From the NCBI GenBank assembly GCA_025358205.1, contig JANYKG010000012.1, positions 1 through 49,223 of the forward strand: 49,223 bases of DNA, in the 5' to 3' direction. Of the stretch, positions 1 through 49,223 are shown piece by piece. Source of the DNA: Armatimonadota bacterium (GTDB taxonomy: Bacteria; Armatimonadota; UBA5829; DTJY01). Positions within the stretch are counted from its first letter, which is position 1. Every line of letters starts with the position of its first letter. The notes under the pieces were generated by a model, which worked only from the letters and a program-made list of their open reading frames with translations, searched no databases and was not told the origin of the DNA. The translations under genes and the position numbers were made by a program.

Positions 1-1872
1 TCCGTAGCGCAGGATGAGGCTCTTCAGCAGCCAGCCCATAAAGAACATCGCCCACCATATGGAACCCGACCACCATGCTCCTGCCGCGTATCCTATGGGA
101 TGGAACGGCCACCACCAGTACCGGGTTCTCATGAAGTACAGGAAGAATGTGAACAGCATCCCGCCCATGAAGTATACGGAGTGCGCCGGGTTAAACTTCT
201 CGTATCCGTTGAGGATGGTGCTGCCTTCCATCAGATGCAGACGGGGTACGCCCCAAATCAGAAAGTTGTTCAGCGACATCGCGCCGCGAGCGTAGCATAT
301 CTTCAACTGCACGTAATAGGAGACCAGCATGGCGAGTGGAACTGCGATGACCATTGCCGTACCAAGCGTGGCCCGCCGAAGCTTTATGCCGTCTGACAGC
401 TTCATGCCGTCCATGAAAAGCGCCATGAGCGTGCGTGGGTGGCGCATGAATATGGGGCTTATCATCGCTAGCGGGGCGAGGTTCGATATGCCGAGAGTGC
501 TCTTCATGGCTACCACCGACCAGAGATCAAGAGGTCGGAAGACGCCCTCCAGCATAGGTGTACCCACCTCGGCGACGCATCGGGCCATCATGATCAGAAT
601 TAGAAGTACGAAGGCGAGCATCATGAACGCCGAAACCCAGACATTCATTCCTGCCATCGCGCACCAGGTGACGAGTAGAACGAAGCTTACCGCTGACCCG
701 ACGAGAGCATGCTTGTAGGACATCCACTCTGCGCCGTCCTCTTTGTTGCTAGACGCGTATTTCATCGATTGCCATACTGTTCGCATATGGGGTCTGGCAA
801 ACCACATAAGAGATGCGCATACAGCAACCGCCGCACCCATGGACTGGTACGCGATGAACTCATTGGCAACCAGCATCGTCGGCATGCCTTTGAACTCATA
901 ACCGAGTGACCCAGCTACCATGTTCTGAAACCGCACGAACAGCGGGAAGAACCACATGGAAAAGCCCACGTCCAGCGGCAGCAGATAGGTGAGTCCTATG
1001 ATGGTAAAATTGATGGTCAGCGGAATTCCGCCCATATAGCTCCACGGTGGACTGGCTGGGAAGCTGATCATACTCCATGTATTCACGCTGGGCACAGTCG
1101 GGATCATGTTCGCCAGCCCGTTCATCCCGTGAAAGAGGAACGGAATAAGCGCCCCGGCCCACATCAGCCGTCTGTCTCTCGTCTTGACAGCCATCCCTCC
1201 GGTACACATTTCCAAGGGAAGCTGAACCAATGGGAACGACAGTCGTTCATTCTCCACCCACTGCTTTCGGAAGATGGCTACCAGACAAGCCATGAGGTAG
1301 AAGAGCAACAGCGCAAATAAACTCCACGCCGCAAGCGGTATAACCCAGTTGCTCCAGGGAATGGTCTCACCCGTGCCAAGCCCCTCAAAGAAGGCTTTGG
1401 AGACGAACTGCTTTTCCGGACCGTGTGGGTCAAACGGAACCATCCATTGGGGCAGGTGACTGAGTATCTGCGGCTGCCATTTGTTTTGCGGATCGGCAAA
1501 GTAGTTGCCCAATGCAGTTGTCGGCAGCAACAAGACCGTTAGGCCGAATGCGGAGATGAGCGCGGCTGCGGCTGACATCATGTAGATCGAGCCAAGCTCC
1601 GCGGCGGTAAGCTTCCATCGTGGGGCGAGACGCTTGAGTATCCAGTTAATGCCCACCATCGCCAGCAGCATGGCAACGGCAGCAGGCGGAATCTGACTGG
1701 AACCCAACAACAAACACGCGCCACTGGTGGACCGACTGACCACTAGCTCGCTGTATGCTACGACTATGCAGGTGGCAACCACTGTCAGGAGGCCGATTGC
1801 CAGCGCGAAAAGACGTATGCCTCCGGACGCGAGCGCGTTTGTTTCGGAGGCAACACGTCTGATTTCGCTCAT
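1..1872 (-). CDS. DUF6785/DUF6784-family polytopic membrane protein (3' end outside window)
   Basis: The frame reads from ATG at 1872 (MSEIRRVASE) to the window edge without a stop, giving 624 codons, so most of the protein is present. It is highly hydrophobic with many membrane segments; the first, at about residues 18-40, reads LFALAIGLLTVV. A soluble insert at about residues 125-160 is rich in W, P and Q. The last visible residues, IWWAMFFMGWLLKSLILRYG, resemble the end of the DUF6784 module. The family is distantly related to oligopeptide (OPT) transporters and has no proven substrate. It follows the GH4 and Gfo/Idh genes with a 43-nt gap, so a role in importing a carbohydrate or breakdown product is plausible but inferred. 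The ribosome binding site is weak (GTGG-like), which suggests coupling to upstream translation. Confidence 0.75.
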   Translation of the reverse strand, partial: MSEIRRVASETNALASGGIRLFALAIGLLTVVATCIVVAYSELVVSRSTSGACLLLGSSQIPPAAVAMLLAMVGINWILKRLAPRWKLTAAELGSIYMMSAAAALISAFGLTVLLLPTTALGNYFADPQNKWQPQILSHLPQWMVPFDPHGPEKQFVSKAFFEGLGTGETIPWSNWVIPLAAWSLFALLLFYLMACLVAIFRKQWVENERLSFPLVQLPLEMCTGGMAVKTRDRRLMWAGALIPFLFHGMNGLANMIPTVPSVNTWSMISFPASPPWSYMGGIPLTINFTIIGLTYLLPLDVGFSMWFFPLFVRFQNMVAGSLGYEFKGMPTMLVANEFIAYQSMGAAVAVCASLMWFARPHMRTVWQSMKYASSNKEDGAEWMSYKHALVGSAVSFVLLVTWCAMAGMNVWVSAFMMLAFVLLILIMMARCVAEVGTPMLEGVFRPLDLWSVVAMKSTLGISNLAPLAMISPIFMRHPRTLMALFMDGMKLSDGIKLRRATLGTAMVIAVPLAMLVSYYVQLKICYARGAMSLNNFLIWGVPRLHLMEGSTILNGYEKFNPAHSVYFMGGMLFTFFLYFMRTRYWWWPFHPIGYAAGAWWSGSIWWAMFFMGWLLKSLILRYG

Positions 1873-1915
1873 ATCAACCACAACCTGACTGCTGTAATCG
1901 GAAGGTTTGGTGTCG

Positions 1916-2968
1916 CTAGCAGCCTTTCAGCAGCCGGATATACTCCCTCGCTACCTTGAGGTCTAGAATCGCCTCAGGCGCATCGCACAGCGGCTTGATA
2001 TCGCCCTTGATGGCGGCCACGAAGTTGAACGCCTGCTGCCTCATTGCATGAACCCAGGGTAGGGTAGGGGTCATCGTCTCAGGAGTCACGCCGTTGCCCG
2101 GATCGCGCATGATCTCCACCTTGCCGGGACGATTTGACGCCAGGGGTGCAGGCAGTTCCAGCTTGATGTAGCCGTTCTCGAAAGCGATGAGCGCCGATTC
2201 CTGCCAGTCAACGGTCGTGCGGTACGGTGTCATCTCGATCACGCCTGCCACTCCGCTGTCGCTCTGCGTTGCCAGCATTACGCCCGTCGGGTCGGCGTAG
2301 GTCACCTTGTACCGCTCGCCAAGCAGATAGGCCATCAGGTTGACCTGGTGGATATAGTAGTTGACGAACGAGTTGTAGGCCTTGTAGGTCTCCTCATCCA
2401 TATCGCTGGCCGGCGGGTCGAACTCCAGCGGCGGCACCGGTTCGTCTACGCCGATACGACCCAGGAATCCATTAGCCACCCAGTCGCCTGCGGGCATGAG
2501 GATGCGCACGTACTTAAGCTTGCCCAGTTCGTTGGACGCTTTGAGTTTCTCGATCTCCGCTTTGGCGTACATGCTGGCCGGATCGCTTCGTTTGTGATAG
2601 CCGACCATGTGCCAGGAACCGCCTGCCTTGAGCGCCTTCAGAATCTTCTCGCCTGCTTCGATTGAGCCTGCGAGCGGCTTCTCGGTGAAGATCGGTATCC
2701 CGTGCTTTGCGAGATCGGAGATGAGAACGCCGTGTCGGGTGAACGGCTGTGACGCCACTATTCCGTCCAGCTTCTCGTTCGCTAGCATTTCCTCATGGTT
2801 CTTGTAGACCTTTGCGATACCATACCGTTCGCCGACCAGCTTGCCCTGCTGCTCCTTGACCTCGGCGATCGCGACGACCTCACAGTCCGGGACCGTCACG
2901 TAGTTCTTGAGGTGAGCGCTCTGACCCATACCGCCGACGCCCACGAAACCTATCCGTACTTTGTCCAT
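1916..2968 (-). CDS. Gfo/Idh/MocA-family NAD(P)-dependent oxidoreductase
   Basis: A 350-residue cytoplasmic protein with an N-terminal Rossmann fold. The dinucleotide motif GFVGVGGMGQ lies at about residues 6-15, followed by the family's EKPLA signature (catalytic Lys region) at about 90-95. The C-terminal half is the usual alpha/beta dimerisation and substrate domain. These enzymes oxidise or reduce hydroxyl/keto groups of sugars, inositols and derivatives; the substrate cannot be read from sequence. Start choice: the frame is open upstream to a GTG at 2980, but the GGAGG at 2974-2978 lies inside that extension. It is spaced 5 nt from ATG 2968 and only 2 nt from ATG 2971, so 2968 is preferred. 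It begins 21 nt after the GH4 stop. GH4 enzymes work by an oxidation-elimination route, so pairing with a sugar oxidoreductase is biochemically sensible. Confidence 0.85.
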   Translation of the reverse strand: MDKVRIGFVGVGGMGQSAHLKNYVTVPDCEVVAIAEVKEQQGKLVGERYGIAKVYKNHEEMLANEKLDGIVASQPFTRHGVLISDLAKHGIPIFTEKPLAGSIEAGEKILKALKAGGSWHMVGYHKRSDPASMYAKAEIEKLKASNELGKLKYVRILMPAGDWVANGFLGRIGVDEPVPPLEFDPPASDMDEETYKAYNSFVNYYIHQVNLMAYLLGERYKVTYADPTGVMLATQSDSGVAGVIEMTPYRTTVDWQESALIAFENGYIKLELPAPLASNRPGKVEIMRDPGNGVTPETMTPTLPWVHAMRQQAFNFVAAIKGDIKPLCDAPEAILDLKVAREYIRLLKGC

Positions 2969-2989
2969 CATTGCCTCCACTTGCTATTG

Positions 2990-4408
2990 TCACGCATTTG
3001 CGAGCTTGCCGAACCTGTTTGCTATTGCCAGTGCCGGGTCAACCGGCACCTCTGCGGGAACAACGTCCGCCGGGATATCTATGACCGGAACCGCCTTCAT
3101 TGTCTTTCCTGCGAACTGAGGGAGCCACCTGGCCTCTGCCGCGAACATCTCGCGCGCCATCTCCCTGGCCTCATAGAGCGTACAGACCGCCGATGTCAGC
3201 GGGTCGAGCGCAATCGCTGCCGCCACAAGCTCGGGATCGCCTGTTAGCGCGGCCTGAACGGTGAGCCCCTGAGCATTGACGTTGGTCAGGTTCACCGCCG
3301 CCAACTGAGCGGGCAGGTTGCCGACGACTGTCGGATGCAGGCCCATCTTGTCAACGAACATCGGTATCTCGACGCAGGAGCCGTTCGGGAGATTGGTGAT
3401 GTAGCCGTCGTTCCGAACGTTGCCGTTCAGCTTGAAGATTTTTCCGGTCTCTTTCGCCTCGATGATATACGAGCAGTATTCCGCGCTTCGGGGTGTCAGA
3501 TCCTTCGACTCGATGCTGAGCGGATCGGTGGTTCTGAACTTCTCCTCAAGCATGCGGCCGTACTTGTAGTATGCACCTGTCGCCCCGCCGAAGTCAGGCA
3601 TGTCGCAATACATGTCGAGCGCTTTGCGGTTCTTGCGGAACCAGGGCAGGTACTCGGAAAGATGGCCGGTGCTTTCGGTCATGAAGTAACCGAAGTGGCG
3701 GAAGACTTCGCCGCGAACCTTTTCGTTGATGTAGTATTCCGGCTTCTCGAACTTTTCGCGTAGGGTGGGGTAGAGGTCCTTGCCGTCCTTCTCCAGCTTC
3801 AGGAACCATGCCATGTGGTTAATGCCCGCAGCGGTGTAGTCAATCTCGTCTTTCTTAAGGCCCACGTAGCCCGCGATCAGGTCCATCGTGGTCTGCACGC
3901 CGTGGCAGAGGCCGACGAACTGCAGTCCCGGCACGGTGCCAAGCGCCCAGCAGTTGGCCGCCATCGGGTTCGCGTAGTTCAGCATGATGGCGTTCGGGCA
4001 AAGCTCGGCCATGTCCTTGGCGATGTCCATAAGAACGGGAATGGTCCTCAGCGCGCGGAAGATAGCGCCGGCAGATAGAGAGTCGCCGATGCACTGATCC
4101 ACGCCGTATTTCAGCGGAATCTCGTAGTCCGCCTGGAACGCATCCATTCCGCCGACCTGGATCATGATGACCACATAGTCGGCTCCGTCCATGGCTTTCC
4201 GCCGGTCGGTGGTTCCCCAGACCTTTGTCGGGAGGTTGTTCTCCCGGATCACGTCCTTGGCGAACGCTTCCATCTTGCCAAGTCTGTTCTCGCTGGGGTC
4301 CATCAGGGCAAATTCACTGTCCCGAAGGGCCTCCGTAGCCATAATGTCGTTCATGAGCGTCTTCGTAAACACGACGCTCCCTGCACCAATCATCGCAATC
4401 TTCGGCAT
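2990..4408 (-). CDS. GH4 family glycosidase (alpha-glucosidase/alpha-galactosidase MelA type)
   Basis: A 472-residue cytoplasmic enzyme of glycoside hydrolase family 4, which needs NAD+ and a divalent metal and cleaves by redox-assisted elimination. Visible: the dinucleotide motif MIGAGSVVFT at residues 6-15, the NPM segment after LNYA near 147, the metal-binding Cys168-His169 in GLCHGVQTT, and His198 in GINHMAW. Length is typical. The open frame extends 30 codons upstream, but GGAGG seven nt before ATG 4408 and the family's MPKIAMIGAG start fix the true start. It heads a short operon with the Gfo/Idh oxidoreductase and the DUF6785 membrane protein. A cluster of four hairpins lies directly upstream. 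Exact substrate (alpha-glucoside, alpha-galactoside or glucuronide) is not resolved. Confidence 0.9.
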   Translation of the reverse strand: MPKIAMIGAGSVVFTKTLMNDIMATEALRDSEFALMDPSENRLGKMEAFAKDVIRENNLPTKVWGTTDRRKAMDGADYVVIMIQVGGMDAFQADYEIPLKYGVDQCIGDSLSAGAIFRALRTIPVLMDIAKDMAELCPNAIMLNYANPMAANCWALGTVPGLQFVGLCHGVQTTMDLIAGYVGLKKDEIDYTAAGINHMAWFLKLEKDGKDLYPTLREKFEKPEYYINEKVRGEVFRHFGYFMTESTGHLSEYLPWFRKNRKALDMYCDMPDFGGATGAYYKYGRMLEEKFRTTDPLSIESKDLTPRSAEYCSYIIEAKETGKIFKLNGNVRNDGYITNLPNGSCVEIPMFVDKMGLHPTVVGNLPAQLAAVNLTNVNAQGLTVQAALTGDPELVAAAIALDPLTSAVCTLYEAREMAREMFAAEARWLPQFAGKTMKAVPVIDIPADVVPAEVPVDPALAIANRFGKLANA

Positions 4409-4428
4409 GTTATCCTCCACCTTGGAGT

Positions 4429-4526
4429 GCGACGGCTCGACGTCGCTTTGGTTTATTGGCGGCCTGATGCCGCGAGGTATTGCGCCGTGTCGAGCCACGG
4501 CGTTGAGAGCGGTGTCAAGCCACCGC
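4429..4526 (-). repeat. Array of four short intergenic hairpins with related 6-nt loops
   Basis: Four perfect stems lie between the secreted-protein stop and the GH4 start. On the minus-strand RNA, in order: 4526-4509 GCGGTG-GCTTGA-CACCGC; 4502-4483 CGCCGTG-GCTCGA-CACGGCG; 4473-4459 GCGGC-ATCAG-GCCGC; 4446-4429 GCGACG-TCGAGC-CGTCGC. The loop of the last (TCGAGC) is the exact complement of the second loop (GCTCGA) and pairs with the first with one G-U. None is followed by a T-run, so they are not ordinary terminators. They may be REP-like repeats, mRNA stabilisers or a small regulatory fold ahead of the GH4 gene. Confidence 0.7.
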
Positions 4527-4548
4527 AGTCCATATCAGTTGCGGATGC

Positions 4549-6549
4549 TTACAAGCCCGCGTTCTTGACGGCCAAGTCCAGCGCTGAGTTTCGGACATTT
4601 GCACTTTCACCGATTGCCCGGGCCTTTCCCAGGTGGACGATTCGTCCGCTCTTCGTGTCGGTGAACCGGACTCCGACCACGGTCTGGCCGTCCACGTGAC
4701 TGACGGTGACGGTCACCATGTCCCAGGGAGACTGCGAAGGCGCACTGCTCGTGTTGGCGGTAAAGCTAAGGGACATGAATTTGCTATGGCCGCCTCTCTT
4801 CGACGAGGAACTTGTGGTGGTTCGTCTTGCATGGCCGCGCGAGTCTCCGTTCTGGGCGCCGTTCGATGTGCCTTCACTAGACACGTCGAAGCCCCAATCC
4901 TGCATTTTGCTCCGAACCCACGCCATGAACCAGTTATCATTGTTCTCGCTTCCCGTTGCGCTGTTGTCACTGGTGGACCTGCTGGACTGCTCCAGACGCT
5001 GCCTTCCAGTCTCGCTGGGGGTTGCCACGTTTTTGGAAGGATTGAGGGGCGTGACGTCATCACCCTTAAGGGTCTTCCCAATCACTCCCAGCCCGATCAG
5101 CGCTTGGGGCAGGCCCGATACCAACACCTGATCGCCGTTGACGCTTCTCTTGAACACATACTGCCAGGCCCCGATGATTTCCTGTGCCTGCCATGCAACG
5201 ACGGCGTCGTCCTTCGCATCGGCTGCAACTGCTTCCGAGATGGCCGCATTCAGATGGCTGAGGTCTATCATATCGGTCATGTTCGCAGCAGCGAAAGGCG
5301 AAGGTTTCTTGAGGTCAAGTGAGCGCCGCGCCTTGCCGGTCGTGTCGGCGAACTCTTTGCCGAGGGACACGGCTTCGTCATACCGACCCTTAAGTCCGCT
5401 GATTCTACCGCCGCCCTGTTCCGGTGTTCCTTTGCCGTTTGGGAGACCCACGAGAACCCAGCCTGTGTTCTTCCACTCGCGCTCAACGGGTATGTCGTTC
5501 CTCGTTACGCTGGAGGTGAACTTGATTGAGCTAATTGCATAAGCCTTTACGGCATCATCACCGGTTATCATGGTCGGAGCGATACCGTCATCATAGGCGA
5601 TACGAATGATGTTCTCCTGCGAGTCTGATATCTCTGTGATCCTGCCGCGATCGTCCCGCACAATGGAGTGCCGATCCGGGCAGCTTACCTCGAAATAAGT
5701 GGCCGCGTACCAATGGGGCTTGAACCTGATGAAATAGCCGTCGGGGTTGTAGGACCAGCGCATGGAAGGCACAACGCGAGCATTCTTGTCCCGTGGCAGG
5801 TCACCAGTGAGTACGGCCACCTTCTCCAGTTCGCCAAAAGGCAGCTTGGGGTTGCACAGCTTTGCGCGGAAGGCATTCTCGAACTCCAGCGCTTTTCGGA
5901 CAGGCTCCGTGACTTTTGAGAGGTAAGGAGCGAGTTGATTGTTCGGGATCACCCCGAAGGTTCCCTTATCCAGACTTGCTATCTGTTTTTCGGTAAGCAG
6001 GGATGATGCCGCTGTCCGGATCTCCTGAGGCATTTCGCTGAGCTTCGTGCGTGCCTCGATTCCCCATATCAGTTGCTGCACGTGAGTCTCCCGTATCTCG
6101 GGATGGTTCGCGGACTGCTCAACGACAGCACGGATAATATCCGCTTTGGAACCTCTCAGCGGAGCGTAAAGGTATCCCTCGCCCTTGCTGGGTCCGTGGG
6201 TGCCTGCGTGAAGGCAGTAGCTCTGCGCGTCGAAGCTATAGGTGCCTGGACGAAGAGACCAACCGCCGCTGCTGTCTTTGTCCACGGCCTCCAGCGGGAG
6301 CGGCTGTTCCGGTTCGTAGGTATCGAGAAACGGAATCTCCGTTACGGCATCCGCGAAGCCGGTGGATATGGGCGCCTCATCGTTACCGAGCAGTCCATCA
6401 AGGCCTGGGATGGAGATCCCTCCACCGATCTTCGGAACGTCCGGCACCTTGATTCCACCCGGCAGGCCAAACGCTGCCATGGCAGCAGTCTGCATCGCCA
6501 GAAGCGCCGATATCATCACGATACGGCGAAATAGATTGGAACACCACAT
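4549..6549 (-). CDS. Secreted protein of unknown function, Ser/Gly/Asn-rich near C terminus
   Basis: I do not recognise this protein of about 666 residues. A signal peptide is clear (FRRIVMISALLAMQTAAMA). A Gly/Pro-rich linker follows to about residue 95. A folded region then begins near YCLHAGTHGPSKGEGYLYAPL, where the pattern resembles uncharacterised secreted proteins of environmental bacteria. Residues of about 520-615 are low-complexity Ser, Asn, Gly and Arg. The end is a compact segment containing VTVTVSHVDGQTVVGVRFTD. Two starts are possible: ATG 6555 has only 3 nt to the GGAGG at 6559-6563, while ATG 6549 has 9 nt and is chosen. It lies 25 nt after the DUF4440 gene, in the same long minus-strand run. 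Confidence 0.7.
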   Translation of the reverse strand: MWCSNLFRRIVMISALLAMQTAAMAAFGLPGGIKVPDVPKIGGGISIPGLDGLLGNDEAPISTGFADAVTEIPFLDTYEPEQPLPLEAVDKDSSGGWSLRPGTYSFDAQSYCLHAGTHGPSKGEGYLYAPLRGSKADIIRAVVEQSANHPEIRETHVQQLIWGIEARTKLSEMPQEIRTAASSLLTEKQIASLDKGTFGVIPNNQLAPYLSKVTEPVRKALEFENAFRAKLCNPKLPFGELEKVAVLTGDLPRDKNARVVPSMRWSYNPDGYFIRFKPHWYAATYFEVSCPDRHSIVRDDRGRITEISDSQENIIRIAYDDGIAPTMITGDDAVKAYAISSIKFTSSVTRNDIPVEREWKNTGWVLVGLPNGKGTPEQGGGRISGLKGRYDEAVSLGKEFADTTGKARRSLDLKKPSPFAAANMTDMIDLSHLNAAISEAVAADAKDDAVVAWQAQEIIGAWQYVFKRSVNGDQVLVSGLPQALIGLGVIGKTLKGDDVTPLNPSKNVATPSETGRQRLEQSSRSTSDNSATGSENNDNWFMAWVRSKMQDWGFDVSSEGTSNGAQNGDSRGHARRTTTSSSSKRGGHSKFMSLSFTANTSSAPSQSPWDMVTVTVSHVDGQTVVGVRFTDTKSGRIVHLGKARAIGESANVRNSALDLAVKNAGL

Positions 6550-6580
6550 TTTCATATACCTCCTGCTTCACGTTTCTCGC

Positions 6581-6952
6581 CTAGCGAAACGGTGTGCCCT
6601 GATGGAATATCATCCGCCATGCACAGTCGGTCAGTTTCCAAATTGACGACCTGAGTGAGATCATCGGCTTACTGCCGGGTTGTGATCTCCGGGCGCTGTA
6701 AGTCGCCAGCATAACACCCTCGGCTAACTCACGAACCTCAAAATCAGTGACAGTAAACTCATCAGTCGAGACCGCTGCACTGCCAGGCAGTCTCTTGAGG
6801 ATGTCAGACTTCTTATACACCCGGCCCGAACTGCCGAACTCCATGAAGCCATCGGCTAGAAACCGGTCGAGGTCCTTAGTCGAGGCTCTGGTCTCAGGTC
6901 TCAAGAGCGAAGTTTCCAGTCCGTAGATGATTGTGCAGATATCTTCGCTCAT
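6581..6952 (-). CDS. DUF4440/SnoaL-like (NTF2-fold) small protein
   Basis: A 123-residue protein with the small alpha+beta cone-fold pattern of DUF4440. The N-terminal helix LETSLLRPETRASTKDLDRFL leads to a strand LADGFMEFGSSGRVYKKSDIL. The C-terminal strand SIWKLTDCAWRMIFHQGTPF is the usual family ending. These proteins occur as small-ligand binders, ketosteroid isomerase relatives or stress-associated proteins; nothing here shows catalysis. GGAG lies just before ATG 6952. It sits 46 nt after the squalene-cyclase-fold gene and 25 nt before the secreted unknown. It may be an unrelated passenger in the transcript. Confidence 0.75.
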   Translation of the reverse strand: MSEDICTIIYGLETSLLRPETRASTKDLDRFLADGFMEFGSSGRVYKKSDILKRLPGSAAVSTDEFTVTDFEVRELAEGVMLATYSARRSQPGSKPMISLRSSIWKLTDCAWRMIFHQGTPFR

Positions 6953-6972
6953 GTCTCCTCTGGTTCCGGGCT

Positions 6973-7000
6973 AACACCTAACACCAACCACCGAACACCT
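6973..7000. repeat. Degenerate heptamer tandem repeat, four units
   Basis: Between the squalene-cyclase-fold gene and the DUF4440 gene the plus strand reads AACACCT, AACACCA, ACCACCG, AACACCT in exact 7-nt register. The last unit runs into the stop codon of the upstream gene. Similar 7-nt periodic runs occur in the next two intergenic gaps (8028 and 9243). Confidence 0.6.
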
Positions 7001-8009
7001 AGCCCTTCAGCCTGCCTGCTGCCTTCATTACGTACAGCGCATCGGCCGTTACCCACTCGTTCATCTTCTTTGCGCTCACCATGCCCCAGGCCACGCGGTC
7101 AGAGCCGCTGACCCCATCATCCGACTTCCGGTAGAACCGCTCCTCAGCCGGCCAGCCACCGTCCGGGAGGCGTTTCGACTCGAGTAGGTCCAGCGCATCT
7201 GCGCACCTGGGATCAGATATGAACCCGCCCTCTGCCATGACCTTCAGCGCGAACAGGACATCGTACCGCCAGTAGCAAGGATAATGCAGGCGCGTAAACT
7301 GCTCGTTCATAACCTCGCCGTCGCTCAGCCGTCTGAACAGCCGACGCTTCAGGAATAACTCCGCCGCATGTTCCGTAGATGCACGGGCCTTCTGGTCTCC
7401 AGTCGCCCTCGCATACAGGGAAAGCGCCCGAAGCGGAATCAGCGACTCCCAGAACGACGAGTTCTTCGCTTCCGGCTTGCAGTCGCAGTTCCAGCCTCCG
7501 TCGGGCCATTGCCATCTCATCAGCAGTTCGGCCAGTTGTTGGCATCTGTCGTCGGCCAATCCCAGCGCGAGTGTGGCGTAGAGCGCGTTGCTCTGCTGCG
7601 ACGCACACCTCCTGGCACGGCCGTTGATGACAGGCACGCCGTCACGAGATGGTATGGGCTTCTCGCACACGTACTCCTGAATCCTCTCTAGCCAGCAATT
7701 CAACACCTGCTCGCGTATCGGGATCAGGTCCGAATCGCCCTCCGGATACCCTATGTCCGCCAGGTGTGCGAGCACCCAGTGCGCGCCGTTCCACTTCTTG
7801 TACACGTGATGGACCGGCCGTACGCGTCCCTTCTCATCGCGGTCGCCCAGTAACGCTCGAACCCTCGGCGAAGCTTTGATCTCCTGCCGCAGGTCAATCA
7901 ACGCATCCTCGGAATCGCCATGCACTCGGCTTCGGACTTTCCATCGAATCGAAGGCTCATCCGATGTCAGCAGCTTTTCGATTATGGTCTCATCTGACCA
8001 TTTGACCAT
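6999..8009 (-). CDS. Squalene-cyclase/prenyltransferase-fold alpha/alpha-toroid protein
   Basis: A 336-residue protein with no signal peptide. It carries the aromatic-DGGW repeats of the terpenoid cyclase/protein prenyltransferase fold: WQWPDGGWNC at about residues 167-176 and RLPDGGWPAE at about 285-294. Other tracts (HWVLAHLADIGYPEGD, HYPCYWRYDVLFALKVM) match the helical hairpins of this toroid. The protein is half the length of true squalene-hopene cyclases and I see no DxDD acid motif, so it is probably a non-cyclase relative. Such proteins are common in Chloroflexota, Armatimonadota and Planctomycetota with unknown role. It lies 46 nt after the FG-GAP gene in the same direction. Confidence 0.75.
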   Translation of the reverse strand: MVKWSDETIIEKLLTSDEPSIRWKVRSRVHGDSEDALIDLRQEIKASPRVRALLGDRDEKGRVRPVHHVYKKWNGAHWVLAHLADIGYPEGDSDLIPIREQVLNCWLERIQEYVCEKPIPSRDGVPVINGRARRCASQQSNALYATLALGLADDRCQQLAELLMRWQWPDGGWNCDCKPEAKNSSFWESLIPLRALSLYARATGDQKARASTEHAAELFLKRRLFRRLSDGEVMNEQFTRLHYPCYWRYDVLFALKVMAEGGFISDPRCADALDLLESKRLPDGGWPAEERFYRKSDDGVSGSDRVAWGMVSAKKMNEWVTADALYVMKAAGRLKG

Positions 8010-8027
8010 CAGACAATTTCCCTTCGG

Positions 8028-8048
8028 CCATCAACCATCAGCCATGAA
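8028..8048. repeat. Degenerate heptamer tandem repeat, three units
   Basis: The 46-nt gap between the FG-GAP gene and the squalene-cyclase-fold gene contains CCATCAA, CCATCAG, CCATGAA in 7-nt register. It is the second of three neighbouring intergenic gaps with heptamer periodicity. Confidence 0.5.
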
Positions 8049-8055
8049 ACATTCC

Positions 8056-9156
8056 CTACTTGACGCCCACCTGCTCAGGGCCGAGGTTTTTCAGGATGAA
8101 CAAACCTTCCTTGCCGGGAGCGACTATGTCCAACCTGCCATTTCCGTCTAGGTCAACCACTTCGAAGAAAATGCCCGTGCCGGAGTGGTCGCCTATCTTG
8201 CCGTGATCTACCACAATCTTCGAGAACGACTCACCGTTCCACTTGAAATAGTACACCCCGATGATGTCCGTTTCGCCCGGCTCATTGCCACAGTGCGCGC
8301 GGAATCTGTTGCCTGTAACAAGCTCGCACTCGCCGTCGCCGTCAATGTCCACCCACTGCATATCGTGGTACTGCGAAAAGAAAGGATCAATCGGGTGCTT
8401 TGTCCAGGTGCGAGTTCCGTCAGCATTCAGAATCTGAGTATAGTAGTCCAGCCCGTACCCATGCGCCTGACCGACGATGATCTCATTCACGCCGTCGCCG
8501 TTCACATCGGCCACTAGGATGGGGACGCTGGAGTTGCCCAAATTGAATTCGGCGTGGAATTTGTACTCGCCGGAAAGAGGATCGCCAAGCGGTTCCCACC
8601 AACCGGTCGGGGTGATGAAGCATCCCTTGCCGTCACCCATCAGGTCACCCCAGCCCAGACCGTGTCCCTGAGGCTCAGCGGATACCTGATACTTCTTGAA
8701 CTGACCGGTTCCCTTGCCCTCGTGGTCGCGGATCAGCTTGAAAATACAGAGCGGATTGCCAGGAGTGTTCGGCACGATCTCCAGCTCGCCGTCGCCGTCT
8801 ATGTCCCATGCGCGAGTGGTCTCGATGCTGCCTACCTGGTCAATATTATGCACTCTCCACTCGACCGACTGTCCTTTGGGATTCTCGACCCACTGGAGTG
8901 TCTTGCCCCACCATCCACCGGTGACAAAATCCGTATATCCATCACCGTTGCAGTCCATGGGAATCGTCGAGAAATCATCGAAATACTCACCTGCAGCCAG
9001 AATTTCACGGATTGGGTGTTTTGTCCAGTTTGGGGCCTCATACCAGCTTGCTCCGCAAACGATGTCCAGTTTACCATCATTGTTTACGTCGAACACGCCG
9101 CATGACTCGTATGCGCCGTCGTCAATCTTGATCTTCTCCCACTCAATGCGTCTCAA
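8056..9156 (-). CDS. FG-GAP/VCBS repeat beta-propeller protein
   Basis: About 366 residues with at least six Ca-binding blade loops of the integrin-alpha FG-GAP type: DVNNDGKLD, DCNGDGYTD, DIDGDGELE, DVNGDGVNE, DIDGDGECE and DLDGNGRLD. Each precedes a hydrophobic strand, giving a predicted beta-propeller. Such proteins bind ligands or polysaccharide and are usually exported, yet no signal peptide is seen here. Start choice: the frame extends to ATG 9195, which has no ribosome binding site. AAGGAGG at 9165-9171 lies inside that extension and sits 8 nt before TTG 9156 (LRRIEWEKIKID), so TTG is preferred. It is the first gene of the long minus-strand run. Confidence 0.8.
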   Translation of the reverse strand: MRRIEWEKIKIDDGAYESCGVFDVNNDGKLDIVCGASWYEAPNWTKHPIREILAAGEYFDDFSTIPMDCNGDGYTDFVTGGWWGKTLQWVENPKGQSVEWRVHNIDQVGSIETTRAWDIDGDGELEIVPNTPGNPLCIFKLIRDHEGKGTGQFKKYQVSAEPQGHGLGWGDLMGDGKGCFITPTGWWEPLGDPLSGEYKFHAEFNLGNSSVPILVADVNGDGVNEIIVGQAHGYGLDYYTQILNADGTRTWTKHPIDPFFSQYHDMQWVDIDGDGECELVTGNRFRAHCGNEPGETDIIGVYYFKWNGESFSKIVVDHGKIGDHSGTGIFFEVVDLDGNGRLDIVAPGKEGLFILKNLGPEQVGVK

Positions 9157-9231
9157 TACTATATCCTCCTTAGCCGGTTGAACGTTTTCCGCCATTTGGG
9201 AATCGTGTATCTGTCTACGTTTCGGTATGAC

Positions 9232-9260
9232 TTGACCAACTTCCTGTCACCTGTTACCAT
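9232..9260 (+). promoter_or_regulatory. Candidate sigma-70 promoter for URO-D-like gene
   Basis: TTGACC (9232-9237) and TACCAT (9255-9260) are separated by 17 nt, 36 nt upstream of the ATG at 9296. The match is 5/6 and 4/6. The spacer also contains the third heptamer repeat (CCTGTCA, CCTGTTA, CCATCAT at 9243-9263), so the promoter call is tentative. Confidence 0.35.
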
Positions 9261-9263
9261 CAT
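9243..9263. repeat. Degenerate heptamer tandem repeat, three units
   Basis: CCTGTCA, CCTGTTA and CCATCAT lie in 7-nt register in the divergent gap between the FG-GAP gene and the URO-D-like gene, followed by a run of eight T on the plus strand. It is the third successive intergenic gap with this periodicity. Confidence 0.45.
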
Positions 9264-9295
9264 TATCATCTTTTTTTTGTTTGAGAGGGAATAGT

Positions 9296-10390
9296 ATGGA
9301 ACAGCTTACGGTCGGGGAGCGCGCAGTACGGTGTCTTATGGGGGCGTCGATTGATCGCATCCCGTTTGGCATAGGTCTCGGTTGGGCACCGTGGGGCGAG
9401 GCGCTGGAGCGGTGGCGTAAGGAGTCCGGCAACCCTAACCTTAATCCTGCAGCCGAACTAGGATTTGAAGGCAGTTTTGCTCTGCCGAGTCTGGTCAGCG
9501 GGATATATCCTGCGTTTCCATCTGAGGTGATAGAGGAGACGGAAGATCGTATCGTGAGCCGTGATGGCCGCGGCATCACATCGAGGGCGCGAAAAGACGG
9601 CGGATCCATACCGGAGTACCTGGACTACCCGGTCAAGACGCCCGATGACTGGGAGCGGCTGAAGAACGAGCGTTTGCGGATAGATCAGCCTGAACGAGTT
9701 GTGCAGGATTGGGACGCTTTCCGCGCGCACATTGCCTCCACTGGCCTTGCGGTTCAGGTCGGCAACTTCCCCTGGGGTGTTTTCGGGTCTGTCCGCGACC
9801 TAATGGGTGTTGAGGACACACTTGTCGCCTTCTACGAGTATCCTGAGATGATTCACGACATCATGGAACACCTGACGAGCCTGTGGATATCCTTGTGGGA
9901 GAAGGTGGCCGTGGAGGTGCAGATAGACCACATTCACATCTGGGAGGATATGTCCGGCAAGCAAGGCTCGCTGATATCGCCGCGCATGGTTGAGGAGTTC
10001 ATGATGCCGTGCTACGACAGGATTGTCGCGTTCGGCAAGTCCGTGGGCGTGCGGCTCTTTTCTGTTGATACCGATGGTGACTGCGGCGAACTGGTGCCCG
10101 TGATGATGCGGCACGGCATAAACATGTTCTTTCCGTTTGAGGTTCAGGCCGGGAACGACATACTAGAGTACCGGCGGCTTTATCCCACACTTGGCATCTG
10201 GGGCGGGTTGGACAAGCGGGCGTTGGCATGGGGCAAGGACGCCATAGACGCCGAGGTGGAGAAGGCGCGAAAGATGATCGAGAAGGGGCGATACATTCCG
10301 ATGTTCGACCACTTGATTCCACCGGACGTTCCCTGGGACGGCTTCAAGTATGCGGCTGAGCGTATTCGCGCGCTGTGCGGGATTATCTGA
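9296..10390 (+). CDS. Uroporphyrinogen decarboxylase (URO-D) family protein, non-HemE type
   Basis: A 364-residue TIM-barrel protein of the URO-D/MtaA superfamily. It starts at ATG 9296 behind an AGAGGG site; an upstream TTG at 9281 would swallow that site. The C-terminal half has IWGGLDKRALAWG and FDHLIPPDVPWDGF, closely paralleled in the paralogue at 29697-30815 (LWGGVDKREIAKG and LDHTVPPDISWSDW), so the two belong to one subfamily. The N-terminal arginine motif of true HemE (MRQAGR) is absent, so haem synthesis is unlikely. The superfamily includes corrinoid-dependent methyltransferases, and a methyl-transfer or sugar-linked role is possible. The end overlaps the convergent flavoprotein gene by 8 bp. 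Confidence 0.85.
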   Translation: MEQLTVGERAVRCLMGASIDRIPFGIGLGWAPWGEALERWRKESGNPNLNPAAELGFEGSFALPSLVSGIYPAFPSEVIEETEDRIVSRDGRGITSRARKDGGSIPEYLDYPVKTPDDWERLKNERLRIDQPERVVQDWDAFRAHIASTGLAVQVGNFPWGVFGSVRDLMGVEDTLVAFYEYPEMIHDIMEHLTSLWISLWEKVAVEVQIDHIHIWEDMSGKQGSLISPRMVEEFMMPCYDRIVAFGKSVGVRLFSVDTDGDCGELVPVMMRHGINMFFPFEVQAGNDILEYRRLYPTLGIWGGLDKRALAWGKDAIDAEVEKARKMIEKGRYIPMFDHLIPPDVPWDGFKYAAERIRALCGII

Positions 10391-11564
10391 TGATGGTTCC
10401 GGCTGCATGCCCGGATGACCACGCCCATTGGAGGTTGAAGCCGCCGGAGTCGCCGTCAACGTCCATGATCTCACCGGCGAAACGCAGCCCCGGAACGAGC
10501 TTTGACTCTAATGTGAAGGGATCTATTTCGGCGGTGTCTATGCCGCCCGCTGTAACCTGCGCTTCTTTCAGTCGGCGAAGTTGCGAAACGGTGAGGGTCA
10601 AGTCCTTCAGCGTAACTGCAATTGCGGTCGGTTGGCGCTCTGTTCCCGCAAGTTTGAGAACCACAGGGATAAGTGTGTTGGGTATTATTCCCACAAGGCC
10701 ATCTTCCATACTTCTGTTCTGCGTGTTTCTGGAGATGATCTCGGAAAGCTGTTTCTGGGTTATGTCAGGGAACAAGTCAATGTGCAGGACTACCTGACAA
10801 GTCGGCAGCAGGGGTGCGATGGTCCCCGCAAGCGACATGACAGCCGGGCCTGAGACGCCGTAGTTAGTGAAGAGCATATCGCCTGAACTCTCGCCGATCT
10901 TCTTGCCGCCATCCGTCGCCAGCACACGCGCTTCTGCCTTTACGCCCTGACAATCCTTAGGCCATGTCTCCACGGTTTCCAGCGGGACAAGCGCAGCGTG
11001 GATGGGGGTGAGTGTATGCCCGAGCTTCTCCACCCAGTACAGCCCGTCGCCGGTTGAGCCGAAGTGATGAGCCGCTCTGCCGCCGGTGGCAATGATGAGT
11101 GTCTCGGTAATGACATTTGTCCCATCCACAAGGGATATCTCCCATGCTGCACTATGCCCGATCGTCTTCACCTGGGCGTCTAGCATCACACAAACCTTGT
11201 TCATCTGCAGTTCCTGCCTGAGCGCTTCCACAACACTGGAAGCCTGGTTCGTGCGCGGGAAGATTCGTCCGTCTTCTTCTTCTTTCAACAACAGTCCAAG
11301 GTCCTCGAAAAATCGCATGGTAGCGTTGTGGTCGAAGGCGTCCAGCACGGTCTGAATGAATGTAGTATTTGCGCCGTGATAACGATCAGCGGTGACGTTC
11401 CTATTAGTGAGGTTGCAGCGTCCGTTGCCCGTCGCCAGCAGCTTCCTGCCAACTATCGGATTTCGCTCAATCAGCGCAACGCGGTTGCCCGCACAAGACG
11501 CAGTAATGGTCGCCATCATCCCGGCTGGGCCGGCTCCTATTACAGCCACGTCGTAGCATTCCAT
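10383..11564 (-). CDS. BaiN/HI0933-type NAD(P)/FAD-dependent oxidoreductase
   Basis: A 393-residue flavoprotein of the HI0933/YhiN/BaiN family. FAD-binding motif at residues 8-20 (VIGAGPAGMMATI) followed by the acidic end of beta2 (ALIERN). Then the family segment GRKLLATGNGRCNLTN near residue 45, a second nucleotide motif IIATGG near 150, and the C-terminal AGEIMDVDGDSGGFNLQWAWSSG, which closes the FAD site. Cytoplasmic. Members reduce enoyl or steroid-like substrates in some gut bacteria, but most have no assigned role. GGAGG lies 10 nt before ATG 11564. It is transcribed toward the URO-D-like gene and overlaps its last 8 bp. Confidence 0.9.
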   Translation of the reverse strand: MECYDVAVIGAGPAGMMATITASCAGNRVALIERNPIVGRKLLATGNGRCNLTNRNVTADRYHGANTTFIQTVLDAFDHNATMRFFEDLGLLLKEEEDGRIFPRTNQASSVVEALRQELQMNKVCVMLDAQVKTIGHSAAWEISLVDGTNVITETLIIATGGRAAHHFGSTGDGLYWVEKLGHTLTPIHAALVPLETVETWPKDCQGVKAEARVLATDGGKKIGESSGDMLFTNYGVSGPAVMSLAGTIAPLLPTCQVVLHIDLFPDITQKQLSEIISRNTQNRSMEDGLVGIIPNTLIPVVLKLAGTERQPTAIAVTLKDLTLTVSQLRRLKEAQVTAGGIDTAEIDPFTLESKLVPGLRFAGEIMDVDGDSGGFNLQWAWSSGHAAGTIIR

Positions 11565-11630
11565 GACAGAGTATCCTCCGCTTCGTCCTCTGGATTATAT
11601 CACTTTGCGAGAATTTGCAGTATCCTTCGT

Positions 11631-11660
11631 TTGACAAGCCGCGCGTTTGGCTGGTACATT
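11631..11660 (+). promoter_or_regulatory. Candidate sigma-70 promoter for malectin-domain protein
   Basis: A perfect -35 TTGACA at 11631-11636 and TACATT at 11655-11660, separated by 18 nt. The expected start is near 11667, just before AGGAGG (11678-11683) and ATG 11691. It lies in the gap between the divergent flavoprotein and malectin-domain genes. Confidence 0.55.
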
Positions 11661-11690
11661 GTGGCATTCCCGATCTCAGGAGGCGTCGTA

Positions 11691-14660
11691 ATGAAGTCCA
11701 GGACTATTCTCGCCATTCTCGTGTTCCTGCTACTCGCTGTTGGAGTGCAGAGCGCAGTCGTGATCGAAATGCCTAAGAATGCGTCCGCGCTGGAACGTCT
11801 GGCGGCCATCGAAGTGCAGCGATACGTCTATCTTCGGACAGGCGAGTTGCCCGTCAATGGCTCAGCCGGAAAAGCCGACGTGAGAATTGTGATTGCCCGG
11901 AAGGACAGGGCTGTCGTTACAGCATCGCCTCTGAAGAAGACCGCCGAGCCGCTTGGCGCGGAGGAGTACCTCGTCCGCACCACTACCGCCAACGGGCGAA
12001 AGACCTGCTGGGTGGTAGGCGGTGATGGCATAGGCACTCTCTACGGAGCCTATCGTCTGGCTGAGAAACTCGGCGTGCGGTTCTACCTGCACGGCGACGT
12101 AATTCCCGACGAATTGTTAAAGGCATTCCCTGACATAAACGATACCGGTAAGCCGCTCTTCTCAGTTCGCGGCATCCAGCCGTTTCACGACTTTCCTGAG
12201 GGGCCGGACTGGTGGAATACGGACGACTACCTGGCGTACATCGGCCAGCTTCCCAAGATGCGCATGAACTTCATCGGGCTGCACTGCTACCCGGAGGGCG
12301 GCGCAGGGCCGGAGCCTCTGGTCTGGATCGGTCAACAGGGCGATGCCGACGACAAAGGCCGAGTGAAGTTCAGCTCGACCTCCCACTGGGCGAGCACTCC
12401 GCGTGACGGCGCTTGGGGCAACGCTGCCATGTCCACTGGCGACTTCACTGCGGGTGCCTCGCTGCTCTTTCCGCGCGATCAGTACGGCCCCGATGTCATG
12501 GGGGACTCGCTTCCTCGGCCAACGACCCCAGAGCAGAACAACGCCGTGTTCGACCGCACCGCCGACATGCTGAACACCGCTTTCACCTCTGCGCACGCAC
12601 TTGGCGTTAAGACCTGCGTCGGCACCGAGACTCCGCTCACGATTCCCGCCGCCGTGAAGGAACATCTGAAGAGCCAGGGCAAGAATCCTGACAGCATCGA
12701 GGTCGTTCGCGAGGTTTACCAGGGGATGTTCCAGCGCATCAGTCGGGCCTATCCCATTGACTACTACTGGCTTTGGACCCCCGAGGGCTGGACCTGGGGC
12801 GGAAACAGCGATGCTGATCTGAAGGCGACAATGAGCGACATACAGGCCGCGCTCTCCGCACTGGACGCCCTGAAGAATCCGTTCAAGCTGGCTACCTGCG
12901 GCTGGGTGCTCGGCCCAGCGCAGGACCGAAAGGCCCTGGACAAGATTCTGCCGAAAGATTCCCCCATGAGCTGCATCAACCGCACAGTCGGGCACTCCCC
13001 GGTAGAGCCAAGTTTCGCGGGAATCACCGGCAGACCGAAGTGGGCGATTCCGTGGATGGAAAATGATCCGGTTCTGACCGCTCCGCAGCCGTGGGTGGGC
13101 CGTATGAGGTATGACGCTGCCGACGCGAAGCGGCTGGGGTGTACTGGTCTGCTGGGCATCCACTGGCGCACGAAGGCAATGGCGCAGAATGTCGCCGCGC
13201 TCGCCGACGCCGCGTGGGATCAGTCCTGGGTTCCGGCGGATTTCAACGGACCTGAGAAAAACTTGCCTAAGGACTACAACGGTCCGCTAGGTGGAAAAAT
13301 AGTGACATACAATGTAACCGTGGCGGGAGCGGATGATGTTGTCATCTATCAGTCGGTTCGTTACGATACCGATGGGTATAGGTTAAGGATACCTTCGGGA
13401 ACCTATACAGTCAGGTTGCAGTTCAACGAACCGGCCTACAATGTCTCAGGCAGGCGGGTCTTCGGCGTGAGCGTTCAGGGCGCCGGCGTAGTCTCGAACC
13501 TTGATATGTTCGCCAAAACCGGGCAGAACACTGCGCTGGACTACACCAGCAGGGGTGTTCGAGTGGTTGACGGCGTGCTCAGGATAGACTTCTCCCGCGT
13601 GGTGGAGTATCCATGCATCGCCGGAATCGTGATCGAAGGCCAGACCAATGCAGGTAAAACATACACCAGGAAGATCAACTGCGGCGGTCCGGCTCATGCC
13701 GACTACGAGGCGGACACCACCACGCCGAATGATGTCTCGGACAAACGGTCCATGCCGGTCGAAGCTTTCTACGTAGACTTCGCGCGCGCCAACTTCGGGG
13801 CGAACGTTGCTACTACAATAGGGAAGATACTTGCCGGTATTGATGGGCGCGGGCTGCCTGAGCCGGTCGGTTGGATAGGCGGACCCGGCGGCATTGCGCC
13901 AAACAAAGCATCGTGGGCTACGGTGAAAGACCGGTACGCGTTTGTGGACAAGCTGGCGGCGGCAGGTGTTAATGTGACCGGGGCTGGAAACATGGAGAGG
14001 TTCAACTACTATCTGAACACTTATCGGGCGATGGCCGCCATGGCAGAACTCGGCTGTCTGCGTGGCGAACTCGACGCGAAAGCCGCAGCAGTCAAGGATT
14101 CTCAGGAGCCGGTTGAGCAGCAGACGCTGGCCGAAGGAACACTGGCGGTGCGCATCAAGATGGCCAGGCTTTGGGAACAGATGATGACTTATGAACTTGC
14201 CGCTGTGGATACGCCGGGCGAACTGGGCACGGTGGCCAATCTGGAGCAGCATACTCGTACGACGCGCAAGTTCATCACCGCCCATGACGACCTGCTGATC
14301 CAGGCGCGCGGTGCGGCTCTCCCGGCGGAAGCGAATGTCTCGAAGTCTTTCACGGGTGCGGCTAGGATCATCGTCCCCACGGTCCGCACGCAGGTGGCGA
14401 AGGGAGAAGCGCTCGTCATCAAGGTGATCGCGCTGGACAAGGCGCTCCCTCAGACCGTGGAAGTGTGCTGGCGTCCCCTGGGCAATGGCGAGTACCGTAG
14501 GGTCGCGATGAGTAACGTTGGCCGGGCGACTTACGAGGCGAAACTCCCCTCCGCCGCCGGTTCGTTCGAGTACTATGTTGACATGAAGATATCCGACGGC
14601 GGCAAGCTTGTCTGGCCTGCCTCCGCGCCGAGGATAAGTCAGACGGTAGTTGTGTGGTGA
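11691..14660 (+). CDS. Secreted glycosidase-like protein with DUF4838/GH67-like N-terminus and malectin-like domain
   Basis: A 989-residue exported protein. The signal peptide is residues 1-22 (MKSRTILAILVFLLLAVGVQS). Residues of about 25-140 (ALERLAAIEVQRYVYLRTGE, GTLYGAYRLAEKLGVRFYLH) match the alpha/beta domain that precedes the barrel in GH20, GH67 and DUF4838 proteins. A TIM-barrel-like region follows to about 510 (YYWLWTPEGWTWGG). A malectin-like carbohydrate-binding domain is at about 533-665 (YRLRIPSGTYTVRLQFNEPAY). The C-terminal 90 residues look like an Ig-type beta domain. ATG 11691 has AGGAGG 7 nt upstream; the frame is open 121 codons further upstream but that part overlaps the opposite gene. 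Substrate unknown; catalytic residues not assigned. Confidence 0.75.
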   Translation: MKSRTILAILVFLLLAVGVQSAVVIEMPKNASALERLAAIEVQRYVYLRTGELPVNGSAGKADVRIVIARKDRAVVTASPLKKTAEPLGAEEYLVRTTTANGRKTCWVVGGDGIGTLYGAYRLAEKLGVRFYLHGDVIPDELLKAFPDINDTGKPLFSVRGIQPFHDFPEGPDWWNTDDYLAYIGQLPKMRMNFIGLHCYPEGGAGPEPLVWIGQQGDADDKGRVKFSSTSHWASTPRDGAWGNAAMSTGDFTAGASLLFPRDQYGPDVMGDSLPRPTTPEQNNAVFDRTADMLNTAFTSAHALGVKTCVGTETPLTIPAAVKEHLKSQGKNPDSIEVVREVYQGMFQRISRAYPIDYYWLWTPEGWTWGGNSDADLKATMSDIQAALSALDALKNPFKLATCGWVLGPAQDRKALDKILPKDSPMSCINRTVGHSPVEPSFAGITGRPKWAIPWMENDPVLTAPQPWVGRMRYDAADAKRLGCTGLLGIHWRTKAMAQNVAALADAAWDQSWVPADFNGPEKNLPKDYNGPLGGKIVTYNVTVAGADDVVIYQSVRYDTDGYRLRIPSGTYTVRLQFNEPAYNVSGRRVFGVSVQGAGVVSNLDMFAKTGQNTALDYTSRGVRVVDGVLRIDFSRVVEYPCIAGIVIEGQTNAGKTYTRKINCGGPAHADYEADTTTPNDVSDKRSMPVEAFYVDFARANFGANVATTIGKILAGIDGRGLPEPVGWIGGPGGIAPNKASWATVKDRYAFVDKLAAAGVNVTGAGNMERFNYYLNTYRAMAAMAELGCLRGELDAKAAAVKDSQEPVEQQTLAEGTLAVRIKMARLWEQMMTYELAAVDTPGELGTVANLEQHTRTTRKFITAHDDLLIQARGAALPAEANVSKSFTGAARIIVPTVRTQVAKGEALVIKVIALDKALPQTVEVCWRPLGNGEYRRVAMSNVGRATYEAKLPSAAGSFEYYVDMKISDGGKLVWPASAPRISQTVVVW

Positions 14661-14672
14661 TTCACTCTTTGG

Positions 14673-14702
14673 AAAGGGAGGGGCCAAAGATCCCCTCCTT
14701 TT
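14673..14702 (+). terminator. Rho-independent terminator after malectin-domain gene
   Basis: An 11-bp stem (14673-14683 with 14692-14702; one G-U pair, core GGAGGGG/CCCCTCC) with an 8-nt loop, ending in TTTT. It begins 12 nt after the stop codon. Confidence 0.8.
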
Positions 14703-14730
14703 CGCAAAAGAAGACTTTTTTGCTTGTTTG

Positions 14731-14739
14731 TGCTATAAT
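14731..14739 (+). promoter_or_regulatory. Extended -10 promoter for zinc-ribbon DEAD-box helicase
   Basis: TGC-TATAAT is a perfect extended -10 element, directly after the terminator of the previous gene. No good -35 is seen at 16-18 nt, as is usual for extended -10 promoters. The expected transcript start near 14746 gives a 5' leader of about 115 nt before TTG 14861. Confidence 0.6.
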
Positions 14740-14860
14740 ACGGAGGATTGTTACGTTGGTTTGGCATTGGCCTGGTTATGCGCGCCCCCGTTGATACCTC
14801 CGGCTAGTACGCCTCAAGCCTCGACGACAACAGCCATTACAGTGACCAGGAGTGTATTCA

Positions 14861-16696
14861 TTGAACCAGGATTTGAGTATGACATGCCGCGACTGCAAGC
14901 GGTCGTTCGTTTTCACAATGCAGGAACAGCAGCAGTTCAAGGCGAGAGGTTTCAGCAACCCGGCAAGGTGCCCGGAGTGCAGGAAGAAGCGCTCGCCCAG
15001 GGCCAGATCGTCCGCCAAGAACGCGCCGATCAAGGTTGCCGCAACGCCCGCGATCAAACACCACAAACCAGAGGTCTATTCCGCGCCGTGCTCGGTCTGC
15101 GGTCAGGATACCGTGCTTCGATTCAAGCCGACAGGACTGATCCCCGTCTTCTGCCCGCAGTGTTTCGAGAAGGAAGTATCCGAACGGATGAAGGTAGACG
15201 CGGGTGACTTCACAAAGCGCAAGCAGGTGAAGATGTCACTGGAAGAAGTCGCGGCTACGAAGATCGGGCCGGTGCAGGTGATAGAGCAGGAGCCTGAGGC
15301 CGCGCCGGTGCAGATGCGCGAGCCAATTCGTGAGCGGGTTGTCAGCGCGGATGGGCTATCGGAGTTCGCGCAGTTCGGTCTTGCGGAGGAGCTTAACCGC
15401 TCGATACGAGAGGCCGGGTACGACATACCTACACCGGTTCAGTTGGCGGCTATTCCGATCGCACTGAGCCGACAGGATATCATTGGTACCGCGCAGACAG
15501 GGACAGGCAAAACCGCCGCATTCGTTCTGCCGATACTTCATCATTTGTTATCGAACCCGACGCACAAGGCCTGCACACGGGCGCTGGTGCTGACGCCGAC
15601 AAGAGAACTGGCGGAACAGATCAGCGACTCGTTCAAACAGCTTGGCAGGCACACCAGAATCAGGATCGCCACAGTGTACGGCGGTGTGGGTATGGAGCCG
15701 CAGGAGCGCGCGCTTCGCACGGGAGCGGACGTGATAGTCGCGTGTCCGGGCAGGCTGCTCGACCACATGGGCCGGGGGAATACGGACTTTTCGCATCTGG
15801 AAAACCTCGTGCTGGACGAGGCGGACAGGATGCTCGACATGGGGTTCCTGCCGTCCATCAGGGAGATCCTTTCCAAGCTCCCGAGCGCGAGGCAGACGAT
15901 GCTCTTCTCGGCGACCTTTGCCGACGAGCTGAATCACCTGGCAAAGAACACGCTGAAAGACCCGCAGAGGGTGGACGTGGACATCTGCGCCCCTCCTAAT
16001 ACGATATCCCACGTTCTGTATCCATGTCCGCAGCACCTGAAGACCAAGCTGGTCCTGAGCCTGCTGGACAAGACGGATACGAACTCCGTGCTGATATTCA
16101 CGCGGACGAAGCACCGGGCGAACAGGGTGTGCAAGCAGATCGAGGCGGCAGGTCACAGTTCGGGTGTGCTGCACTCCAATAAGTCGCAGAACCAGCGGCA
16201 GTCGGCTTTGGACGACTTCAAGGCGGGACGTTGCCAGATACTGGTCGCCACTGATATCGCGGCGCGCGGGCTGGACGTGGAGACGATCTCGCACGTCATC
16301 AACTACGATATTCCTGACACAGCGGATACCTACATCCACCGCATTGGCCGAACGGGTCGGGCGGAGCGGGAAGGGGACGCCATGACGCTGATAACAAAGG
16401 ACGATGCGGCGATAGTGTTCGATATCGAGAAGGTGTTGGGCCGACCGATTGAGCGAATCAAGCTCGACGATTTCGACTACAACGCCCCGACGCCGAACAA
16501 GGATGAGTTCAAGCGCGATCCGATGCCGCCTCGCAGACCGAGGAATGCGCCGTCCGCACCGAGGGTGAAGGTTGCGCCGAGCAGACCGCACGAGCGCCCC
16601 GGTAAGCCTGAAGCTCCGCGAGAAAGACCGACGGGAGAACTCATGGTGAGGTTCCGCGCGGCAGTGGATTCAAGCGCTCAGAGAGACAATAACTGA
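14861..16696 (+). CDS. DEAD-box RNA helicase with two N-terminal zinc ribbons
   Basis: A 611-residue ATP-dependent RNA helicase. Residues 9-40 are a zinc ribbon (CRDC...CPEC), in the pattern known from small stand-alone zinc-ribbon proteins. Residues 77-101 are a second four-Cys ribbon (CSVCG...CPQC). The helicase core follows: Q motif YDIPTPVQ near 187, Walker A AQTGTGKT at 211-218, PTRELAEQ, LDEADRMLDMGF, SAT, and C-terminal VATDIAARGLD and HRIGRTGRAER. The tail is basic and Pro-rich. Start choice: AGGAG lies 8 nt before TTG 14861, and that start gives the spacing to the first Cys seen in free zinc-ribbon proteins. GTG 14852 abuts the site. It has its own promoter and a terminator behind it. 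Likely role: ribosome assembly or RNA turnover. Confidence 0.93.
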   Translation: MNQDLSMTCRDCKRSFVFTMQEQQQFKARGFSNPARCPECRKKRSPRARSSAKNAPIKVAATPAIKHHKPEVYSAPCSVCGQDTVLRFKPTGLIPVFCPQCFEKEVSERMKVDAGDFTKRKQVKMSLEEVAATKIGPVQVIEQEPEAAPVQMREPIRERVVSADGLSEFAQFGLAEELNRSIREAGYDIPTPVQLAAIPIALSRQDIIGTAQTGTGKTAAFVLPILHHLLSNPTHKACTRALVLTPTRELAEQISDSFKQLGRHTRIRIATVYGGVGMEPQERALRTGADVIVACPGRLLDHMGRGNTDFSHLENLVLDEADRMLDMGFLPSIREILSKLPSARQTMLFSATFADELNHLAKNTLKDPQRVDVDICAPPNTISHVLYPCPQHLKTKLVLSLLDKTDTNSVLIFTRTKHRANRVCKQIEAAGHSSGVLHSNKSQNQRQSALDDFKAGRCQILVATDIAARGLDVETISHVINYDIPDTADTYIHRIGRTGRAEREGDAMTLITKDDAAIVFDIEKVLGRPIERIKLDDFDYNAPTPNKDEFKRDPMPPRRPRNAPSAPRVKVAPSRPHERPGKPEAPRERPTGELMVRFRAAVDSSAQRDNN

Positions 16697-16702
16697 TTCA
16701 GA

Positions 16703-16750
16703 CGTTGCGGACCTCGTTGCTAAGTGTACGGGGGCCGCAATTCTTCTTTT
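16703..16750 (+). terminator. Probable intrinsic terminator after helicase gene
   Basis: GTTGCGG (16703-16709) pairs with CCGCAAT (16734-16740), with a further CC/GG pairing inside, followed by a T-rich tract (TTCTTCTTTT). The loop is long, so it is weaker than the terminator at 14673. Confidence 0.5.
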
Positions 16751-16816
16751 GAGACACCGAAGAACTTGTCTTGCGAATGACTTGAGACTTGCTGTCAGGA
16801 AAGGAAGGACGCTGAT

Positions 16817-17848
16817 ATGGGTTTTCGTTTCTGGAGAAGAATGAAGATTGCTCCTGGGCTTACGCTCAACCTGAGCAAGTCCGGTCCATCTCTCTCAGTT
16901 GGGCGGAGGGGAGCCAAGTTCACGGTCGGGCCTAGGGGGACGCGAGCCACTGTCGGTATCCCTGGCACAGGGCTGTTCTACACCGTGGCAGGATCTACGG
17001 GGCGATCATCCAGCCGCAGGGTTTCCACACCGCAAAATGCTATTCCACCGCCCACCAGCCTGGACATGGGTTTTCTCCAACGGATGGTAACCCCACCGGA
17101 AGAACAGGATTTCGTCGCAGGATGCCGGGAGTTGGCTGCTCGAAACAAGGATGCCGCACTGTCGCATCTAGCGAACGCTCTCCACCTCGCCGATTCCGCA
17201 TTCATGGCCGGGATACTCGCACTCTCCAAACAATCTTTCCGTGAAGCGGAGACGTACCTGAAAGCGGCGATTCAAAACGGTCAGAGCCTTGGTACGCTTT
17301 TTGCGAAATACGGGGTTTCGTCCTCAGTCGAGTTGGCCATAACGCATGACGTAATCGCTCATCTAGTCCCGTGCGTGAAGAGTGCCACTCTTGCATTGGT
17401 GGAGATATACCAGCGAGAACAGCGATTGCAAGAGGCTTCAACTGCCCTTCAGACCCTGTACAGGCTTGATGGTTCTGACCCTGTCGTCCGCCTGTCAATC
17501 GCTGAGATCTTCATGGAGACCAGGACAAACGACGCGAATGCATGTCAGAAGGTGGTTCAGTTGTGCGAAGGGATAGAGAACGACTCCGAGGTTCATGCGG
17601 CCTTGTTGCTTTACAAAGCGAAGGCCCTTCGGGGTCTCAAGATGCAGTCCGCGGCGTTGGATGTGCTAAGCCAAACTCTGCGCCGTACGAAGGACCGCTC
17701 CGATGAACTGCTGCGGTCACTCCGATACGAGCGTGCCCTGGTGTATGAGGACTTAGGTCAGCCTGCCCGTGCCCGCGCCGACCTGGAAAAGATATATGCG
17801 GAGGCACCTGATTACGAGGACGTAGCACATAGGCTAGGGTTGCGCTGA
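16817..17848 (+). CDS. DUF4236 domain protein with TPR-like C-terminal region
   Basis: A 343-residue protein. Residues 1-57 match DUF4236 (GFRFWRRMKIAPGLTLNLSK, then paired Gly-rich strands PRGTRATVGIPGTGLFY). A short linker follows, then a helical region of about 240 residues with TPR-type helix pairs, for example AALLLYKAKALRGLKMQSAA and YERALVYEDLGQPARARADL. No signal peptide or membrane segment. AAGGAAGG sits shortly before ATG. DUF4236 proteins are widespread with no proven function; TPR repeats suggest protein-protein scaffolding. It stands alone between a terminator and a convergent ion channel gene. Confidence 0.8.
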   Translation: MGFRFWRRMKIAPGLTLNLSKSGPSLSVGRRGAKFTVGPRGTRATVGIPGTGLFYTVAGSTGRSSSRRVSTPQNAIPPPTSLDMGFLQRMVTPPEEQDFVAGCRELAARNKDAALSHLANALHLADSAFMAGILALSKQSFREAETYLKAAIQNGQSLGTLFAKYGVSSSVELAITHDVIAHLVPCVKSATLALVEIYQREQRLQEASTALQTLYRLDGSDPVVRLSIAEIFMETRTNDANACQKVVQLCEGIENDSEVHAALLLYKAKALRGLKMQSAALDVLSQTLRRTKDRSDELLRSLRYERALVYEDLGQPARARADLEKIYAEAPDYEDVAHRLGLR

Positions 17849-17879
17849 TCTGATTTCTGCGTCGGCGATGGTTGTCATC

Positions 17880-18707
17880 CTATCCGTTCCTTGATGCTTC
17901 ATTAGCCGCATCGATTGTCTCTCCGCAGTGAGGGCAGACGAAATCCTTTTTGTGTTTGCTCTGCATCTCTGCCATGAAACCCGATGCGAGAATCGCTGTT
18001 GGCATGGCGAACAGCGCAACACCAAGCAGTGCGACTAGTGCGGCTAAGAATCTGCCTGAGGGGGTGATAGGGTAAATGTCACCGTAGCCAACTGTGGAGA
18101 GTGTCATCACAGCCCACCACATGGCATGAGGGATACTTGCAAAGGCTTTTGGCTGCGCTTCATGCTCAGCAAAATACACAAGACTTGAAGCGATTGTCAC
18201 AAGAATAAACACTACTATGGCGGTGACTGCGAACTCGTTGCGTTTGGCCTTTATGACCCGCCCGAACATCTGAAGCGCGTCAGAATGCCTGCCGAGTTTG
18301 AGTACACGGAATATCCTTGTTAGGCGGACAGCCCTAATGAAACGCAGGTCGATGTGGAAAACTAATGGGAAGTAGAACGGTAGTATCGCCACCAGGTCGA
18401 TAAGTACCATCGGACTTGTCGCATACTTCAACCGTCCGATGACTGGATGTTTCCATTGCTCATCTTCAACGCAACTCCATATCCGCAGCAGGTACTCGAC
18501 AGTGAAGATCGCAACCGATACTACCTCAAATCCATATAGAATGCGTGAATACTGCTGCCAGATAGAATCAATGCTGTCGACCATGACTGCCAGTATGTTC
18601 AGTGCGATCAGAACAACGATGAACCACTGGATGAAATGTGTTATTCTCTTGCGGTGGGACTGAGCTTCGAGTGACTCATGAACGTGCTTTCGGATGTCAT
18701 TGAACAT
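17880..18707 (-). CDS. Voltage-gated potassium channel (Kv-like, 6 TM)
   Basis: A 275-residue inner-membrane channel subunit, presumably tetrameric. It has six membrane segments; S4 carries Arg at every third position (RFIRAVRLTRIFRVLK), the voltage sensor. The pore helix and filter read MTLSTVGYGD, where TVGYGD is the K+ selectivity signature. After S6 a short tail ends in a CPHCGE motif, an incomplete zinc-ribbon-like knuckle. Start choice: the frame is open to 18776, but GGAG lies 8 nt before ATG 18707 (MFNDIRKHVHES), and the upstream extension has no site. It lies 115 nt downstream of the alpha/beta hydrolase gene on the same strand and probably has its own promoter. Confidence 0.92.
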   Translation of the reverse strand: MFNDIRKHVHESLEAQSHRKRITHFIQWFIVVLIALNILAVMVDSIDSIWQQYSRILYGFEVVSVAIFTVEYLLRIWSCVEDEQWKHPVIGRLKYATSPMVLIDLVAILPFYFPLVFHIDLRFIRAVRLTRIFRVLKLGRHSDALQMFGRVIKAKRNEFAVTAIVVFILVTIASSLVYFAEHEAQPKAFASIPHAMWWAVMTLSTVGYGDIYPITPSGRFLAALVALLGVALFAMPTAILASGFMAEMQSKHKKDFVCPHCGETIDAANEASRNG

Positions 18708-18821
18708 TCTGTGTACTCCATTGGTTAGCCGCGGCATACTACCTGCGCCGGCATGATAGTGATAACCAGAAAACACATTGGGCGAATATAGAAAACAAAC
18801 GTCTACCTGTGTACACTTACG

Positions 18822-19619
18822 CTATAGTGATGCTATCTCCTGCCTGGCGACCTCGAAGAACGTTTCTCGCGCGTTCTTCTCTGACCACGGTTCGTGTCCG
18901 CACTGTTCCAGGATGATTGTCTTGGGAACGATGCCGATCCTCGCGAGGGGCTCCATGACGCCTGCGAGGGGATGAGGGTCGTAGTCGCCGTGGATGACGA
19001 GGACTGGGCAGGTGATGCCCTCGCCCATGAGCAGCATCTCACCGCTCTTCCTCAAAACCTTGGCGTCGCTCCAGACACTGACGTGAACCTTTGGCATGAA
19101 CTCCAGCGGTTCCGGGTCAGGTTCGTGGGGCAGGGGATCGAAGTGGTCGCACTTCTCGGTGATCTCGCCGAGACGCGCAAGGATGCCGCGCTGGTTCTCG
19201 TCGGTGAGGGTGTTGAGCCGAGCCATGATCTCCTCGGCCTCCGCGCGGTTCTCCGGGGCGACACGGCTCATTCTGATATCCTTGATCTGTTGGGTGTACT
19301 CCTCTTCCAAGACCCCGCTCCCGATCATGATGAGTTTTCTCACCATTTCGGGATGGTGGCCGGTGAACATGTACGCGAGCATCGCACCCCAGGAATGGCC
19401 GATAAGCACGATCGGAAGTTCCGCATTGGCCAGCAACTGCTCTCTCAGTTCCTCGATCTGTCCATCAACCGTAAGCGCGGTCTGGATGGGTTCCAAGACG
19501 CCAGTATCCTTGCCGAGTTCACGCGCAACCGGCGCGGCACTGCCAGCCGCCCCAGGCCCACCGTGGAGAACGGCGATGCCGAAGGGGCCGTTACCATAGG
19601 AACGCACTGTGCCCGTCAT
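18822..19619 (-). CDS. Alpha/beta hydrolase, proline iminopeptidase-like
   Basis: A 265-residue cytoplasmic alpha/beta-hydrolase. The oxyanion motif HGGPG is at residues 19-23, the nucleophile elbow GHSWG near 94-98, an acidic residue in VIHGDYDPHPL, and the likely catalytic His in ILEQCGHEPWSEK near the end. HGGPG plus GHSWG is typical of the prolyl aminopeptidase (S33) group, though many members act on other amides or esters. Its ATG overlaps the stop of the upstream secreted hydrolase by 4 nt (ATGA), so translation is coupled. Confidence 0.88.
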   Translation of the reverse strand: MTGTVRSYGNGPFGIAVLHGGPGAAGSAAPVARELGKDTGVLEPIQTALTVDGQIEELREQLLANAELPIVLIGHSWGAMLAYMFTGHHPEMVRKLIMIGSGVLEEEYTQQIKDIRMSRVAPENRAEAEEIMARLNTLTDENQRGILARLGEITEKCDHFDPLPHEPDPEPLEFMPKVHVSVWSDAKVLRKSGEMLLMGEGITCPVLVIHGDYDPHPLAGVMEPLARIGIVPKTIILEQCGHEPWSEKNARETFFEVARQEIASL

Positions 19620-21367
19620 GGCTGCTCCTTTGGATAGAACGGCTTCTCAATCGGCCCTTCGTTGGAGAGCAAGGGCGCGAGGATCTGGTCCTTCAGGATG
19701 TCGGAGATGTCGCGGATCTGGCCGTCGAGCAGGCAGACGCGCTTGATGAGCCTGATTCCGTGGCTGTAGTCCACATACCAGTCCATGTGAACCGTCGTCA
19801 GCGGTTGGATGGGTGTGCCGTCCAGCTTGTGCCAGCCGTATATCGCCACTCGGTGTGGGCGTTCGTAGAGGCGGTTTGTTATCACCACGTCCTTCTTCTG
19901 CCCGGCGACCAGTAAACCCAGTTTCTTGCCCTTCCGCTGCTCCTCGATGATCTGGTTGTGCTGGATGAACGTGCCGACCGCGTCTCGGTTTTCCGTGAGT
20001 GGTCTCGGCTCCAGCTTCACGGCGGCCTGCTTGTATATCTCGTCCACCATCTTGGTCGTCGGCAGGGTGCAGTTGAACAGATCGGCGATAGGTTGGGCGG
20101 TCATCGGCGTGATGTCCAGCCGCACGAAATCCCGGTCGGAGCCGACTGAGAGATAGTCGGGCATAGCGTAGAAGACAAGCGTGCGGTTCCTCCCGTTGGC
20201 ATCGGTCCCGGTCACCTTCACGGGAACGAACTTGTGCAAGAAGCTTGGTATGTTACCGAGTTTCATCTGCTCTAGGATTGGCGCTTCCCGTTTCTCCCTG
20301 GGCAGATCGGCGATGCTCTGCATGAACCGCAATCCGCCTATCGCTCGCTTCGGTCTGATCGGTAGGGGATCCACGGACACCGGCGATGGCTGGATGAACT
20401 GATCGTATGCCACCGGTCCGCCGAATGTGCCCCACTTGGTTTCGAGTGGCGTGCCAAGTGTGAGCGCCTCCAGACAGCCGTTCATCTCGCCGACCAGCCG
20501 CGTGTGCAGAATTTTGTTCAGCGGATTTCGATGGATGAAGAAGACGGCCTGACTGCCGAGCATGTCGTAGCGATTCATTGGGCCGTATTCAGTGCGCTTG
20601 ACAGGCATGTCCTTCTCAAAACGGTCGAGCATGCGATGAGTCGCGCGGAAAGTCCCACCGGTGGGTCCTACCACCCGCTTGCCGTCAAGCTCAATCGCCC
20701 GGTCGTCGTAGGCAATCACTACGAGCCGGCGCTTGGAGTCGCCCCTCAGCCATGCGATCAGCTTGTCGCCGTGATGTTGCTCGTCGTCGTAGGAGTAGTT
20801 TGAGTCCAGGTGGGCGATGCGTCTGACCCAAGACGGCAGTTCGTCATAGGCGTTGATGAAGCCGGTGATGAAGCTCCCGCCGCCGCTGTGGCCTGTGATT
20901 ACGGCTTCCACAGTCTTGCCGGGATACAGCTTCATCTGTGACTCGACGATTTCCTTGATGAGCGACGAGGCATCGGGGTGGTTGCCGCGCCATGACGGCC
21001 AGCTCAAACCCTGAGCTTCAAGGACAATCAGCACGTAGTTGCGCTTGGCGTCAATGCTCCTCAGCTTGCGGGTCTGCGCGGCGATGTGCTGGATATCGTA
21101 GCGCCAGTCCATGTCCGGGGACATCCGACAGCCGAGAGTGTGCTCAGCGGTGTTGCCGTTTGGCGTGGCGAAGAAGATCACCGTCGTCGGCTTCTTGGCG
21201 TCGATGTCGAAAAGCGTGTTGGCAATCATACGAACGCCTTCGGGCGTCTTCATCTCGCGTGTCTGCTCGCCAAACCACGGACTCTTAGCGAAACCGGGCA
21301 GCAGACCGGCTTGCGCGGCCACGATTGTCGAACAAAGCATGAGCATTACGATGATAGTCCTTTGCAT
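19616..21367 (-). CDS. Secreted alpha/beta-hydrolase-fold protein
   Basis: A 583-residue exported protein. Signal peptide residues 1-20 (MQRTIIVMLMLCSTIVAAQA). The N-terminal half contains TTVIFFATPNGNTAEHTLGC and the nucleophile elbow ITGHSGGGSF, with LVVIAYDDRAIEL as a possible acid region; this fits an alpha/beta-hydrolase related to secreted esterases. The C-terminal third is beta-rich and not recognised. The frame extends to 21469 but that part overlaps the upstream gene; ATG 21367 comes one nt after the Gfo/Idh stop, with AAGGTG nearby. The three-gene order (TAT-exported oxidoreductase, secreted hydrolase, cytoplasmic hydrolase) suggests stepwise processing of one external substrate, unknown. 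Confidence 0.8.
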   Translation of the reverse strand: MQRTIIVMLMLCSTIVAAQAGLLPGFAKSPWFGEQTREMKTPEGVRMIANTLFDIDAKKPTTVIFFATPNGNTAEHTLGCRMSPDMDWRYDIQHIAAQTRKLRSIDAKRNYVLIVLEAQGLSWPSWRGNHPDASSLIKEIVESQMKLYPGKTVEAVITGHSGGGSFITGFINAYDELPSWVRRIAHLDSNYSYDDEQHHGDKLIAWLRGDSKRRLVVIAYDDRAIELDGKRVVGPTGGTFRATHRMLDRFEKDMPVKRTEYGPMNRYDMLGSQAVFFIHRNPLNKILHTRLVGEMNGCLEALTLGTPLETKWGTFGGPVAYDQFIQPSPVSVDPLPIRPKRAIGGLRFMQSIADLPREKREAPILEQMKLGNIPSFLHKFVPVKVTGTDANGRNRTLVFYAMPDYLSVGSDRDFVRLDITPMTAQPIADLFNCTLPTTKMVDEIYKQAAVKLEPRPLTENRDAVGTFIQHNQIIEEQRKGKKLGLLVAGQKKDVVITNRLYERPHRVAIYGWHKLDGTPIQPLTTVHMDWYVDYSHGIRLIKRVCLLDGQIRDISDILKDQILAPLLSNEGPIEKPFYPKEQP

Positions 21368-21368
21368 A

Positions 21369-22622
21369 TTACACCTTGGGATCGAACAGCGGGATCTTGA
21401 GCTGCTTGCCGCCCTGGAGCGCGGACTGCTGGGCGATGATCCCCGGCACAGTGAATGCCAGCGCCTCATAAATGTTGACAGCGGGCTGTCGTTCGTTCAC
21501 CAGCGCGTCAATGAACTCATGCGTGATGAACGTATGCGAGCCTTGGTGTCCGCTGTCATGTCTCAGCGGTTCCGGCAACATGTCGGTCTGCCAGTAGTTC
21601 GGGAGCGTGATTTGTTCAAAGGGTGAGAGCTTCCGCTCAAACCCTGCGTCGTCCTTCTCCATCTGCTCGCCGCTCCGAACAACTACCGCGCCCAGGCCGT
21701 TGGGGTGAGGGTCATACAAGCTGGTCTTGCTGCCGAGCCATTGGCCTCGCTCGCATCCCCGCAAAGCGCCATTCCAGTTCACCGAAACGCGGAACGAATG
21801 GCCCTTGTCCGTGTGGAACATCGCAGTCGAGCCTGTGAACGGGTTCTTGTACACATTGTCCTTGAAGTACACGCTGCCGTCACTCCAGCCGGTGCAGACG
21901 ACGGTCTTCAACCGCTCCTTCGTGACTCCGACCAGATATGAGGTGCAGTGGGTTGGGTAGTTCATCGGGGCAAGGCCGTAACGCCAGGTGCGTTTTCCAT
22001 CTTCGATGTACAGGACATCCAGGCCGGGATGCTGGTACTCCGCCTCCGTGAAGAATATCTCGCCGAACTTGCCGTCCTTGTGCCACTGCCGGGCGGTGAT
22101 GACAGACGGGTGCCAGTAGCTGGTCTCCGCCATCATGTAGCTCATACCGGTGCGCTTGACGGTATCCAGCAGCTCTTCCGCCTCATCCACGGTCATGCAG
22201 GCGGGCACGGCTGAGATCACGTGCTTGCCTTCTTTCATCGCCAACACGGCATGACGAACATGATCGGGCGCTCCGGTGAACACGCCAACTGCGTCTATGT
22301 TCTTATCCAGTATCAACTTTTCGAGGGATTCGTAGGACTTATTGCATCTGTAGGCATCTTTCAGCGCCTGGCGTCGCTCTGGGCGCAGGTCGCTGACAGC
22401 TTCCACGATGCAGTTGGGATCCTCGTGCCACTGAAAGGACGTGCCAAAACGCCCGCCGACTATACCGATTCTGATCTTCTTGTCCGTATTCATTGTTGAC
22501 CCCTTCGTCTGTGTGCTCAGTATGTTTGGCGCCAGCGCGACACCTGCCAGCGTCATGCCGCTCTTCTTGAGGAATTGCCGCCTGGACCGGTTGAACATAC
22601 CGCTGTCATGCTCGTCTGTCAT
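21369..22622 (-). CDS. TAT-exported Gfo/Idh/MocA-family oxidoreductase
   Basis: A 417-residue protein that starts with a twin-arginine signal (SRRQFLKKSGMTLAGVALAP), then the Rossmann motif IGIVGGRFG near residue 52. The middle contains the family's cofactor and substrate region (VISAVPACMTVDEAEELL). TAT export fits a cofactor-loaded enzyme folded before transport, as known for glucose-fructose oxidoreductase relatives. Note ISAVPACMT replaces the usual EKPxA, so the conserved catalytic Lys is missing at that site. GGAGG lies 9 nt before ATG 22622. It leads the hydrolase operon and is divergent from the beta-lactamase-fold gene. Confidence 0.88.
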   Translation of the reverse strand: MTDEHDSGMFNRSRRQFLKKSGMTLAGVALAPNILSTQTKGSTMNTDKKIRIGIVGGRFGTSFQWHEDPNCIVEAVSDLRPERRQALKDAYRCNKSYESLEKLILDKNIDAVGVFTGAPDHVRHAVLAMKEGKHVISAVPACMTVDEAEELLDTVKRTGMSYMMAETSYWHPSVITARQWHKDGKFGEIFFTEAEYQHPGLDVLYIEDGKRTWRYGLAPMNYPTHCTSYLVGVTKERLKTVVCTGWSDGSVYFKDNVYKNPFTGSTAMFHTDKGHSFRVSVNWNGALRGCERGQWLGSKTSLYDPHPNGLGAVVVRSGEQMEKDDAGFERKLSPFEQITLPNYWQTDMLPEPLRHDSGHQGSHTFITHEFIDALVNERQPAVNIYEALAFTVPGIIAQQSALQGGKQLKIPLFDPKV

Positions 22623-22679
22623 TTCAGATTGCCTCCATTGGTATCAGAAACCACACAGCAGGTTTCGTCTGTCCGTAGC

Positions 22680-22708
22680 GCCAATCCTTCTTTTGACAGA
22701 GGATTGGC
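22680..22708. promoter_or_regulatory. Inverted repeat, possible operator between divergent genes
   Basis: GCCAATCC (22680-22687) and GGATTGGC (22701-22708) form a perfect 8-bp inverted repeat with a 13-nt spacer, 21 bp centre to centre or about two helical turns. A consensus TTGACA (22693-22698, plus strand) lies in the spacer. It sits in the 225-bp gap between the divergent Gfo/Idh and beta-lactamase-fold genes. No strong -10 was found for the TTGACA. Confidence 0.45.
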
Positions 22709-22847
22709 ATTCGTTATCGTCGAAGTGCTTATCAACAATGGATTGAGAAGGAATCGCCGATGAGGCTTATCACACCGCAGGTAGCGGCGCTGTCAGTCTC
22801 ACGGCGATGGGAAGGAAACTGCTCTGCAGTTTCGGAGGAGTACAGGA

Positions 22848-24068
22848 GTGCGTGTTACGAAGTTGAGTATTCGCTTATTGGTCTGTCTGTCAGTGTTGTG
22901 CTGCGCGGTCTCCGCGTGGGCAACCCCCGTTCTTGATTCGAAGTCTGAGCAGGCGATTGATGATATTGTCAGCCAGTCAATTGCCAAGCACGCAACACCG
23001 TGCTGTTGTGTAGTCGTTGGCACAAAGGATAAGATACTCTTCGCAAAGGCATACGGTCGCTACACATATGACGCCGATTCTCCGGTGGTCTCTCTGGACA
23101 CCATGTTTGACATGGCATCGTGCTCGAAGGCGGTTGGGACGACATCCGCGCTGGCGTTTCTTCTTCAGGACGGCAAGCTGAAGCTCGACGATCCGGTATC
23201 GAAATACCTTCCATCGTGGAATAGGGATGACAAGCGGACGGTGACGCTCAAGAACCTGGCTACCCATACGTCCGGGCTTCCGGCGTATACGAGCGCGGAA
23301 AAGGCCGAGGTGGCGCGTAAACCCTGGATGACTCATGCCGACGGGTTGATCAATTACATAGCAGACCTTCCACTCGCGTACAAGACGAATGAGGGCTACG
23401 TCTACGCGTGTCTCAACTTCCTGACTCTGGCGCGTGTTAATGAAGAGGTCGCAGGCATATCCCAAGAGAAGCTTCTGCGCGAGAGGTTGTTTGGGCCATT
23501 GGGAATGAAGAACAGCGGGTACTACCTGAGCCACAAGCAGAAGCTACTCTGCGCGCCGACGATTGGCGGGAAGAACTTCAGGCAGGGCAGCGTGCATGAT
23601 CCGCTAGCAAACTACTATCGCGACGGGTACCACACCCCTGGAAATGCCGGGCTATTCACCACCGCGAACGACCTCTCGAAGTACTGTAGGATGGTACTCT
23701 CGGATGGTCAGTGGGACGGCAAGCAGATTTTCACGCCGGAAACCATTGATCTGTTCTCGACCAACTACCAGCCTGGAACCCTGAAGTCAGTGCATGGGAT
23801 AGGGTGGGGCATCATCAGGCGATCCTCCTACGCGACCTCGCTGAACGTTGGCCCGAAGAAGGCATGCATCAGCCACTCGGGTTACACGGGAACCTACATC
23901 CTTATGGACCGGTTAGCGGGCGCATTCATGATCGTCCTGACGAACTCTGTCTATCCCGACGACACCAGCCCCGGCGCAGGGATTAGCCGAGTTGTGCGGA
24001 CCGTGATGCTGGAGACGGACCCGATCTATAAGGATGTTCTGGTGGCTGATAAGGCGAAAAAGCCTTGA
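22848..24068 (+). CDS. Secreted serine hydrolase of the beta-lactamase (class C)/PBP4 fold
   Basis: A 406-residue exported protein. Signal peptide MRVTKLSIRLLVCLSVLCCAVSA, shown here only by its ends (MRVTK...AVSA). The SxxK motif is Ser91-Cys-Ser-Lys94 in DMASCSKAVGTT. The third motif (KTG in lactamases) appears as HSGYTGT. The second motif, normally YxN, reads Tyr186-Ala-Cys188, so Asn is replaced by Cys. Family members are D-Ala-D-Ala peptidases, esterases or beta-lactamase relatives; true beta-lactamase activity is doubtful. GTG 22848 has GGAGG 9 nt upstream. The stop overlaps the TTG start of the MFS gene by 4 nt. Confidence 0.88.
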   Translation: MRVTKLSIRLLVCLSVLCCAVSAWATPVLDSKSEQAIDDIVSQSIAKHATPCCCVVVGTKDKILFAKAYGRYTYDADSPVVSLDTMFDMASCSKAVGTTSALAFLLQDGKLKLDDPVSKYLPSWNRDDKRTVTLKNLATHTSGLPAYTSAEKAEVARKPWMTHADGLINYIADLPLAYKTNEGYVYACLNFLTLARVNEEVAGISQEKLLRERLFGPLGMKNSGYYLSHKQKLLCAPTIGGKNFRQGSVHDPLANYYRDGYHTPGNAGLFTTANDLSKYCRMVLSDGQWDGKQIFTPETIDLFSTNYQPGTLKSVHGIGWGIIRRSSYATSLNVGPKKACISHSGYTGTYILMDRLAGAFMIVLTNSVYPDDTSPGAGISRVVRTVMLETDPIYKDVLVADKAKKP

Positions 24069-25240
24069 GCGAGGCAGAGTGTCGCGCACCTGTTGTCGCG
24101 AAGTCGAGCGCTTCGCTGATATCCACGGTTCTTGGCGTGGGCTTTGTGTCGGGTCTCATACCTGCCGGGCTTCTGCCTGCCAATGTTCTCAACATCGAGC
24201 ATGCCTACCGCCTGTCCCATAGTGAGATGGGGCGCATCGTGGGGATGGCAATGCTGATCGGTGGAGGGATAGGCGGTGTAACAGGCGGATGGGTCTGCGG
24301 CAAGATCGGGGCGGTGCGCACGGTGACGATTGCGCTCTTCATGGCCGCGCTGTCGCTGGAAGGCACTGGGCAGGCTTCCAGTCTGGCAGGCACCATCGGA
24401 GGGCTGGCCGGGTTCTTCTTCTCGATAGGGTTTCTCGGCGCTTCCAACGTGCTGGCGACCGTTATGATGCCGAATCGTCAGCGCGGTTTGTCGCTCCTTC
24501 ACGGCGTGGTCGGATTGGGCAAACTTGTAGGTCCGGCTATCGCCTCGCTGTTCCTATACGGTGCGTGGCGACAGGGGTTCGTGGTCGCGGGATTGGTTCC
24601 GCTAGCGGTAGGGTTGCCGGCGGTGTTCCTTCTTAGAGTGCCTGAGATCAAGTCCATAGGCCAAACTCATGCGAGCGCCGGGCGTCCCACGCGCAAATTC
24701 TGGCTGGCGCTCCTGATGTTTGGTCTCATCACAGGTAGTGAGTTGACTGTGGCGCTCTGGACTCCAGCGTATGCCCAGACTGCGAGGGGATTCTCTGCTG
24801 CACAGGGGAACATGCTGCTGGCGACGTTTTCGGTAGGGTATGTATCGGGGCGGTTCATCATGGGGATCATCTCCAAGTGGCTAAGCGCAAGGCAGACGAT
24901 AGCCGTGTGTGGTGTCCTGCTGCTCAGCGCTATTCCGGCGGTGCTGGTGACGCCCTACTATGCGGCGGCTGCTCTCTTTGTCGTCTTCGGACTTAGTTTC
25001 AGTGCCATTTGGCCCAGCTATTTTGCTCATATTAGCCATGAATTCCCCGATCATCTTGCAATGATGGGCGGCGCTTCTATTCTGACCGGGCACCTTGGAT
25101 TTGCCATATGTTCTTCGATCAGTGGCCGCATCGCCGAATTCAGTCTGGCCTACGCGCTTCTGTTCGGAGCGGTGACCATGGCCGCATTCGTGGCGCTGTT
25201 CTTCATCACGCCCATCGGTAGACCTATCAGCCCGAATTGA
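24065..25240 (+). CDS. Major facilitator superfamily transporter
   Basis: A 391-residue inner-membrane protein with about 12 hydrophobic segments in two halves joined by a basic loop near residues 200-215 (SAGRPTRKF). The TM2-TM3 loop WVCGKIGAVRTV is a degenerate MFS signature. The start TTG at 24065 overlaps the upstream TGA, so translation is coupled to the serine hydrolase. Substrate cannot be told; the pairing with a D-Ala peptidase-like hydrolase suggests uptake of a peptide, amino acid or sugar released outside, as an inference. Confidence 0.88.
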   Translation: MSEAECRAPVVAKSSASLISTVLGVGFVSGLIPAGLLPANVLNIEHAYRLSHSEMGRIVGMAMLIGGGIGGVTGGWVCGKIGAVRTVTIALFMAALSLEGTGQASSLAGTIGGLAGFFFSIGFLGASNVLATVMMPNRQRGLSLLHGVVGLGKLVGPAIASLFLYGAWRQGFVVAGLVPLAVGLPAVFLLRVPEIKSIGQTHASAGRPTRKFWLALLMFGLITGSELTVALWTPAYAQTARGFSAAQGNMLLATFSVGYVSGRFIMGIISKWLSARQTIAVCGVLLLSAIPAVLVTPYYAAAALFVVFGLSFSAIWPSYFAHISHEFPDHLAMMGGASILTGHLGFAICSSISGRIAEFSLAYALLFGAVTMAAFVALFFITPIGRPISPN

Positions 25241-25269
25241 CATTGCTCTACTTATGAAAGAGGAATATT

Positions 25270-27912
25270 GTGAGACTGATTCAGATAATACTCGCGCTGT
25301 GTCTTCTAGTCCCAACCATGAGCGGGGCTGTTGATTCTCCGGTCATGCAGGTCGGCCAAATCCTTGAGCAGACGTACAAGGACGACGATTTCGCAGTTGT
25401 TGTGCCGGAAAGACTTGAGCTGGTCTGCGAATCCGGCGCGTCGTCACCGTGGGGATTCTGTTTCGCTGGTTTCGAGACCACCTGGCGCGGCCCGATGGAG
25501 TTGGAGGTTACTGGGAGCGGTGGGTACATTCCACAGGACATATTTGGTTTTGCTGGGTTGACGCTCGACTACGGCAGCAAAAGCGGCTGGGTAGAACGAT
25601 CATTCATCGGACTGGGCCTTGTACAGGGGTCGCGTAATGCGCATCCGCCTTCCTGGGGCGTAGGGAGCGATGGTGTGTTCGTTATGCGGGGGAATATCCT
25701 GAACGCGACTCCTCAGCCTCAGCGAGTCACGCTTGATCCGGCGAAGTACGCGCCGAAGGACTGGGATGGTCGGCTGTGGGTCGGCCTCTGCACGCACAAT
25801 ATCGGGGCAGGCAAGAACCTGCGCGTTCGAATACTGAACGGCGCTAACCTGGACGGAATTCCGACTAAGGAACCGGACAGGCAAGCGATTTCGAGACTCA
25901 TGCAGGAGCATCAGAAGTCTTATCTCGTATGGCGCGCGCAGAGACTTGAGCAGGCTACTCAGGAGATCGGCAGAATGAAGGCTGCTCCGGTCGCCGCCGA
26001 GATGATTCCGTACACTCAGTCCATCACTCTGCACTCACCGGAAGCTCTGCTCAATGACGAGACCACTAAGGCCCTGGGAGATGTAGAGAAAGGAGTCCTC
26101 GGTGCGCAGCGGTTCTGCAAGATCGTTGGTGGGAATGCCGATCCGTTGGCGATATCCCTGAACGCGGCCCGTGCTGAGCGTGATCGCATTGGTGAACTGG
26201 ATAAGCTCTATGATTCGTGGAAGAAGTCCGGCCGATTTGGGCGGGAGATTGGGTGCATTGTCCGCACGGCATCGAACTTGGATAAGATAGGACTTACTGA
26301 TGTCGTGACGGGCGGTGTCGTGTCAGCAAGTTCGAAGCCCGTGCAGATCAGCGCTGCTCGGCATGAGTATGAGGGATTCCAGATCATCCTTACGCCGATC
26401 GTGGGGTGCTCGAAGGACGTCAGCGTGGCAGTGAGCGATCTCACGGGCAAGAAGGGGCGCATCGCGAAGTCGGATATAACCGTCAATCCGGTCGGCTACA
26501 TCCGAATCTTCCCAGGCGAGGCAAGGGAAGCGCTGGCGCCTGATCCGCTGCTCATCGGGCGTATTCCCGCTCTCAAGGCGGGTGAGAACCAGCCGGTATG
26601 GATCACGGTGCGCGTACCGGACAACACCCCTGCAGGCGAGTATAGGGGTTACGTCCGAATCTCCAGCGGGAAGATCAAGTTCCTGAACGTACCCATCGTG
26701 CTGAACGTCCGCGACTTTGCGATACCTCACAAGATCAGCCTGAGGTCCAGCTTCTGGATGTTCCGCGACCAGATCAACAGATTCTACGGACTCGACGAGG
26801 TCAAGCTCGACGACTACTTCAAGTGGATAGACATGGCTCTGGAGCATCGTCTCTGCCCGATTGACGTTGTCGAGGGCCGATGCAAGGCTCTCGTGGACCT
26901 GCTGATTACCGAGAATGGGAGCCAGACCGCCGGTACGCCAAACCCTAATCCCGATTTCACAGTCTGGGACCGTTACATTGACCGGATGGTTGCAGGGGGA
27001 GCGAGCACAATTCACCTCGGCTTGTCGCATCACTACGGCGCATGGTTCAGCGACGAGCAGAACAAGACCGCTTCGCCTGTGCAGATTCAGCGCGTGATTG
27101 AGAGCGTCAAGCTCCTGGAAGACCACTACAAGTCGAAGGATGTCTTCGATCTCCACTACCTCCAGCTTAGAGACGAGACCAGCGCGCCTGAATCGCTCAA
27201 TGTCTATCGTGAGGTGAAGAAGGCTCTGCCGGATGTCAAGCTCTTGCTCACTGCGCCGTCCGCTGATGCGAGGCCCTTGCTGGACATTCCCTGTCCGCTC
27301 ACTCCCGGTTATGACGCCGGTTGGCAGGCTGAGGTAAAGAAGAATGGCGGCGAGTACTGGTGGTACGTATGTGTTGCTCCGAGAGATCAGGCGTGGGCGA
27401 ATCTCTTCCTGGATCAGACCGCTGCCCAGCATCGTGCGCTCTTCTGGCAGACCTGGAGTCACGGCGTGGATGGGTTGCTCTACTGGGGGATGAACTTCTG
27501 GCAATGGTATCCGGACAAGGCGACGCAAGGAACCGGTTGGGCTGCGGGGACGACCGGGCCAAGGGATCGTGTTCCGCCTGCCAATGCGCCCAACTTCTGC
27601 CCGCTGCCGACAGCGCCCGGCGATGGGTTCTCGATGTATCCGGGGCCTACTCCGTCGCAGCCCCTTTCGAGCATCAGGCTGGAGAATATGCGCGACGGCG
27701 AGGAGGACTACGAGTATTTCGTGATACTGGATAAGCTGATTGCACAAGCAGCGGCTAGTGGAAAGAACGCGTCAGCGCTGGCGAAGGCGGAGTCCGTCCG
27801 GGAAGAGGCCCGCAAGCTCGTCGAGAACATGACGGAGTACCCGAGGACAGGCTCACCGTATGCGGCAATCCGAGCAGAGGTCGGAGACGCAATCGAGAGT
27901 CTGATGCACTGA
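25270..27912 (+). CDS. Secreted DUF4091 (GH123-related) glycoside hydrolase-like protein
   Basis: An 880-residue exported protein. Signal peptide of about residues 1-20 (MRLIQIILALCLLVPTMSGA). The first 330 residues are not recognised and include a helical stretch. From about 340 a beta-sandwich is followed by a TIM-barrel-like region. The C-terminal part carries the DUF4091 ending: FWQWYP, GDGFSMYPGP, then SIRLENMRDGEEDYEYF. DUF4091 is related to the GH123 beta-N-acetylgalactosaminidase catalytic region. GTG start with AAAGAGG 6 nt before it, 29 nt after the MFS gene. Its stop directly abuts the stop of the convergent methyltransferase gene. Confidence 0.82.
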   Translation: MRLIQIILALCLLVPTMSGAVDSPVMQVGQILEQTYKDDDFAVVVPERLELVCESGASSPWGFCFAGFETTWRGPMELEVTGSGGYIPQDIFGFAGLTLDYGSKSGWVERSFIGLGLVQGSRNAHPPSWGVGSDGVFVMRGNILNATPQPQRVTLDPAKYAPKDWDGRLWVGLCTHNIGAGKNLRVRILNGANLDGIPTKEPDRQAISRLMQEHQKSYLVWRAQRLEQATQEIGRMKAAPVAAEMIPYTQSITLHSPEALLNDETTKALGDVEKGVLGAQRFCKIVGGNADPLAISLNAARAERDRIGELDKLYDSWKKSGRFGREIGCIVRTASNLDKIGLTDVVTGGVVSASSKPVQISAARHEYEGFQIILTPIVGCSKDVSVAVSDLTGKKGRIAKSDITVNPVGYIRIFPGEAREALAPDPLLIGRIPALKAGENQPVWITVRVPDNTPAGEYRGYVRISSGKIKFLNVPIVLNVRDFAIPHKISLRSSFWMFRDQINRFYGLDEVKLDDYFKWIDMALEHRLCPIDVVEGRCKALVDLLITENGSQTAGTPNPNPDFTVWDRYIDRMVAGGASTIHLGLSHHYGAWFSDEQNKTASPVQIQRVIESVKLLEDHYKSKDVFDLHYLQLRDETSAPESLNVYREVKKALPDVKLLLTAPSADARPLLDIPCPLTPGYDAGWQAEVKKNGGEYWWYVCVAPRDQAWANLFLDQTAAQHRALFWQTWSHGVDGLLYWGMNFWQWYPDKATQGTGWAAGTTGPRDRVPPANAPNFCPLPTAPGDGFSMYPGPTPSQPLSSIRLENMRDGEEDYEYFVILDKLIAQAAASGKNASALAKAESVREEARKLVENMTEYPRTGSPYAAIRAEVGDAIESLMH

Positions 27913-28680
27913 CTACTCCAGGTGTCCGACAAACAGCCGTGCCGTGTAGTGGAATTCGACCTTTCCTTCATGTTGGTGACGAACAAAGAGGTCGGTCATC
28001 AATGCAGTGAGGTCGCCGTGGCCGGGTGCATTCGGTTGGGGTACATACCCGGAGGAACGTGAGCGTCCGAGAAAACCGTCGAGGTCAAAGCTCTGGGCGT
28101 GCTGAAAGTTGGCCGAGTGCAGGGCTTGGGCGGCCGTGCCGAAGAGGTCGTCGAGTCCGGTTTCTATGGACGGTGAGCGATCTGATAGCGGCTGTGTGCT
28201 AACACACCTATCGCAGACGGCCCTGTATTCCTGGGTGAACGCGGTGGCATCCGGGACAGGATCGTTCCACAACACAGCAACCCAACCGCCGGGACGAAGG
28301 ATGCGCTGAAATTCCGCTCGCGCTCTGTCGGCGTCGAACCAGTGGAGCGCCTGTCCCACGGCGACCAGGTCAACGCTATCCGTTTCAAGCGGGATGCTCT
28401 CCGCCGTGCCATCAAGACTGCGAAAGCCAGGGTACCCCGACAACAATCTATCACCTGACTCGCGCATCTCACGATTCGGCTCGACTCCTACGACTTGATA
28501 CCCGGCTGCAAGAAACAACCGTGCCAGATTGCCCGTACCTGAACCGATGTCGGCAATCACGGTGTCGCGCGTCAGTCCGCAGACACTTGTAAGTACATCA
28601 AGGGCCTCCGTGGGATACCCAGGCCGGGAACGCGCATAATCTTCTGCCAGCGCCGAGAAAAGCTCAATTCCGTGTGACAT
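27913..28680 (-). CDS. Class I SAM-dependent methyltransferase
   Basis: A 255-residue cytoplasmic protein. SAM-binding motif I is VIADIGSGTGNLARLF near residues 39-54, the acidic end of beta2 is VVGVEPN, and the motif ALHWFDADRARAEFQRILRPGGWVAVLW (given by its ends ALHWFD and RPGGW) is typical of the Methyltransf_11 type. The substrate is unknown. It is the last gene of a three-gene minus-strand operon, starting 6 nt after the glycosidase stop. Confidence 0.88.
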   Translation of the reverse strand: MSHGIELFSALAEDYARSRPGYPTEALDVLTSVCGLTRDTVIADIGSGTGNLARLFLAAGYQVVGVEPNREMRESGDRLLSGYPGFRSLDGTAESIPLETDSVDLVAVGQALHWFDADRARAEFQRILRPGGWVAVLWNDPVPDATAFTQEYRAVCDRCVSTQPLSDRSPSIETGLDDLFGTAAQALHSANFQHAQSFDLDGFLGRSRSSGYVPQPNAPGHGDLTALMTDLFVRHQHEGKVEFHYTARLFVGHLE

Positions 28681-28686
28681 GACAAT

Positions 28687-29700
28687 TCACCGCCCGGCGA
28701 GCTTTCGGTACATCTCGAACGAAGGCTTCCGGCGATGGTCCTGTGCCAGGATGCCCATGGATTCCTCACCGCCGCAGATAGCCGCCGGATAGTCGCGCAG
28801 TTCGAACCAGTAGATTGCCTTGACCTCGGGTATCTTGCCGACTTCGCGGTAGATGCCTTGCAGGTGTTCGGCCTGCATTTCCTCGGTAACCGTGGTGCCG
28901 TTCGTCGGGAGTCCGGTCTCGGTGAGCCACAGCGGCTTGGCACCGTCGCCGTTCTTCTTCATTACGGCTACTGTATCTCGTACGAGTCTCGCGCAGTAGG
29001 ACGGCCCTTCGTTCGGAGCCGACGTCACGTAGGGATGGATGTTCACCACGTCGAAGTAAGGTTTTCCGCCCTCGTCGTAGATCTTCTGCAGGAAGTTCTC
29101 GACCTTGATGGGCGACCAGGGGTTCGGAATGATGCCGTTCATCTGCAGTCCGCCGAGAACAACCACGGCTTTGGGGTCTGCTCGCTTCACCGCTGCGTTG
29201 GCGTAATTCAATAGCTGCACATAGACCTTCGCGTCCGGCAGCGGCTTGTAGAAGTCCTCGCCGTTCTCCTCGTTCCATATCTCCCAGTAGTGGATGTCGC
29301 CCTTATACCTGCCGACCACCTTGCCGACGTATGCCGACCAGTCCGCCATGTGCGTCGGCGCATAGCAGTCCCAGAACCCCTTGGTCTTGGTTGGATCAAT
29401 CCCGCTGGCCCATGCCGGAACGCTGAGCAGGGTACAGAGTATCTCGATGTCGGCGGCGCGAATCTGCTTGACGACGCTGTCTACCTTCTCCCATTTCCAC
29501 GTTCCCCGCTCCGGCTCTACCGATGTCCACCGTATGCCCATCCGCACAGACTGGACGTGAGCATCCTTCATCGCCTGGATGAGCATGGGAATGTCCTTGT
29601 CCTCCGTCCAGACGAAATCGTGGTTGATTCCGAACTTCATCTCACCGCGTGCCGAAGATAGCGCGCAGACCAGCATGACAAGCATAAGAATAGCTTTCAT
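28687..29700 (-). CDS. Secreted clan GH-A glycoside hydrolase (GH39/GH5-like)
   Basis: A 337-residue exported TIM-barrel glycosidase. Signal peptide of about residues 1-19 (MKAILMLVMLVCALSSARG). The acid/base is Glu144 in YWEIWNEEN and the nucleophile Glu261 in LWLTETG, at the ends of predicted strands 4 and 7 as in clan A. FDVVNIHPY before strand 6 is also typical of GH39-like enzymes. Retaining mechanism expected; substrate (xyloside, glucoside or glycosaminoglycan type) unresolved. Its ATG overlaps the stop of the upstream URO-D-like gene by 4 nt (ATGA). Confidence 0.87.
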   Translation of the reverse strand: MKAILMLVMLVCALSSARGEMKFGINHDFVWTEDKDIPMLIQAMKDAHVQSVRMGIRWTSVEPERGTWKWEKVDSVVKQIRAADIEILCTLLSVPAWASGIDPTKTKGFWDCYAPTHMADWSAYVGKVVGRYKGDIHYWEIWNEENGEDFYKPLPDAKVYVQLLNYANAAVKRADPKAVVVLGGLQMNGIIPNPWSPIKVENFLQKIYDEGGKPYFDVVNIHPYVTSAPNEGPSYCARLVRDTVAVMKKNGDGAKPLWLTETGLPTNGTTVTEEMQAEHLQGIYREVGKIPEVKAIYWFELRDYPAAICGGEESMGILAQDHRRKPSFEMYRKLAGR

Positions 29701-30815
29701 AGTTTTCCCTCAAGCAGTTTATGCTTCGACTCCATGTAGTAACACCAGTCGCTCCAGGAGATGTCGGGCGGCACTGTGTGGTCTAGGGTCGGGATGTATC
29801 CGCCTTCTTCTATCAACGGTATCAGTTCGCGGAGGTGCGCGTCTATCGCTTTCGGACCCTTCGCAATCTCGCGTTTGTCCACGCCGCCCCAGAGTCGCAG
29901 GCTCTTTCCGAACTTCTTGCGCAGGTCGTTCGGGTCCATATCCGAGCCGCGTTCCATCGGCCAGTGAACGTCAACACCCGCGTCCATCATCAACGGAATC
30001 AGCGGTTGCGTGGAGCCGTCGCTGTCCAGGCAGACATACCTGACGCCATTCGATTTGAGGAAGTCTATCAGGCGCTTCAAAGGCTGATAGATGAACTCCT
30101 TGAACGTACCCGGGCCGATGAGTGGTGTGCCCTTGCCGGCGAAATCCTCATTGAGGTTGAAGTAGTCTATGTCGGTCTCTGCCAGAATCGGTCGGGCCAT
30201 CTCGATCGTGAAGTCGGCGTAGAACTCCATCATCTCACGGCAGAGGGCCGGGTCGTCGTACCACATATACGACAAGTTCTCGGTGCCTACCCACTCGCGC
30301 GCTCTCCAGTAGAAACCCGCGGCGTTGCAGTTGCGGGCAAGGATGAGGACGTGATCGCGGTTCTTCCATCCGGGGACGTTGGCCTTCCAATCCTGCGGAT
30401 ACCTGGTTTCGAGACTCGCGTCATAGCGTTTCTGCATCTTTCGGAAGTCATCCATGTTCTTCACGGGGAAATCGAGATAGGTGTCCATGCACATTCGCCC
30501 GCCGCCGACAGTGCCTTCGATAAGCGCCTTCCTTACTCTGCCTCGTTCGTCGCGGATGGTCTCGTATCGCTCGGTGCGCTCAATTAGTTCATACTCAAAC
30601 GCGGGCACGAGATCGAAGTTCACCGGGATGAACTCGCGGATATCGAGGTCGAACGGCCCCGGACCTTGCCACCAGTCGAACCGTCCGCCGTCATGGGGCG
30701 CACCCTCCGAGTCCCATCGTTCGATTGTCTGCGGCCAGATGCCGAGTTCGTGGTTCGGAACCTTGTCCTTAGGCTGGTATTCCATCACGGCCAGGAATCG
30801 CTCAAGGTCTGTCAT
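29697..30815 (-). CDS. URO-D family protein, non-HemE type (paralogue of 9296-10390)
   Basis: A 372-residue TIM-barrel protein. Motifs LDSDGSTQPLIPLMMDAGVD, LWGGVDKREIAKG and LDHTVPPDISW parallel the gene at 9296. The N-terminal region (KDKVPNHELGIWPQTIERW) lacks the MRQAGR arginine motif of haem-pathway HemE. Start: GGGAGG lies inside the longer frame that begins at TTG 30827, and ATG 30815 is correctly spaced from it. It opens an operon with a clan A glycosidase and a methyltransferase. URO-D-like proteins beside glycosidases recur in this window, so a role in sugar-related or methyl-related metabolism is likely but not shown. Confidence 0.85.
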   Translation of the reverse strand: MTDLERFLAVMEYQPKDKVPNHELGIWPQTIERWDSEGAPHDGGRFDWWQGPGPFDLDIREFIPVNFDLVPAFEYELIERTERYETIRDERGRVRKALIEGTVGGGRMCMDTYLDFPVKNMDDFRKMQKRYDASLETRYPQDWKANVPGWKNRDHVLILARNCNAAGFYWRAREWVGTENLSYMWYDDPALCREMMEFYADFTIEMARPILAETDIDYFNLNEDFAGKGTPLIGPGTFKEFIYQPLKRLIDFLKSNGVRYVCLDSDGSTQPLIPLMMDAGVDVHWPMERGSDMDPNDLRKKFGKSLRLWGGVDKREIAKGPKAIDAHLRELIPLIEEGGYIPTLDHTVPPDISWSDWCYYMESKHKLLEGKL

Positions 30816-30880
30816 AATGCCTCCCAAGAATCCATGGTATACAGTTCATCGTTCACTGTGAGGTTTTCCTTCCTGCAATT

Positions 30881-30947
30881 ACCTGTTGACAGGTTAGCAA
30901 TGCGACACAAGAGTCCACAAAGGACTGGGAGAATTCTCGGACACAAG
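30881..30947. promoter_or_regulatory. Cluster of palindromes upstream of URO-D/glycosidase operon
   Basis: Within 67 bp lie ACCTGT-TG-ACAGGT (30881-30894), AGTCC-N5-GGACT (30912-30926) and the perfect palindrome GAGAATTCTC (30929-30938). Direct repeats GACACAAG (30904-30911 and 30940-30947) flank the last two. The first palindrome is 66 nt from the ATG at 30815. The rest of the 267-bp gap between this operon and the PEP-CTERM gene shows nothing else I can name. Confidence 0.4.
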
Positions 30948-31082
30948 AAGTTGCAGGGCGTAGGCATCTGGCGGGCGGTTGTTTGTGGTGAAGTGGCTGC
31001 ATCAAGGAAAGCGGAGAATCCTCACTTTCAGAGGTTTCCGTTTTCCTCGATGCTCTTATGCTATACACGAGATGGCCGATAG

Positions 31083-31703
31083 TTATCTTCGCTTGCGCCA
31101 CAGGATGCCGCCAAGGCTTCCAAGTCCTGTGAACATCCCCAGCAAACTGGATGGCTCAGGGACTGGGCTGCCAGTGACGCGGTAGATATGAGAAGAAGCG
31201 TCGGGTTCCACGGTCCAACCGGATCCTGAATCGAATGCGCGTGTTCCACGGATTTGGGGACTGGTCGGCCAGAATCCCTGTGTATCAGTTGCTCCCGCGG
31301 TGATGACTATCCAGTAAGACGAGCCGTTCTGAAGTAGTGGATGTGACACGGAGTTCAAGGACATCTTGCCGGCATACGGTGACGGGACATTACTTACTTG
31401 AAATGTCTCCATGACGCTGTCGGCTGGTACACCCGTGTTGTCCGCTCGTAATGACAAATTAGTTAAATTAATCTCATAGATATACCCAGCAGCAAATTCT
31501 AGCTGATCGAACGAATAGTCGTTACCGGAGACGGTGAACTTGCTTGCCAGTTGTTGGGTCGCTTTTATCAGTATTCCGCTATCAATCGGAAAGCTGTCGC
31601 CAGTTCCGAAGCTGCTGTAAATGACATCCGCCCCGGCGATTCCCGAGAAAACACCGATTGCCACAATGACAACCAGCAAACAAGTGAGCCTAACATTTCT
31701 CAT
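31083..31703 (-). CDS. PEP-CTERM sorted surface protein (choice-of-anchor R type)
   Basis: A 206-residue exported protein. Signal peptide of about residues 1-24 (MRNVRLTCLLVVIVAIGVFSG). The body (ASKFTVSGNDYSFDQLEFAA, SYWIVITAGA) matches the choice-of-anchor R pattern. The C terminus is a complete sorting tail: PVPEPSS, a hydrophobic stretch, then WRKRR. Such proteins are cleaved and anchored by exosortase and are tied to exopolysaccharide or floc formation in other phyla. The frame continues upstream to 31832, but ATG 31703 with a G-rich site 7 nt before it and a signal peptide is the clear start. A sigma-54-type promoter lies about 45 nt upstream of it. Confidence 0.88.
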   Translation of the reverse strand: MRNVRLTCLLVVIVAIGVFSGIAGADVIYSSFGTGDSFPIDSGILIKATQQLASKFTVSGNDYSFDQLEFAAGYIYEINLTNLSLRADNTGVPADSVMETFQVSNVPSPYAGKMSLNSVSHPLLQNGSSYWIVITAGATDTQGFWPTSPQIRGTRAFDSGSGWTVEPDASSHIYRVTGSPVPEPSSLLGMFTGLGSLGGILWRKRR

Positions 31704-31758
31704 CGTAAGATTCCCCCCGTTGAATGCAGTTTCAGAGCAAGCTCTTACTTGTGTGTAG

Positions 31759-31775
31759 TGCAAGAATCGTGCCAA
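31759..31775 (-). promoter_or_regulatory. Sigma-54 (RpoN) -24/-12 promoter for PEP-CTERM gene
   Basis: On the minus strand TTGGCACGATTCTTGCA fits the sigma-54 consensus YTGGCACG-N4-TTGCW at every fixed position, including GG at -24 and GC at -12 with correct spacing. The predicted start near 31748 gives a 45-nt leader to ATG 31703. In other bacteria PEP-CTERM genes are known to depend on RpoN and the PrsK/PrsR two-component system, so the context supports it. Confidence 0.75.
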
Positions 31776-31924
31776 AACCGCTATAAATGTAAAATATCGC
31801 CTACGACGGCCCTGAAAAGTTCCAATTCGCATAATGATAAGTTGGAGGTCGGGCTGCCCCGTTGAAGTTCTGTACCCAAAAGGTTTCCTGCTTTCTTTGT
31901 CGAACTAACCATCGGAGGCACACC

Positions 31925-32803
31925 ATGTTCATAGATATTCACACACACGTTACTCTCCGCAAGACGCCTACACGCCCGGACGGCACGATCAATACCACCG
32001 CGGAAGAACTCATCTTTATGCTTGATAGAGCGGGAATTGACAAAGCGGTTCTGCTTCCGTTGGTTAGCCCGGAGCATATGATCCAGCAGATGAGTACCGA
32101 CGACATCCTCGATGTCACAGCCAGATACCCGGATAGGTTCATTCCATTCTGCAACCTGGACCCGCGCAACATCAGGAACAGCCCGGATGCTGACTTCACT
32201 CCGCTATTGGAATACTGGAAGTCAGTGGGATGCAAAGGGGTGGGGGAGATAACAGCGAATCTGCCTTTCGATGATCCGCGTGTGCAGAACATGTTCAAGC
32301 ATGTTGAGAAGGCCGGACTTCCTCTGCTCTTCCATATCGGTCCGCGCTCAGGCGGTTGCTATGGGTTGATAGACGAACTCGGGCTGCCGCGACTGGAGAT
32401 TGCTCTGCGCAAATTCCCGGAACTGATACTTATCGGCCACTCGCAGCCATTCTGGGGAGAGATCAGCGCGGACGTGAACGACCAGACTCGGAATGGATAC
32501 CCCAAAGGCAGCGTGATTCCGGGGCGCATCCCGGAGCTTCTGCGCAAGTATCCGAACATGTACGGCGATATGTCCGCGGGCAGTGGCTTCAACGCCATCT
32601 CGCGCGACCCGGAGTTTGGCTACGAGTTCATGGAGGAGTTCCAGGACAAGCTGCTGTTCGGCACGGATATCTGTGCGCCGACGAATGAGACGCCACTGCC
32701 GTACTATCTTCGGGAGATCGTCGCGACCGGTAAGATATCCAAGGCGGCGTATGAGAAGATCACCTGGCAGAACGCCAACCGCTTGCTGGGACTGGGACTG
32801 TAA
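31925..32803 (+). CDS. Amidohydrolase family (amidohydro_2) metal-dependent hydrolase
   Basis: A 292-residue cytoplasmic TIM-barrel hydrolase. HxH is at His6-Thr-His8 in MFIDIHTHV; later come FHIGPRSGG, LIGHSQPFWGE and LFGTDICAPTNETPL, which supply the other metal ligands and the catalytic Asp. The family includes decarboxylases and lactone or amide hydrolases such as ACMS decarboxylase and 4-oxalomesaconate hydratase relatives. The frame extends to 31862, but GGAGG 6 nt before ATG 31925 fixes the start. It heads the plus-strand glycan operon; 53 nt separate it from the GH20-like gene. Confidence 0.88.
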   Translation: MFIDIHTHVTLRKTPTRPDGTINTTAEELIFMLDRAGIDKAVLLPLVSPEHMIQQMSTDDILDVTARYPDRFIPFCNLDPRNIRNSPDADFTPLLEYWKSVGCKGVGEITANLPFDDPRVQNMFKHVEKAGLPLLFHIGPRSGGCYGLIDELGLPRLEIALRKFPELILIGHSQPFWGEISADVNDQTRNGYPKGSVIPGRIPELLRKYPNMYGDMSAGSGFNAISRDPEFGYEFMEEFQDKLLFGTDICAPTNETPLPYYLREIVATGKISKAAYEKITWQNANRLLGLGL

Positions 32804-32856
32804 CATGGGTCGTACTGTGCTGTTCATGGTGCGATTCGTGGACCGGGAGTTGTAGA

Positions 32857-34368
32857 ATGCTTGAGTGTTTGGTGCCAACGCCCAAAGATATATGTGACCT
32901 GGGTGGTTCCTTTGATCGTCCGGAAAGCGTCCGTCTTGCGTGCTCAGACAACGAAGCGCGGCATGCTCTAGACACGCTCTCGGATGAGTTACCCTCTATC
33001 TGTCGGATATCTGTAAGCGAGAACAGCGACTACGTCATAGAACTCAGTACGTCATCTGAGATCGGACATCGCGAAGGATATGTTCTGACCCTGGAAGGGA
33101 AGGGTGCTCACCTTGTTGGTAATGACTGCGCAGGCTTGTTCTATGCTGTCCAGACTCTGCTGCAGATAATGGCCCTTGGCGATGGACCGATTCCATGCGT
33201 ACGGATTTTGGACTATCCGCACTACAGAACTCGATCGGTGATGCTGGACATTGGACGTGCGCCATACTCCACAGCGCTCATCCGGCGGGTAATCCGCATC
33301 ATGTCACGTCTGAAGCTGAACAGTCTGCACCTCCATCTTTTTGATAACCAGTTGAATGGTGTCAGGTTCAATTCCCTACCGCTGGGCAGCGAGAATCCTG
33401 CGGCACTCGGCATCGGGGAGTATGGCGAGATCATCAAGTACGCCAGGCTGTACCATGTCTCTGTAGTCCCGGAGTTCGAGTGTTGGGGACATGCAGGCAG
33501 TGTTTTGTACCACTACCCTCGCCTCTACGGCGCAACCGGAATGTGGGAAGGCTTCAGCTTCGGCATCGGTGAGGAGTTGTATGTCCTCTTGGCGCAGATG
33601 ATAGATGAGTTCATGCCGGTGATGGAGCGGGAGGGGGTCTTCCACGTAGGCTTGGATGAGGCGATATGGGCGCTCCTGCCAAGCGTATCAGAGGAGGATG
33701 CGGGCAAGTACTCGCCGTCTGCCCATGTTGCACGCCTATACCGAACAGTACAGGAAGCGGCCCAGAAGCATGGCAAGAAGATCACCATGCGTCTTTGGGC
33801 CGACCATGGCGGACGTCCTATCCCGGAAGACATTCGCGACAGAGTGATCGTAGAGCCTTGGATGTATTTCGAAGGCCGAGAAGAGGCGATAAGAGAGAAA
33901 GTTGCAGGCCTGTCTGGTGAGGGGAAGCCGCTGTTCATGATGGGCGGTGGAATGAGCCAACTGCATTTTGACGGGCACTACGGCGCCACAAGGATATGGT
34001 GCGGAGAAGCCATTGAGTCGCCGAACTGCGAAGGGGTCAACATCTGTGTATGGGAGTCAAACGACATATCCGGGAAGCTGATAGGCATCTACGGCGGCGC
34101 TGAGTATGCCTGGTCACCGACCAGGAAGGAATATGAACCCACCGATATTCATGGCGAATGGGCGAGGGGACTTATGCAGAGAAAGATGAGGAAGTGGCAG
34201 GCTGCTTTTCCCGACGCCGATCCCCGCATGATAGATCTCGACCGAGGCCCTGAGGTGTTCGATGGCAAATACTGCTGGCCTCCGCTTGCAGGTATTCCTG
34301 TCGCACCAACCGCGATGCTCATTGATCCTCGGACTGTTGACCCCTTCCATGAAGACCGGGCGACATAG
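32857..34368 (+). CDS. GH20-like beta-N-acetylhexosaminidase
   Basis: A 503-residue protein without a signal peptide. Residues of about 1-118 form the GH20b-type alpha/beta domain (GYVLTLEGKGAHLVGNDCAG). From 120 the barrel starts with HYRTRSVMLDIGRAPY, the usual place of the GH20 substrate Arg. The catalytic Asp-Glu pair is Asp267-Glu268 in HVGLDEA; the usual family motif is HxGGDE, so a Leu replaces the second Gly. GH20 enzymes cleave terminal GlcNAc or GalNAc by substrate-assisted catalysis. GGGAG lies 7 nt before the ATG. With no export signal it should act on oligosaccharides already taken up. Confidence 0.85.
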   Translation: MLECLVPTPKDICDLGGSFDRPESVRLACSDNEARHALDTLSDELPSICRISVSENSDYVIELSTSSEIGHREGYVLTLEGKGAHLVGNDCAGLFYAVQTLLQIMALGDGPIPCVRILDYPHYRTRSVMLDIGRAPYSTALIRRVIRIMSRLKLNSLHLHLFDNQLNGVRFNSLPLGSENPAALGIGEYGEIIKYARLYHVSVVPEFECWGHAGSVLYHYPRLYGATGMWEGFSFGIGEELYVLLAQMIDEFMPVMEREGVFHVGLDEAIWALLPSVSEEDAGKYSPSAHVARLYRTVQEAAQKHGKKITMRLWADHGGRPIPEDIRDRVIVEPWMYFEGREEAIREKVAGLSGEGKPLFMMGGGMSQLHFDGHYGATRIWCGEAIESPNCEGVNICVWESNDISGKLIGIYGGAEYAWSPTRKEYEPTDIHGEWARGLMQRKMRKWQAAFPDADPRMIDLDRGPEVFDGKYCWPPLAGIPVAPTAMLIDPRTVDPFHEDRAT

Positions 34369-34470
34369 GCCCTTCCTGACTGGCGGTGTTTGCGGTTCAT
34401 AGGGCGTTTGACTCCTCGATCAGATCGAGACTATACTTGTGCCTGCACAAATTTCGACCGGAGTAATGCC

Positions 34471-36396
34471 ATGACAAGGCAATGGGGCCGTGTTCTGTTC
34501 TTCATATGCATGTTATCCGCACTGACCTCGGTGGCGCGCGCATCCGACGATATGAGTCCGTCTCGTACCGTAGAGATTCGCGCTGTGTGGATGGACAGGA
34601 ATAGCATACCGAAGACGGAAGACGGCATGCGGGACATGATCCGTTCGTACGCTCGCGCCGGAATCAACATGATTCATCCCGAGGTTATCTTCAACGGATA
34701 TTCGGCGTATCCCAGTTCGTATCTGAAGCAGAAAGACCTGTGGAACGGTGTGGATATGCTGGGTGTGATTACGGATGAGTCGCACAAGAACGGCATAGAG
34801 GTTCATCCGTGGGTGTGGGTCTTTCGGGCTGGCTACACGGCGGACAAGGGCGGGATTCTGCCCGATCACCCTGACTGGGCGATGCTTGATAAGGACGGCA
34901 AAGACGCCACTTCGAACGGCAGCTACTGGGTATCCCCGGCAAGGAAATCGGTACGGCATCTCCTGCTGCGAGCCTATGAGGAACTGGTACAGAAGTACCC
35001 AGTGGACGGCATTGAACTGGACTATGTGCGGTATCCGAGCACGGACTACGGTTATGAACCATTTGCGCGTGAGATGTTCAAGGGTGAGCACGGTATTGAC
35101 CCGCTGGACATAGAGCCTCTGACAAGGCCGGTGGCGGAGTGGTTTCTCTGGCGCGAAGAACTGGTGAACAGTTTTGTCAAAGAGGTCAGTGAAACGCTGA
35201 GGCAGATTCGCCCGGAACTGCAGATTTCTGCGGCAGTGGCATCCTATCCCGCCAGCGCGCGAAAAGAATACCTCCAAGACTGGTGCCATTGGTCTGCGAA
35301 CAAGTGGGTGGATTTCCTCGCGCCCATGGACTACACGGCGAACGAGAGGGAGTTTACCAAACGAGTTCTGAATACCCTGGAGGGAGTGGGGGATACCGCG
35401 CTCATTGCACCGGGTATCGGACTGCTTGAGTTCAAGGGATCAGAGCCGATGCTGAAGGAGATAGACTGTGCGCGGGCGGCATCGGCTCATGGTGTCACGC
35501 TGTTTGCTAGCGCCTACCTGGATAAAGATCGCTTGAAGGCCTTGCAGAATGGGCCGTTCAGGGAGAAGGCTGAACTGCCGATCAGAGACCCTTTGAGCGC
35601 TTCGGTGCGGCTCAAGCGTTCGTCCGAGCAGCGGCTGCTGTCTGAATCCTCGGTAGAAGTATTCGCGGCTGTGGCCGATGCAAAGACCGCTAAGAGCCTA
35701 GCGGACTACGACGGGTACCGTAAGCGCGAAGTTGGCTATGTGGCTTCCACACCGCCGCCGCTGTTCATACCGGATCGGGTAGAGCCGATTCCCGAAGCGC
35801 GGATGACGATGACCACCATTCCGCCTATCGTTGACGGCAAGTTGGACGACGCAGCTTGGCAGACCGCCGTGAAGGTCGGTATGGACTACAACGTTATGGG
35901 CAAACCTGTGGGGCAGAAGACGGAAGTGTATGCAACCTACGATGCCAAGAACCTATACATCGCATATCGCGCGCATGAAGACAGAATGGCTGACATTAAA
36001 GCTAAGATCACCGAGCATGACGGCGCTGTTTTCTATGAGGATTCCGCCGAGTTGTTCCTCGATGCCGGGAAACAGCAAGAATACTACCATTTTGCCATGA
36101 ATACGATTGGCACGAAGTACGAGTCTCGCGGGTACGATGTGTCATTCAATCCCGAATGGCAGTGCGCGGCGGCAAAGGAGTCGGACGCATGGACCGCTGA
36201 AATGGCGATTCCATTGTCCGCATTGAAACTCGGTACACCCACAGCAGGAACGGTGTGGCGGGTGAATTTCTGCCGCGAGCGCGCGGTCGCCACGGAAGGC
36301 CCGAATGCGGAGAACATGTGCTGGTCACCTACATATGGATCGTTCAACACGCCGGAGAGATTTGGTCGGTTGATATTTGGCGAGGAGGTCAAGTAG
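34471..36396 (+). CDS. Secreted GH10-like (DUF187) hydrolase with C-terminal CBM9-like domain
   Basis: A 641-residue exported protein. Signal peptide of about residues 1-24 (ending SVARA). Residues of about 30-350 form the glycosyl-hydrolase-like 10 (DUF187) barrel: VEIRAVWMDR, YPVDGIELDYVRYPS and WVDFLAPMDYT are hallmark strands, with acidic residues in GIELDYVR. The C-terminal 200 residues form a CBM9-like beta-sandwich (PIVDGKLDDAAWQTA, EVYATYDAKNLYIAYRA, AWTAEMAIPLSAL). GGAG lies 7 nt before ATG 34471; the longer frame from 34390 would lack a signal peptide. The next gene starts 2 nt after the stop. Likely binds and cleaves an extracellular polysaccharide. Confidence 0.85.
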   Translation: MTRQWGRVLFFICMLSALTSVARASDDMSPSRTVEIRAVWMDRNSIPKTEDGMRDMIRSYARAGINMIHPEVIFNGYSAYPSSYLKQKDLWNGVDMLGVITDESHKNGIEVHPWVWVFRAGYTADKGGILPDHPDWAMLDKDGKDATSNGSYWVSPARKSVRHLLLRAYEELVQKYPVDGIELDYVRYPSTDYGYEPFAREMFKGEHGIDPLDIEPLTRPVAEWFLWREELVNSFVKEVSETLRQIRPELQISAAVASYPASARKEYLQDWCHWSANKWVDFLAPMDYTANEREFTKRVLNTLEGVGDTALIAPGIGLLEFKGSEPMLKEIDCARAASAHGVTLFASAYLDKDRLKALQNGPFREKAELPIRDPLSASVRLKRSSEQRLLSESSVEVFAAVADAKTAKSLADYDGYRKREVGYVASTPPPLFIPDRVEPIPEARMTMTTIPPIVDGKLDDAAWQTAVKVGMDYNVMGKPVGQKTEVYATYDAKNLYIAYRAHEDRMADIKAKITEHDGAVFYEDSAELFLDAGKQQEYYHFAMNTIGTKYESRGYDVSFNPEWQCAAAKESDAWTAEMAIPLSALKLGTPTAGTVWRVNFCRERAVATEGPNAENMCWSPTYGSFNTPERFGRLIFGEEVK

Positions 36397-36397
36397 T

Positions 36398-37477
36398 TTG
36401 CAGAAGTTGAGTGTTTCGGCTCCAGGTCGGATATGTCTTTTCGGCGAGCATCAGGACTATCTGAATATGGCAGTGGTGGCTGCGGCCATTGACCGGAGAT
36501 TTTACATAGAAGGCGCCCCGCGCCGGGATTCCATTTTTCGGATTGACATGCCGGACATCAGGAGATCCGATGAGATTAACCTGTCGAAGCCTATCGTGTA
36601 TGGCAAGAAGCGCGACTATCTGCGTTCTTGCGTGAATGTGTTGCGCCGAGAGGGTTGGGATTTATCCACTGGTTTTGACTGCCGGATGACGAGCACGATA
36701 CCCATCAACGCCGGCGTCTCCAGTTCCTCCGCGATGATCGTCGCATGGCTGACGTTTCTGCTGAACGCCGCTGGGCAGTGGGAGGGTTTCTCACGGCACA
36801 AGCTGGCGTGTCTGGCGCATAGTTCCGAAGTGGTGGAGTTTGATGAGCCGGGCGGCATGATGGACCAATACACATCCTCGATGGGCAACGTGGTGTTCAT
36901 AGATACTCGTCCGCCTTACTCCGCTGAGTACCTGGATGTGAACTTGACCGGGTTTGTCCTCGGCGATTCTCAAGAGAAGAAGCACACGCTGGGTATACTG
37001 GGGGTTTCGCGTGCGGCGGCCAATGAAGGAATCAAACTGCTTGAGAATGCATTTCCTGGGTTTGATCTGCAGACCACCCCGTCCGCCGAGATCATGCCAT
37101 TGGTGGACAAGCTTCCTGAACGCATGAGTAAGATGCTTCGGGCGAACTTGATTAACCGCGACATTCGCATCGAGGCCGTACAGATGCTCAAAGGTGGAGT
37201 GATAGACCCCATCAGGCTGGGTGAATTGTTCACTCTGCATCACGAGCAACTTCGGGACGGTGTGGGCGTTTCGACCGAGAAGATGGATCGTATGTGCGAG
37301 GCGTCCCTGCATGCCGGCGCATTGGGTGCGAAGATGAACGGCTCAGGCGGCGGCGGGTGTATGTTTGCGTATGCTCCCGGCAGACAGGACGAGGTGTGCG
37401 AGGCGATGGAACGAGTCGGCGGTAAGGCGTACAAGGTGGTAGTTGATACTGGTGCGCGAGTGGAGGATAACTCCTGA
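36398..37477 (+). CDS. GHMP-family sugar kinase (galactokinase-like)
   Basis: A 359-residue cytoplasmic kinase. The N-terminal motif APGRICLFGEHQDY, the ATP-binding loop GVSSSSAM and the C-terminal NGSGGGGCMF are the three GHMP motifs; FGEHQDY is closest to galactokinase and arabinokinase relatives. It phosphorylates a sugar, probably at C1. The start is TTG 36398 with GGAGG (36384-36388) 9 nt upstream; the upstream TTG at 36377 would overlap that site and the previous gene. It overlaps the nucleotidyltransferase gene by one base (TGATG), implying a pathway of sugar to sugar-1-phosphate to NDP-sugar. Sugar identity (galactose, GalNAc, fucose, arabinose or heptose) is unresolved. Confidence 0.88.
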   Translation: MQKLSVSAPGRICLFGEHQDYLNMAVVAAAIDRRFYIEGAPRRDSIFRIDMPDIRRSDEINLSKPIVYGKKRDYLRSCVNVLRREGWDLSTGFDCRMTSTIPINAGVSSSSAMIVAWLTFLLNAAGQWEGFSRHKLACLAHSSEVVEFDEPGGMMDQYTSSMGNVVFIDTRPPYSAEYLDVNLTGFVLGDSQEKKHTLGILGVSRAAANEGIKLLENAFPGFDLQTTPSAEIMPLVDKLPERMSKMLRANLINRDIRIEAVQMLKGGVIDPIRLGELFTLHHEQLRDGVGVSTEKMDRMCEASLHAGALGAKMNGSGGGGCMFAYAPGRQDEVCEAMERVGGKAYKVVVDTGARVEDNS

Positions 37478-38214
37478 TGCTGGCTGTAATTGTTGCGGCG
37501 GGTCGTGGTAGGCGGCTGATGCCTCTGACAGCGGATACCCCAAAACCTCTGCTTACTGTCGATGGAACACCGATTATCGAGTATCTCCTGCGGGGCTTGA
37601 AGTGGGCGGGAGTAACCGATGTTATCGTGGTGGTGCGCTACCTGGGCGACCGCATACGCGCGGCATACGGCGATGGTTCGGCTTGCGGTATGAACATCAG
37701 CTACGTGGAGCAACACGAGATCGCAGGAACCGGTGCGGCGGTGTTGTCTGTGGAAGATGTTGTTGGCGATGAACCGTTCCTCTTGCTGTGGGGTGACGTG
37801 CTGATGGCGCCTGAGAACTACCTTCGAATCCAGGAACTGCATGCGGCCCACAGCAGTCCACTTCGCAGCGCCCTCAACTGGATGGATGATCCCAGCGCCG
37901 GGGCGTCTGTGGTCACGGAAGATGATCGTATCGTCGCGATTTACGAGAAGCCGCCACTCGGATCTGCGCCGAGCAACTGGAACCAGGCCGGGCTGTTCGT
38001 GTGCGGGCGGGAGATATTTGGGGGCATGCGCGCCTGCGGTCTTTCTCCGCGTGGTGAAGTTGAGTTTACCGCCGGTGTTGAGGAGTTGCTGAGTAAGCGC
38101 GAAGACGTGCGGTGCATGTTCATACCGCAGGGGGGATTTTGGTCGGATGTCGGCACTCCTGAAGCGCTCGCGGCGCTCAACGCAGATCCGAGTGTACGGC
38201 AGTTGCTGAAGTGA
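37477..38214 (+). CDS. Sugar-phosphate nucleotidyltransferase (NTP_transferase)
   Basis: A 245-residue cytoplasmic enzyme. The N terminus VIVAAGRGRRLMPLT and the following TPKPLLTVDGTPIIEY form the nucleotide-binding signature and catalytic Lys region. LLLWGDVLM holds the metal-binding Asp. It ends soon after the Rossmann-like domain (GGFWSDVGTPEAL), so it has no acyltransferase tail. It would join NTP and a sugar-1-phosphate. ATG 37477 overlaps the kinase stop, and GGAGG lies inside the kinase gene 10 nt before it. Confidence 0.9.
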   Translation: MLAVIVAAGRGRRLMPLTADTPKPLLTVDGTPIIEYLLRGLKWAGVTDVIVVVRYLGDRIRAAYGDGSACGMNISYVEQHEIAGTGAAVLSVEDVVGDEPFLLLWGDVLMAPENYLRIQELHAAHSSPLRSALNWMDDPSAGASVVTEDDRIVAIYEKPPLGSAPSNWNQAGLFVCGREIFGGMRACGLSPRGEVEFTAGVEELLSKREDVRCMFIPQGGFWSDVGTPEALAALNADPSVRQLLK

Positions 38215-38241
38215 CAGATTTCTGAACAAAGGGGTTCAACA

Positions 38242-41200
38242 ATGCATAGACTGGCAGTAGGTGTTCTTATCGTCCTGGGCCTTCATGCATACGGAGGGCA
38301 ATCGGCAATGGCAGCAGAGCGTGCGCATCCTCATCTGTATCTGACTTCACAGGATGTCATCCGGGCACAACAGAACGTCAAGCGGTTTCCGTGGGCGAAG
38401 AGGTACTTCGACGAAGTGGAGGCTCGTGCAGACAAGTGGACTGAGAAGTCGGATGCCGATATACGCGCTCTGCTCCCTCCGCCCGCGTCGCTGTTCGCAT
38501 ATGGGTTCGCCGGGTGTCCGGTCTGCAAGGCATCTTGGCCGCTGTGGGGCGTCGGCGACATCTGCTCCTTTGAGAACCCCTGCAAGGTCACATGTCTGAA
38601 CTGCAAGCGCGTGTTCCCGGATGCTGAACACCCGGACGACGGCAAGGGCTGGTACGATGCGGCTTCAGGCAGGACCTACTACTTCGTCGCCTGCTACAAC
38701 TCGTTCGTCGCTCAGACCCTCACGCTCACGACGCTTGATGATCTCTCTACCATATACTCGTTGACCGGCGATGAGAAATACGCGCACGCCGCCGCCGCTG
38801 TTTTTGATGCCATCGCGAAGATATACCCCACATGCACCGTCGGCTCGATAGACTACCCGCGCCATCCGGGCGGACGATTCGAGCGCACGGAGTACCAGGT
38901 GGCCAGGGTGCTGGTCTTTTTTGCCAAATACTACGATCTGCTCTACAACAGCCCATCGCTGGATGCTGCATCAATGGCAGGTGAATCCACAATTCGGAAG
39001 AGCATAGAAGAGCGCATACTGAAAGACGGCGCGAAGTGGTGTTACGATCACGGCAACAGCGGACTATACGGACTTACTAATGGCGAGGCAGACTACGTTC
39101 GCGGGGTGATGAGCGTCGGACTGGCACTGAACATGCCGGACTATATTGACTGGTCGGTGTCCGGGCCATACTCCATTGTGAACCAGATCGAGAACAACAT
39201 TCATCACGACGGCCAGTATTATGAAACGTCGAACATGTACTCCGAACATGCCGTCGGATTGTATCGCGACATGGCTGAGATGCTCATCAACTACCGGAGC
39301 GACAAATATCGCCAGGGCATTAACCTTTATGAGACCCCCAAGTTCTCGAAGGCTTTGGTTCAGGGTTCGCTGGATGTGATCTGTGCGGGGCACGTACCGA
39401 GGTATGGCGATTCCGGCCCGGATGTGCAGAAAGGATCGCAGATCAGCGCAGATATGAGGCTCGCGTTTATGAATGCGGAGCACATGTACGCTCGGGCCGG
39501 GGATGCAGGGGCAAGAACGAAATGGGCCGATGCGCTGAATGAGTTGAGCGGCGGTGATGTAGAGAGCTTTCGCAATGAGACGACGGGGCTATTCAAGAGC
39601 TGGCTTCTGTACCACGCTGAGCCTATCGCGAAGCAGAAGGTGAAGGGTGAAGCAGTCCCCAGTGAGTCCACTCTGCTCGACGGGAAGGGTCTGGCAATCC
39701 TGAGGTCGGGCGCCGGCGAGACCGCCAGAGCGGCTTTTGTTCGTTACGGGCCGTCCGTCACCCACGGGCACAGGGATGATCTCAATCTGAACTTCTTCGC
39801 GTTGGGTAGAGAACTGACTTATGACTTTGGATACAGTCTCGGCAGCGCGCATGTGCAGACGGGCTGGGCGCACGAGACAGGTAGCCACAACCTTGTGATG
39901 GTGAACGAGAAGAATCAGTTGGATGCCGGGCCATCCGGAGGCAGCGCAGAGCTATTCGCTGCAGGCGACGTCGTTAAGATGGCGGAGTTGTCGAGCGACA
40001 ATGCGTATAAGTCTGAGGGTGTGAAATTATACAGACGGACACTTGCCCTCATAAACACTGACTCAAAGCATTCATATCTTGTGGACATTTTCCGAGTAAA
40101 CGGAGGGAATACTCACGATCTTCTTTGGCACGCACTGGGTGACACGATGGACGTTGAGGGTGCGGCGATGAGTGAGCAGCAGCCGGGTAGCGTGGCAAGC
40201 CCGGACTATGAATGGGGTACCAAGGTCGGCACGGACGGCGATATCAATGGTCAGGCGGACAAAGGGCCGTACTGGGTTGCACCGCCCGGGAACGGCTATG
40301 GTTTTCTCTACGGCGTTCGGCGTGGGCCTGAGGAGAAACCGTTGAGCGCCACGTGGACCGTGAACCAGCAATCAGGCGAAAAACTGCGCATTGACTTGCT
40401 GCCGCCGAAGGGTTGCGAGGTGATTACTGCGAAGGGGCCGGGCATACTGCAGAAACTACCTCATGCGAATTTCACCATTCTCAGACGCAAAGGCAAGGAT
40501 CTGAACTCTACCTACACAAGCATCTTGCAGCCAAATGATGGGAAGAATCCCGTTATGGGGGTTGAACGGTTAGGAGCAGAAATCATAGATGGCTCGCCAT
40601 CGGCGGTCAAGATCAATCTAGTTGATGGGCGCACGGACTACGTTTTCTCTTCACTAAGTGGACAGAACATGTATGCACTTGATGATGGTAGCGAATTCCG
40701 CGGGCGCTTTGCTTTCTGCAGGTTCGGCGCGGCGGAGTTGGAGAGCGCGATGCTGGCCGGCACAAAGCACATGTCCGTAGTCGGCGTTCAGATTGACGCT
40801 GATCAGAGTTCTTATTGGGGACAGATCACGTCCGTTGACTACGAGAACTGTGCTGCCGTGGTGAATCGCAAATTGCCGACGGATGGATCGCTGACCGGAA
40901 AAGGCATCTACATAAACCGACCTGCATACGGCCATTCATCGTACTATAAGATCAAGAGTGTCCGCGTACAGAACGGCGAATCGTTGATAGCCCTTGACAC
41001 CGGCACATTGATTTTAGGAAGCGGTTATGTTGGGAAGAGCGCGGAAGCAGGAACTCAGGACGTGGACAACCTGGTTCCTTTGGAGATGTCCCGGTCATGT
41101 CAGGCTCTGGACACAGGTTACTTCATCGGCAAGCTCGTGGTATCCGGTGACGGGGCAAGGTCGGCAATTGACAATGTGAAAGCGGCTGACGGCAAGCGGA

Positions 41201-41418
41201 TCATTCAGGTTCCAGATGCGTCGGTATTCAAATCAGGGCAGCAGTTGCGGATATACGACATTCAGGCCGAGGATTCGTTCAACATTCCGTGTAATATCAG
41301 CATTACGAAGAAAAAAGACAGCATCAACATTGACTCAGATACGTCCGGTTTGCTGAAGATCGGTAGCCGCGAGTGGCGCTTTGGAATCGGCAAATCTGCG
41401 ATTGCATCCGAGTATTGA
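38242..41418 (+). CDS. Secreted heparinase II/III-family polysaccharide lyase-like protein
   Basis: A 1058-residue exported protein, last of the glycan operon. Signal peptide of about residues 1-24 (MHRLAVGVLIVLGLHAYGG...). Two CxxC pairs follow (CPVCK near 92 and CLNCK near 114), which look like a metal site. The alpha/alpha toroid runs to about 470 (HHDGQYYETSNMYSEHA holds the likely catalytic Tyr and His). The heparinase II/III C-terminal beta domain begins at THGHRDDLNLNFFA, followed by ETGSHNLVMVN. The final 350 residues are beta-rich and unassigned. AAAGGGG lies 7 nt before ATG. Family members eliminate uronic-acid-linked glycans (heparin, alginate, ulvan); the target is unknown. Confidence 0.88.
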   Translation: MHRLAVGVLIVLGLHAYGGQSAMAAERAHPHLYLTSQDVIRAQQNVKRFPWAKRYFDEVEARADKWTEKSDADIRALLPPPASLFAYGFAGCPVCKASWPLWGVGDICSFENPCKVTCLNCKRVFPDAEHPDDGKGWYDAASGRTYYFVACYNSFVAQTLTLTTLDDLSTIYSLTGDEKYAHAAAAVFDAIAKIYPTCTVGSIDYPRHPGGRFERTEYQVARVLVFFAKYYDLLYNSPSLDAASMAGESTIRKSIEERILKDGAKWCYDHGNSGLYGLTNGEADYVRGVMSVGLALNMPDYIDWSVSGPYSIVNQIENNIHHDGQYYETSNMYSEHAVGLYRDMAEMLINYRSDKYRQGINLYETPKFSKALVQGSLDVICAGHVPRYGDSGPDVQKGSQISADMRLAFMNAEHMYARAGDAGARTKWADALNELSGGDVESFRNETTGLFKSWLLYHAEPIAKQKVKGEAVPSESTLLDGKGLAILRSGAGETARAAFVRYGPSVTHGHRDDLNLNFFALGRELTYDFGYSLGSAHVQTGWAHETGSHNLVMVNEKNQLDAGPSGGSAELFAAGDVVKMAELSSDNAYKSEGVKLYRRTLALINTDSKHSYLVDIFRVNGGNTHDLLWHALGDTMDVEGAAMSEQQPGSVASPDYEWGTKVGTDGDINGQADKGPYWVAPPGNGYGFLYGVRRGPEEKPLSATWTVNQQSGEKLRIDLLPPKGCEVITAKGPGILQKLPHANFTILRRKGKDLNSTYTSILQPNDGKNPVMGVERLGAEIIDGSPSAVKINLVDGRTDYVFSSLSGQNMYALDDGSEFRGRFAFCRFGAAELESAMLAGTKHMSVVGVQIDADQSSYWGQITSVDYENCAAVVNRKLPTDGSLTGKGIYINRPAYGHSSYYKIKSVRVQNGESLIALDTGTLILGSGYVGKSAEAGTQDVDNLVPLEMSRSCQALDTGYFIGKLVVSGDGARSAIDNVKAADGKRIIQVPDASVFKSGQQLRIYDIQAEDSFNIPCNISITKKKDSINIDSDTSGLLKIGSREWRFGIGKSAIASEY

Positions 41419-41443
41419 CATCACTCACGCGCTTAGGTATAAT
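41415..41443 (+). promoter_or_regulatory. Perfect consensus sigma-70 promoter for CDF exporter leader
   Basis: TTGACA (41415-41420), 17-nt spacer, TATAAT (41438-41443): a full match to the consensus at optimal spacing. It overlaps the stop codon of the heparinase-like gene. The predicted start near 41450 gives a leader of about 160 nt before ATG 41611. Confidence 0.85.
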
Positions 41444-41449
41444 CTGGTT

Positions 41450-41610
41450 AGTCGGCACTCCGGCTTAGCGTATAGTAACTGAATAGTTGCGCGTTAATGA
41501 TAGATCAGGCGATCCGCCACGACGGATGGTGCCGGGCTTAAAAGCAGCAGGTGAGACCTGTGGGACTACTTTTTGTAAGTTCCATGGGTCTTTTTGTTTT
41601 TGGAGGACAA
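41450..41610 (+). promoter_or_regulatory. Structured leader, candidate transcription-terminating riboswitch
   Basis: P1: 41452-41459 pairs with 41528-41535 (core CGGCAC/GTGCCG). Inside it, P2 is a long stem-loop: 41465-41471 with 41491-41497 (TTAGCGT/GCGTTAA), a bulge at 41472-41474, then 41475-41480 with 41485-41490 (GTAACT/AGTTGC) and a GAAT loop. P3 is 41512-41516 with 41523-41527 (ATCCG/CGGAT). These form a three-way junction with a 14-nt joining strand (41498-41511). Then CAGGT-GAG-ACCTG (41548-41560) uses the same bases as the 5' side of the terminator at 41554, so the two folds exclude each other. I cannot match it to a riboswitch family I know. The gene behind it is a zinc-type CDF exporter. 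Confidence 0.65.
41554..41601 (+). terminator. Intrinsic terminator inside the CDF gene leader
   Basis: A hairpin of 16 base pairs (41554-41569 with 41575-41591, one bulged A at 41577, four G-U pairs, TTTTT loop) is followed by TTTTGTTTTT. It ends immediately before the GGAGG (41602-41606) of the exporter gene, so it can only act as a conditional terminator of that gene. Confidence 0.8.
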
Positions 41611-42486
41611 ATGTCTCAGACTTCATTGAAAATGGGTGTAGCAAAACTGTCTGTAATCTCGAACACCATACTTGTCGGGTCGAAGTTGGCGATAGGATTT
41701 GTTACCGGCTCAGTCAGTATTATCGCAGAGGGCATTCATTCCGGCATTGACCTTGTGGCAGCGCTGATCGCGTATTTCGCGGTTCGAGTTGCAGATCGTC
41801 CGCCGGACGAAACCCATGCTTACGGTCATGGAAAGTACGAGAACATCTCAGGTACAGTTGAGGCGTTGTTGATAATACTCGCCGCAGTGTACATTGCGTA
41901 TGAAGCTATTCAGAAATACCTGCACGGCGGCGAACTGGTGAATCTTAACCTGGGTATAGCCATCATGGTCGTTTCTGCTGTGTTGAACTGGATTGTCTCT
42001 GCGAATCTATTCAAAGTGGCGAAACAGACCGACTCCATTGCGCTTGAAGCCGACGCCCATCATCTTCGTTTGGATGTATACACATCACTTGGCGTCTTCG
42101 CGGGTTTGATTGTGGTGAAGATCACGCACCTGGTGATTGTGGACCAGATTCTGGCTTTTGCAGTCGCTCTGTGGATTGGATGGGTAGGCATACAGATATC
42201 CATGAAAGCAGTCGGGCCGCTGCTCGACCAACAGCTTCCCCTGGACGAGATCGAGCGAATCGCGACTATCATAGACTCGGACGAACGGATCGTGGCACAT
42301 CACAAACTGCGAACTCGAAAGTCGGGCGCTCACAGGCACGTGGATGTTCACCTGCTGATGCCGGTTGATATGACCCTTACAGCCGCACATGCTATCGCAG
42401 AGGAAATTGAGGATCAGATTCGAGAGGAGTTTGCCTTCACCACCGTGGTGACCCACGTGGAACCTGAAGACGACCATCAACTGTAG
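41611..42486 (+). CDS. Cation diffusion facilitator (CDF) family metal exporter, zinc-type
   Basis: A 291-residue inner-membrane protein with six predicted membrane segments and a C-terminal cytoplasmic ferredoxin-like domain (HHKLRTRKSGAHRHVDVHLL). The transport site in TM2 is His43-x3-Asp47 (IHSGID) and in TM5 His151-x3-Asp155 (AHHLRLD). This HD/HD pattern is known from zinc and cadmium exporters, while manganese and iron types use Asp at all positions. It exports metal from the cytoplasm in exchange for protons. ATG 41611 has GGAGG 4 nt upstream; a GTG at 41551 in frame lies inside the terminator and is rejected. Expression is probably controlled by the leader described above. Confidence 0.92.
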   Translation: MSQTSLKMGVAKLSVISNTILVGSKLAIGFVTGSVSIIAEGIHSGIDLVAALIAYFAVRVADRPPDETHAYGHGKYENISGTVEALLIILAAVYIAYEAIQKYLHGGELVNLNLGIAIMVVSAVLNWIVSANLFKVAKQTDSIALEADAHHLRLDVYTSLGVFAGLIVVKITHLVIVDQILAFAVALWIGWVGIQISMKAVGPLLDQQLPLDEIERIATIIDSDERIVAHHKLRTRKSGAHRHVDVHLLMPVDMTLTAAHAIAEEIEDQIREEFAFTTVVTHVEPEDDHQL

Positions 42487-42808
42487 GATAAAGCCCTTAG
42501 TGAGTTCGCGCAAAGGTCTTGGCGTCAGGCTAGGAGAGACGCGCAGGTCATATCACACTCTGATACGGCCAAGCTGCTCGGCGAAGTATGGCGGCAAGAC
42601 TGCAAGCGAGAACCGGAAACGACTTTATCCGCTGCTGCTAGTTCTACTTTCGCGTTTTGGATTGACTGGCTCCGGGTAAATTGCAGATGCAACTGACTGG
42701 AGTTCATGAATGCTCACCAAAACATCATCGCCGGCACACCTCCAGTAGTTGCACGCCATCCGCAGTTCGCCGCGCATCCGTTGTTGCTACAAGATAGGAG
42801 GTTGTTAC
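42487..42808. other. 322-bp stretch without a convincing gene
   Basis: The gap between the exporter and the STAS gene holds a 59-codon frame (GTG 42500 to 42679) with no ribosome binding site or recognisable sequence, which I do not accept as a gene. There is a short palindrome TTGCA-GA-TGCAA (42681-42692). No clear promoter or terminator is visible, though the STAS gene presumably has one here. Confidence 0.5.
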
Positions 42809-43195
42809 ATGAGTGCTGATACCCTTCGCGTTGATGTTCATGAATGCAGCAGCACTAGAATACTGGTGTTGGCTGGAGAACTAGACGCGTATACTTGCGA
42901 ACAGCTTAGAAATCTCGGTGAATCCAGCGTGGCCGGCACGCACAAGATGGTAGTAAATGTGGACAAGCTTGACTACATAGACAGCGCAGGACTGGCGGCT
43001 CTCGTACACATCTGGGTACTGGCTAGAGATCAGAATGTCGAGTTGGTTTTATCCAGCCGCAATAGACGAGTTAATCGGATATTAGAGATCACAGGACTGG
43101 ATCGTCTGTTCGGATCTGACCCCATCTTTGGCGCCGATATCATGGGCATTTCGCAGGGGCATGTGCCTTCTGTTGCTCCAGCCGCCGGAGCTTAG
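42809..43195 (+). CDS. STAS-domain anti-sigma factor antagonist (SpoIIAA/RsbV-like)
   Basis: A 128-residue cytoplasmic protein, the usual length for a single STAS domain. LVLAGELDAYTCEQLRN leads to the phosphorylation region LDYIDSAGLAALV, where Ser59 is the expected target of an anti-sigma kinase. It would free a sigma factor by binding the kinase in partner-switching. No kinase or sigma factor gene lies next to it. TAGGAGG is 7 nt before ATG 42809; the longer frame from 42749 has no site. A slightly extended C terminus (GHVPSVAPAAGA) is variable. Confidence 0.9.
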   Translation: MSADTLRVDVHECSSTRILVLAGELDAYTCEQLRNLGESSVAGTHKMVVNVDKLDYIDSAGLAALVHIWVLARDQNVELVLSSRNRRVNRILEITGLDRLFGSDPIFGADIMGISQGHVPSVAPAAGA

Positions 43196-43206
43196 GCGCT
43201 CGCCGG

Positions 43207-43235
43207 TTGAGATGATGGTCGATTCGTGATAGAAT
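43207..43235 (+). promoter_or_regulatory. Sigma-70 promoter for mannose-1-phosphate guanylyltransferase gene
   Basis: TTGAGA (43207-43212), 17-nt spacer, TAGAAT (43230-43235); 5/6 match at both hexamers. The predicted start near 43242 gives a leader of about 80 nt that contains the hairpin at 43272-43300. Confidence 0.65.
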
Positions 43236-43271
43236 TGCCCACCGACAAGATTGGTAAGGCTCAAGACAAAG

Positions 43272-43300
43272 CAACCGCTGTGTAACCCGCGCAGCGGTTG
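43272..43300 (+). promoter_or_regulatory. Strong 5'-leader hairpin before mannose-1-phosphate guanylyltransferase
   Basis: CAACCGCTG (43272-43280) and CAGCGGTTG (43292-43300) form a perfect 9-bp stem, extended by three inner pairs (T-G, G-C, T-G) to a 5-nt loop. No T-run follows on the plus strand, so it is not a terminator for the STAS gene. It ends 9 nt before AAGGAG (43310-43315). It could protect the mRNA 5' end or bind a regulator. Confidence 0.55.
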
Positions 43301-43323
43301 AATCATAAAAAGGAGTCGCAAGC

Positions 43324-44391
43324 ATGTTTGCAGTAGTAATGGCAGGAGGCGGAGGAACCAGGCTCTGGCCGAAGTCTAGAGAAACCCATCCGAAACAAAT
43401 GCATGCACTGGCGGGTGTAAAACCGCTGGTTCAGGAAATGACGGAACGCCTGCAACGGATTGTTGGTGATAATCAAGTCTATATTATCACAAATTCTCAT
43501 CAGAAATCGGCGATAACCGGTGTAATGCCGGACATGGCTGGTCGGGTGCTTGTGGATCCCTACAGGCGCGATACAGCCGCGTGCATCGGTCTGGCTGCGG
43601 TCTACCTTAGCGCTGTTGATCCCAATGCCGTCATGGGCATATTCGCATCGGATCACTTCATTGGCAAGGAAGGCAAATTCTCCGGGGTAGTGCATGCGGC
43701 TGAAAAGCTTGCTGAACAAGGACATGTGGTTACTATCGGTATTCGACCCACAGGCCCAGAGACCGGCTATGGATACATCGAGATGGGTGAGTCTGTCGGG
43801 ACCGCAGGCGGACGAGAAGCGTTTCGGGTGTCTAAGTTCGTCGAGAAGCCTGACCGCGCCACGGCTGAGAAGTATGTGGAGTCCGGCAGATATCTGTGGA
43901 ACAGCGGAATGTTTGTGTGGAGCATACCTACGGTCCTCGGTCTCTACGAGAAGCATCTGCCGGAGACTTTCGAGCGCCTAATGCGTATCAAAGCTGCATT
44001 AGGCACTCCGCAGGAACACGATGTGGTTGATTCGGAGTACAAGCAGATGGATCGAGTATCCGTTGACTACGGGATAATGGAAAAACTGGACGATACACTG
44101 GTCATTCCCGGCGATTTTGAGTGGAACGACATAGGCAGTTGGGCTACAGTATCTGCCATAGCAGGAAAAGATGAGCATGGAAACGCAGTTCAGGCCTCGC
44201 ACATCGGGTTGGACACGCACGGTTGCCTTGTCATCGGCGCTGAGGGTAAGATTATCGCCACAATCGGGGTTGACGACCTGATTATTGTGGATACGGACGA
44301 TGCCTTGTTGATCTGCAAGAACGACCGCGCGCAGGATGTTAAGAAGCTCGTGGATAAGTTAAAGGAAATACGATTCGAGAAGTATCTTTGA
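43324..44391 (+). CDS. manC: Mannose-1-phosphate guanylyltransferase
   Basis: A 355-residue cytoplasmic enzyme that makes GDP-mannose from mannose-1-phosphate and GTP, for exopolysaccharide, glycan and fucose-type sugar synthesis. The signature MAGGGGTRLWPKSRETHPKQ is at residues 6-25, ETGYGYIEMG and FVEKPDRATA follow, then YLWNSGMFVW and FEWNDIGSW, all standard for this family. It lacks the C-terminal cupin isomerase domain of bifunctional ManC/AlgA, so it is the short form. AAGGAG lies 8 nt before ATG. The next gene is cobO, 20 nt downstream. Confidence 0.92.
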   Translation: MFAVVMAGGGGTRLWPKSRETHPKQMHALAGVKPLVQEMTERLQRIVGDNQVYIITNSHQKSAITGVMPDMAGRVLVDPYRRDTAACIGLAAVYLSAVDPNAVMGIFASDHFIGKEGKFSGVVHAAEKLAEQGHVVTIGIRPTGPETGYGYIEMGESVGTAGGREAFRVSKFVEKPDRATAEKYVESGRYLWNSGMFVWSIPTVLGLYEKHLPETFERLMRIKAALGTPQEHDVVDSEYKQMDRVSVDYGIMEKLDDTLVIPGDFEWNDIGSWATVSAIAGKDEHGNAVQASHIGLDTHGCLVIGAEGKIIATIGVDDLIIVDTDDALLICKNDRAQDVKKLVDKLKEIRFEKYL

Positions 44392-44411
44392 CGCATCGCG
44401 GGCGGTGTTGA

Positions 44412-44936
44412 ATGGCGTCCACTCATGGCATTGTTCAAGTTTATACGGGAAATGGCAAGGGGAAAACCACCGCAGCCTGGGGGCAGGCGATGCGGGCAGT
44501 GGGTCAAGGCTTGCGGGTGGCTGTCGTTCGGTTCCTCAAGCCGAACGATTCCGGTGAACTTCATGCTGCGAAGAGTCTTGGAATAGACGTGTTCGGCTTC
44601 TGTACTCCATATGACCCCACGGTTAATCAACGTGACTGTCCACAGATTCGTGAGGATTGCAGACACGCGTTTGATGAGGCCTGTGCGTTATTGAATTCAG
44701 GCAAATATGACATGGTTGTTCTGGATGAAATCAACATGGTTCTACACTATGACCACATAGACCGAGAGGAGATGCTTGTCTTCCTATCGGGTAGACCGGA
44801 TGATATTGAGATTGTGCTTACCGGGCGAAATGCACCGGAGTGGTTAGTTGAGAATGCCGATCTGGTTACCGAAATGCGCGAGATCAAGCATCACGCTGCG
44901 GAGGGATGCAAAATGCGAAAGGGGATAGAGTATTGA
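44412..44936 (+). CDS. cobO: Cob(I)yrinic acid a,c-diamide adenosyltransferase
   Basis: A 174-residue cytoplasmic enzyme of the CobA/CobO/BtuR type that transfers the adenosyl group of ATP to a Co(I) corrinoid. The P-loop YTGNGKGKTTAAWG is at residues 11-24, VVRFLKPND follows, then the VVLDEINMVLHY Walker B-like segment and the LTGRNAPEWL signature. Length is typical. The ribosome binding site is poor. Its stop TGA overlaps the TTG start of the URO-D-like gene, linking corrinoid activation to that protein. Confidence 0.94.
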   Translation: MASTHGIVQVYTGNGKGKTTAAWGQAMRAVGQGLRVAVVRFLKPNDSGELHAAKSLGIDVFGFCTPYDPTVNQRDCPQIREDCRHAFDEACALLNSGKYDMVVLDEINMVLHYDHIDREEMLVFLSGRPDDIEIVLTGRNAPEWLVENADLVTEMREIKHHAAEGCKMRKGIEY

Positions 44937-46009
44937 CCGGAAGAGAGCGATTTTTGACGGCATTGCGGCGCGAGCAACCGGATCGGGTTCCCGTTTGGGA
45001 GCTTATCATCAACGAACCAACGCTGTCCGGCATATACGGTAACATTGGCTACTTCGGCCTGGCAGAAAAGTTGGGGCTGGATGCTGTCACTATCTTTGAG
45101 AACCAGAAGACCGAGGATTTAGGTAACGGCCACATCAAGGACGAATGGGGTATTGTCTGGGGAGTAGGGGACTACGGCCTTACTTATCCAGTTGAATGCC
45201 CAATCAAATCCATGTCCGACTTGGATACTTATCGCGCGCCTGATCCCAACGCGGACTGGCGGCTCGATCGGGTGAAGGAGGCTGTCACTCGTTTCAAGGG
45301 CGAGAAGGCTATCACTCTCTGCTGTCACGAAGGCTTCGAGTTTTCTCACTATCTCTTCGGCATGGACAACCTTTTCATGGCTTATCTTGAGGCTCCGGAG
45401 ATCGCGCACAGGCTGGCAAGAATGGTTGTTGACTACAAGAAAGCAGTGCTGAAGCGTGCTATAGCTGAAGGCGTGGATGTGATCGTCTCAGGTGATGACT
45501 ATGCCTTCAAGACGGCGCCACTGATGTCGCCTGGATTCTTTGACGAGTTTTGCGTTCCATACATTAAAGAGATGGTGGATGCTGCTCACGAGTGCGGAGC
45601 GCCGTTCGTCAAGCATACGGACGGCTTCCTTTGGCCAATCATAGATTCTATTGTAGACTGCGGAATTGATGCTCTTGATCCTATTGAGCCGATTGCCGGC
45701 ATGGATATCGGCAAGGTGAAAGAAAAGTACGGTCACCGAATCGCGCTTGTCGGAAATGTGGACTGCACAGAGGTACTCACACACGGGAGCCGTGAGGATG
45801 TGGTGGATGCGGTAAAGGAGACCATCGCGAAAGCATCGGTAGGTGGTGGTCACATCATGGCGTCGAGCAACAGCATTCATCCGGGCGTGACACCTGATAA
45901 CTATCGTACTATGGTCGAGGCCGCGCATGAGTTCGGTGTCTACCCGCTCGACGCGATGATGGTGGAAGAGTACAAAACGCGCAATTACATCGCGAAATAC
46001 CTTGCGTGA
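44933..46009 (+). CDS. URO-D family protein, MtaA/corrinoid methyltransferase-like
   Basis: A 358-residue TIM-barrel protein. TGRERFLTALRREQPDRVPV is the usual URO-D-family N terminus but the HemE arginine motif does not follow. VKHTDGFLWPIIDSIVDCGID and GNVDCTEVLTHGSREDV, then GGHIMASSNSIHPGV, are closer to MtaA/CmuA-type and generic URO-D relatives than to the two other paralogues in this window. Start: AAAGGGG lies 8 nt before TTG 44933, while ATG 44906 has a GAGGG directly abutting it. It overlaps cobO by 4 nt, which supports a corrinoid-linked methyl transfer role, as an inference. Confidence 0.86.
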   Translation: MTGRERFLTALRREQPDRVPVWELIINEPTLSGIYGNIGYFGLAEKLGLDAVTIFENQKTEDLGNGHIKDEWGIVWGVGDYGLTYPVECPIKSMSDLDTYRAPDPNADWRLDRVKEAVTRFKGEKAITLCCHEGFEFSHYLFGMDNLFMAYLEAPEIAHRLARMVVDYKKAVLKRAIAEGVDVIVSGDDYAFKTAPLMSPGFFDEFCVPYIKEMVDAAHECGAPFVKHTDGFLWPIIDSIVDCGIDALDPIEPIAGMDIGKVKEKYGHRIALVGNVDCTEVLTHGSREDVVDAVKETIAKASVGGGHIMASSNSIHPGVTPDNYRTMVEAAHEFGVYPLDAMMVEEYKTRNYIAKYLA

Positions 46010-46022
46010 GAACGGCCCAGGC

Positions 46023-46031
46023 TGGTATACT
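46023..46031 (+). promoter_or_regulatory. Extended -10 promoter for panD
   Basis: TGG-TATACT is an extended -10 element 29 nt before ATG 46061. A weak TTGCGT lies 18 nt upstream at 46002-46007. Confidence 0.5.
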
Positions 46032-46060
46032 TTCACGAGTAAAAGCGCAAGGAACGTGTT

Positions 46061-46408
46061 ATGCAGTTGTTGAGTATCTGTAAGAGCAAAATACATAGAG
46101 CCACGGTTACCGATGCGGATGTGAACTATATTGGCAGTATCACCATTGACGAAGACCTGATGGAACGGTCAGGCATTCGGAACGGTGAGAAAGTTCACGT
46201 GTGGAACGTCGCGGATGGAAACCGTTTTGAGACCTATGCCATTCCAGGCGAGCGTTTGTCAGGCGTCATCTGCATTAACGGCGCCGCTGCTCATCTCGCA
46301 AAACCCGGCGACTTGGTGATCATAGTGGCATTTGCACTGACTGATGAAGAGATCACACCGCAGATGGTACTCGTGGACGACAAGAACAAGTTCGTGAGCA
46401 ATTTGTAG
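46061..46408 (+). CDS. panD: Aspartate 1-decarboxylase (pyruvoyl enzyme)
   Basis: A 115-residue cytoplasmic proenzyme that makes beta-alanine from aspartate for pantothenate and CoA synthesis. [20 protein letters not shown] shows the family start; self-cleavage is expected between Gly25 and Ser26, leaving a pyruvoyl group on the alpha chain. [19 protein letters not shown] is the conserved beta-barrel segment. Length is typical. AAGGA precedes the ATG. The gene stands apart from panB/panC. Confidence 0.96.
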
Positions 46409-46441
46409 GACTTCTCGATAGGGTGGGCGAGAGAATAGGGG

Positions 46442-46528
46442 TGGTGCCGAAGGTCGGGGTCGAACCGACACGAGGTTGCCCTCTCTGGATTTTGAGTCCA
46501 GCGCGTCTGCCAATTCCGCCACTCCGGC
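46442..46528 (-). tRNA. tRNA-Leu (anticodon CAA)
   Basis: On the minus strand the molecule runs from GCCGGAGTGGCGGAATTGGC to CTTCGGC-A-CCA. The acceptor stem is GCCGGAG/CTTCGGC (one G-U). The anticodon stem CTGGA/TCCAG encloses CTCAAAA, giving anticodon CAA (46494-46492), which reads UUG. A long variable arm (GAGGGCAACCTC) and the TTCGACC T-loop fit class II tRNA-Leu. The 3' CCA is encoded (46444-46442). It lies between panD and sppA, opposite to both. Confidence 0.97.
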
Positions 46529-46537
46529 ACACGCAAA

Positions 46538-46566
46538 AGTATAAGACATGATCCGGCATTTGTCAA
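46538..46566 (-). promoter_or_regulatory. Strong sigma-70 promoter for tRNA-Leu
   Basis: On the minus strand TTGACA (46566-46561), 17-nt spacer, TATACT (46543-46538). The predicted start near 46531 leaves only about 3 nt before the tRNA 5' end. The -35 lies 4 nt from the Shine-Dalgarno of sppA on the other strand. Confidence 0.8.
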
Positions 46567-46582
46567 CATGGAGGCTACCCAA

Positions 46583-47545
46583 ATGAATCGGAATACCGTT
46601 GTCATTCTGGTACTGGTCTGCGTTTTCATTGTGATACCGGCACTGCTGGCTGGTGTAGCCGGCGTTGTGATGCTGCTGAGAGACGGCGGATCACCATTCT
46701 CTTTGAGCAAGAACGAGGTCGCGCTGTTCAGGATTGAAGGTGTGATCACATCCGACAGGGGATCATCCGGTTTTATGGGCGGTTCTTCTGCGGGTGCAGA
46801 GCGTATTGTGGACGAGTTGGAAAGCTTTCGGAAGGACAAGAGCCTGAAGTCAGCGGTCATTCGCATCAACAGTCCCGGCGGCAGCGCGGCAGGCAGTCAA
46901 GAGATTTACCAGGAGATACAGAAAGTGCGGCGTGAGGGCAAGAAGGTCACGATCTCCATGGGCGATGTGGCCGCATCGGGTGGGTATTACGTGGCAGCCG
47001 CCGCGGACAGGATTCTGGCGGATCAGGCTACTTTGACTGGAAGCATAGGCGTAATACTCTCCACATCCGACATGCACGAGTTGTATGATAAAATTGGCGT
47101 GAAGATGGGCGCTGTGAAGACCGGCCCGTACAAGGATATTGGCTCTAGCAGCAGACCGATGACCAATGAAGAAAAACAGATACTCCAAGTTCTCGTGAAC
47201 GATGTTTACGACCAGTTCATCGTTGATGTCAGCCATGGACGGAAGATACCGGCAGCCGACGTGCGAAAGATGGCCGATGGACGGGTATTTACCGGTCGTC
47301 AGGCGGTGAAGCTTAAGTTGGTGGACAAGATAGGGTCGTTGCAAGATGCGCTGAAGGCTGCTGCCGGGGACGCCGGGATAATGGGCGACTTTGATGTAGT
47401 GGAATATGGACGAGACAAGGGTGTTTTTGACATGCTTGTTGGTGATTCGCAGGCCAGTCTTCCGGAATGGCTGAAGCGAATGGACGCGTTGAGCAGATTG
47501 GCACAGACACTGCTGGCCGATGGACGATATCCGCAATTGCGATAG
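46583..47545 (+). CDS. sppA: Signal peptide peptidase SppA, short (36-kDa) type
   Basis: A 320-residue membrane-anchored serine protease that degrades cleaved signal peptides. One N-terminal membrane segment (residues 6-31) is followed by the periplasmic or extracytoplasmic ClpP-like domain. RINSPGGSAAGSQEIYQEI is the family motif; the nucleophile is Ser132 in DVAASGGYY and the general base Lys184 in TGPYKDIGS. Single-domain form. GGAGG (46570-46574) lies 8 nt before ATG 46583; the ATG at 46568 would contain that site and is rejected. Confidence 0.93.
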   Translation: MNRNTVVILVLVCVFIVIPALLAGVAGVVMLLRDGGSPFSLSKNEVALFRIEGVITSDRGSSGFMGGSSAGAERIVDELESFRKDKSLKSAVIRINSPGGSAAGSQEIYQEIQKVRREGKKVTISMGDVAASGGYYVAAAADRILADQATLTGSIGVILSTSDMHELYDKIGVKMGAVKTGPYKDIGSSSRPMTNEEKQILQVLVNDVYDQFIVDVSHGRKIPAADVRKMADGRVFTGRQAVKLKLVDKIGSLQDALKAAAGDAGIMGDFDVVEYGRDKGVFDMLVGDSQASLPEWLKRMDALSRLAQTLLADGRYPQLR

Positions 47546-47564
47546 GAAGGCTCGGTGGCCACGC

Positions 47565-48470
47565 GTGTCGGACAAACGGAAACTGGTACTCATAGACGGC
47601 AACAGCTTACTCTACCGGGCATTCTTCGCGCTGCCGCATTTTTCCACACTGGATAACCAACCGACGAACGCGCTCTACGGCTTTGCGCGGATGATGCTCA
47701 GGCTGATACAGGAAGAGAAGCCGTATGTGCTGTTGTGCGCGTTCGACGCTCCGGTAAAGACTTTTCGGCATATTGAGTTTGAGCAGTACAAAGCTCACCG
47801 AAAGCCTACTCCCGACGACCTGATAGCACAGGCGCCGCTCGCCAGGCGAATGGCAGAAGCGTTCAACGCGCCGGTTCTGCAAGTCGAGGGTTTCGAGGCT
47901 GATGATATCATTGGAACCTTGGCGTGCCGTGGCGCATCGGAAGGCTATGATGTAGTGATAGTCACCGGCGATATGGATGCGCTGCAGCTTATAGACGGGA
48001 AGACTGTGCGCGTTATGCGGACCATTAAGGGCGTGTCAGAAACCTTTCTTTACGACGCGGAGAACGTGGAACGGGAGTTTGGACTGAGGCCGGATCAGTT
48101 TCCGGACTACAAGGCGCTCATTGGCGATACGTCTGACAACATTCCAGGCGTACCTGGCATTGGGCCGAAGACGGCAGTAACCCTACTCCAGAAGTATCAA
48201 ACGCTAGATTGTCTGATAGAACATGCCGCCGACATAGAACCTGTGCGAATCAGAGAGATCATCCTGAACAACTTGGATATCGCCCGGATGTCCAAGCGAT
48301 TGGCCACGATAGTAACGGACATGGACATGGACATCGAACTCTCTCGAAGTGCATTCAAAGGCCCGGATTCAGTCAAGTTGCGAGAGTTGTTTACGGAACT
48401 CAGATTCGCCTCGCTTCTGAAAAACCTGCCTCGCGAACCTGTGCAAACGGATATGTTCTCCCAGTTTTGA
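47565..48470 (+). CDS. Stand-alone 5'-3' exonuclease (PolA N-domain/flap endonuclease type)
   Basis: A 301-residue protein that matches the 5'-3' exonuclease domain of DNA polymerase I but stops where the polymerase would continue. LVLIDGNSLLYRAFFALP, GFEADDIIGTLA and IVTGDMDALQLID carry the metal-binding acids; the helix-3-turn-helix is GDTSDNIPGVPGIGPKTAV. Likely role: removal of RNA primers and DNA flaps. Start: GTG 47565 with GGTGG 6 nt upstream; the longer frame to 47520 overlaps sppA. The C-terminal tail (EPVQTDMFSQF) follows the usual exo-domain end. A PolA polymerase domain is not encoded directly downstream. Confidence 0.88.
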   Translation: MSDKRKLVLIDGNSLLYRAFFALPHFSTLDNQPTNALYGFARMMLRLIQEEKPYVLLCAFDAPVKTFRHIEFEQYKAHRKPTPDDLIAQAPLARRMAEAFNAPVLQVEGFEADDIIGTLACRGASEGYDVVIVTGDMDALQLIDGKTVRVMRTIKGVSETFLYDAENVEREFGLRPDQFPDYKALIGDTSDNIPGVPGIGPKTAVTLLQKYQTLDCLIEHAADIEPVRIREIILNNLDIARMSKRLATIVTDMDMDIELSRSAFKGPDSVKLRELFTELRFASLLKNLPREPVQTDMFSQF

Positions 48471-48532
48471 CACATAAGTAGAGTTTTTCTCCCAAATCAT
48501 CGCAATTTGTACTGGTGATTCCCGAAGCAATG

Positions 48533-48541
48533 TGATATAAT
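48533..48541 (+). promoter_or_regulatory. Extended -10 promoter for rpsA
   Basis: TGA-TATAAT is a perfect extended -10; a poor TGGTGA lies at -35 distance (48513-48518). The predicted start near 48548 gives a 5' leader of about 198 nt. Confidence 0.6.
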
Positions 48542-48547
48542 ACCAGT

Positions 48548-48745
48548 CGTTCGATTTTCGGGCTGGAACCGGTTTCAGTTCCGGCTGTCGTCGTTGAGAG
48601 TTCAATGGTAACCCACGGGAAACCACTCGGCGGCGACGAGACCCGCTGGACGCGCGTATGCACGTCCGAAAGGTTGGACCGTACAGCAGTGCTGGCGGCA
48701 AGGGCGGACCTATCGTCTGCTCATTTCAGAGAGGAGTATTGTGCT
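48548..48745 (+). promoter_or_regulatory. Long structured 5' leader of rpsA
   Basis: Successive stems: GCTGGAAC/GTTCCGGC (48562-48569 with 48578-48585, 8-nt loop); a 9-bp helix 48588-48596 with 48631-48639 (core TCGTCG/CGACGA) that encloses TGGT/ACCA (48606-48609 with 48622-48625); and GGACG/CGTCC (48648-48652 with 48663-48667). GAGGAG at 48731-48736 is the ribosome binding site. No open frame with a start site is seen in it. S1 is known to control its own translation through the rpsA leader in Escherichia coli; this leader could act similarly. Confidence 0.5.
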
Positions 48746-49223
48746 ATGACTGACGAAAAGAACGAACTAGAACAATCTGTGGAGGCTACTGCTCCTGAGC
48801 AGGAAGAGCCGGTCCAGGAAGCCGAAGTGGAAGTAGTGGCCGAGGTAGAGACGGAGGTAGTTGCTGAAGCAGAGCCGACCGTCGAAGTCACGGAACCGGT
48901 GGTCGAAACGGAAGTGGAGCAGGCTCCGGTTGAGCCTGAGGCCAAACCGGATGTTCACTACTCGGACTCGTTCAAGGGTTTGTCCAGAGGCGATCTGGTT
49001 GAGGGAGTGGTTGTTCATATCGATAAGGATGGCGTGCTGGTTGATGTCGGCCAGAAGTCGGAAGGTATTATCCGTCCGGGCGAGCTGTCAGCACAGCGCA
49101 TTGACTCCCCTGAGGAAGTGGTTTCCGTTGGCGATACCGTGAAAGTCATGGTCATGGAGTCTGAGGACCGCGAAGGGAACATCATCCTTTCCAAGAAGCG
49201 GGCAGACTTCGAGAAGGCCTGGG
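48746..49223 (+). CDS. rpsA: 30S ribosomal protein S1 (5' part; 3' end outside window)
   Basis: The first 159 residues. Residues 1-70 are a very acidic Glu/Val/Pro-rich extension (EPVQEAEVEVVAEVETEVVA), unusual compared with Escherichia coli S1 but common in some phyla. The first S1/OB domain starts at about 77: SRGDLVEGVVVHIDKDGVLV, KSEGIIRPGEL, then GDTVKVMVMESEDREGNIIL. S1 binds mRNA and brings it to the 30S subunit. GAGGAG lies 9 nt before ATG 48746. The frame is open at the window edge. Confidence 0.93.
   Translation, partial: MTDEKNELEQSVEATAPEQEEPVQEAEVEVVAEVETEVVAEAEPTVEVTEPVVETEVEQAPVEPEAKPDVHYSDSFKGLSRGDLVEGVVVHIDKDGVLVDVGQKSEGIIRPGELSAQRIDSPEEVVSVGDTVKVMVMESEDREGNIILSKKRADFEKAW

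Follow-up and report, generated by a model that had tools for sequence, protein, structure and literature searches.

The window, by which we mean the whole 49,223-nucleotide stretch of Armatimonadota DNA analyzed here, contains a gene for a cation exporter of the CDF family that is preceded by a structured leader with a promoter, an intrinsic terminator and a ribosome-binding site (Table 1). In a sequence-only reading, this leader had been put forward as a possible new riboswitch class for zinc or cadmium. The promoter described there as perfect agrees with TTGACA (41415-41420) and TATAAT (41438-41443) in 12 of 12 positions with a spacer of 17 nt, and the GGAGG motif (41602-41606) and the ATG at position 41611 were likewise read correctly. 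Among the genes found in the source genome, a single one encodes a CDF protein of this kind.

Table 1. Features of the exporter locus and its leader (positions refer to the window)
Feature	Position	Strand	Basis or remark
Heparinase II/III-like protein, 1058 aa, PF07940	38242-41418	+	Stop codon overlaps promoter -35 box
Sigma-70-type promoter TTGACA-N17-TATAAT	41415-41443	+	Sequence read; 12/12 match
Leader stem-loop, 13 bp, 5' of aptamer core	about 41465-41497	+	Predicted folds
NiCo (czcD) aptamer, RF02683 model 1-96	41491-41570	+	45.4 bits, cut-off 37
NiCo P1 5' side: ATAG, C41506	41500-41506	+	Pairs with G41564 and 41566-41569; cmscan alignment
NiCo P2 stem-loop (GGCGATCCG...CGGATggTGCC)	41508-41533	+	cmscan alignment, 33-leader pair counts
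Conserved junction GG	41534-41535	+	cmscan alignment
NiCo P3 hairpin GCTT-AA-AAGC	41536-41545	+	cmscan alignment, pair counts
NiCo P4 hairpin GCAGGT-GAG-ACCTGT, antiterminator	41547-41561	+	3' strand common to terminator
Conserved GGGAC and P1 3' strand	41562-41569	+	Also within terminator 5' arm
Intrinsic terminator	41554-41601	+	Arms 41554-41569 / 41575-41591; U-run 41591-41601
Ribosome-binding site GGAGG	41602-41606	+	Read from sequence
CDF-family cation exporter, 291 aa	41611-42486	+	PF01545 (Cation_efflux) and PF16916 (ZT_dimer) above cut-offs

The entire 49-kb window was scanned by cmscan with all Rfam models at their curated cut-offs. Two matches were obtained, namely a tRNA-Leu (46445-46528, minus strand) and the NiCo riboswitch RF02683 (E=3.3e-7), whose alignment covers the full model from position 1 to position 96 of 96. 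A permissive scan of positions 41300-41700 (401 nt) returned NiCo again (E=2.7e-9) and otherwise one chance match to ToxI. None of the 14 control genomes contained a NiCo match. The yybP-ykoY riboswitch (RF00080), whose core the sequence-only reading had likewise looked for in vain, gave no match in the permissive scan even at E <= 10 and was ruled out. Because of the significant match to a known Rfam family, which the sequence-only reading itself had named as decisive against novelty, the new class is rejected, and we consider it nearly certain that transcription of the downstream CDF exporter gene is governed by a NiCo (czcD) riboswitch in this leader.

The conserved NiCo core, which had been reported as missing, is present with all its parts: C41506-AGGC, GCC-GGG-C (41531-41537), GCA (41544-41546) and GGGAC (41562-41566). 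P1 to P4 are arranged as a four-way junction with G-rich junctions (GG ... GGGAC) and one weak outer P1 pair. The core was probably overlooked at first because the P3 and P4 loops are short, unlike those of the textbook drawing. In the NiCo structure, junction guanines coordinate the metal (PMC7689651). By analogy, the GG at 41534-41535 would provide two of the four metal-coordinating guanines and the GG at 41562-41563 the other two, if our mapping of the residue numbers holds. The 13-bp stem-loop upstream of the core, noted before and recovered in the predicted folds, appears compatible with the NiCo fold according to these models.

The terminator hairpin was also located where the sequence-only reading had seen it, and its arms are followed by TTTTTGTTTTT. 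Upon folding, the terminator segment reached -26.2 kcal/mol as compared to -11.8 +/- 2.7 for shuffled sequences (z = -5.4). This plus-strand terminator was absent from the output of the terminator scanner, probably because of a bulge in the stem, and was revealed by direct folding. The P4 hairpin and the terminator overlap at 41556-41561. Since the 3' strand of CAGGT-GAG-ACCTG is part of the terminator 5' arm, the two structures are mutually exclusive, as had been proposed, and the switching logic claimed for this locus, a transcription-terminating riboswitch ahead of a CDF exporter, stands with a terminator that overlaps P4 and P1. For the full leader, the predicted energy of the terminator fold is -58.3 kcal/mol versus -34.2 kcal/mol for the aptamer-constrained fold; thus, a ligand should be required to keep the leader open. 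The NiCo class has been described as an ON switch in which the metal stabilizes the four-way junction and prevents the terminator (PMC7689651, PMC7917058). If metal binding, ON direction and ligand are carried over from this class, the P4 3' strand and the P1/GGGAC segment would, without ligand, be drawn into the strong intrinsic terminator and transcription would end. A divalent metal would bind to the two GG-containing junctions of the P1-P4 four-way junction, and the metal-bound junction would keep P4 and P1 together. With the terminator blocked, the exporter would be produced, so that the leader may act as an ON switch for metal excess.

The distribution of NiCo in related genomes was assessed as well. 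The source genome contains one copy, as does each of the five genomes examined from the same order (5/5), and 16 of 28 genomes examined from the class carry one copy each. Across the phylum, matches were found in at least 33 of 291 Armatimonadota genomes, 32 of them above the cut-off, a count that is a lower bound because the filters of the phylum-wide scan were stricter and two matches from the class scan were lost. In the 33 leaders, the central pairs of P1 to P4 are standard in 32 to 33 cases, and no leader deviates at the C-G and G-C pairs of P1, at pairs 1-3 of P2 and P3 or at pairs 1-4 of P4 (33/33); this conservation leans towards the model since the leaders were collected with it. Several pair types occur at positions of P2, P3 and P4, e.g. 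TA, CG and TG at pair 3 of P3 or AT, GC and GT at pair 3 of P4, and GGGAC is retained in 32/33 leaders. In all 33 leaders, the segment from the P4 3' strand through GGGAC can re-pair downstream into a hairpin beside a T run. The 3' arm of this terminator lies downstream of the NiCo model and therefore provides independent support.

The sequence-only reading had instead built its architecture on a P1 of CGGCAC (41453-41458) and GTGCCG (41529-41534) enclosing two hairpins. The letters of this pairing are present, and the fold of minimum energy includes it (-38.4 kcal/mol versus -34.2 for the aptamer fold). However, GTGCCG is the 3' strand of NiCo P2 together with the first junction G, and a 6-nt upstream complement of this segment exists in 2 of the 33 leaders, that of the window and one of the 32 others (L030). 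The pairing is thus private to the window sequence and, being unconserved across the leaders, was discarded as a class-defining P1. According to the predicted folds, it might tune the switch, or it might have arisen by chance. An Armatimonadota NiCo aptamer with a lineage-specific ligand other than Ni/Co, e.g. Zn, that is tuned by this private 5' pairing in competition with P2 seems unlikely to us.

The competing pairing bears on a further possibility, i.e. that the NiCo aptamer has decayed and the leader, no longer sensing a ligand, works as a plain terminator or attenuates constitutively. The score of the window copy, in the lower half among relatives that reach up to 57.5 bits, would also fit such decay. 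Against the NiCo assignment as such, this score is moderate for the family, the last pair of P2 and one pair of P1 depart from standard pairing in this copy, and the 5' leader can adopt the competing pairing. Nevertheless, every highly conserved core letter is retained, and promoter, terminator overlap, ribosome-binding site and exporter are intact, so that we judge decay to be very improbable. The sequence is an intact and typical NiCo copy within the family covered by Rfam.

The exporter itself is assigned to the CDF family at the superfamily level and lies below all NCBIfam equivalog cut-offs. Its closest solved relatives are FieF/YiiP (PDB 3h90, 2qfi, 5vrf), aligned over residues 11-286. 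The site-A motifs HSGID and HLRLD give an HD/HD pattern, from which the sequence-only reading had derived Zn or Cd as ligand. Phylum-wide, HD/HD is found in 25 of 25 NiCo-led CDF proteins with both motifs readable, the window protein included, as well as in 47 of 52 classified nearest CDF relatives in named genomes, among them relatives without NiCo; in the other five, one of the two sites was unparsed rather than different. In the literature, HD-HD at site A occurs both in clades assigned to Zn and in one assigned to Fe (PMC5703985, PMC9993123). The motif, being common to the NiCo-led CDF proteins and to the published zinc and iron clades, gives no ground for separating the switch from the NiCo class, and a Zn/Cd ligand based on it was rejected as the motif is not discriminating. 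For a new Zn or Cd class with the CGGCAC/GTGCCG pairing as P1 around two hairpins, there would remain the existence of that pairing in the minimum-energy fold and the HD/HD site. Set against the full-length NiCo match over the curated cut-off, a P1 that uses up NiCo P2 and is found elsewhere in just one leader, and the commonness of HD/HD with and without NiCo, such a class has a practically negligible chance of being real.

At 26 of the 33 NiCo loci, the next gene encodes a CDF exporter. A P1B-type ATPase lies behind the switch at 5/33 loci, directly or after other small genes, with the ATPases of L021, L029 and L117 being recognized solely from their clear resemblance to those of L033 and L116. 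One locus (L009) runs off its contig, and at another (L026/L114) no exporter lies within the stretch read. The nearest relatives among named genomes are Armatimonadota. Rfam scans covered the loci of 60 out of 80 close CDF relatives from named genomes, and four of these have NiCo, namely L034 and L053 (Candidatus Zipacnadia), both Armatimonadota, and those of Anaerospora and Pelosinus. NiCo is a regular element in one Armatimonadota class, mostly ahead of CDF exporters and else ahead of heavy-metal P-type ATPases.

Several side observations were made at these loci. In L116 (G036:C141), L114 (G035:C13) and L117 (G058:C17), NiCo stands at the start of a unit that encodes a Rieske [2Fe-2S] protein, a small membrane protein with no match in Pfam, or both. 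The Rieske protein (PF00355) is encoded in L116 and apparently frame-broken in L114, and a heavy-metal P-type ATPase follows in the units of L116 (TIGR01525) and L117. A redox Fe-S protein in a NiCo regulon could bear on iron as the ligand. Genome G035 has two NiCo copies, one preceding a P1B-type ATPase of 621 aa (L115, from position 3033) and one preceding the Rieske and membrane-protein genes (L114, reverse strand, from position 734). The NiCo-led P-type ATPases of L021, L029, L033, L115 and L116 share a TPCPL motif in the transport helix, which presumably resembles that of P1B-5 ATPases, a group associated with the export of Ni/Fe. In the window, two genes lie 2-3 kb downstream (44412-46009, plus strand), one for a corrinoid adenosyltransferase (CobO/BtuR family) and one for a member of the URO-D family; any cobalt link of these genes to the riboswitch is speculation. 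In an uncultured Selenomonadales sequence (L062), a RAGATH-18 RNA (RF03064, 68.1 bits, 1212-1286) lies upstream of a CDF gene with its match at 2001 and is probably an unrelated neighbor.

A member of the NiCo class would be expected to bind Ni2+/Co2+ (or Fe2+) cooperatively and to show read-through when the metal is bound. The first description of the class reportedly named Ni/Co as the ligand. According to reviews, later work found a response to Fe(II), and affinity in relation to availability in the cell favors Fe/Mn (PMC7689651, PMC11477304). The in-cell metal of the class is thus contested between Ni/Co and Fe(II), which the window sequence cannot decide. In this lineage, the physiological signal could be Fe(II), or several transition metals together, and the exporter an iron or broad-range pump. 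This reading, a sub-question of the NiCo explanation and not an alternative to family membership, is backed by these reports, by the HD-HD iron clade and by FieF/YiiP as nearest solved relative. However, FieF pumps Zn/Cd as well, and we give an iron or mixed signal slightly less than an even chance.

Overall, one candidate new riboswitch class is removed by this work, an outcome of little weight on its own, while the Armatimonadota NiCo loci provide a comparative set for the question of which metal NiCo senses in cells. When compared with known systems, the exporter belongs to the same protein family as FieF/YiiP over residues 11-286 but differs in its HD/HD site A from the DD/HD of FieF (PMC5703985 and alignment). 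The yybP-ykoY element is a Mn2+ riboswitch with a metal-sensing four-way junction at metal-homeostasis genes (PMC6754395); the window leader is likewise a metal-sensing four-way-junction riboswitch by its class but has no RF00080 match. With NiCo RF02683 it shares the whole model with four helices and all core motifs, the terminator overlapping P4/P1 and the site upstream of a CDF (heavy-metal transporter) gene. It differs in its occurrence in Armatimonadota, in P3 and P4 loops that are very short, and in 40 nt of additional 5' sequence that contain a separate stem-loop and the private competing pairing, none of which goes beyond the variation of the family.
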